Assembly (NCBI GenBank): GCA_002104985.1
Contig: MCGO01000065.1
Coordinates: forward strand, 182,187 to 246,186
Source: Rhizoclosmatium globosum
Taxonomy: Eukaryota > Chytridiomycota > Chytridiomycetes > Chytridiales > Chytriomycetaceae
DNA: 64,000 bases
Direction: 5' to 3'
Both the position numbers and the translations under genes were made by a program. Shown in pieces: positions 1-64,000 of the stretch (position 1 is its first letter; the number at the start of each line of letters is the position of its first letter). The notes below the pieces were generated by a model. That model was given only the letters and a program-made list of their open reading frames with translations. It was not told the origin of the DNA and made no database searches.

Positions 1-551
1 CCGTCGACAGTTTCGATTGCGAAAAGGTTTGGGATAGATGCAACTTGCTTCACTTTGTTGGATTGCATCGTTCCTGAGATCGTGGATTTGAAATCAGATG
101 ATGTTGTATAGCTTCTTGGGGTTATGACGTACCAATGAAGTGCCATTGAATATCAGAGGGGAGTTGTGCAGCTTTGTCGACTAGTTCTTGCACCTGTTGG
201 GTTGACGGTTGGAACGGGGTAAAGAGGTATTGCTGGTTGACTCACATACTATTGTTGCTACAGTGTTAGCATATGATCTATTCAAACAACGAGGAAACTT
301 ACATTCTCTCCGAAATGTCTCTGACCTTCGCCATAAGCCACAAGAAGGTCCTCGATTGGCTTTGTTTTGCTTACTGCGACCAACCGAACCTCCATCCTAT
401 TATTAGTTCTACGGGTAATAAGGAAAGTAGGAAGGAAACATACAGATGCAGGATCTCTTCCAGCACCAGTGGCGGCGGTTACAACTCTTGTGCGCATGTC
501 ATTCAGGTTTGCAGCAATCACGGACATGGTTCGTCTTTGTAACAGTTGCAT
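1..551 (-). CDS. PLPBP: PLP homeostasis protein (YggS/PLPBP family), 3' part outside window
   Basis: Pyridoxal-phosphate-binding protein that buffers PLP in the cytosol or mitochondria; not an enzyme of a fixed pathway. Exons (minus): 444-551, 303-389, 246-248, 133-193 and 1-73, which continues beyond the window. Joined, they give the family motifs [11 protein letters not shown] (containing the PLP-binding lysine), [13 protein letters not shown] and [13 protein letters not shown]. The Tyr of FGENYVQEL comes from a 3-nt exon (246-248) flanked by a 54-nt and a 52-nt GT-AG intron. The first ATG is at 551; an internal ATG at 527 ([12 protein letters not shown]) fits the usual family start better. 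The family is unmistakable. The C-terminal half is missing only because the window ends. Confidence 0.92.
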
Positions 552-640
552 CGAAGAAAAATCCAGGAAATACAGAGGTGTAATACACGATAGAATGAAA
601 GAATTTAACAGTGCAATTTAATTTGTTTTATATGAGTTCA

Positions 641-2287
641 TACTTTGAAGAAGGGTTACTGCCCGACAGCACAGAGCCAGTTGAAAGCAGCAACAATAGC
701 AGCAGTGGATGGGGATGGGGTTCCATGCCTTCTTGGAACTCAATTGTCGATACTGTCAAGAAGCAGGTGAGGCTCAACTGTCAAGGTGGTTGAAGGGCAC
801 TCAACATGACCACAGACCGATGTCGTAGCCACCGTCCTTGAAAGGTATCCATTACATCTTAACTCTACAAGGTTATCTCAATACCCCTTAAAACAGAGAC
901 ATCAGCGAGTTCATCACCGTCGTAGCTCCACCCACAAATCCATCATCCTCCCAAACAGACCTCACCGAAGACCCTTCCTTTCCTCCTTCCACTACAGACT
1001 ACGAACCTGTATTCGATCCAACTACAGGAATGCTCCTGAATGCCCAGGAAGAAGGCAACACCAAAGAAACCTCCCACGATGACCAAGACCCCCTCAACCC
1101 AATTTCACCAACATCCCACCAAGTATCCAACCTCGTCGAAACAGCAATCACAAAACTCGACACCCTCGTGGACCAGGCTGAAGACTTTCTCGAACACGTG
1201 GATGTTTCGAATCGCGTGCACAAGATTGTGGATTCAGTCAACGTCGCAGAGACCGTGCAGCAGATTGAGAACATTGCGGATAAAGCAGAAGACTTTTTGG
1301 AGAGTGTGGAGACTGGTGTGTGGAATTTCTTGGGAAGTGCAATGAGTAAAGTGTCGTTGGATGTGATGAGTCTTGGGGGAACAAGTACTGGTGTTGCGAA
1401 GCAAGGGAAAGCAAATATTATGTGAGTTTTTTGACTGAAGGTGATTCGTTCGGGTTACTGATAATCACGAAGATTCGATCGCAAAACAGCGACTATTCTG
1501 GCACTCCGTCACAATGCTGAGACTTTCACTGTGAACCCAACCTTACTTCCATCGAATGCCTCGCCAGCAATGAAGGATGTCGCAGAGCAATATATTGCAT
1601 TCGCGACTGCTTTCGAAATTTCTGTCTATAGTACTCAAATTGCGCGACTTCTTGATGAAGACGCAGAAGTACGTACTTTGATGTCCAAAATTGGTAAGAG
1701 CTCACTTTATTTTCTGAGTTGACTTCTTAATTGAACTCTCACTAGTGCCCTCCACTGTTTCATACGAAGAATTCTGGACCCGCTACTTTTTCCGCGTTCA
1801 GCAAGTCGATCGAGAAGAAGAAGCACGCAAGAAACTGATGAATGATGCAACTTTGACGGAGGAGGAAGTCGGATGGGGTGATGATTCCGATGAGGATGAA
1901 ATTGAGGAGCAAGAACCAGCCACAACCAAACTATCATTAGTGCAAGCTCCAGACGCTACACCAAAGAAATCAATTGAACTTGTGAAACCGATCGCTGTTC
2001 TCGCTCCCACAAATCTTGTTGGTCCAGTATCTATCACGGAAGCTGTTGAAAGTATGTCGAAACAAGTGTCTCCCGATCCGTCGGATCGAAGCAGTTTTGA
2101 TGTTGTGAGTGACCAGGCACATGCAGAGAGCGTAGCAGGTTCGGAGGTGGTCATTGGATCTGAAGAGGAGAATCAGGATGAAGTTGATGTGTTTGAGGAT
2201 GCACCTGTACCTGCAGCCAAAGTGAAGCCTGTAGCAGGAGCAGAAGACGAGGAAGAGGAAGCTGGATGGGGAGATGATTCGGACTAA
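641..2287 (+). CDS. BSD-domain protein with acidic GWGDDSD tail
   Basis: Exons 641-766, 816-844, 897-1421, 1473-1693 and 1746-2287 join in phase to 480 aa. The N terminus is Ser/Gly-rich with a GWGWG motif. A long helical middle follows, with two related stretches containing QAEDFLE and KAEDFLESVETGVWNFLG. A BSD domain spans the exon 4/5 junction (VPSTVSYEEFWTRYFFR with its conserved aromatic residues). The C terminus is acidic and carries GWGDDSD twice, once as the last residues. BSD domains occur in TFIIH p62, synapse-associated proteins and BSDC1-like proteins; this architecture resembles the last group. An in-frame ATG at 611 is possible, but 641 gives the more typical MSSYF start. Cellular role unknown. 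Confidence 0.85.
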
Positions 2288-2347
2288 GTGCAATATTATT
2301 CTTTTAAATACCTTTCTTTCTTCTTTCTTTGAATCAAGTCAAACACA

Positions 2348-2698
2348 ATGGCCAAAACACCAAAGGCAAAGCCCTCGTCCGGAACAGGATCCAAGAACGC
2401 CACCGCAAACAAGTCCGTTTCAAAGGCATCATCGAAACCAACGTCGTCGCTGGCCAAGAACTTGACAAAGACAAAGACAAAGACAAAGATGCAGAACGCG
2501 AATCTCACGGACCAGCTCGACTCGTCTCTTCCACACATTCTCAGTCTTGCGAGCAAACTGAAACCTGTCAAAGCCGCAGCGTCGTTTGGCGTGCTGTCAA
2601 AGCCACGGCGGCCGGCGAAACCAACGAAGGATCAAGCGGAACGACTGAAGACTGATGCAGATTTAGATGAGGCACTTGGGAAACTGGGCTCGCTGTGA
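2348..2698 (+). CDS. Small Lys/Ser/Thr-rich basic protein, unknown function
   Basis: A single-exon reading frame of 116 aa with a highly basic, low-complexity N-terminal half (KTKTKTKTK run). The C-terminal half looks more ordered: LTDQLDSSLPHILSLASKLKP, then an Arg/Lys-Pro segment, ending DLDEALGKLGSL. It lies 60 bp downstream of the BSD gene and 75 bp upstream of ATG12, on the same strand. Composition is reminiscent of small nucleolar or ribosome-biogenesis factors, but I recognise no domain. The ordered C terminus and its position between two certain genes support it being real. Confidence 0.6.
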   Translation: MAKTPKAKPSSGTGSKNATANKSVSKASSKPTSSLAKNLTKTKTKTKMQNANLTDQLDSSLPHILSLASKLKPVKAAASFGVLSKPRRPAKPTKDQAERLKTDADLDEALGKLGSL

Positions 2699-2772
2699 TT
2701 TGATTGAAAAGTAATAAACTTAGATTATTCAGTATTGATTGTTTGAAAAGAAGTTGTTCTGAATCCACTTGA

Positions 2773-3221
2773 ATGTCTTCAGCCAAACCAGTCGTCGACA
2801 AAGGTCCGAGCCTCCTTCTACTTCGTTCTCTAGTCACTCAATGTGTTATGCTTACTAGTTGTCGTGCGATTCAAGGCCACGGGCTCAGCTCCAATCCTCA
2901 AACAACAGGTGTTTAAAATAACAGCATCGCAACGCTTTCAGGCTGTCATTCTGTTTCTCAGGAAAGAACTTGCATTAACTCAGAGCGATTCATTGGTGAA
3001 GTGCCTTCCCTTTCTGCGACAAGCGTATCTGATTCCATCACCTTTAGTTCCTTTACGTGAACAGTGCCTTTGCCCCGTCTCCTGACGAAACAGTATCCAC
3101 TCTCTTTAAGGTAGATGCTCTTTTTATTCACGGCGACAATATAAACTAAACGGAATACTAGAACTTTGGAGCAGAGGGATCGCTAATCGTCAATTATTCA
3201 ACAACTGCAGCTTGGGGATAA
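2773..3221 (+). CDS. ATG12: Autophagy ubiquitin-like protein ATG12
   Basis: Exons 2773-2803, 2859-2995, 3048-3110 and 3162-3221 give 96 aa, close to the minimal ubiquitin-like core of ATG12. Recognisable motifs in order: [30 protein letters not shown] with [20 protein letters not shown], and the C-terminal block [12 protein letters not shown] ending directly on the conjugated glycine, so no processing protease is needed. ATG12 is conjugated to ATG5 by ATG7/ATG10 and, with ATG16, acts as E3-like factor for ATG8 lipidation. Intron 1 starts with an unusual donor, GTCCGA. The other introns (52 and 51 nt) are ordinary. Convergent with the STRAD-like gene, 83 bp apart. Confidence 0.93.
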
Positions 3222-3304
3222 TGATTCTTCAACTTTCATCTTTTAATGGCTCTCGTTCTATGTACAAAATGACATCAGCGCGAATGTGAATATAATCTTT
3301 CAAC

Positions 3305-4521
3305 TCAACTCTTTGGATTCTGTTTCACGTGTGTCACTATCGTGCTGCGCAGGAAATCAGTCGATTTAGCGTAATTGAAGAAGGGATGATGTTGAAGCTC
3401 TTTGGCTGTTGGACTAATTGGGACAGTCAGTGCAGTTGAATCAACCATTCATAACGTACCGCTCCTTGGGATTCTTTCGAATACAGGCTCGCACCATCTT
3501 CAAAAAACTCTTTGGCATCAATTTGTTCGTCTTGATGCCAGGGCAATCATATTCCAATTTCGACAACAATATCTTGAGAGGCGACCAATCATCAAAAGGT
3601 GTCCTTCCGTATGCGAGTTCCAAGGCCGTGATTCCAAAGCTATAGATATCGACTTTTTCATCAAAACAGTTGTGCTGTAACATTTTTCATCAGTTGAGAA
3701 GACACGGAATCAAAAAGGAAACGCTCACCTGTGCCAAAATCTCCGGCGCAGCCCACTCAATATTATCACTCAAAATCGAAAAGCAATGCTTCATATACCC
3801 TCCATCCTGCGTCAAATTCACAAGCTGTCGTAACCCAGTCACCCTCACAACTCCATTCTGATCCACTAATATATTATCAGCCCTCACGTCATTATGAATC
3901 ATGTGATTGTCGTGAAGATATACAATCGCGTTCAAGACTTCCTTGAGGATCGTGGCAACGACGGGTTCGTCGAAACCTTCTGGGTAATAGTCTTTCATGA
4001 TTCCGCGACAGGAACCAGTTGCGAGAGGGAGTGTAACCGTCCAAAGACGCTCGTTTTCTGTGAAACTGGTAAAATAGGGAAGGATGTTGGGATGGGAGCA
4101 CATGCGAGAGTTTTTGATAGTTCTCTGAATGTGACAGGTGAGTTGAAGACAAAATTCGTATATACAATAATTACAATAACTTCATCAACTAGCTCATAAT
4201 CAGGAGACAGTGTTAGATCTGTGTACTTCAACGCGACATGTTCATTGGTTGGAAGGTACTTTGCAAGATATAGGTATGAAATATCGCCAACGCCACCTAT
4301 ACTCTTCATTTAAACGTCGACAGGGTACTAAAAGAAAGCCTACCAATGTCGGTGATCAACTCGTAATCCTTAATGTTTGGAGAATACGTCTTTTCTGGTG
4401 TGCCGTTCTTGGGACTCTTATTTGACTCGGATCTATTGAGTTTTGGAAACAGTGGAGACTAGTATGGCGTCAGAGCTGTATTTGATACGCAAGGCGTGCC
4501 TGTCGAGTGATTTACCTTCAT
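3305..4521 (-). CDS. STRAD-like STE20-family pseudokinase
   Basis: Six exons (minus): 4516-4521, 4344-4458, 4175-4296, 3729-4124, 3460-3674 and 3305-3413, giving 320 aa. Exon 1 codes only Met-Lys. The fold follows STE20/STRAD kinases: YELITDIGGVGD (loose glycine loop), HVALKY (ATP-anchoring Lys kept), HPNILPYF, MIHNDVRADNILV (HxD Asp and Asn kept, Arg replaced), RVTGLRQL where DFG should be, WAAPEIL, VDIYSFGITALELAYGRTPF, and RPTAKELQHHPFF. The GLR replacing DFG, together with the APE/SFGITALELAYG block, is the STRAD-alpha/beta pattern. In animals STRAD binds MO25 and activates LKB1 allosterically. The C terminus (THVKQNPKS) lacks a clear WEF tail. Probably catalytically dead; STRAD orthology is inferred from motifs only. 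Confidence 0.85.
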
Positions 4522-4628
4522 CTTGCCTGTTAGGGATTTACGAAGAACAATAGTGGGGGAAATCTACTAAAGACTTATGTGGGTCTTTATTATTTGTGGA
4601 TTTGAATATCTTTAGTACCTAGGAAGTG

Positions 4629-5837
4629 TTATCTTGTGCAGCTTTTGGTGACAAACTTGGCAGACTTCTTTATCGTCTGAATCACATAGCCTGGGAGGTT
4701 GAAGATTTGATTGAATGCATGTTGCGCGAGGAAGTTTTGGCTAGTGGTGGTTGGATGAATGTAGTCCCAAAAGAAGTAGTTCTCGGGATTCTTGCAAATA
4801 AATGTTGTGTTAATGCACCTGTCTTTCTTATCAGTACATGTTGAATATTGTTAGAAATCCTCACGTGTGGTACACTTCTGTCAGATTATAATATTTAGAT
4901 CCAGCCGGAGTCCTCATATACGATGTGACGTTATTGAAGTCGTTTAGAATGATATTTGCATGAGGAAACTTAGTTCTCAATTGAGATAACCCTTTTGCCA
5001 AGGCCAGATTATATCCCTGGACGATTAATCCAACAAAAGCTACAAAAGGCTTCATATTAGGATCATTTGAAATGAGCGGAGTGTCTTGGAGAGGCGGCAT
5101 ATTGGAAACGAGTATATGCTTCCCTCCCCTTGAGAGAATCATATCTGCGACCGTGATACTGTTGCCTTAAATCATAGATTATCAATCATTAACTGATTGG
5201 TTATTATACTTCTCAGCGTACCTGCTATAGTAACAGGGTTTGGGATGGCTCCCGACTCAGCCGAGAACGACAAGTCATTTCCACCAATGAACACACTGAA
5301 CAAAGTAGTATCTGCAGACAAAGAGGAGATTTTCTTATCTCTCAGGTATATATTGAACTGCTGAAATACGTCCGGAATCTTGGAGGCTTTAACAGACGGT
5401 CCTTTCAGGCCAGCGTTGATGGTGATATCAAACGCGTTTGAAATATTGCTCACAGCCCCACCATATGCATAATCATGCAGGTTTGCGTTTGAAAGATATC
5501 CAGCAAGGTATTCAATCCAGTTTTTGCCGTTCGTGCTTGGCTCTCGGTGTTAGTCTGCTGTCAAACTGTCTGTCACTTACAAGTGGCCCTGCCAGTATGG
5601 TGGTCCAGGGATCGCGTATTCTCTGAAGAGATTTCCATTATCACTCATACTAGAGCTCACTGTTAGTGGTCACAGCATAACGACGCCTTAAAACCTGTCT
5701 CCGAACGCAACGACATCTTTGAAACTCTGCATTATTGGAATTAAAGGCTAAAACAGATCTATATAAACGAATACCTTCGGAGTCAGAGCGGCAGTTGCCG
5801 ACATACCAAAGAGTAGTAACAGGGTGAGAACAACCAT
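4629..5837 (-). CDS. Secreted GDSL/SGNH hydrolase A
   Basis: Exons (minus): 5775-5837, 5695-5726, 5581-5649, 5222-5535, 4865-5165 and 4629-4818, giving 322 aa. A hydrophobic signal peptide (MVVLTLLLLFGMSATA) precedes block I, DVVAFGDSMSDNGN, with the nucleophile Ser. Block III is FIGGNDLSF. Block V is NYFFWDYIHPTT, with the catalytic Asp and His. Family enzymes are esterases or acylhydrolases. Extracellular lipid or polysaccharide-ester substrates are likely but cannot be specified. First copy of a head-to-tail array with the next two genes, all minus strand. No C-terminal anchor, so probably soluble and secreted. Confidence 0.88.
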
Positions 5838-5970
5838 TTTTCAAGTTTTACTGACAATTTTATTGTTTTGATGAAGCGGAAGTATAATGAAAAAACGAGG
5901 TTCATAATTTCTAAGCATAAGAGGAGAGAGGAGAGACTGATTGTAGTTAAGTGTGTGTGGTATAGTGTGT

Positions 5971-7174
5971 TTACCACCAAGACGAAGGCATAGTGACCAC
6001 CTTGGTTGCAGCTGGTACCTTCTCCAGATTGGAGGGAATCTCAAAAGTTGGACCAAAGAGCTGATTATATGCAGACTGAGCCAGGTATTTCTGAGCTCTC
6101 GTTGTTGGATGAGCTGTGTCCCAAAACAAGTATTTGTCATGCTCGTCGCAAAAGGTAAGAGATGCAAATGCAAACATGGGTCAGCGACGTTGTTGAATCC
6201 GTATTTGAGTTGTCCTTCTTCTGTAACAACTTCAGAGATCACGGATCTTGAATCAAAGATAACAAGGTTTACAGATGGGAAAGCAGCCTTACGAAGCATA
6301 TTCCGTGTTAGAAACATAGTATTCTCTTGAAAAAGCCTCTCACCCGAATCGCCGCAGCTCCTTCCGCCAATTTGGCGTTAAATTCAGTCATAGCGATTTT
6401 CAACTTTGGCAACACATCATGCTTCTTGTTAAATGTAGGGATCAAATCGAGAGGAGCGATTTCACCAACAAGAATATGTTTGGCACCATGGTCAACAAGG
6501 GTTTGGACAGACTTGAGCACACGTTCCGCAACGGGCCCGCCTTCAATCACTTGTCCGGAACTAAATGTATCGTCTAAATCGTTCGCGCCTTCCCATACCG
6601 TAAACAAAGTCGAATCAAACGAAAGCTTTGACACGTGTTCGTCAGCCTTATACATATCAATTTGTTGGTCAAGTTCCGGAACGTTGTAACTGATTTCTCT
6701 GCCGATGAAATCGGGCGCAGAGTCGTATCGGTTCGCGTGAGATGCTCCGTATGCAAAGTTGTGGATTTGGGAGTTGTTGAGGTATTCGGCAAAGTATTCG
6801 ATCCAGATGGGGCCGTTGCAGCTGTTCACTGAAGTTTAAATGGTGTCTTTCGTTAACCAGCACTCACAAATGTCCTTTCCAGAATGGCGGGGGCGGGAAA
6901 AGGATTGCTTTGTGAAGGTTGCCATTATCGCTGAGGCTATTAAGGGTAAGGGCACGCTTTGTCAGTGGTTTGCCAAGTTCTGTTGCTGGGAAAGAGTACT
7001 ACGAACCTGTCTCCAAATACTACGATATCTTTGATAGCCTGTTAAAAGTATGAATGGTGTTAGATGAAGGTGATGAATCGATTGGGTATGGTACAAAACC
7101 TCAGGAGATACGGAAGCTACCGCAAAAGCAACGATGGCATTTAAACAGAGGAGGATTAGTGTGATCGAATGCAT
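5971..7174 (-). pseudogene. Secreted GDSL/SGNH hydrolase B, one -1 frameshift
   Basis: Exons (minus): 7100-7174, 7007-7038, 6868-6936, 6344-6821 and 5971-6287. Signal peptide (MHSITLILLCLNAIVAFAVA), block I DIVVFGDSLSDNGN, CNGPIWIEYFAEYL, block III VWEGANDLDDT and block V KYLFWDTAHPTT are all present. In the last exon the frame must slip by one base between NNVADPC and the downstream CDEHDKYLFW block, near 6176-6183. There the sequence reads TGTTTGC where TGTTTTGC would keep frame with paralogue C. Total exon length is 971 nt, one short of a codon multiple. Either a very young pseudogene or a single-base assembly error in a T run. Exon 1-3 boundaries match those of gene A. Confidence 0.8.
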
Positions 7175-7249
7175 GAGGTTTCAAGGTGAGTTTTTGAGAG
7201 GTTCTGTAAAGTTCGATTCCAATCTTGGCACTTTATTTTCATAACAAAC

Positions 7250-8315
7250 TTAATTCTCTCTGCCAAGGTCTGAAGTGTTATAGAAAAACACGTTGTACGC
7301 GTGCTCTGCCAAATGCTTTTGAGCTTTCGTGGTCGGATGTGCAAAATCCCAGAATAAGTGTTCCTCAGGAGCTTCTGGCAAGTGAAGCCTGCCCATTACA
7401 AAGCATGGATCCGTGATATTTTTAAATCCAAATTTAGCTTGACCTTCAGGGCTGGTGGCAAACTCGAGAACATCTCTTGGATCAAAGGTAACGATGTTGG
7501 CAGAGGAATGAGCCTGTTTTGGGTTTAGCTCTTATGTACGCTGTGGAATGGGAATACAGGAATGTCTTACTTTAATTTTGGCAATACCAGCATCCAAAGC
7601 ATCGTTGAACTGATTCATAGCAACTCTCAATTTCGGCAGTAACTCCGTTTTCTTGTTGAAGGTTGGAATTAAATCCAACGGTGCCATCTTGCCAACCAGA
7701 ATATGTTTTGCGCCATAATCAACAAGCTCCTTGATAGAGTCAACAGCCATACGGGCCACCGGACCGCCGTCTATCTCTTGTCCTGAAAAGTAGGTATCGT
7801 CCAAATCGTTGGCACCATCCCAAACAATGAACAAAGTCGTCTCAAAATTAACTTTAAGTGTATGGTTGTACTCCTTGAAGGTCTTGACCTGGTCCTCCAA
7901 CAGTGGAAGGACGAATTCAGTGACTGTTCGAGAAATAAAGTCTCGTAGAGCATCCTTTCCGTTCACATGAGATCCACCGTAAGCGTAATCATGGAGTTTG
8001 GCGTTGTTGAGGTATTCGGCGAGGTATTCTACCCAGATTGGGCCGTTGCAACTGTGTGATCCACTTACAAATTGAATAGGCAACCAGCATACTTACAATC
8101 GTCCTTTCCAGTACGGAGGAGGAGGATATACGACGAGGTGTTGGAGGAGGTTACCGTTGTCACTGAGACTACAAGACTGTTAGTGTACCAGGAAGCTTGA
8201 ATCAGTGAATACCTATCACCAAGGACGACGATGTCTGTGATGGTCTGTGACATAATCAGTTAAGCATCTTCAATTTAACGTGGCATACGTTTGGATCAAC
8301 TGGAGTTAAGCCCAT
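7250..8315 (-). CDS. GDSL/SGNH hydrolase C, no visible signal peptide
   Basis: Exons (minus): 8289-8315, 8213-8244, 8097-8168, 7571-8051 and 7250-7513, giving 291 aa. Block I DIVVLGDSLSDNGN, CNGPIWVEYLAEYL, block III VWDGANDLDDT, GAKHILVGKMAPLDLIP, and block V HLFWDFAHPTTKAQ carry the expected Ser, Asn and Asp/His. Unlike copies A, B, D and E it starts MGLTPVDPN with no hydrophobic leader; I found no upstream exon that would supply one. It may be cytosolic, or its leader exon may be lost. Closest in sequence to copy B, with which it shares the DLIPTFNKK segment and the exon 2 and exon 4 layout. Confidence 0.85.
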
Positions 8316-8653
8316 TGCGAAGTTCCTGTTCACTTTTTTAAGGCACCGTTCAAAGGTATTCTCAAAAAATAGCGAGAGAGAGCTGATTTATTGATTAACC
8401 CATTTCTTGCAACTGAATAAAATACACCGTCGACAAATGACAATAGTTTAAATTCGGATCCGTCAGGATAACGCGGCGGATACGTTTATGTGGTATCAAC
8501 CAATTGGATCTTCCAAGCTATCGGCGCCGAATCCGATGTGATATCCGCTTGATCAGTCGTCACAATCCTTAGTGATGTAATACTTAAGTATTTCTTTGTT
8601 GCTATTTTTCAGTACTTTGTGTAACTTTTCCATGGAAATTTGAGGATTTTGTT
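8316..8653. other. Divergent intergenic region upstream of GDSL-C and Hsp20
   Basis: AT-rich spacer between the start of GDSL-C (minus) and the Hsp20 promoter (plus). I see no convincing reading frame, RNA gene or repeat. It must contain the GDSL-C promoter. Confidence 0.5.
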
Positions 8654-8708
8654 CGAAAAACGTCGAAAATTGTAGAATCACAAATGAACAAGCGCCAAAG
8701 CTATAAAA
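8654..8708 (+). promoter_or_regulatory. Step-type heat-shock element and TATA box of Hsp20
   Basis: Three GAA units at 8655, 8665 and 8675, each separated by exactly 7 bases, form a GAA-N7-GAA-N7-GAA array. This is the 'step' class of HSF binding site known from yeast. A TATAAAA box at 8702-8708 lies 24 bp further downstream and 73 bp before the Hsp20 ATG. The arrangement fits HSF-driven induction. Confidence 0.7.
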
Positions 8709-8780
8709 ACGAGCGCGTACGCTTCGCCCCAACTTCAACGAAAACTTGAACACGATTACTACAGTACAAATACGACAATA

Positions 8781-9292
8781 ATGGCTGCCCTACTTCGACC
8801 AGACTCATTTTTCCGCGACTTTGATCGCTTGATGAATGCTCAACTCAACGCCATGACTTCTACTGATAAAGATGCAAGTGATTCATCAATGTCTAAGTAC
8901 TGGGGTGGATCATTCAACGCGCGTCTTGACCTCACTGAGAACGACAAGAGCTACATAGTTCATGCGGATCTTCCAGGTGTGAAGAAGGTAAGCCAGTATA
9001 CTATTTTGAAGAAATTCAAGTATTCTAATCCTTGCTTTAGGAAGAAGTGAACATTACGATCAAGGACAACATTTTGACCATTTCTGGAGAGCGTTCTGCA
9101 ACTGAGGAGACCAAGAATGAGCAGCGCCACATTATCGAGCGCTCCTACGGAAAGTTTTCTAGAAGCGTCCGTCTCCCAGAGGATGCCAACGCTGACGCGG
9201 TCTCTGCTACTATGGACCATGGAGTACTTGAATTGACACTTGAGAAGAAAGTCAAGTTGGATGCAGGTGTTAAGAAGATCCAGATTGCGTGA
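8781..9292 (+). CDS. Small heat-shock protein Hsp20 (alpha-crystallin domain)
   Basis: Two exons, 8781-8987 and 9041-9292 (53-nt intron), give 152 aa. The N terminus is Phe-rich (RPDSFFRDFDRLMNAQ), typical of class I plant and fungal sHsps. The alpha-crystallin domain runs from FNARLDLTENDKSYIVHADLPGVKKEEVNITI to the GVLELTLEKK motif. The last residues, VKKIQIA, stand in for the I-x-I/V oligomerisation tail. ATP-independent holdase that binds unfolding proteins. Its promoter carries a heat-shock element. Length and motifs are normal. Confidence 0.95.
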
Positions 9293-9454
9293 TGAAGACT
9301 TCCTCCATGATTCTTTATCTCATTATGTCTTAGTCTTTGTTTCATAGTTTATGCCAGCAGAAATAAATGATTTGCGTAGTATATATCTTTTCCAATTCAT
9401 TCGTCTTCATTTGTCCGAACACAGGCGAACACCGAGTGAGAAAGAGTGAAAGAG

Positions 9455-12400
9455 ATGTACGACACGCACCACGCATCGCTCGCCCAGGCAGCAGTGTCGC
9501 TCGTCGGAAAGCTTCCACCGAGTTCGAAAGACGGCGGCCCATCGTCGCTGCTTCGGCTTCTTCGGGCCGTGGACGCACTCGAACGAAACGTGGCGCAAAC
9601 AACCGAAACCACGCGCGACTTTGCCGCGCTTCGTTCGTTTTTCTGCGCCGCCGCGAACGAGAGAAAACTTGCGCATTTGGACTGGGCCGCGAAGGTCGAT
9701 GCCGCGGTGCTGGAAAGTATCCGGGTTTCTTGGATACACGCATCTGATGCAACCAAATACAGACGGCAATAAGGGCGAACTGCGACTTGTTTGATATAAA
9801 CTGGAATGCCGTGGTCACGTTTACTGGTGCTCCTGAAGAGAACAAGGAGAACTCGCTTGATCCACTCCTCGACTCAGAATTTGATGCTATCCAACTGGCA
9901 ATGAACTCTCGCCTGGACTTAATAGACAGCCTTTCAAATGTGAATCATTTTAATACCAGCAAGGGAATCTTGACCGGATCTGGTGTGTCATTCCTCAACC
10001 TCAACAATACTCTCAAACCAAACACAACGTCCAATATCAACCTCAATTCGACCTTAAATATAAGTCCAATTAAACCGACGCATCCGAAGAATCTTATTCC
10101 TCCAGTTTCCGTGCTTGCAAAAAATGAAGACATTGAAGTAGAGAATGAGAACATGAATGAGACTGATTCTGAAGACGATATCGACTTGCTCCAAAAAGCA
10201 TTCACGGCTTGGAACTTAATTACTCGACGCTCTCGTCACGAGCGAAACTGCATGATTCATTATTGGCTCCTTGCTGTCCAAGTCTGGAAACGGAATTCTC
10301 TCACGCACTGTTTTCAAAAATGGATCTCAAAAGATCACATCAAGAAGGTGGCTTAAATATGAATATTGAATCTTTATGCTAACTATATGGGCAACACGCA
10401 GTTGGCTAGAAAACAAAAAGCATTCCAGGCTCTCTATGAACACGCAACAATTCCGAATGAGCATGCGTTTTCGTTTAATCGCAATCGAATCCTATCGGGT
10501 GCTTTATTAAAATGGTTCAGGAATGCCTATCGTAAACGGTCTATGAAACGCAAAGAAGAAGTCGCCGAAGACACGGCTATTTTAGTACATGACCTTAATA
10601 TACAATGTCGATACCTAAAGGTTACGTTTTACATTCCGTACTGTGAAGTTTTAACGCATTCACAACAGAAATGGCGACGGAAGTTTGCCAAGCAGTTTCT
10701 TCTTAAGGATGGCACTGATCGCATGAATGAACTGTGTTCTATGAACTTGAAGAGGCGGTTCTGGAGACTTTGGAAACAACGATTGAGGAACGGTATGCTT
10801 TTTGAAGATGCTGGGTAGCAAGCTCATCTATTGCAGTAATCAAAGCGAACAAATTTCACGAAAAGCAGTTGGTTGAGGCATTTTTTGTAAAATGGATGCA
10901 TCGGTGTGTCAGTTTTGTTTTGATTCCCTTCAGACTCACAACCTCAAATCAACAGAAAACATTTGAAGAAACTTGATCAAAAAGCATTGAATCATCGGAA
11001 ATACCTAGACAACGACTTGAAGTCTGTCTACTTTCATGTTTGGCGAGAAAAGCGGTAGATTTCTATTTTGACACTGCACCCAGCCTAAATCATTTTCTCA
11101 TTTCAATCAGCAAACTCAAAAAAGCGCACGACTTACAACTTCTTCGCAAATATTGGTCGTCCTGGATTCAATGGACGCAAGAAAAGCAAATCCTTGCTGT
11201 AGTTGCGGATTCCCTAGAAACAGAGAACAACCTCTCCCACGTTCAAAACTATTTTGACATATGGAAAGAAGCTTTTATACGTGATTATGTATATATTCAC
11301 ACTTGTTACCCTTCTTCTCCTAACCTATCTATTTACGACAGTCCCTTCGCCTCCGACTACAACTCTTGGCTACAAAATCCTTGAAGAAGTGGTTTCTTCA
11401 ATGGATCAGACATACGCGGTATAAACAAATTGTGGACCCATATCATACAAAGATATCCATGAAGAGTTTCCAAATTTCGCGGATGCTTTTTTATGACACT
11501 GGGCGACAGGTGGATGGCATGGAAGCACTGGATGGAGTTTGTGAAATCGCGCGAGGTGAATTTGATTTTGTTTGTGTGCTGACTAAATCTAATTGACATT
11601 CTGCAGATGTCATTAAATCGGCCGTAGTGGATCGGTTGACGCACTTCTTTGGAATGTGGAAATACAGGTATGACGGAGTTCGGCGAAGATGGGGAGCGGC
11701 GGTGGTGAGTACATCCCTTGGCATATGAGTCCTCTAACAAATTTCACATCAGAAACACGATACCGCTAGCGTTTGGAAGTCCATGTTTTCATTCTGGAAA
11801 GCCCGATTCGATGTTTATTCCGGACTTGCAAGTATGGCAAAGACTCGACGAGAACAACGCTTATTTCGTGCATATTGGGACAAATGGATTGCAAGGTATA
11901 AACTTAATTAGAAACTATATACAGACTAATTTTATGGTCCAGAAAACGCGAGAAAATTGAATTGGACTTCTATATTCGCCATGAGGCGTTTGTGTCGAAG
12001 CAGATATTCTCATGCAAGAAGAATGCCTTTCAAAGTAAGCTACTAATATTGTTTTATGCTTCGATTCTTATCGTGGGAGATCAGTCTGGCGACTTGTGCG
12101 GCTGCGTAATAAGAGGCTGAACACAATATTTGATGAGGTATCATCTACTACAAGTCAGGTTTGAGATTCAGAGATAAAGTAAGACCTCGTGTTAATGTGA
12201 GCTAATAGAATTTGATCCGCAAATGTCTCAGTCGATGGATATCTCGCGTCAATCTTAACTCTTCAAGAGTTGAATATATTGAAGTTGAATCTAATATGCG
12301 GCTGAAATTGTAGGAGCAGATATGACTTGAATCGTTTTATGCTAACATTTTTCTGATTGAAGTTCAACGTTCAAGACTTGGCATCAACGATGCTTTGCAA

Positions 12401-15400
12401 TCTGGGACTCAATGTACGCCAGCGATTTAAGTAGGTTAATATTTAAGATGTAACTTTCTAACAGAAGGTTAGTCTTTCAGAGAAAGTATTTTGGAAAGTG
12501 GCAGGCTGCATGTGTTCGCAACAAGAGTTTGAACAAACTTTTCGAGGAATTCCGAAATCTCGTAAGGAGACGACGGGTTGCAGCCATGATACGCTTTTGG
12601 AGAGTAAAACGGAGGCTTCGCCTGTTTGAAATGGGGGTAAAGTGCTCAATTTTCCCGATCCGCAGCATGTGAACATTTTTTTTGTTGTAGACGCAGATCG
12701 TCCAAATTCATCACACGCGCAGGGTACAAAGTAAAGTCTTATGTTATTGGCGAGATTTATATCGGGTAATGAGCGACTTAATAGCTATTTGTGAAAGGCT
12801 CACTGCTTTCCATTTTGCAGACCAAAAAAGCAGATAGATTTCGTGCTACGCAGGTGACGCAAGTCCACTGGACACGTTGGCGTAACAACGTCATTGAAAA
12901 TTCGGAGCAAGTGCTGTCAGCGTTACTGTATCAGAAGTGGATTACCATTCTCGCATTTCATCGTTGGATAGTTGTGTTCCAGAAACGAATCAATGCTTCT
13001 GTTTTCACGACGGGGGAAGTCGAACTGGCGCCTGCAGATCCCTATTCGCTACGGCGGGTTCCATACGACAAATATCCATCATATTACGTGAGTACGACTT
13101 TTTTGTGGTGTTTCGAAGTTAACTCTTTGAAGGTTCCACATTCGGCAAATCAATCTAAGCCTAAATCTCTTATCAAGCTTCTCCTTTCCGTCAGAGTTTC
13201 TGGATGGGCTGGCGCGACTGCGACGGATTACCCCAAATCCGCACAGGCAGCTCTAGAACTGAATCGAAGCACACCTCCGAATATACGACTATCGTTTGGA
13301 ACACTTTTTGAACGGAAAAGACAAGATCAAGCGATGCGGCAGTCATTCAAGAGTTGGAAACAACATACGGAAAACGTTGCTAGGAATGAACGGCTTGCGG
13401 ATGAATTTCGAGATGAAATGTTGCAAAACACTTGCTTCCGTCAGTGGAGAAAACAGTGGAAATATCGCGCGACATTGGCTCGACTCGAGATGGAATTTGT
13501 AAACCGACGAGTCATTGAGACTGTTGGATTATTTCTAAGGAAGTGGCGGTACAAGTGGATAGCGCTGAATATGCAAGACCGCATAGTCTCTGAAAATTAT
13601 CGAGTTAATTTAGTTAAGGCAGTGTTTGGTGATTGGCTGTACCTCCACAAGCTAAATCAAGCGGCGCTTCAAGTTTCTGAAATTAACAACTTCGTGTATG
13701 TTACGGAGCTGTTCTTGTTCTGGAAGAGACGGGCTGTTGAGTCCAGGCGTGATCGGATACTTGAGATGAAAGCTGTTGATATGTCAGAGATTCGAACGAC
13801 AAGAAGCGTGTTTCTGCATTGGAGAAATAAGGCGACAAATTATCGTCTTGAACGTCTCCATACTTTAAGGGCTGTCGAATATTGGAAGGCGAAAACGTGT
13901 CGAGCCGTAATTCATGGAATTCGAAGCTGTATTCTGACTAGACAAACAGAAGTGACTCTGGCTGCTATTTTGTTTCTCCGGCTTCGCAGAGGCATATATT
14001 TGCAGAGGTGGAGAGAATGTCTCTCTTTGAAAAGGCGGTGTGATCAAATGGCAACACTGTCGAATGCATTTAGAACCCTGATTTTGGAAAGGAAGGCTAT
14101 GAATACGTGGCGAGCGGCGACGTTACGAAACTTCAAATTCGCTGTTATAAATTTGAAGCTGGCGCAAAAAGAGCGACGGCAATTGCAGGCAATATGCTTT
14201 GCAAAATGGAAACATCGAGCCGATCAGTCTATCAAAGCGTCGAAGATGATTAAGACTCGAGAGCTGCAGTTACGAGATACCATGTTCCTCAACTGGAGAA
14301 ACAAGACTGGTCTTCGACGACAGTCGGGTATCTTTTTCCGAGAACATCAGAAGAATCCGCTATTGCTCAGGTTCTTCAAGACCTGGAAAGAAAGAACCAG
14401 GCGTGTCCTTATGCAACGAATCGCTGTTGAATCATATGAATTCAACAGACTACAAACGTTCGTGATGATGTGGAAACAGAAATTGAAACAACGGCGAAAA
14501 ACCATATCAGTACAACAAGCCTTTACCAAATTGGAAGAGCTCTGCAGCATTAACCTGTTGAGAGTTGCATTTCAAGGTAATTCTCACGACTGACAGTGCA
14601 ATTATTGCTAAAACAATCTTTAGCTTTCAAAGATAACAGGAAACGCTCGTTGGCGTTAGAAGAAGTGTATTCATCGTCTCTCCGTCTGAAACTAGCAAGA
14701 AGCATCGGTGTCCCTCGGACTTCACGTTCTTCAGTTCCTCAAATCCAATCACTGCTCTTAGAGAAAGTATATTTTACAACTTGGTTGGAGCGGTATCTTT
14801 CCCAAACTCTGGCGGATCAGCTGCGTAAAACTCAATTACTTACCAAGCTTTTACGAAAATGGAAGGCAGCTTTGGTAAACCCATTTAACAAATTACGTCC
14901 AAGCTATTGACATTCCACTTAGATACACATTAATGAGCAACGAGTAACATCCGATCAGTTTAATTCAAATCGCATCAAAACGAAAGTGTGGGAAACGTGG
15001 ACAGACAGATTGGGCGCTGTTCAAATTCTTCGCGAGCGTTCGCATATGAAGCGACAGGTGAGTCATTTTAGCTTACTATACTTTTCATGGCTGAAAGTCT
15101 TCAGATTTTGATGGGATGGTATCACTGGGCACGTACAGAGAGGTCCATTCGGGAGTTTGTTCTCAAACACAAGTTTACTCATTGGCGCAAAGTGCTCAAG
15201 AAAAAGGGTAAGCCTAAGAATCTAGTGATGTAATATGTTTAATGCAGGAAATTAGAGAAATTGCATAGCTTAGTCAAAAAAGCTGATAGATTCCGAAAGT
15301 TCAGCTTGAGTCAACGAATGTTTTACCAATGGTGGCGGAGGGCAACGCTAAGAATTGCTAGTATATCCCCAATTGAAATCGAACCAACGTTCGCTACGAA

Positions 15401-15773
15401 TAGTTTGGAACAAGTTAACAAAACTCCATCGAGACAAGATTCAAGTGAATGGCTTGCAGCAATCACAGCCTCCAACAACCGATCTAAAATGGAATCAGCT
15501 CGATCTGTCATTCATCCTTCAAGCAGCCAAGAATCTTTTTCAGAGATCAGAACCGCTCAACTGACTGCAGAAGAGTTTATGTATCTCGAGGAGCTCGCTG
15601 ATGATTTCAGACTCAAAAAACTATGCAAATTAAGCTGGAAGCGATGGAAACGTGCCTCAAATAAGAAGTTGTTTGAAAGGGAGAGAAAGGTTGTTTTCGC
15701 AGCAACTTGGGCGAAGAAGGCATTAAAGCGAAAGGTGCTGTTGGGATGGATGTCTCAAGCATTATCGAAATAA
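9455..15773 (+). CDS. SFI1: SFI1-like centrin-binding repeat protein
   Basis: A multi-exon gene of about 6.3 kb. Resolved early exons: 9455-9716, 9763-9788, 9841-10347, 10402-10620, 10669-10792, 10837-10903, 10956-11054, 11111-11288, 11342-11418 and 11465-11555. The central exon block runs through about 12791-14577, and the last exon ends SQALSK-stop at 15773. The protein is an almost continuous array of about 30 repeats with spaced aromatics (e.g. VYFHVWREKR, VFLHWRNKA, ICFAKWKHR, MFLNWRNK, TFVMMWKQ), the AX7LLX3FX2W pattern that binds centrin. SFI1 forms the half-bridge in yeast and sits at centrioles elsewhere, so a long version fits a centriolar fungus. Between the exon ending 11555 and the next one (about 11607) I could not find a phase-compatible splice; a one-base discrepancy remains. 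Exons 11607-12790 are not fully resolved. Confidence 0.85.
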
Positions 15774-15885
15774 TATGATATTGTACTGAGATATTTTACC
15801 ATTTAGTGGACTAATTAAAAGAGGTTTCTCTACTTTCACCTTTCATTTCTTGGTGAGCACCAAAACTTCACACCAAACAGCCACA

Positions 15886-17407
15886 ATGCCACCAAAGAAG
15901 TCAGAGAAATCCCGTGAAGAGGAGAACGTTGCCAAGTTTGGTAGAGTCAAGAATAACGTGAGTTTCTTGTTGTGGTGTTCACTCAACACTCAACTGTTGA
16001 CTTGACAGCTTCGAATGGGTGTCGTTGGACTTCCGTAAGAGCTTTCGATATCTTAGATTAAGTATACTAATCTCTGTTGTAGTAACGTCGGAAAGTCCTC
16101 GTTGTTCAATCTGCTCACAAACCAGAATGGTAGTGCTTCCTCATGAATCGTTACCGCAAACATACAAACTAAACTGTTTCCAATCAGTCGATGCCGCCAA
16201 CTTCCCTTTCTGTGTACGATATCTTATTTTGACTGGTTGTTGACGAGAGTGACTCATTCTCCCTTTTCTTCAGACAATCGACCCAAACGAGGCCCGTTGC
16301 GCTGTGCCTGATGCCCGTTACGATTACTTGTGTGACTTGTGGAAGTCCCCTTCCCTCGTTCCTGCGGTGCGTTGTTTGGTTTGAATGCTTTGGCGACTAA
16401 AGTATCTGTATAATTTAGTATCTCATGGTGACCGACATTGCTGGACTTATCAAGGGCGCTTCTGAAGGAGCTGGTCTTGGAAATGCTTTCTTGTCCCACA
16501 TTCAGGCCGTTGATGGAATCTTCCACTGTGTCAGAAGTGAGTTTGGTTATTCCCACCCATAGACTTAACGTTTCTCTATGTAGTCTTTGAAGATAACGAT
16601 GTTATTCACGTTGACGACTCCATCGACCCAATCAGAGATTTGGAAACTATTCAGGGAGAGCTCTGTAAGAAGGATCTTGCCATCTTGAAACAAGCTGTCG
16701 CCGCTGAGGAATTGGCAGTGAAGCGATCTGGTGGAAAGTTCAAGCTTTCTCCAACATTCATTGGAATGACTACCAAGATGCAGGAGCTTCTTGAGAAGAA
16801 TATTCCCGTTCGTTCTGGTGAATGGTCTACTCCAGAAATCGAGCTCATCAACGAGAAGATGTCCCTCATCACCACGAAGCCAATTGTTTACCTCGCCAAC
16901 ATGTCAAAGGCCGATTTCATCCGCAAGAAGAACAAATGGCTCGCTAAGATCCATGCTTGGATTCAGTCGCACGGAGGAGGTGTTCTTATCCCATTCTCTG
17001 TTGAATTTGAGCAAGGATACGACCAAGCTGAAGACAAGGAGGCATTTTTGAAGGACTGTGGTGTTGAGGGAATTGCATCTGCTTTACCAAAGATCATCAC
17101 GACTGGATACTCTCAGCTCAACTTGGTCAACTTTTTCACTGCAGGAGAGAAGGAAGTACGAGCTTGGACTGTGTACGGTGGTGCATCAGCTCCTGAAGCT
17201 GCCAGTGTTATTCATTCTGACTTTGGAAAACTCTTCATCAAGGCTGAAGTAGCCTCGTTCGCTGATTTCAAGGAGCACTGTGGTGGACAAAAGAGTATGG
17301 CAAACGTGAAGGCTGCCGGAAAGTACCGAGTTGAAGGAAAGACATACGTTGTCAAGGATGGAGACATCATCTACTTCCAAATTGGTACTGCTGGAGGTAA
17401 GAAGTAA
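15886..17407 (+). CDS. OLA1: Obg-like ATPase OLA1 (YchF family)
   Basis: Seven exons (15886-15957, 16009-16034, 16083-16129, 16188-16213, 16274-16366, 16419-16536, 16584-17407) give 401 aa, the normal family length. P-loop GLPNVGKSS spans the exon 2/3 junction. [20 protein letters not shown] is the G3 region. [15 protein letters not shown] replaces the usual G4 NKxD, the feature that makes YchF/OLA1 prefer ATP. A coiled-coil insertion and a C-terminal TGS domain ([20 protein letters not shown] to [10 protein letters not shown]) complete it. Cytosolic, ribosome- and translation-associated stress regulator. Five short exons lie before the large one. Confidence 0.97.
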
Positions 17408-17493
17408 ATGATACAGGAGCAGATATTATTAGCAATAAATTGTGCTATGTTTCCCATTCGTTTCGTCAATCAAAATCAGTCTCAAACTATCAC

Positions 17494-18376
17494 ATGCAAC
17501 TGTACAACTTCCTGTTTCTAGCCGCAGCCGTATTAGCACAGCAACGCTTCGTTACCTACTATGACGGAGAATCATCCGATGCCCTTTCCAAGAGCTCGTA
17601 CAACATCGTAAACCTCTATTTCTGGAATCACGATTCCGTCCTTGCAGTCGACGAGTCCCTTGTCACAAGCCTTCACAAAAGCGGCAAGAAAGTACTAGTA
17701 TCAGCCTTTGGGCCTGATGCGAAGCCTGCCTCTGATGGCGCACATCCTGTTGAAACCGCCACCACTCTTGCCAAGTTTGTCACTGACAACCACTTGGATG
17801 GCGTGGACATTACCTTTGCGGATCAATCATCATTTGGCACTGGAGGAGAAGAGTTCTTGATCACTTTGACAACAGAGCTGCGCAAGTTGCTTCCAGCTCC
17901 TCAGTTCTTGATTTCCCATGCACCTGAAGCCATCTACTTCGGAACTGACAGTCAAGAAGGCGGGTATTTAGGTGTATTAAAAGTTGTGGGAGGAATGATT
18001 GACTTCTTCAACGTGCAATTCTTTGGAGTTGCCAATCAATGTGAGTGCACTGTGATTGATTAGTTCTATAGAACGTCAAATTCATTCATTCATTTATTTA
18101 CTAGATGAAGACTGCGATTCCCTGTTATTTAAAGCAAAATCTGGTACTTCCCTCTTTGAAATCAATAACAAAGGTGTCGCCCTCACCAAACTTGTGATTG
18201 GGAAGCCAACCTTCAGTGGAACTAGTGGATACATGAATCCTACGACTTTGCAGAGCTGTTTGGATAAGGCACAGTCGAAAGGATGGAATGCAGGAATTAT
18301 GGCTTGGAATTTCAATGACAGTGATGAGACATGGACAAAGTTTGATGTAGCTTCGTCTTTAAAGGCCTCTCAATAG
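17494..18376 (+). CDS. Secreted GH18-like chitinase fold, catalytic acid replaced
   Basis: Exons 17494-18040 and 18105-18376 (64-nt intron) give 272 aa. Signal peptide MQLYNFLFLAAAVLA is followed by QRFVTYYDGESSDALSKSSYN, VNLYFWNH, KVLVSAFGPDAKP, and a GH18 strand-4 segment LDGVDITFADQSS. In active fungal relatives this is DGVDVDYED: here the third Asp is Thr and the catalytic Glu is Ala. The C-terminal barrel strands remain (FFNVQFFG, GIMAWNFNDSD, the last matching the conserved MxW strand-8 Trp). It probably binds chitin or another glycan without hydrolysing it. A GH18 relationship is a strong inference; the loss of activity follows from the visible residues. Confidence 0.82.
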
Positions 18377-18400
18377 TTCTTCTTACTCGGCAATAAACAA

Positions 18401-19860
18401 ATGAAAGAAAGATTTGTGGCTGGTCGGATGTCAGAAAAAAAAAGCCAGATAATGCCTGTCATCATTATTGGCAGCGGTCTTGTTGGTGCCGCAACGGCAC
18501 TAGCGCTTCACAAAGTGGGCATTCAATGCTCGTTGTATGATCAAGTAGTACTTTCTCAGTCGGGAGCGGAAGGAAAAGCTGTCGAATTTGAAGAGTCTGG
18601 CGGTAAGTTTGGGACTCACGTTATCTGCATTACGGACTTCTTTAATACCACACCGTAGGATCCGTGGTAATTCAAGCAGGAGGACTTCGAGTATTGCGAA
18701 GTCTTGGACTTTTGGAGGAGTGTTTTGCAAACGGAACCGCTTCATCTTACGCTTCGTGGTACAAGATCGATGGTTCCAATCCAATTGTGCTCGATTTCCG
18801 TATTTCTAACCAGAAAGCTGGAGAAACTGATGAATCGCTTCTAGCTCCATTGCAAATCCTTCGTTCCAAAGTGAGGGGAAATGATTTTTCAAACTCAAGA
18901 TATTGAACCTTTTTACCTTTATTGCAGCTGCACAGCATTCTAATGCAAGCTTGCCATCGGCTGAAATCAAGACATTCACTGGAAAGAAGCTTGTACAAGT
19001 GACACAGAGTGAAACCTCAGTATCAGCAAATTTCGCCGACGGAACCTCGGCTTCCGGCGAGCTCCTCATTGGCGCTGACGGAATCCACTCCGCCACACGT
19101 CGAAAGTCTTTGGCGAGGATCTCGTTGCCAAATTCACAGGCTCCATGGGTCATATCGGCGTAGTCCGAACAACAGAAACCGGAATCGTCCTCAAAGACAC
19201 GGAGGAATGCGCATTCTACGTGAACCGCGATAAAAAACATGGCGTGGCTGTCTTCAAAGTCTCTGATGATATGGCTGCCGTTCAAGTAAACACATATGGC
19301 GATATTGAGGACGAAGACAAGACAGCATCGTATCGTCCTTACTCTGATCTCCCGAAGCATGCAGGGCGTTTAGCGGACTTGCTTCATGAATGGGGTGCTC
19401 CAGCTCACGTCGAGAAGATGATGCGGAACTCGTTTCGTGTTTCCTCGGCAAGTATTTACGATTTACCCGATATGGAAACGTACCGTAAAGGTCGTGTGAT
19501 TCTTATCGGCGATGCTGCACATGGGATGGTTCCTAATGCTGGAATCGGGTTGTTGACAGGACTTGTGATGTTGGGACTCTGCTTGTCTTGTTCCAGCAGT
19601 TTCCAGGACAAGAAGATCGTAACAAAGTTCTAGACATGTATTCTACTATTCGCGTCGCGCGTGCTACGGAAGCTTCACGCCAGGCAAGGGATATGCGTTC
19701 CAAGTCTGTTGCAACATCTGTCTTCGGCGGTGGATTTAATCATTTCTTGTTGCGAATTGCGATTACAGCTGTGAATGCTGGGCTTTATACTCTGTATAAC
19801 GTCATTGATTGTGAAGCGGACGTAATGAAATTGATAGAGGAGTCAAAAACACATCAGTAG
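18401..19860 (+). pseudogene. FAD-dependent monooxygenase, three -1 frameshifts
   Basis: Family: single-component FAD hydroxylases (salicylate hydroxylase / UbiH / zeaxanthin epoxidase type). Exon 1 ends 18602, exon 2 is 18659-18870, exon 3 starts 18928. Recognisable blocks: VIIIGSGLVGAATALALHK (ADP-binding GxGxxG), SVVIQAGGLRVLRSLGL, LLIGADGIHSATR (DG motif), GRVILIGDAAHGMVPNAGIG (GD motif). The frame slips by -1 at about 18953-18962 (LHSILMQAC to EIKTFTGKKL), about 19105 (SATRRK to VFGEDLVAKF) and about 19570 (GLLTGL to DVGTLL). Each point sits at a short run (GG, AAA, T). ATG candidates are 18401 and 18428. Probably a recent pseudogene, or three missed bases in assembly. Confidence 0.8.
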
Positions 19861-20159
19861 AATTCTGACGACTTAATAAAGAACAGCTTTCTAAGTAAAT
19901 GATTTTCGAGAAAAGTTTAAGTCAGACTGTCTCGACACCATAGTTGCTTGACTTAAATAGAGCCCTCATATTCAGACACTACTGTTCGTCTTGAATTCCA
20001 ATCAGACATCATAAAAAACAGACTTATTTGTTTAAAAAATAGGTATTGACGATGAAAATAAAAACAGAAAAACATTGGTAGAAAAAACCCCCCAAGCCGC
20101 CTTGAAACCTAATGTACTTCAACTCTCCTCAACACACTGTTCCTCCTCTCCGTCACACT

Positions 20160-22582
20160 TCACGCAGCCAAAGCAGTCAAAGCATGTTGAGCAAAGTATC
20201 GAACATCCATATCCCCATCTTCGCTCAACTTGAGCAAAGCCGGCTTCAAAGGATCATTCAGCAACCCCGCCAACCCAGCCTTCTTGAGCAACGGAACAAG
20301 CTGCTCCATTGATTTGGCAACATTGAATCGAATGTTGGGGATCGGGTCTGATGCGAGGTGTGTGATTGTGGGGACAATCAAGTCTTTCAAGACTTCACCG
20401 TTCACAGCGTGTGCCAACGTCTAAACCCCTTGAAGTTAGGAAAAACAAGAAACTATAAAAGCAAAGGGGCGAACTTAACTGTAACAGCAAAGATGGTAGT
20501 CATGCGATACAAATAATTAGAATGTTTTCCCATCTCCAAGACTTTGGGGATAATGCTTCCTTTCGCCCATTCATATCCAAACACCTCTGTCAGTTTTCTA
20601 AGGTTTGCAACAGCGGCTTCACGGATAGAGTATACACAGTCTCCGAGCCAGGCCATGCAGAGAGGACCAAGCTTTTCGTCAAAGAACTTGACTCCGAGTT
20701 GGGATGCGAGGAGGGGGATGTTTTCAATAATGGCGAGACGGACGCGCCATTGTTTGTCTTCAGCGAGTTCGACGATTGCTGGGAGGAGGGATTGGGAGAG
20801 GAGGTCGATTCCAATCACTGTTTTGGGTTTAGAAGGCGAGGATTGACAATGAGAGACAGCATTAATACCTGTGTTGACTTTGTCCAGCTTGGAAATAATG
20901 TTCAAGCGGACTTCAGAAGCCTCGTCCTTCAAGAGAGTCAAGAAGAGTGGAAGCAAGTGCTCAATGGTGTGCTCCTTTCCAAGAATGGGAGACAAGCCGC
21001 TGATTTCAGTGGCAAGAGCAGCTCGGACGTGTTGAGAAGAGTCTGCGACAAGGTCACGAATGCACGGCATGATATCACGGAGAACAGTTTCCTTGTCAAT
21101 CATGGCAGAGAATCCTAGATTTTACACCCCCTCAACTTTAGAATTCTTTCGACTCTGTGAATGACAAACTACAAACCTGGAGCTTGAGTAGAAGCAGCAG
21201 TTCGCACTTCAGCCTCATTATCCTTCAACACTTGAACGAAAGCGTGAATCAATTCCTCCTTCACAATATCACCTCCAACAGCTTTAGCAACCTGTTAGAA
21301 TCCGCGTAAGCGCATTTGAAGCTGTCCATGACGAGAGAGACCACTTACAGCAACAAACTTTTCGGCAATCATGTAACGGACTCTCCAAGACTTGTCGACA
21401 CACATGGAACGAAGGATGGTGAGAAGCATAGACTTTGTTTCTTCTGGGGTGAGGATTTCGGCGATTGCAATCAATCCCTCGACAGTCAAGAGACGAACAG
21501 AGTCCTGTTACAGTATTTGATGAGTCACGATGTACGCGTGAAAGATGTATATAGTATGTATCCGTGAATATGGATGTTCATCCATTTGCTGTTGTGACCT
21601 TCTGTCCCACCATCCTCAGTAACCCCATCCAGTTTCTCTTTGACATTTCTCCTTGGCAATGAATCATAAAGAAGCGCACCTGCTCATCTTGGGCAAGAGC
21701 AGAAAAGAGAGGGTAAATCTCTCCCACGACATGAGGCTTAGTGAGCTTCTTGACGAGTTTCTGATACATAACAAATATTTAGATATCGCCCAATTTTTCA
21801 ATAGAGACTCAACAGCCAAGTTTGTAGCAGCAGCACGACGGACCATAGGTGTCTCATCCTTGCAGAGAGTCGCGAAAAGACTGCGTGAAAAACACGCGGT
21901 GAGTAAGCAACAAGCGACACAGAAAAGGGGTTACGCACGCTCTCAAGTCGTCCTGAGTCTTTGCTGAAGCCAAGTGGTAGACCGGGGCATAGAGGCCACA
22001 CGCACTTGTTCTGCTCGTAAACCAGTCACCCTTTGAGAGACGGTTCACCATTGGAATGTAAAAGTCTTCAATTTGGCGTTGCGAGAGAACAGCGCCAATC
22101 TTTGCCGCGCTGTCGACGGCCTAATTGATTGTTATTGTTTTGAGTGAGAGTTTGTAGTAGTGGTAAAGAAAGGACGAACCTTGTCTCGCACAACTGTCTC
22201 TTCAACGGCCGCCAGTGTCTCGAGTGGCGCCAAGAGCAAGTGGCCAAAGACGGGACCGCCAACAAAGTCGACAAAGCCACCGAGTTCTTCGGCGAGGGCA
22301 AGAAGCACTTCGTCTTCGTCGTCGATTGACTCTGTTTCGATTCAATTCAATTGGTTAGTTAACACTCGCTCTGTCTCTCTTGTCTTTGTCTTCACTCAAA
22401 CAACAAACAAACACTCTAAACAAACCATCTAAAAACGGAATCAACTCGTCGCGGGTTCGCTCTGCTCCGAGGGCCAGCGCAATTGTCGAAATGCGGCGGA
22501 TTGCGGCGAGTCGGAGCGCTACGTCGTCGTGCTTCAACTCGTCAATTAAAACGGCGATTGGGTACAGGTCTTGGTCCGCCAT
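20160..22582 (-). CDS. PPP2R1A: PP2A scaffold subunit A (HEAT repeats)
   Basis: Ten exons (minus): 22426-22582, 22180-22331, 21939-22120, 21814-21880, 21680-21760, 21349-21504, 21177-21291, 20869-21114, 20480-20817 and 20160-20420, giving 584 aa (human 589). It aligns along its whole length: [114 protein letters not shown] and the C-terminal [14 protein letters not shown]. Fifteen HEAT repeats hold the catalytic C and variable B subunits of PP2A. Divergently transcribed from the IQ/SPRY gene across a 122-bp promoter. No anomalies; the 175-nt intron 21505-21679 is longer than usual here. Confidence 0.97.
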
Positions 22583-22704
22583 TGTTTGCTTAGAAGGTGG
22601 TTGGTTGGTGTTGGTGGTGGGTGGGTGGGTGGTGGTTTGTGGATGAAAAAAGTACTTCTTGACAAGACGCGACCTTGGTTGCTCCCTTATTTAATTGCTT
22701 TGGA
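22583..22704. promoter_or_regulatory. G-rich bidirectional promoter between PP2A-A and IQ/SPRY genes
   Basis: A 122-bp spacer separates two divergent start codons. It holds a strongly strand-asymmetric GGT repeat tract (about 22597-22637) with three GGG runs spaced by single T, followed by GG runs: a potential G-quadruplex on the plus strand. No clear TATA box is visible on either side. Confidence 0.45.
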
Positions 22705-25700
22705 ATGACCTCTCTCGCTCCGCCGCGTTCTTCGCTTCAAAAACAAAAGTCTAAACCAGGTCTTGGCGCCCCTCCTTCTTCCTCAAATCCTCAAAGGACA
22801 AGAAGGAGTTCCTTGCAACCCACTGTCACAGCCGCGACCACTGCTCTATCCCAACGAGAAAAAGATGCCCTACAAGCATACTCAAAAGATTTACAAACAG
22901 TCAAAGACATGTGCTACCAAATACACTCCCTTTCTTCTACTCTCTGGGCTGATGTTCGTGCAAAAGGTCAAAAGGACTTGCGGGATCTCGAAAATTTAAA
23001 GGATAAAATGCTCACGGAAGATTCAATGAAATTGTTGGAGATGGAGGTGATTGTTTCTATCGTGAATCCTTCTGCTCGCAAGGAAATCCTGCGTGGAATG
23101 CTCATGAGTCACATGAACGATGAGAAGGGTGAGTTTTTCTGAGGTTTTTTTTTGGGTTTGTGAGTTTGTGAGTTTGTGAGCAGAGCGGAGCGAACATGTT
23201 CGTGCAACCATACTATAATTCATGAGATGGTGAGAGAACCGAAAAATTCATGACATAACGTATCGCTCGCGAGCAACGCGAGTGTATTACAATGCAAGTT
23301 TCATATGGAAGAAATGGGTTCTAAACCATGAACTTATATGATGAACACCACAGAAATGTCCACAACGTTACAGCAACACAAGGATGAATTCTCTCAGTTC
23401 ATATGGAAACGTCGCGTTCAATCAAAGAAAGAAATGCGGTCACTCTTTTCATCAACTTCAGGAATGATGTGCCGGCTTGGAGACGTGATTTCATCAAACA
23501 CCACGGAGGCGATAGCACAATTTGAGCAATCTAATGCAGTCCGTCTCACACGTGATGTCGTCAAATGGACACTCTGTGAGGCTGAAGACTTACCAGGATA
23601 CCTAGGAAAAAAGGTCAGTCAACTAACTCCCTCCATACATTCAACTCTTTAACCAACCATCATAAAACAGATGATTCTCATGTCCCCACGTGTCCAACCC
23701 CACTCCATAAACCTAAAACACAACCGCCTCGAATTCCACCTAGACAACTCAACCCCTCCCTTAACCTGGGGCTGCATCTACGGAAACTGCGGACCATCCT
23801 CCGAATACCTACCCGGAAAACGCATGCTGACAGATATGACAGGCCAAAGCCTCGAACACCTCTTACTCACAACAGACCCCTTGTCAACAGCACACACGTC
23901 GTTCCACTGCACGCTTGCAAAACTCATTGACGCGATACATCCGTCACATGGGTTACAAGTGCTTGTGCTCGCGTATCCGTTGTACGCGGGTACGATTCTC
24001 AAGAGGCGGTTGGTGCAGCTTGGGTACTCGATATCGCCGTTTACAGAGGAAACCGGGGTCATTGACGCAACGTTTACAAAGAATGTATTGAAGCAGTTGT
24101 ATCATGGTCTTGTGCATGACCAGCGGTTCTATTTCGAGATTTCGTATCCTGATAACACAGTGTTTCGGTTTGGTGCGTGTCGTTGCTTCAAGATTTATGT
24201 TAACCTTCTCAATTTTAATGTGGCAGGTGTGGTTTCATCAAAACATGCGGAAGAGAACAACCATAAGGCGTATCCTGGATACAATGAGTATTCATTCGGG
24301 TTTGGGTCTGGCGGCGAAATCTGGTTCAAAGGAGAATCTTATGAGTGAGTTGCATTTCGTATCTCAAGAATGAGATTAACCCTTGCGTCAGGTATACCAC
24401 GTTCCCTCCCGTCAATCCACTTTTTGTAGCGGTACGAACTCTTGGACTTGTCGTAGATTTTTACTCTGGAAACATTTGCCTTGTTTATGAAAAGCAAATT
24501 CTTGATATTGCTTTTGGTAGAGGTGCAACTCACTTCAGTGCTGCGGATCAAGAAACGCAAAGGTTTGTGTGTATCATCACAACAATTGGTCTCACGTTTC
24601 ATATTCCCATAGAAACATAATCATCAACAATATGCTGATTCCAATGATTTCTATTCAAGGTTTGGAGCTATCCATCGTCAGTCATCAGTATTAATTGATT
24701 GAACAATAGCTCAAGTGAAAGAAAATGAGTATGCAGGAAACCCCGAAGTACAGCTCAACTTTGGACGTACAACTTTCATGAACTCAGCGGATGCACGAAG
24801 CTTTGACGCTTTACTCTATCTGAAAGACAAAGGTCTGATTTCCCAACGACCAACGATGTCAAACTCACCCCTTCCAACAGCCTCCAACTCAGACCCATAC
24901 ATAGTCGACACCTCCGAATCACGCGACAACAAAGCCCAAGAAGAAGAAGAGAAAATGCAACTCGCCGCCGAAAAGAACACATTCCGAACAACACTCTTCA
25001 CAGACGTACCTAAATCCTTTTCCCAATTCCCTCCATCAATCTACCGCCGTTCCCTCGCGTGCACTAAAATCCAGCGCGTCTGGCGACGCTTCCGTGGCCG
25101 TCGTGAGCGTCGGAAGCTGCGTGAACGGCAATACGAAGCCGCGACGATTATCCAACGCGTTGCAAGGAGAAAACTGCGACACCTTCGGTCAAAGAAGCAT
25201 GACGCGGCTGTGTTGATTCAAAAGAACTGGAGGAAGCTTTGTTTCATCTGGATTGCTTTGTTGCGGTGTATTTACCAGACACCGATTGTGGAACTACATC
25301 GCGCGGCGAGTTGTATTCAGAAGGCGTGGAGGAAGTGGTTTATGTTTAGGAATTCTCCAATTGCTGCGAGATATAATGCCAAGTTGGAAGGTATGTGTGG
25401 TCGCAGAGTTTGGTTGACATGCCTAAACATTGTTTATAGACATTGAAGCTGCGGTGAACAAGATTATTTCATGGTGGAGACCATTGCATGCAAAGGCTAA
25501 CGAAAAGAAAAAGATGAACAAGGTACCAAAATTACAGATACAGAGCCTTTTTCAACTAACACTACAATTTAGAAACATATGGCTGCTACAACAATTCAGA
25601 GAATTTGGAGGGGTTATGTCCTTCGTCATATCCTCAGAGACGATCTTCGTGTTAAACTTACCAACATTGGTCAAAAGATTGCGCAACATCGGTAAACAAC

Positions 25701-26080
25701 ACAATCAGCACTATGAAATACGAACATAATACCATTTCCCCAAAATCACAGTGGCGAGCTCCTCCGAATCCGTGCCGCCTACATTCTCCAAAACGCATGG
25801 AGAAACTTTATCCAAAAGCGCATTCGCATCGAAAAGATCAAAACTCGACACTCGGCAGCTGCAAGAATTCAAGCATTCTGGAAAGGATATTGGGTTCGCT
25901 CGCATGTGCACTTGCGATTTAGTTATGGAGAGGCTGTGTTCTTGATTGCTGTTTGCAAGGCGTTTAGGAACTGTCATTTCATACTCAAGATGTATAGGTA
26001 GGTTTGATTTGTGCAGCGCGTATTCGTGTTAATGCGTGAATAGGCCTTGTGGAATTGTGTGTCCTAAATCAACAAATTAA
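22705..26080 (+). CDS. SPRY-domain protein with C-terminal IQ motifs (probable flagellar/cytoskeletal)
   Basis: About eleven exons; the first are 22705-23128, 23354-23613, 23671-24172 and 24227-24344, and the last codons end CGIVCPKSTN-stop at 26080. N-terminal part: basic leader, then helices (LSQREKDALQAYSKDL). Middle: a SPRY-like beta region (VFRFGVVSSKHAEEN, YNEYSFGFGSGGEIWFKGESYEY, FVAVRTLGLVVDFYSGNICLVYEK). C-terminal part: several IQ motifs (TKIQRVWRRFRGRRERR, ATIIQRVARRKLRH, AVLIQKNWRK, SCIQKAWRKW, TTIQRIWRGYVLRH, AYILQNAWRNFIQKR, ARIQAFWKGYWVR), which bind calmodulin or centrin. Comparable multi-IQ proteins are common in cilia and flagella; that role is inferred. Intron 1 (23129-23353, 225 nt) contains three GTTTGTGA units. 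Confidence 0.8.
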
Positions 26081-26197
26081 TCCCGAGACAAGAACAAACT
26101 GTACAGCAACGATTTATTCAGCAAAAATTAATAAAGTATCAGCAAATATTATAACCGCAAAGAAGCTTTCTGCACTGTAATTAATAACATACACTTT

Positions 26198-27642
26198 TTA
26201 AACCTTCTTGCATTCCAACTTGTGACCAGACTTCCAATGCTTTGATTGACAAATCCTCGAACAATACCGCACGTTTCCACACTGACCACAAACCTTCATT
26301 GTTGCGTCACTCAATCCACAGACAAAGCACGCATCCATAATAACTTCAAAACCTCGATTACTTTGTTGAAGTGTTTCAATCTGTAAGTGGACGTCTCCTA
26401 GCTCTAAAACCTTGACTAATAGAGCAAGATCATCTCTCGCTTCAATGGCACCAAATTCAAAGAGTGGAAAGCAATCTTTCTCCGCTTCAGTTCCCAAATA
26501 AAAAAACGCACACATATCATCAAAATTCCCTTCCGCTGAAAAAATTGCAGAGAGCTGATAAAATACTGCAGCACGCTTTGAAGCCTCTTTTGACGAATGT
26601 TTCAAATAATTCTGAAAAGCAGCTTTAGACCGCTTCCACTTCTCCAGACCAAAATAAGCATATCCACAAATGTAATATGCCTCCATAGCAGTGGGATCCA
26701 ATTTCAATGCCCGATTTGCCCATGAAACAGATTCCTGATATTGATCGATATTCAAATAAAGACGACTCAAAATCACTGCGTATTCAACGTATGGGTTCAA
26801 CTTGAAAGCTGTTTCCATACAATCGATGGCTTTATCAATCACCCCATCCGTGAGAAGGAATACGCCTTGCAAGCTGATAGCTGCATCATTCTGAGGATAT
26901 TTGGCATGGAACGCTGTCACCGCTTTCTTCAAAGAAACTATAAATTCTGTTGAGAAAGGGCAAGCTCGAGGTTCCCTCAACATCGCATTCGACAATAAAT
27001 ACACTGATCGACTATTAAGTGTTTCATGATTATGAAAGAATTCGTGGAGACCCATTTCAAAGTTTTTTCTGACGTCGATAAGAAAGTCGCGTGTGTGGCT
27101 TGGATCAAAACGCAGTAGAGAAGGAAAGGAGAAGGGATCGGTTATAGTCGATGGCATTGACATCCAATCCGGAGGTAAATGATTGATATCGTCTTCATTC
27201 GAGTGACCACTTGCTTCTGAATCCTTCATCTTTCGACAGCATTCACCTTGGGAGGCTGCGATCTTTTCGTCTTCAGGGGATAAACGCAGAGCTTCATTCC
27301 AGTCTTTGATCGCTAATTCGTACTGCTGTTTCATTTGATATGCGGTTGCACGCTTGACGAACCCTTTTGGGTTATTGGAATCCAAGGAAATCGCCATAGT
27401 GGAATCCGCAATAGCCAAGTCCGGACGCCCTGCACGAATCGAAGCCTGGGCGCGATTCGTGATGTACTACGCATCGAGATTGAGAGTCAATCAATTTGAT
27501 TCTTATGAGTGTGGTGTGATGTGACTCTTACCTTTGTATTTGTTGGATCAGCTTTCATTGCTTTCGAGTAGCCCTTGTATGCTCCTTCAAAGTCGGATTC
27601 GAGGTAGAGCGCCGTGGCTGCTTTGTTCAAGTCTTCAGCCAT
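26198..27642 (-). CDS. TPR protein with C-terminal MYND zinc finger
   Basis: Two exons (minus), 27532-27642 and 26198-27466 (65-nt intron), give 459 aa. The N-terminal TPRs resemble the SGT/CHIP co-chaperone type (LYLESDFEGAYKGYSKAMKADPTN, YITNRAQASIRAGRPDLAIADS, PKGFVKRATAYQMKQQYELAIKDWNEALRLSP). A second TPR region lies at about residues 220-320. A MYND finger closes the protein: C-x2-C (CFVC), CGQC, CSRIC, HW, H-x3-C, ending LECKKV. MYND fingers recruit PxLxP-type partners, and TPRs often bind Hsp70/90 tails, so an adaptor role is plausible. No SET domain, so not a SMYD methyltransferase. Start at 27642 follows the long polypurine tract. Confidence 0.88.
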
Positions 27643-27694
27643 TTGGTTTGGAGGTTGTTTTTTTGGGTATTTTACGATATCCCGGGCGCCGCCC

Positions 27695-27801
27695 AAAAAA
27701 AAAAAAAAAAGGGGGAGGGAAGGAAGAGGAGAAGGGAAAAGAAAGGGAGAGAAGGAAGAAGGAAAGAAAGGAAAGAAAGAAAAGGAAGGAGAGAAAGAGA
27801 G
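27695..27801 (+). repeat. Uninterrupted 107-nt polypurine tract
   Basis: A run of 16 A followed by 5 G and then mixed A/G (GGAAGG, GAAAG, GAGA units) contains no pyrimidine on the plus strand from 27695 to 27801. Purine richness continues, with three interruptions, to about 27824. It lies between the start of the TPR-MYND gene and the end of the transposon-like gene. Confidence 0.9.
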
Positions 27802-27904
27802 CGACGGAGGGAGAGAGAGAGGAGTGAGATTGGGACAGTACCTTGTTCGTTTCGTCATTCTTTGGGTTTCACTGTGAGTTTCAAAACACATCAGAGTTTC
27901 AGGT

Positions 27905-29755
27905 TTATTCATTCAACACAGAAGTAAATTTCGTTTCCCAATCCCTAATTTGTGTTGCGAACACAAGCCGCCACTGCTGGTCTCTTACTCGTAATAGAAA
28001 GCAATTCTCCATATTTCGGTTGCCACTACAGCTTGTAAGCGAGCAAAGTTTACATCGACGCCTGGCGCGACCTTCCCCATTCTTTGACCATTCCATTTCC
28101 CAGTTCTCGTTCCTCGCCTTCAAGTGAGTAGCTTTAAATCCAGTTTCCCAAGCTTTCAAATTAACACCACCCTTTTCATCCAATTCAGCACCGTTCGCGA
28201 GTTGGGTTAGGAAACAGAATTTTGCACCGCCTGTTCCACGACATCCAGGAATAGAGCATCGCGAACATACTGGCGACTTACGCGATTTTAATGAAGGAGT
28301 GGCAGTAATTGAGTGCCCTTCTTGTTCCAACTGTGGCTGAGACTGATTTGGATTTGCATCAACAATGGCGTTCAATATCTCATCAACATCATTTTCGCCA
28401 ATAGGATCTAGTTCATTAACAATGTCAGAAGTGGAATCTTCAACTGGAATTAGTTCGTCGTCATATTGATACGTCAAAGGACCAAACTCGGGAGTGACAA
28501 TGTATTCCTCCATTGGTTTTGGAGATGCTATGAGCGGAACAAATGCTTCGGCAATTGTTGAAGTAGATAATCGTTCAGCTAATTGACGACGCTGCTCTCC
28601 GGCAATGAATAATGACTCTTGTTCTCGTTCTCGATCCTTCAATATGCTGTGATAAGCTGATAAATGCTCCGGCAGTTTATATGTGACGAGTTTCCCATCC
28701 ACCAATGGATTTTGATTCCATTCAGCCGCCATCAGTTCGTAATCCTTTCGTGATTGACGTAAAACCATTTCTTTGAAGAGTTCCCGTTCTTCTTTTGTGA
28801 GAACAGGAAGAGCTGCGTGTTTTAGGCCTTGCTCCCGAGCAATAAAAGTTCTTGAATTTAGGTTTGTGGAGAATTTGAATGATGCGGCATCCATTTTGTA
28901 CTTCTCCCGATCTTCATGTGGTATTTCTAAAATACCAATTCGCCGTCCGTTGGGAACAGTATAAAAGTCAGTATTGATCCAATTTTCAAATCTCGTTGGA
29001 AGCTTCAAGCCCAGTGTTGTATAAGCACCATGTAACCTGTTCCCCAGCCCCAAATCGTAATGCGCAACAGAATATACTGCACCAGTTCGGTGCTTCGTGC
29101 CATTTTTAATGGTGCTACGAAGAGCAAGTTGTTGCATGGCGGACGTGAAAGCCATTGGACCCAAGTTATATGAACTAAACGTATCTAATGCTTGCTTGTG
29201 AGCAGTTCCTTCGTTGCTGACTGTTCCACGACTACAATGATACATAGACACTTTCCATATGGGATGCTGTCCACACTTTCGATAAAGCTGGATACCAGGT
29301 GGATCAGAATATTGACCGCTTAACAGCTGCTTGTATGCAAGAGAAGCTTCTTTCCAGTTTGATTTGGAAAACAACGGCCCATACTTTGGATCAAGTCGTG
29401 GTCCATATGTTTCACAGACTTCTCTCCATGCCTTTGCAACAATAGATGCCTCTGGAATTACGCCGGGAATACATTTTAAGACTTCCTTTCGATTGGATCT
29501 CAAGACTTGCTTGAAATCCAAATCCAGCTCTTCGAGTCTTTTGATCAAAGCTTGTTTTGGTTCCTCAAGCCGAATTATGACCGAATTAGCCAGAGCAATA
29601 GCAAAATCATACGATAGAGAGTGAAATTTGGAGACTTTGACACTCTTGAGTAGGTGGAAAGGATCGCCAAGTACTCTCGTATAAAGTGTTTCCCCCTCAA
29701 CACTCATAATATTTTCAAATTGAACGCGTCCAAAAGCCAAACTTTCAGAATCCAT
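27905..29755 (-). CDS. Intronless transposon-like protein with two CX2CX4CX8C zinc motifs
   Basis: A 616-aa frame without introns in an intron-rich neighbourhood. The segment LGDPFHLLKSVKV near the N terminus and CSRGTVSNEGTAHKQALDTF in the middle resemble blocks of large fungal and oomycete transposon-derived proteins (RNase H-fold DDE type), where GDxFHxxK carries an acidic residue and SRGTxxxE precedes the helical end. The C terminus has two cysteine motifs of identical spacing, CSRCSIPGCRGTGGAKFC and CKLCSLTSCSGNRNMENC. The N-terminal part with the first catalytic Asp of such enzymes is not visible, so this is probably a truncated or domesticated copy. It fits tightly between LSM3 and the TPR-MYND gene. 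Family assignment is an inference. Confidence 0.55.
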   Translation of the reverse strand: MDSESLAFGRVQFENIMSVEGETLYTRVLGDPFHLLKSVKVSKFHSLSYDFAIALANSVIIRLEEPKQALIKRLEELDLDFKQVLRSNRKEVLKCIPGVIPEASIVAKAWREVCETYGPRLDPKYGPLFSKSNWKEASLAYKQLLSGQYSDPPGIQLYRKCGQHPIWKVSMYHCSRGTVSNEGTAHKQALDTFSSYNLGPMAFTSAMQQLALRSTIKNGTKHRTGAVYSVAHYDLGLGNRLHGAYTTLGLKLPTRFENWINTDFYTVPNGRRIGILEIPHEDREKYKMDAASFKFSTNLNSRTFIAREQGLKHAALPVLTKEERELFKEMVLRQSRKDYELMAAEWNQNPLVDGKLVTYKLPEHLSAYHSILKDREREQESLFIAGEQRRQLAERLSTSTIAEAFVPLIASPKPMEEYIVTPEFGPLTYQYDDELIPVEDSTSDIVNELDPIGENDVDEILNAIVDANPNQSQPQLEQEGHSITATPSLKSRKSPVCSRCSIPGCRGTGGAKFCFLTQLANGAELDEKGGVNLKAWETGFKATHLKARNENWEMEWSKNGEGRARRRCKLCSLTSCSGNRNMENCFLLRVRDQQWRLVFATQIRDWETKFTSVLNE

Positions 29756-29842
29756 TCACCATATGGAAGCAGCACATGCGAACTCGTATTCTTCGTCATA
29801 ACCCAGTTTTATTTCATCGGTTAATTAAAACTGTTGTGGCTC

Positions 29843-30237
29843 TCAAGTCCTTCCAGGTGGCGACACGAGAATGACACCGTCTCCTCTCACAAACATCATT
29901 TCATGGCTTCTCTTGACGGACTATTGAATCAGTGCTGCATTAGTCTGTTGTCCACTCAAGAACTTGGTGGACACTCACCCGAATGCGTTCCTCAAATGTC
30001 TCCTCATTCACATCGACGACCGTAATCACTTCATCGACATCCGATAAGACAAGATTCATGTGTTGGTCGTAAGCCTGTTGTTATGGTATTCAGCGTTAAG
30101 CTTCGCAGTTTCTCTGGTGGCAAACTTGCATGCAGACGGCCTCGCAGCTCACGGTCTCCACGCATCTTGACGTAGATGCGCTCATCTAATGAAAGGCGAA
30201 CGAGGTCCAAGGGCTCAGAGATGGCAGCACTATCCAT
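29843..30237 (-). CDS. LSM3: LSM3, U6 snRNA-associated Sm-like protein
   Basis: Exons (minus): 30130-30237, 29979-30074 and 29843-29920, giving 93 aa. [23 protein letters not shown] Sm1 (here [19 protein letters not shown]), [24 protein letters not shown], and the Sm2 block [15 protein letters not shown] are nearly invariant LSM3 sequence. Part of the LSM1-7 (mRNA decay) and LSM2-8 (U6 snRNP) rings. The first intron (30075-30129) starts GCAAGT, a GC-AG intron. The second (29921-29978) is GT-AG. Normal length. Confidence 0.97.
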
Positions 30238-30279
30238 GTTTGTTTTTTGCGATAGAACTTTTCTTTTACTTCTTTCACA

Positions 30280-31192
30280 TCAGAGAACTTCAATAACATC
30301 CATATCGTCATCTTGTTTACCACCATGTGGCTCCGTTCCCAAATATCCATCCACTTTTCGTTGCAATGGATGCGCCAACAATCGCGCAAAGAGAGAGACA
30401 TATTTCTTGTAGAATGATGTCTCCTGAATATAACATGACCCATCAACAGATGATTCACTCAATTCGTGCAAGCGATCATACACGCTCTGCACAAGTTCTT
30501 TGTAGTCTGATGCTTTGTCGTGCTGGAAAGTGTCATTTAGATTCGTAAAGCAGGAAGAATGAGCCAAGAATATTTACCACGTAGAGGGTATCGATAAAGC
30601 AAGCCTTTCGTTTGCAGAATTCTGTTGCTTTCTCTGCAGTAAAAGTTGGTGGAGTCGATCTAAAATACAGGAGGATTACACGGAGGACATATTCTGGATT
30701 TTCTGCGTCGGGCGCTTTTTCAATACTAATTATGCGTTTAAGTTGAATATGCAACCGAGTGCTAACCCACAGAGTATCAAATAATGAGTCCGCGTCCCAA
30801 GATACCATTTCTTCAGTTGAATTGATTTGATCCAAACTCTTAGCGACAAGTTCTGGTTCTGGAGTGATTGGACAGTTCCATACAGTTTCATGCACAAATG
30901 TCATCAGTGCAAACTAATAGGAAAGTGTTGGTGGCTCTGTTGGTACAAGGAATCATACAATGCACGCACCTGATGCTTTGCACTTCCGACCTGGGATTTA
31001 ACAGCCATGAAACGTTTAATGAGCATCTTAGCAACACTCAGCCTAGTAGTTCTGGAAGGTATAGCAATATATCAGTACTTGCCAGTAGAAAGCAAGGGTA
31101 ACCCACTCTGTCTGGTCTTTTCCGTGGTTGAGCATCATAGCCGAATCAATTGAGCGATCCAGACAAAAGACAATGTGTTCAGGCAGTGGCAT
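30280..31192 (-). CDS. BABAM1: BABAM1/MERIT40-like subunit of BRISC/BRCA1-A deubiquitinase complexes
   Basis: Exons (minus): 31107-31192, 30970-31042, 30771-30913, 30578-30725 and 30280-30522, giving 230 aa. VWA-like start HIVFCLDRSIDSAM, SVAKMLIKRFMAVKSQVGSA, HQFALMTFVHETVW, SLFDTLIEK, EYVLRVILLYFRS, ETSFYKKYVSLFARLLAHPLQR and an acidic end (DDDMDVIEVL) follow MERIT40 in order. MERIT40 scaffolds the K63-specific BRCC36 deubiquitinase. Human MERIT40 has an extra N-terminal tail absent here. Intron 30726-30770 is 45 nt and in frame without stops; removing it restores the SLFDTLIEK block, which is why I split that exon. Confidence 0.85.
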
Positions 31193-31233
31193 TGAAGAAG
31201 TAGTTTGTGGAGGTGAAAAACCAAACAGCAAAA

Positions 31234-33475
31234 ATGGTGACAGCCCCTTCTCCGCCCTGGTCCTTCTCCCAAACTAACCCTCTCTTCCAAATCAAAGGTT
31301 GTTCTGGCTGCATCCGTCTGCACAAAAGCGGGAAAGCGTACGTATCAATCCCTGCCTGGCCGAGCTGCCCTTCAATTCAACCAATCCCAAATTCAAAGCG
31401 AAAATTAAACTGTCTTCCTTTTAGCTCTGGTCGCACGGCACTTTGTCGATATGCCGCGAGCCCGTATCGAGGGACTCCTGGCCTCGTTTCCCAAACTGAT
31501 TGGCTCGTCGGATCAACACACATTCGTTGAGACGGATGCTGTGCGTTATGTCTACCAGGTACATCGCATGCCTCGAAACGAGAAGCCTTTATTATTTAGG
31601 GATTACGGCGGTGGAAGTGGAGGAAACCTATGGACAAAGTGCTGTGAATGTGTGTCGTGGCAGAGGATGCTCATCAAATGTAAAACGATCATCAGGGACT
31701 GGATTGCCTGAATTCATGAGCGAACTAATTGCAAGAAGCATTTCCTTGTCAGCGGTGATACACGTGGGCACGGCTTCAGCACCTTATCCAGACATCCCAC
31801 TATGACACTATCCTGTTTATCATTCTAACTCCATTACCTCACAGCCACTTGAAGAACTCTTCCTCGTCCTCATCACAAACAAGCAATCCAACATCTTGCA
31901 AGACATTGACTCACTTCACCTATTTGCCCGTATCGTGTCAGAAACCTGCCGCTCGCGTGTCGACGAACGTGAAGTCTCCCGCAATGCTTTCGAACTCATC
32001 AATGTCTTTGACGAAGTCGTTTGTGTCGGTGGATATCGGGAGTCTGTCAACTTGGGACACATTAGAACGATTGTAGAAATGGAGAGTCATGAAGAGCGGA
32101 TTCAGGAAGAAATCGAAAGGGTACATTGTTATTTGGACTTCAGGATGTTTTTTGTTACTAACGTTTTCTATTTAGAACAAGGAACGTGAAGCGAAGGAAG
32201 AACTTGCTCGTAGATCCAAACTCATGGATGCTCAGCGTCGTGAAGCCGCGAAGAGAGGATACGGCGGTGCCAGCAGTGGATTTGGAGGAGGTGGTGGCAG
32301 CTCAAACTACGGAGGATTCTCATCATCTGGAGGAATGGGCGGTGGAGGCGGTTCTGGAGGATTTGACTCCACTCCAAAGCCATCATATACCGAATCAACA
32401 CCATCCTACAACAGCGCGTAAGTTTTATGAAGAAGAAACTCGTGTCTGTATTCTAAAATTCCACTGTTCAGACCTGCAGCCCGCCCTATCGGAGGAAAAG
32501 GAATGCAACTCGGAAAGAAACAAGATTCAACTGCTGCCATGTTTGAAGCCATCAAAAAAGACGAAGGTCTTGTTGAACGTGACCGAACGGCTTCAGCGAA
32601 CCGTCCTGCTGGTGCAGCCCCAGTGTCGTCTGTTCGTCAAGAAGCTGTCCACATTGCCATTGATGAGAGAATTTCCGCACGTGTAAGCAGGGATGGTGGA
32701 CTGGAAAATATGGAAGTGAAGGGAAAGATGGAACTGAAGGTTACAGACCCTGCCAAAGCCCACTTCCGAGTTTCACTCGCGGACGCATACAACGACACCA
32801 TTCAATTTACTGTGAGTATTCTGTCATTATTATGAAGCTGTTATTTAATTCAAACTTGGCAATTCAGACCCACCCCAACGTCGACAAAGCCTTGTTTGCA
32901 ACAGGTGTCATCGGATTGAGAGACCCAACAAAGCCATTCCCAGTCAACCAATCCCTTCCACTCGTAAAATGGCGCTTCTTGTCCAAGGATGACAGCTTAA
33001 TGCCACTCTCTATCAACTGCTGGCCATCACCTTCTGGAAGCGGCTCATGTGACGTCAACATTGAATACGAGCTGCAAGTAGACCGCTTGGAACTGCGAGA
33101 TGTCACTATCTCGATTCCATACCCGTAAGCACTAATTCCAATTTTACGCTCGCTCGTACTTATGTTGAAATCACTCTTAGTGGGCAATCCGACCCAGTCA
33201 TCCAATCTGCCGACGGAAACAACTACCGAGTGAACCGTCAAGCTCGTACTATCGAATGGAACCTACCTCTCATTGACTCATCCAACAAAAACGGTGTTAT
33301 GGAGTTCACAGTTCAAGATGAGAATGTCGAAGGGTTCTTCCCCATCAAAGTCAACTTCTCCAGTGTGAAGCCATATTGTAGTGTTAATGTTGGGGAGGTG
33401 ATGGCTGCAGATGGGTCGAGGGTTGCATTCTCAAAGGAGGCTCTGTTGATGACTGAAGAATATGTTATTGTTTAA
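31234..33475 (+). CDS. ARCN1: Coatomer subunit delta (delta-COP)
   Basis: Exons 31234-31236, 31298-31337, 31425-31558, 31845-32120, 32176-32417, 32472-32811, 32868-33124 and 33181-33475 give 528 aa. The first coding exon is the ATG alone. Longin-type N terminus: [62 protein letters not shown] Gly/Ser-rich linker (about residues 180-215) precedes the mu-homology domain ([41 protein letters not shown]) and the C-terminal [17 protein letters not shown] coat component for Golgi-to-ER retrieval, paired with beta-COP. Intron 31559-31844 (286 nt) is unusually long for this locus. Confidence 0.96.
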
Positions 33476-33918
33476 GAGATAGGGTTTATGGAAGTGATTA
33501 AGGTGGGATTTACGGATGTTGATTCGTCTGCACTTGGGACGTTTCGGTTCACTGTTGTTTTCTTGTTTTGTCTTTTTTTCGTTCTTGTTTTGAGGGAAAG
33601 GGAATGTTTTGTAATTCTCACTTTCTTGACTGTTGATAATAAAAGACAGCTTTATCATGTTTCTTGACTATGTGTAAAAACTCGAAGAATACAGGGTTTA
33701 TGTTTTACGTAGCTCGTGAATGATTCTGGAATATATGGGAATAGACAGGACTTGGTTTTTACTTCTGCTGTGTCCGGCCTTTAAAATCTTGGGTAGAGAT
33801 CTGGGTACCAAACTTATTTGTAATTGTGATCGGGTGGTGATATATGAGAGGAGGCACCTTAAATTTTTCCTAAATTTCCCATTTGAAACACTGATACAAG
33901 AAAAAAAACATCGGAAAA
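33476..33918. other. Intergenic region downstream of delta-COP
   Basis: AT-rich spacer containing the delta-COP 3' end (an AATAAAA signal near 33639) and the promoter of GDSL-D. I see no credible gene in it. Confidence 0.5.
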
Positions 33919-35044
33919 ATGCAAAGCCTTCTTACCCTCGTGGCCTTGTCGTCGACTGCCCTCGCTGCTCTTAACCCATCCACTGTGATCAAGGATGTCG
34001 TCGCATTCGGAGACTCGCTCTCTGACAATGGTAACTTTTTCAAGTTGCTTGGCGCTCCTCCAGCTCCATACTGGAAGGGCCGATTGTAAGTGACAAATGT
34101 GAATAAGAGTTGAGTTAACAGAAATATAAAGCTCGAACGGTCCAGTTTGGGTTGAACAGCTCGCTATCACTCTGAACAATGCGAACTTGCATGACTATGC
34201 CTTCGGAGGAGCCGTTGCCAATAGTTCCGATGCGTACCATCAGCCACTTGCCAAGAACTTCACTGCCAGTGATTTGCCAGACTTGAGCGCACAAATCGCC
34301 CTCTGGAAAGCTGACTCTTCCGCCAACACTGTGAACTTGGACACCACTCTCTTCACTGTCTGGGCCGGATTCAACGACTTGAGTGACACAGTCAACTCCG
34401 GTAATGTTCCAAATCCAGTTGCCTTTGCAACTTACGTGTTGAACAACGTCCAAATTCTTCTCCGGTTGGGTGCCAAGAACATCTTGGTGAATGGCTTCCC
34501 TCCTCTTGACAGAGTTCCCAGATACAATAAGCTTCCTTCCGCTGCTTTGGCTCCAATCAAGCAAATTGATGATGGATTCAACTTCGTTCTCTCTGCGGGA
34601 ATCTCAAAGATTCAAGCCCTTGTCCCCAACGCCAATATCATCTTGAACGATGTTACACCTCTTCTTTTGCATATTGACACACCAGAAGGCTCTGAGTACT
34701 ATGGTTTCAAGAATATTCAAGACTCTTGTTTCAATGCTACTAGTGCGAGCGTTTGTGCTACCCCGGATGAATACTTTTTCTGGGATCAGGTTCACCCAAC
34801 CACCAAGGCTCACAAGTTCATTGCTGCTGGTGCTTACAACGCCTTGTTTAACATTTCTGGTTTCCCAACTGTTACTAGTGCTTCTACGAGCGTTGTTACT
34901 GCTTCCACAAGCGCTGTTGCTACGTCCTCGGTCGCTGTTGCTGCTACCTACGGAGTTCCTGCAACTCAAGCTCTCTATCAATCTGGTGCCAAGGAAATCG
35001 GAATGGGTTTGTTGATGGCTGCCGTCGGAATTTTGATGTTGTAA
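33919..35044 (+). CDS. GPI-anchored-type GDSL/SGNH hydrolase D
   Basis: Two exons, 33919-34085 and 34132-35044 (46-nt intron), give 359 aa. Signal peptide MQSLLTLVALSSTALA; block I DVVAFGDSLSDNGN; SNGPVWVEQLA; block III VWAGFNDLSDT; block V EYFFWDQVHPTTKAH with Asp and His. After the catalytic domain come a Ser/Thr/Ala-rich stretch (about residues 285-325) and a hydrophobic C-terminal end (IGMGLLMAAVGILML), which together look like a GPI-attachment signal. So D is probably cell-surface anchored, unlike array copies A-C. It keeps only the intron that follows the WKGR block. Close paralogue of copy E, 430 bp downstream. Confidence 0.9.
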
Positions 35045-35474
35045 CTCAGTTAGAAGAGAGATTTAGAAATAAACCAATATCTACTAGTCTCATAATGCAA
35101 TAACCTGGCCAATAAGTCATCAAAGAAAATGTCACACATCTTGTTTTTAGAAGAAAACTTAATCTCGATGATGCACACCTTGACCGTGAAGCTCTAAGTG
35201 ACAAAGGTGGTGATTTGATGAATTTCTTCTTCGTTTCCTTTAGCATACTTTAATTAGGTCACGTTTTTGAGTGAACATCGAGTCTCACTCACTTAAACAA
35301 TTTCTCAAAAGACAAGACTGCAGGATCTATTATTAATATTGCTAAATTTAGAATTTGTGTGAGCCACACATTTGATAAAGTGTGTCTAACATTCAAAAGC
35401 ATCCAATTGTGTCTAATTCGGTTAAAAGGAAGATTCAGAACTGAAGGAACACTTTCAACTAAATTCATCACAAA
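35045..35474. other. Intergenic region between GDSL-D and GDSL-E
   Basis: Holds the 3' end of GDSL-D and the promoter of GDSL-E. AT-rich, no convincing reading frame or RNA gene. Confidence 0.5.
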
Positions 35475-38400
35475 ATGAAAAGTATCCTGTCCCTCATTCT
35501 CTTGTCGTCAACCGCCTTTGCTGTACTGAGTCCATCTACAGTAATCAAGGATGTGGTCGCGTTCGGAGACTCGCTCTCCGATAATGGCAACTTTTTCAAG
35601 TATGAAGGCACACCTCCAGCACCATACTGGCAGGGAAGATTGTAAGTAATGTGGGCCAGTAGGGAAACTCGATCCACCACCATGAGGGGAGCACTCGATA
35701 GTGCCTTCGTAACTCGTACCCCTTCCCCATGGCGGTGCACAGTGATCGAGAACACGGGCTGCGGTCGAGCTGAGCGACCCGAGGGTGCGGGTGACCTCGT
35801 TGAGACTCGAAGGTCTTGCGGGTGGCAGGTTGGTTCGGTCGACTTGACCACACCACTTGCTCTGTTTTTGGGTAACTTCTTCAATTTATTTAGATTGGGT
35901 AATTTAGAATAAAGTGGGGAGATAGAGTGGTCTTGAATCCCACTTGAACCTGCTGAACCTCGCACCACCAATTTCCAACAACACACCAAGAAAACTTCGT
36001 CCAACAAAATGAAAAGGGAAAGACCACGTATAAGACTGAAATGGAACTGGAGATAAAACAAAAGAAAGAAACAACTCCGACAGTAAAACAAGAAGAAAGG
36101 GATAGGCGAGAGCAAAAGGCGCTCGCCCACAGGCTGACAAACCAAAAGAAAATGGTAACCCCGACGAGGACTGCGGGTGGATTAGTACAAACGCTCGTAC
36201 TCAAACAACCCAACTTCAACACCCAATAGTTCCTCTTCTTCCTGCAAAAGAGAGGTTGGGAAGTCTTCAGTGGCTCCTTTCTTGTGGTAAAGCTTAACAC
36301 GAGAACCGTGAACCGCCTTCTTCAAGTGTGTACCATCCATTTCAGACAAGAAGTAAGCATTGTGCCCAATGCGGACCACCCAGTATGGCCCACAATATCT
36401 CCAACGCATTTTGGCTCCTAACATATTATCCAACTTAGAATCACGCACAATAACCAGGTCGCCTTCAGCAATGAGTTCCGACTCAGGACGTAGACGGTGG
36501 TTGCGATTAAACTGCTTGGCGCGTTGCTCTCGAGCAACAATAATCCGTTCACGAGCAAGTTCAATGTCAGCAGAACGTCGTTCAAGAATTCGAATTCGAG
36601 CTGCAATCAAATCTTCAGTCGAAGTAACAGATTCCCAATGGATCACTGCGTAAGACTCAATTACAAACTCCATTGGCAGAACTGGCTCTTGACCAAATAG
36701 GAGCTCATAGGGACTCATTCCAGTGGTTCGGCTCACAGTGATACGAGAAGCCCAAAGTGCAGCCCAAATGTGTTTGACCCACCTGCGAGGTTTGCTACCA
36801 CAAACCTTGGCTAGGGCACTGACAATGGGGACGTTTGCGCGTTCAACTTTACCATTTGCTTGTTGTCCATAGGCCATAACGATGCGACAGTTGAACAGGA
36901 GCTCTTTGGCCTTATCAGCCAATGCGCTCCCACTCAGTTCCCCTCCATCAATAACAACCTCAACCGGTACTCCATATCGGGAAATAACTTGGCGTTCAAA
37001 GTCGCGGACAATGGGTGCAGCAGACTTTCCCTTGAAGTAGCCTGCTTCGAGCCAGCCAGAAATTTCTTCGCTGTAGAGTGCAAGGTATGTTCCTTCAATT
37101 GCGACAAGGTCAACATACCAACGGCGGAACAAACCATGGAAAAGTGAATCCTTTTGCACTTCAAGCGGTTCATAGTAGCGGATGGGATTATGACGCTGAC
37201 ACGGGTCACAAAACTTGATGTGAGCAGCAGCTTCCTCCCAGATGCCTTGCCACCAGTATCGTGCAGAAATCTTGGCAACAGTTCCATGCACACTCCGATG
37301 TCCTCCACCAAAACCTTCATGGGATTGCTTGATAATAAAGTCTTTTTCGTCTCGATGACAAACAACACGTCGCGGGGGACTATTCTGGTTGTCTGGAGGC
37401 TTTCGGAAGAGAAGATCGTCTTGAACAAGGTAAAGAGAGCTTTGACGTAAGATGGCTTCCGCAGATTCAGCATCCATTCCAGGAGGGAGTTTGCCAAGAA
37501 CCAAAAACCAGTAGACGGCAGCGAGACGACCAGACAATCCAAGCTTCTTGATAGTATTTTTCACGTCCACCACATCTTCATCATAAAGTTCTGAGTCCCA
37601 CCACTTTTCACAGTCGTCCCAGGACCACTTCAAAACCTCAACAGATGGGAAAGGAAGCTGAATTCTTGCAAAGACAGGGCAATGATCTGAGCCTCGAACT
37701 TCGTGTACATGGGATGCGTCCAAAACAAGCAAAGACAGGTCAACAAGAATGCCATCAAAGCGGAAACCTTGATTCTGACGTCTGTCTGGATGCCACCAGG
37801 TTGTATATGAAACAACATTTTGGTGACAAACGCGGAAAGAATCTTGAAACTCGACGCACAACTGGCCAAGTAGATTTCTCTCAACAGGAGAGAATCCTGA
37901 TCCAATAAGACGAATCAGCGCGGGATGAATGTCAATATCCAGACGCGACACATTCCAATCACATCCAGCAATCACTTTTAATCCACGATCCCTGTAAGAC
38001 TTGAGCTCCTGTAGAGCCGCTTCCATGAATCGAAGCTTGTAGGGAACACGGAACTCTCTTCCAGCAATTGCCGCAGGGAAGTAGATGGACGTAAGAATTA
38101 TTGCGCCAAACTTGATTGCGATAAACCGACCTTCCATCAGCGTAACAGACCAACCAGAAAAGCAATTGTGTGCTTCGTCCGCATAGTCCGAAGCAAACAA
38201 CCCCTTGCGAACAAGAATAGCAACACCGTTCATACCAGAACCATATGCGCCTTTCAGTGGGACCCCATTGTCATCACACTCCACAGGATAGTCAGAATAA
38301 TAGGCAAAGTGTGTTGCCTTGTAATCCAGTCCCTGCAACTTGTCGAAACTTGCTCGACCCATGCGTGTTTCTTGCAAAAAGATGATGTCATGTTTCAGAA

Positions 38401-41400
38401 GAAACAGCCCAAACAACTCGCCCATCTTCTTGGCAGCACTTCGGATAGAATTGACATTCCAACTGATAACAGATAGAGTTGTGACGTCCACCTCAACCAC
38501 AAGACCAAGAACATTGTCCACATGTGACTCCAAATCTGATTCTTCATCTGAGTCGTTCCAGAAGTCTGGAGCGCGACTAAGAGCATCAGAAACCTTGTTG
38601 TCTTTTCCATGAACATGGAGGATTGCGACTGGATGGTAGGATCGAATTCCCAGAAGCCACCGCTTGCAAGTCTCGTCGAGTGTTGCAACCTTATCAATTG
38701 ACCCCACCACAGCTTTAGCATCCGTTTCCAAAACAAACTCCGATCCCCAGATGTAAATGTGGAGCGCCTTCAGCGCATTCAAACATCCAAGGATCTCCCG
38801 TTTGTGTTGCGGCATACGCGCCTCAACATCACTAAATCGTCCAGAAGCAAATATGACCGCATGGCGATCACCGTCTTCCTCTTGACCAAGCCATGCTCCC
38901 CATCCAATTGGCGAGCTGTCAACAGTGACAAACCTGTTACCTGCTCCCACATCATATCGAATAGCGCGAAGGACTGGATAAGCTGTCAGCGCGGCACACA
39001 AATCCTGCTTCTCGGATTCAATGGCTTCGCTATTCGCTTCAAGATCCGCGCCCTTCCGAAGCATGGAAAAGAGCGTATGTGCCCGAAGTGCAAACCGAGG
39101 AATATACTTGCGGAAAACGTTGGCAAGACCAAGGAACGACCGAATATCTGTAACTGTTTGCAGTGGACCCCAATTAGTGAGTCTCTTGACCTTGGAACCA
39201 GGTCGGCGACCATCAGAAGCACAAAGGTGACCCAAAACTTCACAGCTGCGACTACAAAAACGGGACTTCAGTCCTGATAGCGTAGCTCCAGACTCTTGAA
39301 CACGTTGAAGGATGGAACGCAGGTTACCAATATGATCGGCAACAAACTTGCGAACTCCTGGCATCACAAGAGTAGAATCAGCTTCATGAGTTTTAGGGCC
39401 TTTCACAACATAGTCGTCCACAAAGGGTCTGACCAGATGCGGAACAAACGGCTGGAGAATCTTGACTGAAGCACGTTGAGCAATGGCAACCGAATTAGTC
39501 CACCCTTGCGGAAGTGTTACCATCCGCATCAAACCAAGAGGAGTCGCAATAGCAGTTAGGTCACGACTAGATGGATCCAAGGTGAACTGGTCATACCAAG
39601 AGTGGCAATCAAGTGGAGAGTAAATGGCCAGACCTGTATATTCATTAATGACTTCCTCCGCTGCCGGTGGAATACCAGCATCGCGAATAGTGACTCGATT
39701 CAACGGTTGTAAATCCTGGATGAAACGAAGTGAGCCGTCCTTTTTAGGAACAAGGAAGAAACTGGCAGCATATGGTCCAAAACAAGGCTCCATAATGTTG
39801 GCATCAAGCTTCTCGCGTAGCAGCTTGATTAAAGCTTCCATTTGTTGGTATGGAATCTTACGTGGCTTGAACTTCCAACACTTGTGTTCCACAGTATGAA
39901 TCTTGACAGGCTCGCAGAACTCTGGCTTGACGCGACCACGGCTACCAATAGTGAATGAAAACGCAGCAGCTTCTTCTCGAAGCATAGATTTCAATAGCAC
40001 CAGTTCTGTTGGGGAAAGCCAGTCGGCATCGGAGCAGAGTGTGTCCATACGCTCGTCAGAAAGACCAATAGGATCAACTTGCCGGTCAGGAGCATCCCAA
40101 CCAAGTGGAGCAGCCCCGTCAGGAAGCATCTCCGTAGCTGGGCGTACCTTACGCGAGACAGGTTTGTACATAGTATGAACGTCAATAGCGATTCCGGCAT
40201 TCCATTGATACGTAGCATCCAACCGCGAGATACAATGCTGCAACACTTCAAAATCCAACCAAGAATCAACATAGCCGTCACGTGAGAGGGTATCCGCAAT
40301 CTGCAGCACAGAGTAGGCGGAAGCGTCGTGCGTGAAGGTTACTACTTGGGAGACAGACTCGTCTTGTGCGATCGCACCCAATCTTCGAAGATGACGCGTG
40401 GTAGCTCTTGGATAACAAATATCAGACACGTTGGATACCCAACCAGAGCCAGAAGTGACAGAGTTGGAGGCAGCAGCATTGGCCGCGTCCACAGAATGGT
40501 AGTATGAGTCCCACGACTCTGTTTGCCAGCCAGTAGCACCATCAGAACTGGAGCTGCAAACCTGTAGAGGGTATCCACTTTGCTTGCTGGATACCATCGA
40601 GCGCACCAATACAAGCTAATACCAGGGAGACAATTGAAACCAATAGTGAGGACAGGGACTTGCCACAATGAATGTAGCACAAGTAGTACTCAAGAGAGTC
40701 AGTCCAGGTGGAGAGGGTGTAGGGTACAAGTCTTTTACTTTTTGTGTTTTTGATCAACTTCCGATCAGGTTTGAAGAACCTGCAAAATTTCCACCAAAAC
40801 AGCAACAAGCTAATGACCAAAAAAAAGAAATGGAGAAACCGCCCATGCGATAAAAACCAGAGATAGAAAATGAAGGTAAGAAATGGCAAGAGAACACAAC
40901 TACAGAAGGAAATGAAAAGCTAGAATGTCCAAAAACGCAACTTAACCACGAGAGAGACGGAATCCTTGCAAGCTGTACTGATTGTCTGGGTGGAGACGGT
41001 CTGCAATCTTGAAACGCAAGACGGCATCAGTAGTAGGACAGAAAACTTTTGCCCACATATCACCGCTTTCCTCGCACCACATGTGCATTCTAGCAAGCTG
41101 GATGAACGGTTGTCCAAGAAGCATCTGGTAAGGACACTTTACTCCTTTGGCGGTGTCATCAACAATCCAACACTGAACGTGATAGACGAATCCGTGAAGA
41201 TGGACTGGAATCACTGCGAGACCAGCAAGTTGACGCACATCTCCATGTGCAGAACGCATATTGACCGTAGACGCGTCATGAACGCCGCAAAGATCCGCAA
41301 TCTTGTCCAGGATTGATCTCGCAATTGTACAAATTTGAGATCCAGTATCAAGAACAGCCGAAACAAGAATACGACCACCAAGAAGTACAATGCAACGTGG

Positions 41401-44400
41401 GGATGTTGCAATTACAAGACATCGTACACGATTATCCTTAGAAACTCCATCCTCATCATCAGTGTCACCCTCGTCCAACTCGTTAGCAAGGACTTCAATT
41501 TCCACAAAATAGGAGGAAGTTCCACGGCGCACGCGAGCACCAAGACGCGACGAGATTGAAGGGCGAGTAGGTGCATTACTCACAGGCCCGTTACCAAGTC
41601 GGCTTGCAATTCCACGAGAAGTCACAGGACTGCCAGAAGAGCCAGAACTGGTAGCAGCTTCTGAGGACCTTGGCGCAGCATTACGAGATCCAGAAAACGT
41701 CACCTCCACCGCTCCATTAGAATGACCTTCAACGAGAGGACCAAAATCCCAACCACCATCAACTTTAGTCAATTGCCAACGAAGCTTTCCTTTATCGTCA
41801 ATACCCACCGCAAGCCCCATAGACTTATGTTTTGCTAACAAGAAGCATGACGACAGTGGATGTCCCTTTTTACAGTAGAAGCAAGGTTTGGTTGACAAAC
41901 CAGTCCCATAACCCGTAGGATTTGCAGTAGAACGAATGGTTTCAACGTAAGTGGGAGGCTCGGCAATAATTTCGACGTCAGAATCCGTTTCTGGAGTTGG
42001 ATCCTCCATAAGAACATCTGTCAAGTCGTAGTAGCCGTTTCCGCAATCATCTACCTTACGAGGGGCAACAAAACCGGGGGAACCTTTGCTTCCAGGAACG
42101 CGAATAGGTTCATCCAAGGGAACAGCACGTTGCTTTCCTTTCGCATTGGTAGATTGAGGGAAAGGACCGGTGGATGGACCAGAACTGGAAGCCGAAGCTG
42201 GTGTTTCAATTGGCAAAGTTCTTGTAGAACTGGATGACAATGACACGGCAGAATGAAGGTCCTTCGATAATCTCGCGGCACCTGGGAGTTTCAGGCATGA
42301 AGGAATGGAATTTGCATCCCAATGACGCGACTCAGAATGCAATGCTTCAATGACCTCCTTAACGTCATCCGCCGAAAGCATCCCACCTTGAATAACAACA
42401 CTAGGGCCAATAACCTTGCCAGCACGGGGGGCCGGATGCCTTGAATCTCTTAACCCAATGTATGCGTTATTAAGATCCGGCATAAGGTGAGGCGTTTCTG
42501 AGGGAACCGTAGCATAGCGAGAAGTATGCGGTGCAAATTTGTCCATAACTTTGGACGAGGCAGACTGGAACTTTCGCAAAAGGTTTCTTGAAAACTCTGA
42601 CGCAGACAAATCACCAACATCATAATAGTGGTTCATAGCATCAAGGACTGCAGACAAAGAATCGGAAAAATCTGCCATGATGTCTTTAGCAGAATCGGGA
42701 AGGTCGTCTTTCATAGCTTCTGGTTCTGAATTCAAGCCAGAACCAGAACCACATGATTTCTTGGCAGCTTCAAGAACTTCATAGTAGCGTTTAAAACGTT
42801 CCAAGTAATCAGCAGTAGTTTCACCAGGACGTTCGTCAGGTGTACCGTCTTCGCAGAAAGGACCAAATTCTTCCAATACGCAAGACTCAATTGTACCAAG
42901 TTCAGCATCAGCGACTTCAAAACCCCAGGAATCAAGAGTAAGGCTAAGACCCTTGATAATATCAGCATTCGCGGCAGGGGAAGTGCGACGGGAGCGTAGA
43001 CGTTCTACAAAAGCTTTTCGCAATTCAGCAGATGAACCCAATAAAGAACGAAGTGAAATGCCCAAACCCCATTGCGCCTCCAACAGCTCCGTAACAAGAG
43101 CATTTAATTGCTCTTGGCTGAGTGCGACTGGCTCGGGCTCTTCTTTGGTAGAAGTGGGAGCGGGAGCAGCAGTGGCCTTCTTCCGCTCCTTCTTAGGCTT
43201 CTTTGTTGAGGCAGAAGGAGCAGTGGCAGGCAAAACAGCGGTTGTTGGTGGAACTACTTTTGGAGTGGGTGCGGCATTTGTTGGTTGGGCGTTGTCCATT
43301 TCCTCATCAGAATCGGACAACTCAGTTGATCGTCTTGGACCTTCACGGAATGGAACAGCATAAGGCGCAGCTTTGTCACGTGGAGATTCCCTCACTGGAA
43401 GGGTTTCCTGCCCAGGCGCTGGAGGCCAAGGAATAGTGACGTTTCCTCGAGTGCGAATAGCTGGAGCAACTTGAGCTTCGCCAGTATAGAACAAGTCAAT
43501 CACAGTGTCAAGAACATCACTAACGCGAACCATTTCCCCCGCTTGTGTGACACCCATGGCAACAAGAGCGCAATCAACTTGTTTGGGTGTAACGCGGGAG
43601 ATTTCCAATTTAGGACGTAGCACAGCGGACTTAGTAGAACCTGAAGCAACAGTTGATCTTATAACTGGAGCGAAATTCACAGAAGATTTCGCAGCTACAA
43701 GAGGCGCCAGTGGGACTGGAGAATGGAACTTGGAAGTAGACTCTTCGGTTGGGGGAGAATGGAACTTCTCGTCAAAGACAGATGATAGCATACTGACTTC
43801 AACATTTCCGTAGCTGACTCCGACAGTATTGGATGCAAGCGCCTTGGCTCTGGCTTTGGAAAACCAGTCAGGATCCCACTCAAAAGCACCTGTACCGGAA
43901 AGACTCATGATCTTCCAGCGGAGTTTCTTAGTGGCGTCAATGGCGACTGGTGCCCCACCTCTAATGTCCGAATCAAGGTGAGGGCAAGTGCCGGGGCGAT
44001 GGTTAGGCTCGTGACAATACCAACAGATAATGTTCTTGAGATCAAACGCATCAACATCAACGTCAGCTTCGAGAATCCCAACATTGGCAAGTCCGTTGAT
44101 CACCTCAGAAGTTGGCATCTGAAGCAAGATGCTCAATTTACTCATCAAATCCGAAAGCTCATTGATATTTGGCTGGATTGTAGATGCAGGTGTGGCAGCA
44201 CGTGACTGGCTTGAAGGAACACGAAGATTTGAAGAAGGGAAGACTGGAGGAGCAGATCCAGTAGCAACTGGAGGTACAGGAACGGGAGGAGTAACAGGGG
44301 TTTCAGCGGCGCCTTGGCGGAAAGGGAGATTGGCAGCACGATTAACAAAGCGAACCAAGGCAGACTGGAGCTCGTCAAGCGTGTATTCACGATCAGGATC

Positions 44401-47400
44401 CAGTGGCTGTTCACCTTGGGAGGCACGTGCAAGATCCACTTGGTTACGTTGAGCATCCATTGTGGCAAGCACCGCTTGGTTCATATCAAATCGCATCTCA
44501 CCCAACACTGCCTTGACAAGCTCGTTGTCAGGGAACTGGCCAGGATTGGACATCTTGGACCGTTTGGCAATTCCAGCAGCGACAACGTTACCCCAATGAG
44601 GACTTTCGGGAGGGAAGACACCGTAGTTCTTGATAGTAGAGAGTACGTCGGAGGATGTGACCTTCTTGTTACCACTCGCATACTGGAGACGCATGTGTTG
44701 GAGGAAGTCCTCCAAGGAAACCGGGATACCAGCAGCGTCTTGAGCAGCAACCCACGCAGTAGCATCAGCTCTGATCGCGGAGTCCTGAATGGTAGCGCCC
44801 TGGATCGCGAGGAGAACCCATTCGCGATCCTGATTGGAGCCACCCATGGCTTTAGCGTATGTAACGTAGAGTCTGAACCAGTCAGACCACTTGTCGACGT
44901 CGAAGCCATGGAACTGTTCGATCTTGAGAGCGTTAGCGACGAGAGCACCTGGATTGAGCATTAGCGACGCGTAAAACTGGTAGTTGCGCGGCAAGAGTGG
45001 GAAATGTATTGTGATAAAAGAGGTTTGTACCTGGATTGAGCATTAGCGACGCGTAAAACTGGTAGTTGCGCGGCAAGAGTGGGAAAGGCAAGGAAATCTG
45101 GAAAACTTGCTGCCTTTTAACGGGGGGACCCGCCAAGAGACAACAAATTTTCCATCTCCTCAGTATCCCGCTCACCACGCAATCCAATCCACACGCCACT
45201 AGCACTCAATCCCGTACCACAAAACAAAACAACCAAAGCTAAAGGCAGAAAGCAAAAGTATAGAACTTAAGCAAGCAAAAGCAAAAATAAAATGGGGAAA
45301 GGGTCCTAATTACAACCCTCAAAACCATACAACCATCACAGAACCCGTACAACAAAAGAACCAGCCGATTCCAATGAGGGAAGAAGCGCAAAAGCAAGAG
45401 TTGTCACTGGATTGCTTTGATGGGCTTGTACTCTTTCAAACAGCGGGCTTGAATGTAGGTACAACTCCAAGGTTTAGATCCAACAACATAACGGCGGTAG
45501 TGGTCTGGTAATGCTAGATGCGTCTGTAGCTTCCTGCACATCCATCAGAATTGAATCAACGGGAAAGAAGGAAGTAGATATCTAGTCCAACCAAGAACAC
45601 AACACCAGACGGAATCCAGAAAGAAAAGCTGTTAGTAATGCGCACATTAGACGTACAACTCTCCCGTATCAGAGGCAGGAATGAATCGGGAGGCTTCCAT
45701 CACCAGGCTTGTGACCAACTTGCAAAATGAACTGGATAGCGTGAAACCAACAAGAATAAGAATCATTGACGTGGCTAATTCCGTAGCAATGCCATAGCCA
45801 AAGTCAGAAGTCCAAGTTTGAGGAGCGTCTCGATCAAGGATATCAAGGCTTGTTTGGCTGACGCATCGCTGTAACACCACGTTCTGAAACTACAATACAA
45901 CGCGTGGAATGTACTCGTAAACTCTGAGTTTGTAGGTTGACGATATGAGTCCGAAGAGACTCTGCGACACTTGTAGACCAAGGGGAAAATCCGTAGAAAC
46001 CCAACCCAATGCCAAATCAACCAAAACAGCATATCTGGGATTCGGACTTCCAGAAGAAGGGTCGTAGGCGTGGGTAGGAATCGAAGCAAGTGCTTGATCG
46101 TCGATTGCCTTTGATCGGGAGTGGATACCATGTGGATACCCTCTCCAACTTGACCAAAACGGCGTGTAAACCCTTGAGAAACGCGCGAAATCGCTAGTAG
46201 ATGATCCACAACAGATCAAGTAGTCTGGTAGAAGGCAGCGTCTGTGGGCCAGTAGGGAAACTCGATCCACCACCATGAGGGGAGCACTCGATAGTGCCTT
46301 CGTAACTCGTACCCCTTCCCCATGGCGGTGCACAGTGATCGAGAACACGGGCTGCGGTCGAGCTGAGCGACCCGAGGGTGCGGGTGACCTCGTTGAGACT
46401 CGAAGGTCTTGCGGGTGGCAGGTTGGTTCGGTCGACTTGACCACACCACTTGCTCTGTTTTTGGGTAACTTCTTCAATTTATTTAGATTGGGTAATTTAG
46501 AATAAAGTGGGGAGATAGAGTGGTCTTGAATCCCACTTGAACCTGCTGAACCTCGCACCACCAATTTCCAACAACACACCAAGAAAACTTCGTCCAACAA
46601 AATGAAAAGGGAAAGACCACGTATAAGACTGAAATGGAACTGGAGATAAAACAAAAGAAAGAAACAACTCCGACAGTAAAACAAGAAGAAAGGGATAGGC
46701 GAGAGCAAAAGGCGCTCGCCCACAGTAACACCTTCGAATATCAGTTATATTAACGCAACTTCTACAGCTCGAACGGTCCTGTTTGGGTTGAGCAGCTTGC
46801 TGAAACGTTGAACAACGCGAACTTACACAATTATGCCGTTGCTGGAGCCGTTGCCAACGTGACGGATGCGTACCATCATCCAATTTGGTTTTCAAAGTCA
46901 CTCACTGCCAATGACTTACCAGATTTGAGCAAGCAAATCGCCAACTGGAAAGCCGACTCCTCTGCCAATGCACTGAACTTGGACACGACGCTCTTCACTA
47001 TCTGGGCTGGGGCAAACGACTTGACATACACTGTTGATTCTGGCAACATTCCTGACCCAGTTGCCTATGCAACCGACATTCTAACTGGTGTAAAAATGCT
47101 CATCCAATCGGGAGCCAAGAACATTTTGGTAAACGGCTTCGCACCTCTTGAAAGACTTCCAATGAACAACAAGCTTGCCTCTACGGCCACATCTCAAATC
47201 AAGCAAGTTGTTGACGGATTCAATGCCGTTCTTTCAGCTGGAATTTCAAACCTTCAAGGCGTTGCCCCCAAAGCCAACATCATTTTTAACGACGTCACTC
47301 CTCTTCTTTACTATACAGTCACTCCTGAAGGTTCCGCTTATTACGGGTTCAAGAATGTGGAAGATGCGTGCAACACAATTACAGCGAATGCTACTATTCT

Positions 47401-47665
47401 TAGTACCTGCGCCAATCCTGATGACTACTTTTTTTGGGATGTTGTTCACCCAACCACCAAGGCTCACAAGTTAATTGCTGCTGGTGCTTACAACACGCTC
47501 TTCAACATTTCTGGATTCCCAACTGTTTTAAAGGCCACTGCGAGTGCAATTATTACATCCTTTTTGCCACTTACTACAACTGCTACGCAAGGTCTCATTC
47601 AATCTGGTGCCAAAGAAATCGGAATGTGTTTGTTGATGGCTGCAGTTGGAATTTTGATGTTTTGA
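35475..47665 (+). CDS. GPI-anchored-type GDSL/SGNH hydrolase E, intron interrupted by an LTR retroelement
   Basis: Exon 1 is 35475-35641, exon 2 is 46768-47665; joined they give an intact 354-aa protein. Signal peptide MKSILSLILLSSTAFA; block I DVVAFGDSLSDNGN; SNGPVWVEQLA; block III IWAGANDLTYT; block V DYFFWDVVHPTTKAH; C-terminal hydrophobic tail IGMCLLMAAVGILMF. Exon 1 is exactly as long as in copy D (167 nt). The intron (35642-46767) contains a complete LTR element in antisense orientation. Removing the element and one GTAA copy leaves a 47-nt intron with donor GTAAGT and acceptor CTACAG. Whether the 11-kb intron is still spliced is unknown. Confidence 0.88.
35646..35649. repeat. Target-site duplication GTAA, left copy
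   Basis: GTAA directly precedes the left LTR and recurs directly after the right LTR at 46725-46728. The 4-bp duplication falls inside the donor region of the host intron and is the footprint of integrase-mediated insertion. Confidence 0.85.
35650..36131 (-). repeat. Left LTR (3' LTR of the element)
   Basis: 482 bp, starting TGTGGGCC and ending GCCCACA. By eye it is identical to the copy at 46243-46724. Reading frames across the LTR appear twice only because the LTR is repeated. Confidence 0.95.
36182..40609 (-). CDS. pol: Pol polyprotein: RT, RNase H, APEX1/ExoIII-like endonuclease, integrase
   Basis: 1475 aa from ATG at 40609. RT at about 250-510: SPLDCHSWYD with Asp334, and FVDDY with Asp398/Asp399. 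RNase H at about 555-685: Asp564 (TVDSS), Glu605, Asp630 (LETD), Asp675 (VSDALSR). EEP domain at about 710-985: SWNVN Asn718, FLQET Glu747, CDWNV Asp884/Asn886, FSPVERN, FRFDGILV, GSDHCPV Asp975/His976. Integrase: HHCC finger His1097, His1104, Cys1134, Cys1137; core Asp1167, Asp1221, Glu1256. The endonuclease segment matches APEX1/ExoIII more closely than LINE endonucleases. The frame differs from the gag ORF and begins 333 bp beyond it, so pol needs a separate or spliced message or another recoding route. Confidence 0.93.
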   Translation of the reverse strand: MVRSMVSSKQSGYPLQVCSSSSDGATGWQTESWDSYYHSVDAANAAASNSVTSGSGWVSNVSDICYPRATTRHLRRLGAIAQDESVSQVVTFTHDASAYSVLQIADTLSRDGYVDSWLDFEVLQHCISRLDATYQWNAGIAIDVHTMYKPVSRKVRPATEMLPDGAAPLGWDAPDRQVDPIGLSDERMDTLCSDADWLSPTELVLLKSMLREEAAAFSFTIGSRGRVKPEFCEPVKIHTVEHKCWKFKPRKIPYQQMEALIKLLREKLDANIMEPCFGPYAASFFLVPKKDGSLRFIQDLQPLNRVTIRDAGIPPAAEEVINEYTGLAIYSPLDCHSWYDQFTLDPSSRDLTAIATPLGLMRMVTLPQGWTNSVAIAQRASVKILQPFVPHLVRPFVDDYVVKGPKTHEADSTLVMPGVRKFVADHIGNLRSILQRVQESGATLSGLKSRFCSRSCEVLGHLCASDGRRPGSKVKRLTNWGPLQTVTDIRSFLGLANVFRKYIPRFALRAHTLFSMLRKGADLEANSEAIESEKQDLCAALTAYPVLRAIRYDVGAGNRFVTVDSSPIGWGAWLGQEEDGDRHAVIFASGRFSDVEARMPQHKREILGCLNALKALHIYIWGSEFVLETDAKAVVGSIDKVATLDETCKRWLLGIRSYHPVAILHVHGKDNKVSDALSRAPDFWNDSDEESDLESHVDNVLGLVVEVDVTTLSVISWNVNSIRSAAKKMGELFGLFLLKHDIIFLQETRMGRASFDKLQGLDYKATHFAYYSDYPVECDDNGVPLKGAYGSGMNGVAILVRKGLFASDYADEAHNCFSGWSVTLMEGRFIAIKFGAIILTSIYFPAAIAGREFRVPYKLRFMEAALQELKSYRDRGLKVIAGCDWNVSRLDIDIHPALIRLIGSGFSPVERNLLGQLCVEFQDSFRVCHQNVVSYTTWWHPDRRQNQGFRFDGILVDLSLLVLDASHVHEVRGSDHCPVFARIQLPFPSVEVLKWSWDDCEKWWDSELYDEDVVDVKNTIKKLGLSGRLAAVYWFLVLGKLPPGMDAESAEAILRQSSLYLVQDDLLFRKPPDNQNSPPRRVVCHRDEKDFIIKQSHEGFGGGHRSVHGTVAKISARYWWQGIWEEAAAHIKFCDPCQRHNPIRYYEPLEVQKDSLFHGLFRRWYVDLVAIEGTYLALYSEEISGWLEAGYFKGKSAAPIVRDFERQVISRYGVPVEVVIDGGELSGSALADKAKELLFNCRIVMAYGQQANGKVERANVPIVSALAKVCGSKPRRWVKHIWAALWASRITVSRTTGMSPYELLFGQEPVLPMEFVIESYAVIHWESVTSTEDLIAARIRILERRSADIELARERIIVAREQRAKQFNRNHRLRPESELIAEGDLVIVRDSKLDNMLGAKMRWRYCGPYWVVRIGHNAYFLSEMDGTHLKKAVHGSRVKLYHKKGATEDFPTSLLQEEEELLGVEVGLFEYERLY
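40942..44994 (-). CDS. gag-pro: Gag-protease polyprotein with duplicated zinc-knuckle module
   Basis: 1350 aa from ATG at 44994; a spliced form could start at 45205. N-terminal helical capsid-like region (about 1-220). Zinc knuckle 1 at about 325 is C-x2-C-x4-H-x4-C (CWYCHEPNHRPGTC). Zinc knuckle 2 at about 1037 is C-x2-C-x3-H-x4-C (CFYCKKGHPLSSC). Each is followed by a related module with KLRW, a Gly-rich turn, F-x-P/D and NVEV or AVEV. A long low-complexity linker lies between them. The retropepsin is at the C terminus: AVLDTGSQICT (Asp about 1216) and MLLGQPFI. Gag and protease share one frame, which is less usual than gag-pro-pol fusion. Confidence 0.9.
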   Translation of the reverse strand: MPRNYQFYASLMLNPGALVANALKIEQFHGFDVDKWSDWFRLYVTYAKAMGGSNQDREWVLLAIQGATIQDSAIRADATAWVAAQDAAGIPVSLEDFLQHMRLQYASGNKKVTSSDVLSTIKNYGVFPPESPHWGNVVAAGIAKRSKMSNPGQFPDNELVKAVLGEMRFDMNQAVLATMDAQRNQVDLARASQGEQPLDPDREYTLDELQSALVRFVNRAANLPFRQGAAETPVTPPVPVPPVATGSAPPVFPSSNLRVPSSQSRAATPASTIQPNINELSDLMSKLSILLQMPTSEVINGLANVGILEADVDVDAFDLKNIICWYCHEPNHRPGTCPHLDSDIRGGAPVAIDATKKLRWKIMSLSGTGAFEWDPDWFSKARAKALASNTVGVSYGNVEVSMLSSVFDEKFHSPPTEESTSKFHSPVPLAPLVAAKSSVNFAPVIRSTVASGSTKSAVLRPKLEISRVTPKQVDCALVAMGVTQAGEMVRVSDVLDTVIDLFYTGEAQVAPAIRTRGNVTIPWPPAPGQETLPVRESPRDKAAPYAVPFREGPRRSTELSDSDEEMDNAQPTNAAPTPKVVPPTTAVLPATAPSASTKKPKKERKKATAAPAPTSTKEEPEPVALSQEQLNALVTELLEAQWGLGISLRSLLGSSAELRKAFVERLRSRRTSPAANADIIKGLSLTLDSWGFEVADAELGTIESCVLEEFGPFCEDGTPDERPGETTADYLERFKRYYEVLEAAKKSCGSGSGLNSEPEAMKDDLPDSAKDIMADFSDSLSAVLDAMNHYYDVGDLSASEFSRNLLRKFQSASSKVMDKFAPHTSRYATVPSETPHLMPDLNNAYIGLRDSRHPAPRAGKVIGPSVVIQGGMLSADDVKEVIEALHSESRHWDANSIPSCLKLPGAARLSKDLHSAVSLSSSSTRTLPIETPASASSSGPSTGPFPQSTNAKGKQRAVPLDEPIRVPGSKGSPGFVAPRKVDDCGNGYYDLTDVLMEDPTPETDSDVEIIAEPPTYVETIRSTANPTGYGTGLSTKPCFYCKKGHPLSSCFLLAKHKSMGLAVGIDDKGKLRWQLTKVDGGWDFGPLVEGHSNGAVEVTFSGSRNAAPRSSEAATSSGSSGSPVTSRGIASRLGNGPVSNAPTRPSISSRLGARVRRGTSSYFVEIEVLANELDEGDTDDEDGVSKDNRVRCLVIATSPRCIVLLGGRILVSAVLDTGSQICTIARSILDKIADLCGVHDASTVNMRSAHGDVRQLAGLAVIPVHLHGFVYHVQCWIVDDTAKGVKCPYQMLLGQPFIQLARMHMWCEESGDMWAKVFCPTTDAVLRFKIADRLHPDNQYSLQGFRLSRG
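44947..45086 (-). repeat. 58-bp direct repeat (period 82) across the gag start, possible intron
   Basis: The 58-bp segment at 44947-45004 recurs exactly at 45029-45086, with 24 unique bases between. On the minus strand each copy ends AATCCAG followed by GT. A splice using GTACAAAC in the upstream copy and AATCCAG in the downstream copy would remove exactly 82 nt and fuse an upstream frame (ATG at 45205) into gag in phase. Repeat identity is read directly; splicing is an inference. Confidence 0.75.
46243..46724 (-). repeat. Right LTR (5' LTR of the element)
   Basis: 482 bp, no difference seen from the left copy, ending GCCCACA before the GTAA duplication at 46725. In element sense it is the promoter-bearing LTR and is followed by a leader of about 1.2 kb without a convincing gene. 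Confidence 0.95.
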
Positions 47666-47801
47666 TAGTTTTGAATACATTAGTAAAGAGATTTTGGTTT
47701 AATGTGTGTAGGATCCTGGACCACTTACTTTATGATAACTTGAAAAAACGCGGAAGATACAATGCTCAAAAAAAACCGTCTCACAACCATGAGCTCTCCC
47801 G

Positions 47802-48026
47802 ATGGACAAGCTGTTTATGGATTTACTCACGTGGATGAGTGCTGTTTGTCATTGTCGAATTGTTCCTTGCCCGAATCCTGATTGTTCTTCCTTCTCGGAC
47901 CCTTTTCATCAATCAACACGAGGACACAATTCAATGGCTCAATACGCGTATAATCAATTGTTTGGATATCCTGGGATCGTCATTCAAACGACTGATCCGG
48001 GAATCTTGAAAACCTTCAAGATATAA
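47802..48026 (+). pseudogene. Relic of the 3' end of another GDSL hydrolase
   Basis: A short open stretch ends with a recognisable GDSL C terminus: NPDCSSFSDPFHQSTRGHNSM followed by AQYAYNQLFG and PGIVIQTT. This corresponds to the catalytic D-x2-H-P-T-T block and the AQHAFNQIFN helix of copy A. The block V His is present, but the upstream catalytic domain is gone. A sixth, dead family member next to copy E. Confidence 0.65.
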
Positions 48027-48300
48027 TAGTGGTGTTGATCAGCAGCTTATGATCAACTGGAATGCAGCTTATTATTTCTATTTTAGGAATCTAGAAAGTA
48101 AAGGATCACAGCCTTTTAGCTATTTAGCTTCAATTCGGTAGATCATAGGTTCCTCAATCTGAACAGAGCAAGCGCAAGTGCAGAAAGCTGGACACAGGAA
48201 GAACAAGAGCTTTACTAGAACTGAGATAGCCCTTATTCGCTGGATTGTTGCAGTGTATTGTAGTAAAACTAATACATAGCTTACGTAAATTCGATTGTAT

Positions 48301-48364
48301 GGGCAGATGGCCGAGCGGTCTAGTGATCTATTCGTAGGCGTGGGTTCGAATCCCACTCTGCTCA
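48301..48364 (+). pseudogene. Truncated tRNA (Leu/Ser-like) lacking the anticodon arm
   Basis: Acceptor stem GGGCAGA pairs with TCTGCTC (one G-U). Box A-like TGGCCGAGCGGTC and a perfect T arm GTGGG-TTCGAAT-CCCAC with B box GGTTCGAATCC are present, and TTTT follows at 48367. The length is 64 nt instead of about 82-85. The segment that should hold the D-stem 3' strand and the anticodon arm is missing (GGTCTA runs straight into a variable-arm-like TCTATTCGTAGG). Class II shape suggests Leu. It could still be transcribed by Pol III but cannot decode. Confidence 0.7.
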
Positions 48365-48695
48365 CGTGTTTTGGCGGCAGGCGGTGGGGGCGGTTGTGAG
48401 TGTTGAATGGAGGTTGAGAATCAGTTACTCACCGATTGTATGCGTTCTATCTTCGTCCCCGTTTTCCATGGAACCTTAATAATCAATTAATCGCTTGCGA
48501 GATGTTCTCGTTGCTTTTGCATTCAGGATCATGAAGGATTCATGTTAATAACTGTTGAAACGATGACCACCAACACCTTTCGCGAACCTTACACATCACT
48601 TCAACGTCCATACAGGAAGTTATAATGCCATTGCTTAGCTCTAAATGTTGTTTGCTATTGTATTTGACATATAAAGTTTATTGGGATATTGTACT
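48365..48695. other. Intergenic region downstream of the tRNA relic
   Basis: Begins with a G-rich stretch (GGCGGCAGGCGGTGGGGGCGG, about 48371-48391), followed by AT-rich sequence leading to the 3' end of the metaxin gene. No gene seen. Confidence 0.5.
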
Positions 48696-50041
48696 TTATT
48701 TATTTTCAGTGGCAAACCATGTCGACCAAATGCGTCTTGAGTACTTTACACAAATGCAACGCATGTTAGTATCATGCATTCAAGACTGTGTGACGAAAAT
48801 TACCTGAATCAGATTATCATGACGCTTGATGATGTCGCGAACGCTACTGTGTACACCAGCAGGGGAATTAAAAGTGGAGAGAAGGATGTGTAGGTACGCA
48901 AAGAGAGTGGCATCTGCCATACTTGGTCTGTAGAGAAGGGGAAATCAGGAATCCAAATGCAAAATTTAACCCAAGAAAATAGCCATACTTTGCACCAAAA
49001 AGGTACTGCTTTTGATCAAGTTGTGTTGAATATGCTGACAGAGCCATCTTGACGTCACCCAAAATCTGGGGGCGAAATAGTTCAGAATTATGAGGGTCCG
49101 TTGTGACGCACACAAATACGAACCTCATCTTTGTTGATTGAAACCCGTTGCTTCAACATCCAGTCCAATTGTTCCATTCGTTTGATACGGGGCAAAACGA
49201 GATTCAGAGGGAATGGGTGGTCGGTCGCGTATTTTGGGTAAGCCACTTTCGTAAAGTTTTGATGATTGTACCAGAGATCGAATAGCTGATTTGAAGAGTT
49301 AGTGACTCCTCTATGTTTGAATTTGTGGCATTGTCCCAATGTCCTTTGGTCCAGTCTTCATCAACTTCACCGCCAGTTTCCACGAAGGCCCAGGGTACAC
49401 ATATAGCTCCACTAAATTCAGCACATTTCTGCATCGCTCTTCATGTTCTGTGAAGATTGAATGACACACACCAATCCAAAGTGAAGTTTGCTCTCGCCAA
49501 GAGAAGTGAACGCCAACGAATCCGCCTTCTCAATCGGACTCAATGTAGAGCCGAATCCAGGAACCTAGATAAAAGATGAGACTCGGCGGTGCGATTGGTT
49601 CTTGAAGAGCAGCTACAAACTTGGTCCATGACTTCATCGATTATCTCCCGTCCAGCCAAAGCCCGTCCTTTTGTAGTGTATAAATACGGTAATTGTCCTG
49701 CATACGAATATAAGCTGTGGTTTGTGAGGAGCAGGAAGCAACACACCGTTGGGCGATTGATCAGGTTCATTGCACTCTTTGACAACGTGAGGGTACCCAG
49801 CGAAGGACAGAACCGACTGAAAGACGAGTGCTTAGTCATTGGCGGTGGAGGGGTAAGTGGTATCGGGTACCTGAACAACGAGAGACTGGACCTCCATCGA
49901 CGTGGTTCCACTCCGTTTGAAGACATACAGGATCGCAACGGCTGGAGCAGGTTCGGGCGTCCAAACAGGTTCTCGGGTCTCCAACGGAAACTGGCTCGTG
50001 AATGCGACCCAGCGATCGCGGATGCCTCGGTAAAGCTCCAT
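48696..50041 (-). CDS. Metaxin/SAM37-like mitochondrial outer-membrane import protein
   Basis: Exons (minus): 49871-50041, 49747-49816, 49633-49697, 49472-49564, 49124-49285, 48989-49065, 48804-48927 and 48696-48743, giving 269 aa. GST-like order: VAILYVFKRSGTTSMEVQSL, SVLSFAGYPHVVKECN, GQLPYLYTTKGRALAG, LSPIEKADSLAFTSLGESKLH, LFDLWYNHQNFTKVAYP, DHPFPLNLVLPRIKR, QYLFGAKPSMADATLFAYLHIL. These match metaxin/Tom37 proteins of the SAM complex, which inserts beta-barrels into the outer membrane. Between 49472 and 49285 either one 186-nt intron or two introns with an in-frame cassette (KCAEFSGAICVPWAFVETGGE region) is possible; the single intron aligns better. The C terminus is short, with no obvious anchor. 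Confidence 0.8.
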
Positions 50042-50124
50042 CCCTTTTTGGCTTCAACTTTTTATCATACACTACTACATACAACGATCACTCCGAATTA
50101 TCGCTTTATTTACCACCAGTTCAG

Positions 50125-51628
50125 TTAAACATTAATCAACCGCACAGCCGCCAACTTAACAGCCGTACAAAGCTTCCCAAAACTCGCCTCATACTTTTTC
50201 CGATGATGCAGTGCAAGCAACTCCACCTCTGGAAACACAGTAACAACGGCCTCAAAGAACACTGTCACTTCCCCGCGACCCCATCCACACCCTGCAACAC
50301 ACGGATCCACAATCTTTTCCATCAACGTTCCAAACACGTCACGAATCTCTTTGTTGTAGCTCAACCCGCTTCCAAGACCGAACACGTTCTTGAGGAGGGT
50401 CTTGAATGTGTTTGGACTGCATCTTTCGAGTACGTTTTGGATTGCGGTGGAGGTAATTGATGACGGTTGAGGTTGAGAGACTGAAGGTTGTTGCTGTGCA
50501 TCACGTTGCTGTTGGAGGTAAGTAATGACGCGGGCCCGGAATTCGTCCAGAGTTTTGTTGTGGTTGACGACGATAGTTTTGAGGTCGCGTGCATCTTGGG
50601 CGAGGCCCATATCGAAGTCGTCGATAGCAGCTTCAGATGTGATTGTAAAGTATTGCATAATAATGGCGCCCACTGTTTTACGTTTCCAGCATTTAGCAAG
50701 CAAAATATCGCAAAAAACAGACTCACAGTAATCAAAGTCAGCAAAGGTGAGATTCGCCAACTTCTTTTTGGTCGTGTCCAGACGGTAAAAGTTGATGAAG
50801 ATAATGTGAGAGTATTGACTGCAACAGTGGGTTGTTGGGTCAGTTACTGATTTGCGAACACTGATCAAAGATTTACCCAGCAAGGTCATCTTCCAACAAG
50901 AAATCGTCTTGAACAAGTTTGAAGATGTTTCCATTTTGGTCCTCAATCCTCTTCATAATTCGCTTAAGATTATCAAACATCCGCTTGCATCCTGCCAACG
51001 GTGTCTTTGTTCTAATATGTACATCATCGAGCTCTTTTCTGAGTGCACGCGAAGAGAGTTTCTTTCCTAGCAGTTCACGTAATACCTTGGATTCACATTA
51101 AACATGTTGTTAGCATCACCAACGCCATCAATTAGCAAGAATGCAACACACCTTTGGATCAAAGCGATAATAAGAATCAATCAAGAATCCACGCGTCTCT
51201 TTATCCAGAGGAAAAATCAGCTGACTAGCCAATAACTTTGGCCTGTGCAAGTATTTTTCGAGCATTTCAAAGGTACGATACTGTGATATGATAAAGTTTT
51301 GAATGACGGACGGATTGTATTGTGCTGCGTTCTTGTTTCTGTCGAGGACTTGATCGTACGCCTGGATGTCTTTGGTGGGAGACTGTTAGAATCATACAGC
51401 CAAATCAAATCAGTGCTCACAAGTGAATCCAGCCAGCCACAGTTTCCAAGCGAATCTAAGCGAGGTATTAGTTGGTTTTGAGAGTAACTCCCTCCAACAA
51501 ACACACCTGTCAATGTACAACTCTGTCGAAAACAGGGCCGCAAACGACGCCGAAGCACCCACGTAAAACGTTGAAGCCGGAGCCACGGCGGCAATCGAGG
51601 GCCGAGGAAGCGATGGAACCGACGTCAT
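50125..51628 (-). CDS. FIBP: FIBP-family protein (acidic FGF intracellular-binding protein homologue)
   Basis: Exons (minus): 51507-51628, 51421-51455, 51152-51369, 50875-51085, 50727-50818 and 50125-50672 (50875 chosen so that phase closes), giving 407 aa. FYVGASASF, RFAWKLWLAGF, YRTFEMLEKYLHRPKLLASQL, YYRFDPKVLRELLGKKLSSR, NIFKLVQDDFLL, QYSHIIFINFYRLDTTKKKL, LTFADFDY, DMGLAQDARDL and LSYNKEIRDVFGTLMEKIVDPC follow animal FIBP in order. Molecular role is poorly known; in animals it is linked to growth-factor signalling and left-right or limb development, which cannot be its role here. Divergent from TFB4, with only 41 bp between start codons. Confidence 0.85.
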
Positions 51629-51669
51629 TTTGAAGTCTTTTCTTTGTTGTCCTTTTTAATTAGTCTAAA
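51629..51669. promoter_or_regulatory. 41-bp divergent promoter shared by FIBP and TFB4 genes
   Basis: Only 41 bp separate the two opposite ATGs. The spacer is pyrimidine-rich on the plus strand (TCTTTTCTTTGTTGTCC) and then AT-rich (TTTTTAATTAG). Core promoter elements must overlap the 5' ends of both genes, and 5' UTRs must be very short or reach into the neighbour. Confidence 0.6.
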
Positions 51670-52797
51670 ATGGACATTCCACTTCTTGTTGTTGTTGTCG
51701 ATCTGTTTCCTTCTCCGGCGAATTCAGTGGCGGCGAAGGGGAAACTGGATTCGGGGACCGTCGAGCGAATCCTGAATCAACTGTGCGTTGCCTTGCTTTG
51801 GCTGGATGGATAGCTTCCTTGAATTAACCTGATGGCATACAGACTCGTCTTTATTAATGCACATTTGGCTCTGAGATTCGATGGGCGGGTTGCTGTCGTT
51901 GCTGCGATTGCAGGAAGAGGAAGGTGTGTTTTAAACTGGTTGTAAACAACTCGACCAACTACATTAACAGCCATTTACTGCTTGATTCGGCCGACCTTTC
52001 CAATGCTTCTACCGACATTAAAAACACGGGTGGAATGTATAAACAGTTCAAAGTCGTGGATGATGTTCTTGTGCAGAAACTACAACAGCTTCTCGACTTT
52101 GATCGGGATTCAGAAGAAAACTATAACAAACAAAGTTGCTTAGCGGGAGCATTGTCATTATCCTTGTCTTGTGAGTGGTCTTATCGCGACAGCACCAGTC
52201 TCACCTCAAACGACAGTCATCAATCGTGTAAAACGCCAACATACCGACCCTGCATCCACAATTCAAGCTCGTATTCTCACATTATCGGTATCGCCGGACT
52301 CTCCCAGCGAATATATCCCCATCATGAATTGCATATTCGCTGCCAAAAAGGATGTACGTTGTTACACTTCAATCATACCAGTACATATTTTCAATCTCAT
52401 GCAATATTCGTACAGAATGTGATTATCGATGTGTGCAGACTTCTTGGGAATGACTCCGTATTCCTGTCTCAAACTGCATCTTCGACAGACGGAATCTTTG
52501 TCAAAGTCTCAGACGTCGATAATCTGATTACAGTCTTACTGCATTCGTTTCTTCCGGAGCCATCAATTCGTAAAACACTTTGTCTGCCTGGGGGAACGCT
52601 CACAAACTACAGTGCATCCTGCTTTTGTCACAAACAACCTTGCAGTATTGCATACGTATGTTCTGTTTGTTTGTCGAGTAAGTTTGTTGTCTGCCTAATT
52701 CTGACCATCTCTGCCCTAATCTTGTTTTTATGTTCCAGTCTTTTGCTCACGGAGAGACTCTTGCTCTACCTGCGGATCGTCTTTGACTCAACAATAA
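51670..52797 (+). CDS. GTF2H3: TFIIH subunit p34 / TFB4
   Basis: Exons 51670-51782, 51843-51923, 51971-52170, 52217-52353, 52416-52677 and 52739-52797 give 283 aa. vWA-like start IPLLVVVVDLFPSP, FINAHLALRFDGRVAVVA, AGALSLSLSFINRVK, ARILTLSVSPDS, YIPIMNCIFAAKK, NVIIDVC and FLSQTASSTDGIFVKV are followed by the C-terminal C4 zinc fingers: ASCFCHKQPCSIAYVCSVCLS, then IFCS and CSTCGSS. Core TFIIH, for Pol II initiation and nucleotide-excision repair, partnering SSL1/p44. Normal length. Confidence 0.95.
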
Positions 52798-52894
52798 CTT
52801 AATCATATCCAATAAAAGCAATAGCTTGTATACTGAACTTTCTTTTTCCTTTTCCCTTCCAAACCATCGTCACTTGTCAAAACTGATCATCAAC

Positions 52895-53748
52895 ATGGAA
52901 GACGGCGTCGAAGACAACACCCAATTCGCAAAGCAAGACTACTGGGAATCCCGATACAAAGCGTAACCGTCTCTTACCACCACATCCTCAACCATCATCT
53001 CACATCTTCCATGTTCCTCCAGTGAAGCGTCCACAAACCCAACTGAAACCTTCGAATGGGTCAAAGGCTGGTCCTTCTACTCCCAAGCCATAACTCCACT
53101 CTTAAACCCAACCGACAAGATCCTCCACCTCGGCTGTGGAAACTCCCGTTTCTCAATCGATATGCTCCAGTCAGGCTTCCCTCGCCACACGAACCTTGAT
53201 TACAGCCCGGCCGTGATTGAAAACATGCGGAATGTTTTTCGAGAACATGAGGAGACGGTTGAATGGGTTGTTGGGGATATCTTTGAGCTTGGGAAGGCGG
53301 TTGATGGACGGCAGTTTGATGTTGTGATTGATAAAGGGACGTTGGATGCGTTCTTGACTGGTGAGAAACTGTTTTCTTTCATTACGATTCGTGGGCTTTG
53401 GGATGAGGAGATTCTGTTCAGGGAAACGTTTGGTTTGAGTCCACTTGGAGTTCACTCTCTTACATCGAATCCATACTCACATCAATTAACTTAAATATCG
53501 GTAAATCTACAGGTTTCCCCGACGACGATCCATGGGACCCGTCAGAAGAAGTATGGGATCTTGTGCGAAAATATATGGCTCAAGTTCACGACGCCGTGAA
53601 ACCTGGAGGCCTCTTTTTGCACATCACTTGGGCACAGCCTCATTTCAGGAAACGCTTTTGTGAAGTAACAGGGATGGACGTCAGTGTCAAAAAGGTTGGC
53701 GAGGAATGGGAATATTTCGTCTACGTGGGACGGAAACAAGCAGAATAA
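52895..53748 (+). CDS. SAM-dependent methyltransferase, EEF1AKMT4/METTL13 family
   Basis: Exons 52895-52962, 53023-53360 and 53513-53748 give 213 aa. YWESRYKAE opening, FEWVKGWSFYSQ, motif I ILHLGCGNSRFSIDM, motif II NLDYSPAVIENM, FDVVIDKGTLDAFLTG (the IDKGTxDA signature of this family), and VKPGGLFLHITWAQPHFRKRF. Relatives methylate lysines of translation factor eEF1A; the substrate here is inferred. The second intron is 152 nt, longer than the local norm. Confidence 0.88.
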
Positions 53749-54123
53749 ACGGGATACCAATTTCCTGTTATTTAGAATTTCCATTTATTGTTCACAGATC
53801 AATGATGCAAATTTCCAATCGAGCGTCAGCTGCAATACCGCAGGCTGTAAGCCAACAAACTTTCATACCATCTCACAATCAAATTATTACCCCATACAAT
53901 AGCACACCTCGGCTCATTTCGTGTTATCATAGCATATTTATTAAATTGAGTTTGCACAGTAACTTGCACCACGCAAAAATTTGGGCTTCACCACAGCTTT
54001 GCTTTTTGTCGCACTTCCACCCTTTCATCAATGAAATCATCGTCTTTCTTTTTGTTTCCAAACCAGATATCAAGAAGCAGGCAGTGGTGAAGCCTTGCCT
54101 CTTGATAACTGTATTTGTACTCA
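53749..54123. other. Intergenic region before the Zn2Cys6 gene
   Basis: AT-rich spacer with overlapping open frames on both strands that lack coding character. Probably the 3' UTR of the methyltransferase gene and the promoter of the regulator. Confidence 0.5.
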
Positions 54124-54835
54124 ATGACAACATCCAAAGGAAAGCATCCGTTCCCCGAGCAATGCATCAGCACAAACAAGCGTCTCAGATCCTGCGAGGC
54201 TTGTCGCTTGTCAAACCGGAAGTGTGTGCAGAATGTGCCCGGAGGGACTTGCGGTCGCTGTGCTAAACAGCGGATCGCTTGCGTGTATTCGAACAACAGG
54301 TATTGTAGTCCGCCTTCATGTGATACTTAAATCAGTGAAGTAAATACTTTGATGATACAGTACACGCAACAAGGCATTCAAGGAGTTGAAGAACCAGCAT
54401 CGAGGTGGCAGTTCATCTACCACAGCACCAAGTCCTGGCAAACCCAGCTCCGACAACGAATCAACCACTAGCAACGAGCAAGTGGAAGATGACTTGTTCG
54501 CATTCCTCGACAAAATCGAGGTTTCACAACCACAGCCTCCAATCCTCACACTTCCAAACTTATCTGTTTTGAATACCTCACCAGTACCCTCACTACACGA
54601 TCTTTTGTTTCCACAATCATTTCCAACTTTGAATTCTATCGTAAACTATCCTCATACGCCACAACCCCAACCAGCATTTATACCATCGTTTTCATCACAG
54701 CATCACTCGTTCTCGCATCCCGTTTCCTCTCTTTCCTCTATACCAACCCCTTCTCAGCCGTTGAGGTTTCCTGAGCGTGTTTCGCCCACGTTCATGCCTG
54801 TCCAGAAGGATGATGAGTTTGATTTCTTACTCTAA
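54124..54835 (+). CDS. Zn2Cys6 fungal-type transcription factor (short)
   Basis: Exons 54124-54299 and 54361-54835 (61-nt intron) give 216 aa. A binuclear zinc cluster sits near the N terminus: RSCEACRLSNRKC, then GTCGRCAKQRIACVYS, six cysteines with C-x2-C-x6-C spacing in each half. The remainder is Ser/Pro/Gln-rich (PQPPILTLP, HTPQPQPAF), likely an activation region, ending KDDEFDFLL. No fungal middle-homology domain, so it is far shorter than typical family members. The domain is essentially restricted to fungi and their close relatives, the best lineage marker in the window. Targets unknown. Confidence 0.9.
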
Positions 54836-54914
54836 GTCAAATTGAAGTTTTCGAGCATCTTTGCCTCGCAGAATACATTTATATAGTGTACATATTCATC
54901 TTTAATTCTATCAT

Positions 54915-57331
54915 TTAAGTGGAAGTACCGTTCACTGGTACATCGTTTGCGGCGTTGTAGCAGTAATCGGGGAACCAAATACCTGACCTATCCGGATTCA
55001 GAGCCCAGGTGGGAAACTCGATTGCAGGATAGATTGCTCCTTGGATGAAGAGCGTAACTACAAACACACAGAACTGAGTTCCAGCATCTAATGCGGCTGA
55101 TGTCAAATACTGGTACCGATTGAAAAACGAAGCCTTATACTGACGTAAATAAAACTGTGTAAATACGCCAATTATCATCGCCACGAAAATGGACGAATTC
55201 GTTCCGCTCGACAGATATCCCAAGAACCAAGGCAAGATTGCAAAGTTGAGGTAATCAAATCGAGCTTTTGGGAAGACTTTGTGCAAGTAATAGAATGGGA
55301 GTGGACAAAAGATTCCCAAAATGAATGCATATGTGATCCACTGGTAACGAGCACCCGGTGCATACATTTCTTTAGCCAGAGCTCCCCATGTAACCGAGAG
55401 AGTATTGAAGGTTTGGAGATTTTGTCCAGACCATTGCGAATTCCCGTTTTCACTTGTGAGCACATCCGCCTGCTGCGTCATGATGGAAATAGTGACGGCA
55501 TAGTTGAAAATAGCTCCAACCGTAGATCCCATCATTTGCGCGAAAAACACGGCTTGAGGTGGAATCTTCATATATTGTCCGAGCTTTAGATCTGCGAGCA
55601 TCGATACGGCCTGAGTAGTTGCGCTGTATCCATACAGCGTGAAATACATATTTGCGACAGGGTTTCCAGGCTTGATGAATCCACCAACTAATTGGACAAA
55701 ACTCTGTGAGTTCATAGTAAAACCCGTCGTCGAGACGATAAACCCAACAACGAAAACTAGGACACAGGATAGAGCCATAGCAGCCAAGAAATAATACCAC
55801 TCAAGTTGTGAATTGGATGCGTTTGTCACGACAAGACCAACTGCTCCAAAGATTGCTAGAATTCCGAGGTACCACCAGAGAGGAGCTTCCTTGTACTTTT
55901 GCATCAACAAGTAATACGGGTCTTCGTTTGAACTATCCTCGTTACGTACGACAATATTTTTGAACCCAGCTACCACATCTTCACGATGCCAAAGAAAGAC
56001 GTGCATCAGTCCAGCCGTGACACTCAAATTGCATCCGAAAAAGTAGAATGCATTCGTTGCTGTAAGGAGAGGTTCTCCTTGCTCCAGATAAGCTGTACGG
56101 TTCAAGTAGTTGTTTTCATCGAGAATGAGAGTTTGATTGTATACGCTGCCATCAGGATTATAGATCCCTTCTCCCATAAACGCGAGACTTCTGCTGTCCC
56201 AGACGTTGTAATAGTATAACAGGGGATTGATGAGACAGCACAGACCAACACCAATTAAATAATTGACCTGAGTGACCCAAGGCCAGGTCATCGTATTGGA
56301 TTGAATGTTATTCCAATCGAAGCTTAATTATCGGTTAGAACAACTTCATACCAATATTCGAACTCACCAAATCGAAAACATCCCCTGCCCCTCGTTGTTA
56401 TTGATTCCACCAAACAAGTTCGTAATCAAAGAGGATTTCATATGCTGAGTAGAAAGGCAAATAACCGAGACACCAATCAGAGTCGGCGCAATCCAATTTG
56501 GCAACCACTCCCAGAGGAATATACATCCCACAACAGTGAAAAAATATCGCGTCATCTGTCGACTGATTCCATCACCTTTGTGGAGGTTCTCATACAACGA
56601 GACTTGCGCGAGAAGTGCGGGATAGTAATTCTTTCCAGGATATACAAGGACGTGGCGGAAGATTCCAGCAAAGCCATATCCAATCAACTGCGATGAAAGG
56701 ACAAGCAAAATTCCGACCCAATGTGGCAACAAGTTGTTGTAATACAAGTATTCGACGGCAATCAACTGAGATGCAAGGGCGGAGATTCCGGCTGCAGACG
56801 CAGTAATTGTGACGAGGACGTGTTCTTTGATGTTGAATTTCCCTGGATTGAGAATTCCAGTCGGCAAGATATTTTGTAACAAAAGTCCTCCAAACTAAAG
56901 TGACGTTGATGAGATGTTATCAAGAAAAATTATACAGACAAAGGGGCTTACGTATCCAAAGAGAAGCAGAAACAGGGTCGATACAACAAGAGTTTGAGGC
57001 TTAAAGTCTAAACATATGATGAGCTACCGTGTTCGAAAAGGAACCAATTAATCTCACAATACAGCTGACCAAGCGTTCCAGCGAAAACAGAAAGCAAAAG
57101 CGACAAGACAAAGTACCGGAACGTCAAGACGGGGGCATTTGGGTCGTCTTCGAGCGATACGATCTTAGACACCATTCCATATCCAAAGTCATCTACGACG
57201 TCGTCGAGGAAGGCTGTTTCTTTGGTAATATCGGCTGTGTCGACCCAGTGTGACGTAGTCCCTTTCTCATGCTTGTTGTTGCCGCGATCGCTTTCCGTCT
57301 CAGCAACAATGTTGCTGGTGCTTGAATCCAT
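54915..57331 (-). CDS. OPT: Oligopeptide transporter (OPT family)
   Basis: Exons (minus): 57058-57331, 56952-57007, 56368-56894 and 54915-56322, giving 754 aa, a normal OPT length. The hydrophilic N terminus includes DDPNAPVLTFRYFVL, which matches the OPT DDPxxPxxTxR motif. About 14-16 hydrophobic segments follow, with FKPQTLVVSTLFLLLFGY, GRxNxx-like KNYYPALLAQVSLYENLH, FFTVVGCIFLWEWLPNWI, CFDWNNI, NPVANMYFTLYGYSATTQAVSMLADLKLGQYMKIPP (conserved substrate-pathway region), and a FNYAVTISIMT block. Proton-coupled plasma-membrane import of tetra- and pentapeptides or peptide-metal chelates. The C terminus ends in the short hydrophilic VPVNGTST. Confidence 0.95.
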
Positions 57332-57874
57332 GTGAGGAATTTTTGGAGTGGATTCCTTGATTTCTCCAATTTGAAGGCAAGAGGTGGCACAAGTGGCGCG
57401 AAGTATCCCATCGTGGCTGGGCTGTGAGTGTGTTACTAATTTCTGATTATTAAGGAAGTATGTCTCTTGTTTCGGTTCGTTCGATGCTTGAGCGCGAGAG
57501 ATGTAGTATGATCAAAGTGTTTGAGCCACAGGTCAAATATGTGGCTCATTCTGGACAGAAATTCAGATAGAACATTATCAACTAAACGTTTCAAGAAGGT
57601 TGTAATCCATTCGATTTAGAGGAATTGTTTACAACCAAAGCTTAGGGACGAACTCACCACTTCACATCTAAGTTTTCATCCAAGCTTGGCAGTGGTTTTC
57701 ATCAATCCTTTGAAGGCATTCTTTCAAGATCCTTGTTATTCTCTAATGACTTGATTAGATTTCTGAATCAAACGTTATTTGTTGTGTACATATTTTTATT
57801 GCAGATAGGTATATAGTACATCCCAGTATTGTTTCATCAAGAAACCCCTCCACAGACTTGCATAAATACACTAT
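57332..57874. other. Intergenic region between OPT and CHFR-like genes
   Basis: Contains the OPT promoter (minus) and the 3' end of the CHFR-like gene. I see only AT-rich sequence without a coding frame or RNA signature. Confidence 0.5.
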
Positions 57875-59174
57875 TCAGTGTCTCCTCTTGTTTTCACACA
57901 CATGATTCAACCTGGTAGCATGGCTGGCATTGTGCCGTTGCGTGCGACATTCACGTCCATACCAACAATCCTCCCTTCCCGACACCGCAGCAGGAATCTT
58001 GTCTGCTTCCAAATCGCGGCGATACCAATAACAAAATTCACCAAACAGTCCTGTCGCACAATTCATGCACGCATAGTCGTCACCAGACACAACAATACCA
58101 GCTTGGGCATGGGGAGTAACATACTGGGAAGTAGTCAGAGTTTCGGTCGCATTGTCGAGACGAGTGATTCCAGATTGAAGGACGGCTGATAAGGGAATGG
58201 AATTTGAATGCAAAATATCGGCAAGGATCTGGCGTTCATGGTTGTTGTTCGAAAATGCAGTGTAAGGAACATCCGTGAATGTAAAGTCTTTGTGTTTTGA
58301 AGATAATTAGTAAACAGATGAGTGAACTTTGAAGGGCAAACTGAATATTCTCACCTCTCAACCGCTGGAACCAACCGAAATTCGAAGGACATCCACCTTC
58401 AGACTGATAATAGACATGACAGGAATGTACATTGCAGAATTTGCATCGCTGAGTCTCCAAGTTGCGTTCAGGCATAAGGCGATAACATCGAGCACAGTTT
58501 GTGTGTACTGCATCGCCTTCGGGACAAGAATATCCATCAGGAGCTGTGTTTGGTGGGCAGTGCAAGCAGACTTGTGGTTCATCGTCCTCATACTCATCTT
58601 CTTCGTCGTCGTCGTTGTCATCATCGTCATGGTCATAATCCGGCTGCGTCCCAACCGCGGCAACGACAACCTCGCCCGAGTTCAGCACAACATTCCTGGA
58701 TTCGACGTCGCGCATGTCGGACTCCGATCGCTTCAAGTGCGGCTTCGCAACAACGAGCACGTCGATTACGTCAGCAACCTGTCTGTTCCGGCCCAGTTTC
58801 TCGGCGGGGCGGCGGCACGCGGGACACGACGGGTTCGACTTTGTCCACGCGCTGATGCAGCCGCCGCAGAATGTGTGCAGACACGGAAGCACCGACGTCG
58901 GCTGGTGCATCAACCCGCGGCAGATTGCGCATTTGAGCGTCGTGGAAAGCGCATCTTCCTCGGCGTCGATTGCGTCATTGTCGTTGAAGGTTATTGGTGG
59001 TGGTGGTGGTGGGGGAGGAGAAGTGGTTTGTGGGGCGGTTGGCTGTGTGTTTTGCTTCTTTGCCGGCGATTGGAGAGTGGATGCATCAGTGGTCGATGTT
59101 GATGTCGATGGTTGTTGCTGCTCGGTTTCATCATCGCTTTCTGTGAATTGCGTGGCAGGAACAGTGCGCTTCAT
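57875..59174 (-). CDS. CHFR-like RING E3 ligase without FHA domain
   Basis: Exons (minus) 58355-59174 and 57875-58287 (67-nt intron) give 410 aa. A low-complexity N terminus (Ser/Thr and a Pro run) precedes a C3HC4 RING: CAICRGLM, CLHTFCGGCI, CPACRRP. An Asp/Glu-rich segment and a cysteine-rich CHFR-type region follow (CLHCPPN, CARCYRL, CKFCNVHSCHVYY), and then the hallmark end DYACMNCATGLFGEFCYWYRRDL, DCWYGRECRTQRHNASHATRLNHVC, which resembles the CHFR tail with its PBZ-like finger. CHFR delays mitotic entry under stress and ubiquitinates mitotic kinases. The N-terminal FHA domain of animal CHFR is absent, and no upstream exon encoding one is apparent. Confidence 0.85.
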
Positions 59175-59639
59175 CTTCGAGGTTTTGAGGGTTGTTAATT
59201 ATCTTTTTCTTGAAAGAGTTCTTTTGGTAAACACAGATCTGCAGACCAAAGATTGCCAAAGTGGCAAAGTGATCAGTTGTTACAAGGTTACTGTGAAGGA
59301 TTCAATGGAGGTTCGAGAGAGAGTGGTGGACTTCTGATGGGTAGCAGGGTACCCAAGTGAAGATGGCAGCTGTGGCTTGAAGTAAGAAACCCATTCTCAA
59401 GTCCGCGGCTGACTGCAAAGAACAATTCCAGACACGAAAAGTACAACTCGGGTGGTTCTTTTGACCCACAAGCCAAAAAGCGGCAGGTGGAGATCCAGGT
59501 TCGACAATAAACCACCCAACGGCAAGTCAGCAGCCGCCAGAAAAGCGGCAGGCCAAAAGGTATATAGCCCTTGAAGGAGCCTCCTTGAACTGGAAACAAG
59601 TATCAGAAATCACTACAAGCAAGTTTCATTCTAGCCCAG
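59175..59639 (+). promoter_or_regulatory. Divergent spacer between CHFR-like gene and C2H2 factor 1
   Basis: A 465-bp spacer with a TATATAG element at about 59560, roughly 80 bp upstream of the C2H2 gene ATG at 59640. Two AAAAGCGGCAGG copies (about 59475 and 59541) are candidate protein-binding sites. No coding frame seen. Confidence 0.4.
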
Positions 59640-60372
59640 ATGATCCAAAGTATGCAACCAACATTCGACCTCAACCAACACCCTCTCCTTCAAGAGTGCA
59701 CTGCCACCCTCTCTCACCCGAACAAGTCGAAACATTCTTTGACAGCGTGCTCATGGACTCCCTCCTGCAGCAACAGCCCTTCCAATACGACAACACTGTC
59801 GTGATATCACAGGATACGTCAGCCACACCTCTTATCGATGTCTCGCAAGTAAACTGTCTGACACCTCAGCTGCACAATCCAATGCATCCATTCACATTCC
59901 ACGATGATCTGAGCTTTATTTCACCTACCGAAATGCAGTTCTCTATGGATTTCTCTGACATCGACTACTTTTCCCTATCTGCATGCAACACTGCCATCAC
60001 CTCACCAATTACACCCAACTTCACACAACTCCCACTCTCTAGCCCCGCAACATCCCAATCCTCTCATCCGTAACACCTATCGCTCCCACCTCCGCCACGA
60101 CAACAAAATCTACAACAACACCAGAAACACCAAAACCATCACCCTCCCGAACTCCACGAAAGTCAAAAGACGCAAGACCACGAAACCACGAATGCACAAT
60201 CTGCGGTCAAAAGTTTTTGCGGTACCAGGACGTATACAGGCACCAAGCAACACACAACGCTGCTCGATCTCACGTGTGTCCTTTCGGATGTGGATCCAAG
60301 TTTGGTCGCAGTGACGCACTTACGCGGCATATGAAGGGAAAGCGGTGTATGGAGCGAAGAGGAGAGTTGTAA
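59640..60372 (+). pseudogene. C2H2 zinc-finger factor 1, two -1 frame breaks
   Basis: Starts MIQSMQPTFDLNQHPLLQEC. The frame then slips by one base near 59710 (CCACCCTCTC) into PEQVETFFDSVLMDSLLQQQ and again near 60050-60060 into SSVTPIAPTSATTT. The basic linker (SPSRTPRKSK) and two fingers at the C terminus are intact: CTICGQKFLRYQDVYRHQATH, and C-x4-C finger CPFGCGSKFGRSDALTRHMKGKRC, ending RRGEL-stop at 60372. Fungal pairs of this kind act as DNA-binding domains. Both slips lie in or next to short runs (CCC, AA). It may be functional if the breaks are assembly errors. Head of a tandem family with the next two entries. Confidence 0.7.
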
Positions 60373-61537
60373 TGCGAAGGTTCTCGGTCATTTCATATCC
60401 CCATCTTATTGTACAGTACATATTCTCTTGTTTTTTTTATGCATTTACTCGTTAAACTCAAATAATATACCCTTGACTTGTTGTGCATACATTGTTTCAT
60501 GGAATTGTCAAATAGTTGTCAGTGAGAATTTCACCAAAGCATAGGGTTCCCAATCTCCAAAAATTCTCCGACATCTTTGTCTGTCTTGTCACACTGCAGG
60601 AGAAATTGCACACATTTCGAGCATCGTTCGACAACGGAACGTTCTTTAATCCATATCAACTGTGATCCTTCACGAAACAACAAGCAACCAACGAAGTAGT
60701 AGTGTCTGTATCATATCAAAACGAATGGGGATTGCCCTAAGAGAAATATACAAATGTTGCAACAGACGGAGCCATGTGATTGGCTGTTAAACCACCGCCG
60801 CAAGACGACGGAAAGCAGATGAATGCAGTCTCATAATCAAGAGCGCTATTATTTACTTTCTTGTCCGTCTATTCACCTCAACAAAAATGCATTTACTGCT
60901 GAAAATGAAAAAGCTCGAAGATTGTGTCTCTCCGCTCTCTCAGCTGTCTGTAAAGTTGTGTCTTTTAGAATTCAACTGCCGATCAGACGCAGTGAAATTG
61001 TCCGCATTTAGTGTCTTGCTCGGCAAGCTTTTGGTCGTCATCGTCGGAGATTTAAACATTGCCGATAAAGATGACATCATGTGGATGAAGATCAATACTC
61101 ATTCAGCTGTTTTCAACTATCTGTTGTGAGAATCATAACGGCAATCGTTGCCTTTGTTTTTGTTTTACCTCACTCAAATGACTTCTCCGTTGACTTCTAA
61201 ACCGTCTAATGCTTCCCAGATTCCCAACAGAATAACAGCATTCATATTATTTATTAAGTTTTCTTGCCAAGAACCATGCAAAGCTGACAGAAACAAAGAA
61301 AGTATAAAAAAAATTTGGAGATAACACATTTCCGAACAATCTCCATTCAAATCTCCGTTTTCGGGATGATTTTGGGCAGGCAAGCCCAACCCGACGAGAC
61401 CCGACCGGTACCGAAGCCCGCTTGAAGACCGCCCCGGCAAAGTAATGGCGACGGTGTGTGTCTTCCGAATATAAATTAAAATGCTTCTCAAACACACACT
61501 CTCGGCAAAAAAACAAACCAACAGCAGCTCCAAGCAA
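60373..61537. other. 1.2-kb spacer between C2H2 factors 1 and 2
   Basis: Mostly AT-rich. An 80-codon open frame at 60887-61129 (starting MHLLLKMKKLEDC) has no recognisable motif; I do not support it as a gene. A GC-richer patch at 61378-61440 precedes the second C2H2 copy. Confidence 0.45.
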
Positions 61538-62304
61538 ATGTTCAGCTCCAACGCCGATAAGACAACGATGGACTTCCTTTCTGCTGTTCAAGATCAACCT
61601 TGCTTCCAACCAACACTGCTTGAACTCCTCTATGGCTTCCCTCTCTACCCATCCAACTGCGTACTCGAAGCCCCTTTGAACCAATACGAGAACGGAGACT
61701 TACTCGAAACCCTCCAATTCCCAGAGCACTCGCAATCGCCAGCATGCTCGCCGTTGCCCTCCCTCACAACAAAACACAACCGACTTGGACATTCAAGATC
61801 TACTGTCGTTCCGACCAATGGATCCTCAATCATCCTCGCCGCTTTGAACGAGTTCACAACCTTCTCAGTGGAAACACCGTCTTGCTCAAGTAATCCAAAC
61901 ACAGCGCCTACATCACCTGTCTCTCAAACGACATACTCATCTCCTGCATCCTCCGCCTTCGAAGCTGACGAGACACAAGACGATCAGGATTCAGACGACG
62001 AATACAACTCCGACGTAAACTCTACTACTGCCCCCACAAAGGGATCCCCCTCGAAAAAGGGATCGTCGGCTCTCCGGTGTTAAGAAGACAACGTCAACGA
62101 AACGAGGCCGTGACTTGTGTGCAAAGTGTGTGGGAAGTCTGTTTATCCGAAAACAAGATATGCAGAGGCACGAAGCAACTCACAGCGAGTGAAGGAACAT
62201 GTTTGCACAATTAAAGGGTGTGGTGCTGGATTGTGCGAAGGGATGCTCTTATGCGGCATATGAAGAGTAAACGGAGTCACAAGAAGCTGTTACAGTTGCA
62301 GTAG
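61538..62304 (+). pseudogene. C2H2 zinc-finger factor 2, finger region broken
   Basis: N-terminal region MFSSNADKTTMDFLSAVQD through an acidic, Ser-rich stretch (ETQDDQDSDDEYNSDVNS) is open to a stop at 62083. Downstream the fingers survive only in pieces of different frames: CKVCGKS, then FIRKQDMQRHEATHS with an early stop, then VKEHVCTIKGCGAG, then RDALMRHMKSKRSHKK, ending at 62304. At least three frame changes are needed. Same layout as factor 1, so a tandem paralogue in decay. Start could also be 61481 or 61568. Confidence 0.7.
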
Positions 62305-62553
62305 CTTGATTTATATGTTCTTAGTATTTTGTTTGCATAATAGATACCCATTTGACATGTATTCTGATGTTCATTCTACTTTTGAGATCTTGCCCTTGCC
62401 CAAAGTGAGAACCAAATTCGGATGTTCCTAACGTTAGAAATTTCTGGTAGATTCGGTAGCAAAAGCCTATTCCCTCTCTCTGCCAGACTTCCCATTCGCC
62501 TTCCCTTTCTGCCAAAGAACTCTTTGTCGATAATACCATGTACTTCATGCAAT

Positions 62554-62764
62554 AACGATGCTCGTAAGACCAAAAGACGAGTGTTACCATTGATGCGCAG
62601 GTTCTCCTGTTCTGCCTGTGGCCAAAAGTTTGCACGAAAGCAAGATATGCAAAGACATGAAGCTACTCATGGCAATAAAAAGTTTAAATGTCCTGTTGAC
62701 GGTTGTGGGTATTCGTTTGCGAGACAGGCATATGAAGAGTAGTAGATGCAAATGCCGTTATTGA
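62554..62764 (+). pseudogene. C2H2 zinc-finger factor 3, finger fragment only
   Basis: Carries finger 1 complete (CSACGQKFARKQDMQRHEATH) and the start of finger 2 (CPVDGCGYSFAR). About 14 bases that would encode RDALT are then missing, so the RHMKSSRCKCRY end at 62764 is out of frame. The activation-type N terminus seen in factors 1 and 2 is not recognisable upstream. Third and most degraded member of the tandem set. Confidence 0.65.
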
Positions 62765-63133
62765 TACCGTATATTTTCGACCTATTCTTTCTGCATTTGT
62801 TCAATAAAATGTATAGTTACATGAAGAGGATTGCTGGCTGAGAGACAAAAATGTCGACTCGGTTGTATTTTATTATATTACATCAGTCAATCCGACAACT
62901 TGTGGAGCTGAAAACATTGTCAGAATCTGGCTATGCCCATCGGTTTTGTTCAATAATATATAGGAAGAGAAATCTTCTGAAAAACGCGACAATCGAGCAT
63001 TGTCCTGCCCCGCCCTCCCCTGAACCTCATAAGCCGTCGTTCAGCCTTTCTATACTCGATAAGCCCGACTTACCGCTACCACACCGAGTTATTCTGACAA
63101 GTTATGAGCCCAGGTTTATCGCAGTATAGCAAG
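62765..63133. other. Spacer between C2H2 relic 3 and the copia-like gag relic
   Basis: AT-rich, with short open stretches lacking family resemblance. Nothing I can support as a gene. Confidence 0.4.
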
Positions 63134-63950
63134 ATGAATAGCAACTCACGAGACAATGGCGATATGAAGCAGCAGAACGAGTCCAAAGTCATCCTGCTTG
63201 ATTCAAAGAACTTTATTATTTGGAAACGCCTCCGCCTTCTTCGTATGTCAAAGCAAGAGCTAAAACGCTTGAGCTTCCTATCAACCCCATCAGAACAATG
63301 CAGAACGTCCAGAAGCACCAGAAGAATGGTGAAAAGTTGAACACAAAGGAAAAAATTGATGAATCAAAAATGAAGAGTTGAATGAGTCATTCAAATTATT
63401 GAAAACAGATGAAGTACTGGCAACTTGAAGGACGATGTGCAGCAAGTTGAAGCTCTCGCAATACATCGTTTGAAAATTATTCATGAAGGTCTCACAAAAT
63501 CTTGAAAGTGATATTCGTCATTTGATACTCCTGCTAAATTTATGGGCCGAACTTACACGAATCTATGGTCCCAAAAAACGCAACCAGAATACAAAGATCA
63601 AGAATCTGTATAATGCTCTGTATATTAAGCCTAATCAGTCAATGGAAGAATTTCTTGCTGAAGTCCGCAGAATTGAAGATATGTTAACAGCTATTGGTGA
63701 AACGTTCCATCTAGATATTAATTCTCAGAAAACTATTCGGCTTAAATTGGATAGTAGATTCTCGGGCGTTATAATGTTGTTTCGCATCAAAGAATACAGC
63801 ACTGTTGCAGAAATTGAAGAGGATTTGAATGACTGCTGGATTGCTTACTGTGAAAGTATCGAATTAGACAACAAGATTCAGGAGGAATCAACAGCTGTCG
63901 CAAATGTTACAATTGGAGGAAAACGACACCGTGGAAAACCCTGGATCTGA
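63134..63950 (+). mobile_element. Degenerate Ty1/copia-type gag fragment (UBN2-like)
   Basis: First part, from MNSNSRDNGDMKQQ, contains VILLDSKNFIIWKRL, which matches the L-x-G-x-N-F-x-x-WK opening of copia Gag. The frame is then lost. From about 63483 a second open part reads LNLWAELTRIYGPKKRNQ, KIKNLYNALYIKPNQSMEEF, VRRIEDMLTAIGE, typical of the copia Gag core, and stops at 63950 before any zinc knuckle, protease or RT could follow in the window. No LTR seen. An old copy unrelated to the complete element at 35650. Confidence 0.65.
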
Positions 63951-64000
63951 TCAATCAAACAAACGTTATGCTGGCGGTTAAACCTCAATGTCAACGCTTG

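What the first reader, a model, noticed from the sequence alone, without database searches (positions are those of the whole stretch)
37655..38482. LTR retroelement whose pol carries an APEX1/ExoIII-like endonuclease between RNase H and integrase
In one uninterrupted 1475-aa ORF, RT and RNase H are followed by about 275 residues with all the AP-endonuclease blocks (SWNVN, FLQET, CDWNV, FSPVERN, FRFDGILV, GSDHCPV), then by an HHCC/DDE integrase. AP endonucleases are the integration enzymes of LINE elements. An LTR element holding both such a nuclease and an integrase is not a layout I know. The nuclease resembles host APEX1/ExoIII (the FTPQER and GSDHCP signatures) rather than LINE endonucleases, suggesting capture of a repair gene. 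It might nick AP sites to choose targets, trim cDNA ends or remove RNA primers.
Basis: partly seen in the sequence, partly recalled or inferred. Interest (0 to 1): 0.9.

Follow-up and report, generated by a model that had tools for sequence, protein, structure and literature searches.

The report
Fungal jumping genes with DNA-repair nuclease
A retrovirus-like jumping gene in a fungal genome encodes, besides its integrase, a DNA-repair-type nuclease inside its replication polyprotein, as do most of the related integrase loci found in that genome, and this nuclease is predicted to tidy the element's DNA copy before it is inserted.

The parts
35650..36131 (-). 3' LTR of the element (482 bp, TG...CA)
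   Evidence: identical direct repeat with 46243-46724
46243..46724 (-). 5' LTR of the element
35646..35649 (.). target-site duplication GTAA, one side
46725..46728 (.). target-site duplication GTAA, other side
46224..46242 (-). primer binding site region, complementary to a tRNA-Thr-type 3' end but with a trailer-like stretch in place of the CCA complement
40942..44994 (-). ORF1, 1350 aa, gag-like part (zinc-knuckle-like CX2CX4HX4C motif) and protease
41104..41379 (-). aspartic protease domain (PF13650, residues 1206-1297 of ORF1; 25 bits, cut-off 24.3)
36182..40609 (-). ORF2 = pol, 1475 aa: RT, RNase H, EEP, integrase
39227..39751 (-). reverse transcriptase (RVT_1)
38636..38932 (-). RNase H (RT_RNaseH)
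37655..38482 (-). ExoIII/APE1-type EEP nuclease, residues 710-985 of pol
37184..37342 (-). integrase zinc-binding domain (HHCC)
36842..37111 (-). integrase catalytic D1167, D1221, E1256

Best explanation
This is a Ty3/Gypsy-type LTR retrotransposon whose pol polyprotein carries an exonuclease III/APE1-type nuclease between RNase H and integrase, and the nuclease likely acts on the newly made DNA copy, trimming and cleaning its 3' ends and opening abasic or blocked sites for repair, so that the element's own integrase would insert a finished molecule. Shown: the domain order, complete active-site residues of nuclease and integrase, recurrence at 48 of 60 integrase matches of the genome, purifying selection on the nuclease, and 4-bp target duplications. 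Inferred: release by the element's protease, nuclease activity itself, the cDNA as its substrate, and capture from a cellular repair gene.
For: Fold and active site are those of ExoIII/APE1; E38, Y134, D175, N177, D243, D266 and H267 are invariant in 13 of 13 LTR-element EEPs, N9 in the rows that reach it. Purifying selection between copies, pN/pS 0.061. The enzyme sits inside pol next to RT/RNase H and integrase in two RT lineages, so it is made together with the cDNA enzymes. Integrase is intact and duplications are 4 bp in 5 of 5 copies, so the second nuclease is not needed to explain integration itself. Primer sites start 1 nt (A2), 3 nt (C1) and, where the LTR end is only inferred, 1 nt (B1) beyond the LTR, so cDNA ends should carry extra bases to remove. 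dUTPase, another enzyme that protects cDNA, occupies comparable slots: between RNase H and IN in lentiviruses, beside PR in beta-retroviruses (PMC4261571, passages). ExoIII-family 3' exonuclease, 3' repair and AP endonuclease activities are established knowledge of the family.
Against: No activity was or could be tested. Retroviral integrases do their own 3' processing (recalled). In 11 of 60 integrase matches of the same genome RT and IN come without an EEP, so it is not needed by every such element. The Trp of the ExoIII GWRLDY motif is Phe in A and Met or Ala in B, so abasic-site preference may be lost there. B3 copies show 4 silent and 5 replacement changes, no constraint by themselves.
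Confidence: 0.5

Rival explanations
1. The nuclease nicks chromosomal DNA, as LINE endonucleases do, and so chooses targets or primes reverse transcription at the target.
For: EEP nucleases do this in LINEs (established knowledge); 26 fetched loci with EEP elements hold no tRNA gene, whereas two copies of an EEP-less family sit 8 and 4 bp from tRNA genes, so target choice does differ.
Against: Fixed 4-bp duplications in 5 of 5 copies, complete LTR pairs and intact DD35E; EEP is nearer ExoIII than the LINE endonucleases.
Confidence: 0.1
2. The nuclease works on RNA: it removes tRNA or other RNA primers, or helps RNase H on the RNA/DNA hybrid.
For: ExoIII-family enzymes have RNase H-type activity (recalled). 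A1, A3, B1 and B2 show no purine run of 8 or more next to the 3' LTR, so plus-strand priming may be unusual there.
Against: C1 has both an EEP and an ordinary-looking purine tract; the elements already have RNase H.
Confidence: 0.17
3. The nuclease is a passenger domain without a role in replication.
For: Genes captured by rotifer LTR elements showed no significant departure from neutrality (PMC5408684, passages); the B3 pair here gives 4 silent and 5 replacement changes.
Against: Pooled pN/pS 0.061 and an invariant active site across deeply split elements.
Confidence: 0.08
4. The nuclease acts on host DNA or RNA, for example against host defence or competing elements.
For: EEP folds also serve as host-directed nucleases in other systems (recalled).
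Against: It is built into pol between the cDNA enzymes and has no sign of separate expression in the sequence.
Confidence: 0.07

Closest known systems
Exonuclease III / APE1 family (TIGR00633 xth, PF03372)
   Different: part of an LTR-element polyprotein; Trp of GWRLDY replaced in A and B kinds
Ty3/Gypsy LTR retrotransposons (Metaviridae)
   Same: LTRs, protease, RT-RNase H-integrase order, tRNA primer site, short duplications
   Different: an extra nuclease in pol; 1 of 120 listed Gypsy pols from elsewhere has one
Kuafuorterviruses (PMC11673190, passages)
   Same: LTR lineage with Exo_endo_phos said to be present sporadically, possibly from hosts
   Different: animal elements of 5-6 kb with xADD in RT; no position or role of the domain given in the passages seen
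dUTPase in lentiviruses and beta-retroviruses (PMC4261571, passages)
   Same: accessory nucleic-acid enzyme in two pol/pro positions, one of them between RNase H and integrase
   Different: acts on nucleotides, not on DNA
DEDDy exonuclease ORF3 in bdelloid LTR elements (PMC5408684, passages)
   Same: 3'-end nuclease captured more than once by LTR elements
   Different: unrelated fold, separate ORF outside pol
Dnmt3 in charophyte Gypsy pol (PMC5890265, passages)
   Same: foreign DNA enzyme fused into Gypsy pol and under purifying selection
   Different: methyltransferase
LINE apurinic endonuclease
   Same: same superfamily and catalytic residues
   Different: lies outside the group of ExoIII and LTR-element EEPs in the tree (100/100); serves elements without an integrase

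Membership tests
ExoIII/APE1-type EEP nuclease (TIGR00633) | curated model cut-off 99.05 bits | tested here: met
   132.1 bits
ExoIII/APE1-type EEP nuclease (TIGR00633) | catalytic Asn, Glu, Tyr, Asp-x-Asn, Asp, Asp-His | tested here: met
   N718, E747, Y843, D884, N886, D952, D975, H976
ExoIII/APE1-type EEP nuclease (TIGR00633) | fold | tested here: met
ExoIII/APE1-type EEP nuclease (TIGR00633) | AP endonuclease / 3' exonuclease activity | not testable with these tools
   needs protein; the conserved Trp near the active site is Phe in the window protein
Ty3/Gypsy LTR retrotransposon | two LTRs with TG...CA and a short target duplication | tested here: met
   482 bp, identical, GTAA
Ty3/Gypsy LTR retrotransposon | PR, RT, RNase H, integrase in this order | tested here: met
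Ty3/Gypsy LTR retrotransposon | RT falls with Ty3/Gypsy RTs | tested here: inconclusive
   best solved relative is Ty3, but A+B form a long separate branch and no other LTR superfamily was in the tree
LINE (non-LTR) element | no LTRs, no DDE integrase, EN ahead of RT | tested here: not met
   LTRs, integrase present, EEP after RNase H
Kuafuorterviruses | IADD/VADD/LADD in RT instead of YXDD | tested here: not met
   window RT has FVDD; motif as given in PMC11673190
DNA uridine endonuclease (Mth212 type) | Trp205 | tested here: not met
   Thr in the window protein at the aligned place; that W205 matters is inferred from the title of a mutant entry

The most novel reading that the evidence does not exclude
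A radiation of fungal LTR retrotransposons has a standing extra enzyme in pol: an ExoIII-type nuclease, captured at least twice (A+B and C+D) and settled in slots like those that dUTPase took in retroviruses, finishes the 3' ends and clears lesions of the cDNA so that integrase acts only on ready molecules; integration becomes a two-nuclease process not described for any LTR element that I found.
Probability: 0.3. Interest if true: 0.87.

Novelty: new variant of a known kind. Interest (0 to 1): 0.74.

Why it matters
LTR elements and retroviruses are thought to get by with PR, RT, RNase H and integrase. Here a DNA-repair-type nuclease sits inside pol at 48 of 60 integrase matches of one fungal genome, under strong selection and in two pol positions. 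That makes a question testable: do LTR elements need help with damaged or unfinished cDNA ends, and is a repair enzyme recruited for it repeatedly, as dUTPase was in retroviruses? It also warns that an Exo_endo_phos domain beside RT does not prove a LINE in automated transposon classification.

Tried and rejected
Rejected: misassembly (copies at other sites with their own duplications). Rejected: chance motif match. Rejected: a LINE, or a LINE endonuclease in an LTR element. Rejected: priming by an internal half of a tRNA, my first reading of the primer site, dropped when one search showed the match to be a tRNA 3' end. Not settled: one capture or two. In the EEP tree A+B, C+D and cellular ExoIII are three branches; holding all LTR EEPs together is not rejected (p-AU 0.27), nor is it for the RTs (p-AU 0.53). 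Placement of the B2 and of one EEP-less RT is unsure (long branches).

Led nowhere: a search with the window's EEP inside full-length pol gave 1 protein, a 919-aa non-retroelement one at E 6e-4. One viral-contig scan with six peptide patterns of the C1 pol found nothing. The comparison with viral structures did not run. Folding of the segments before the 3' LTR: in 4 of 6 the structure is no more stable than about a fifth or more of shuffles. Papers: ten searches that ran; passages of 13 papers were read, the other papers only as listing rows; none of what I saw describes this layout.
Full report
What is there. The window belongs to a 56.9-Mb, 420-contig assembly, most likely of a fungus: 39 matches to the fungal transcription-factor domain PF04082 (the 14 control genomes, none of which matches, are no eukaryotes as far as their names show). 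At 35650-46724, minus strand, lies an LTR element: two identical LTRs of 482 bp with TG...CA ends and GTAA on either side. It splits a GDSL-lipase-type gene, whose parts lie just outside the LTRs, beside an unsplit paralogue; that the break is in an intron is inferred by comparing the two. ORF1 (40942-44994) has a zinc-knuckle-like motif and an aspartic protease; ORF2 (36182-40609) is pol.

Not a one-off. The window's EEP matches 28 places of its genome; the xth model matches 67. I crossed the 60 Integrase_H2C2 matches with RT and xth matches on the same strand within about 6 kb upstream: 48 of 60 have an EEP upstream, 33 of them as RT-EEP-IN, 4 as EEP-RT-IN and 11 without a scored RT; 11 have RT but no EEP, 1 has neither. 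Of the 11 without a scored RT, three (C146, C347, C411) are one EEP-first family by DNA identity, and Pfam sees a weak RT after the EEP in C146. The counts include broken copies, are lower bounds for repeats by the tool's own note, and may count some allelic contigs twice. Of 12 ORFs scanned by Pfam (6, 6), 9 hold EEP and integrase zinc domain in one frame (in 2 of these 9 the EEP is below Pfam's cut-off) and 3 are shorter frames with the EEP alone. Three kinds result: A (the window; RT-RH-EEP-IN), B (EEP ahead of RT-RH-IN), C/D (RT-RH-EEP-IN in longer elements with a typical Gypsy RT).

Elsewhere. With part of the C1 pol as query, the 120 best of 808 proteins were listed, and 1 of these 120 carries PF03372: P0126, from another public source, with RT, RNase H and EEP and the stretch towards the integrase, 46% identical over 963 columns to C1. 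The same kind of search with the window's own EEP found no such protein. So the layout looks rare among Gypsy pols but not private to this genome.

Selection. Between copies of one family the EEP shows 58 silent and 13 replacement changes over star pairs, pN/pS 0.061, p 4e-27 (L019 left out). Star pairs share branches, so the p-value is too small; single pairs such as L031-L032 (14 to 1) and L027-L028 (10 to 0) carry the signal, B3 (4 to 5) does not. Across 13 LTR-element EEPs, down to 26% identity with the window's, seven active-site columns do not vary.

Origin. In the EEP tree A+B (100/96), C+D (100/99) and 32 ExoIII-type proteins (97/94) are three clades; two LINE endonucleases of this genome, so called because an RT but no H2C2 match follows them, stand outside. 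The 32 are a sample of the best hits to the LTR-element profile; eukaryotic APE1 proteins were not added. In the RT tree A+B is one branch (100/100) and C+D+P0126 another (97/98), the latter among 21 RTs of proteins without a listed EEP domain. Either the two groups took up the nuclease separately or it was lost in between; neither tree decides (p-AU 0.27 and 0.53). The window EEP is 29-36% identical to 17 ExoIII-type proteins and 26-28% to C/D EEPs. So capture from a repair gene is likely but the donor is unknown.

How it works. Integration looks integrase-made: GTAA (window), CTAC (C90), GTAG (C387), CCGC (C54, A2) and CGCT (C416, C1) are all 4 bp; the other copies lacked a flank or an LTR edge in what I fetched. 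This speaks against LINE-like nicking. Primer sites begin 1 nt (A2) and 3 nt (C1) beyond the LTR, and 1 nt in B1 where the LTR end is only inferred, so the cDNA should carry extra end bases. An ExoIII-type enzyme (3' exonuclease, 3' repair, AP endonuclease; established for the family) could remove them and open blocked or abasic sites for RT to refill. dUTPase, another guard of cDNA, uses comparable places in retroviruses (PMC4261571, passages). I commit to processing of cDNA ends and lesions at 0.5. The exact substrate is open: the Trp of the ExoIII motif GWRLDY is kept in C and D but is Phe in A and Met or Ala in B, so A and B may have lost abasic-site preference; Trp205 of the uridine endonuclease Mth212 is Thr in the window protein.

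Known or new. In what I could search, one sentence comes near: Exo_endo_phos 'only present sporadically' in Kuafuorterviruses, perhaps from hosts (PMC11673190, passages). Precedents for captured enzymes in LTR elements: DEDDy exonuclease, GDSL esterase and dUTPase in rotifers (PMC5408684, passages), Dnmt3 in a Gypsy pol (PMC5890265, passages), a 2-ODD ORF in orchid Gypsy elements (PMC9289625, passages), extra RNase H and chromodomain in oomycetes (PMC5348765, passages). The fungal LTR survey PMC3248453 (passages) names chromodomains and 'complex transposons' with inserted domains, shown in a figure I could not see. A fungal co-option screen (PMC10799480, passages) files Exo_endo_phos under LINEs. 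Searches: open-access text only, so a description elsewhere is possible. I call it a new variant of a known kind: an LTR element with a captured enzyme, new in the enzyme's place and in its spread within one genome.

Noticed in passing
L011, L012, L015-L019, L025, L031-L034, upstream of the 3' LTR or of the element's 3' end: A hairpin with a G-rich loop (AGGG, AAGGGAC, AGGGGGC or AAGGGGC) and unrelated stems recurs in A2, B1, B2, C1, C2 and C4 elements; in A2, B1, B2 and C1 the loop lies 31-39 nt before the LTR. The window copy has only a G run there. 30 such hairpins against 16 in shuffles over all loci, copies not independent.
   Followed up: partly
window 46224-46242: The primer site of the window family lacks the CCA complement of its tRNA-Thr-type primer and continues into a stretch like the 3' trailer of two of the matching genes (GCGTT), as if copied from an unprocessed tRNA; the A2 family has the ordinary CCA-containing site.
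   Followed up: partly
window 36132-36290; L013, L016, L019: No purine run of 8 or more abuts the 3' LTR in A1, A3, B1 and B2 (nearest in A1 and A3 more than 100 nt off), unlike C1; plus-strand priming may be unusual.
   Followed up: partly
L060 168-248, L061 171-248: Two copies of an EEP-less element family end 8 and 4 bp from tRNA-Glu and tRNA-Cys genes, as Ty3 does (recalled); no tRNA gene was found in 26 loci with EEP elements.
   Followed up: partly
window 44947-45004 and 45029-45086: A perfect 58-nt direct duplication spans the start of ORF1, 82 nt apart; it might be an intron or a recent duplication.
   Followed up: no
L017 194-586 and 9493-9885: LTRs of the B2 family hold tandem copies of about 200 bp, about 83% alike.
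   Followed up: no
contigs C68/C79 and C35/C312 of the genome: Pairs of contigs carry the same matches with equal or near-equal scores, as if both haplotypes were assembled.
   Followed up: no
window 33919-35044 and 35475-47665: Two neighbouring GDSL-lipase-type genes; the second is split by the element.
   Followed up: partly
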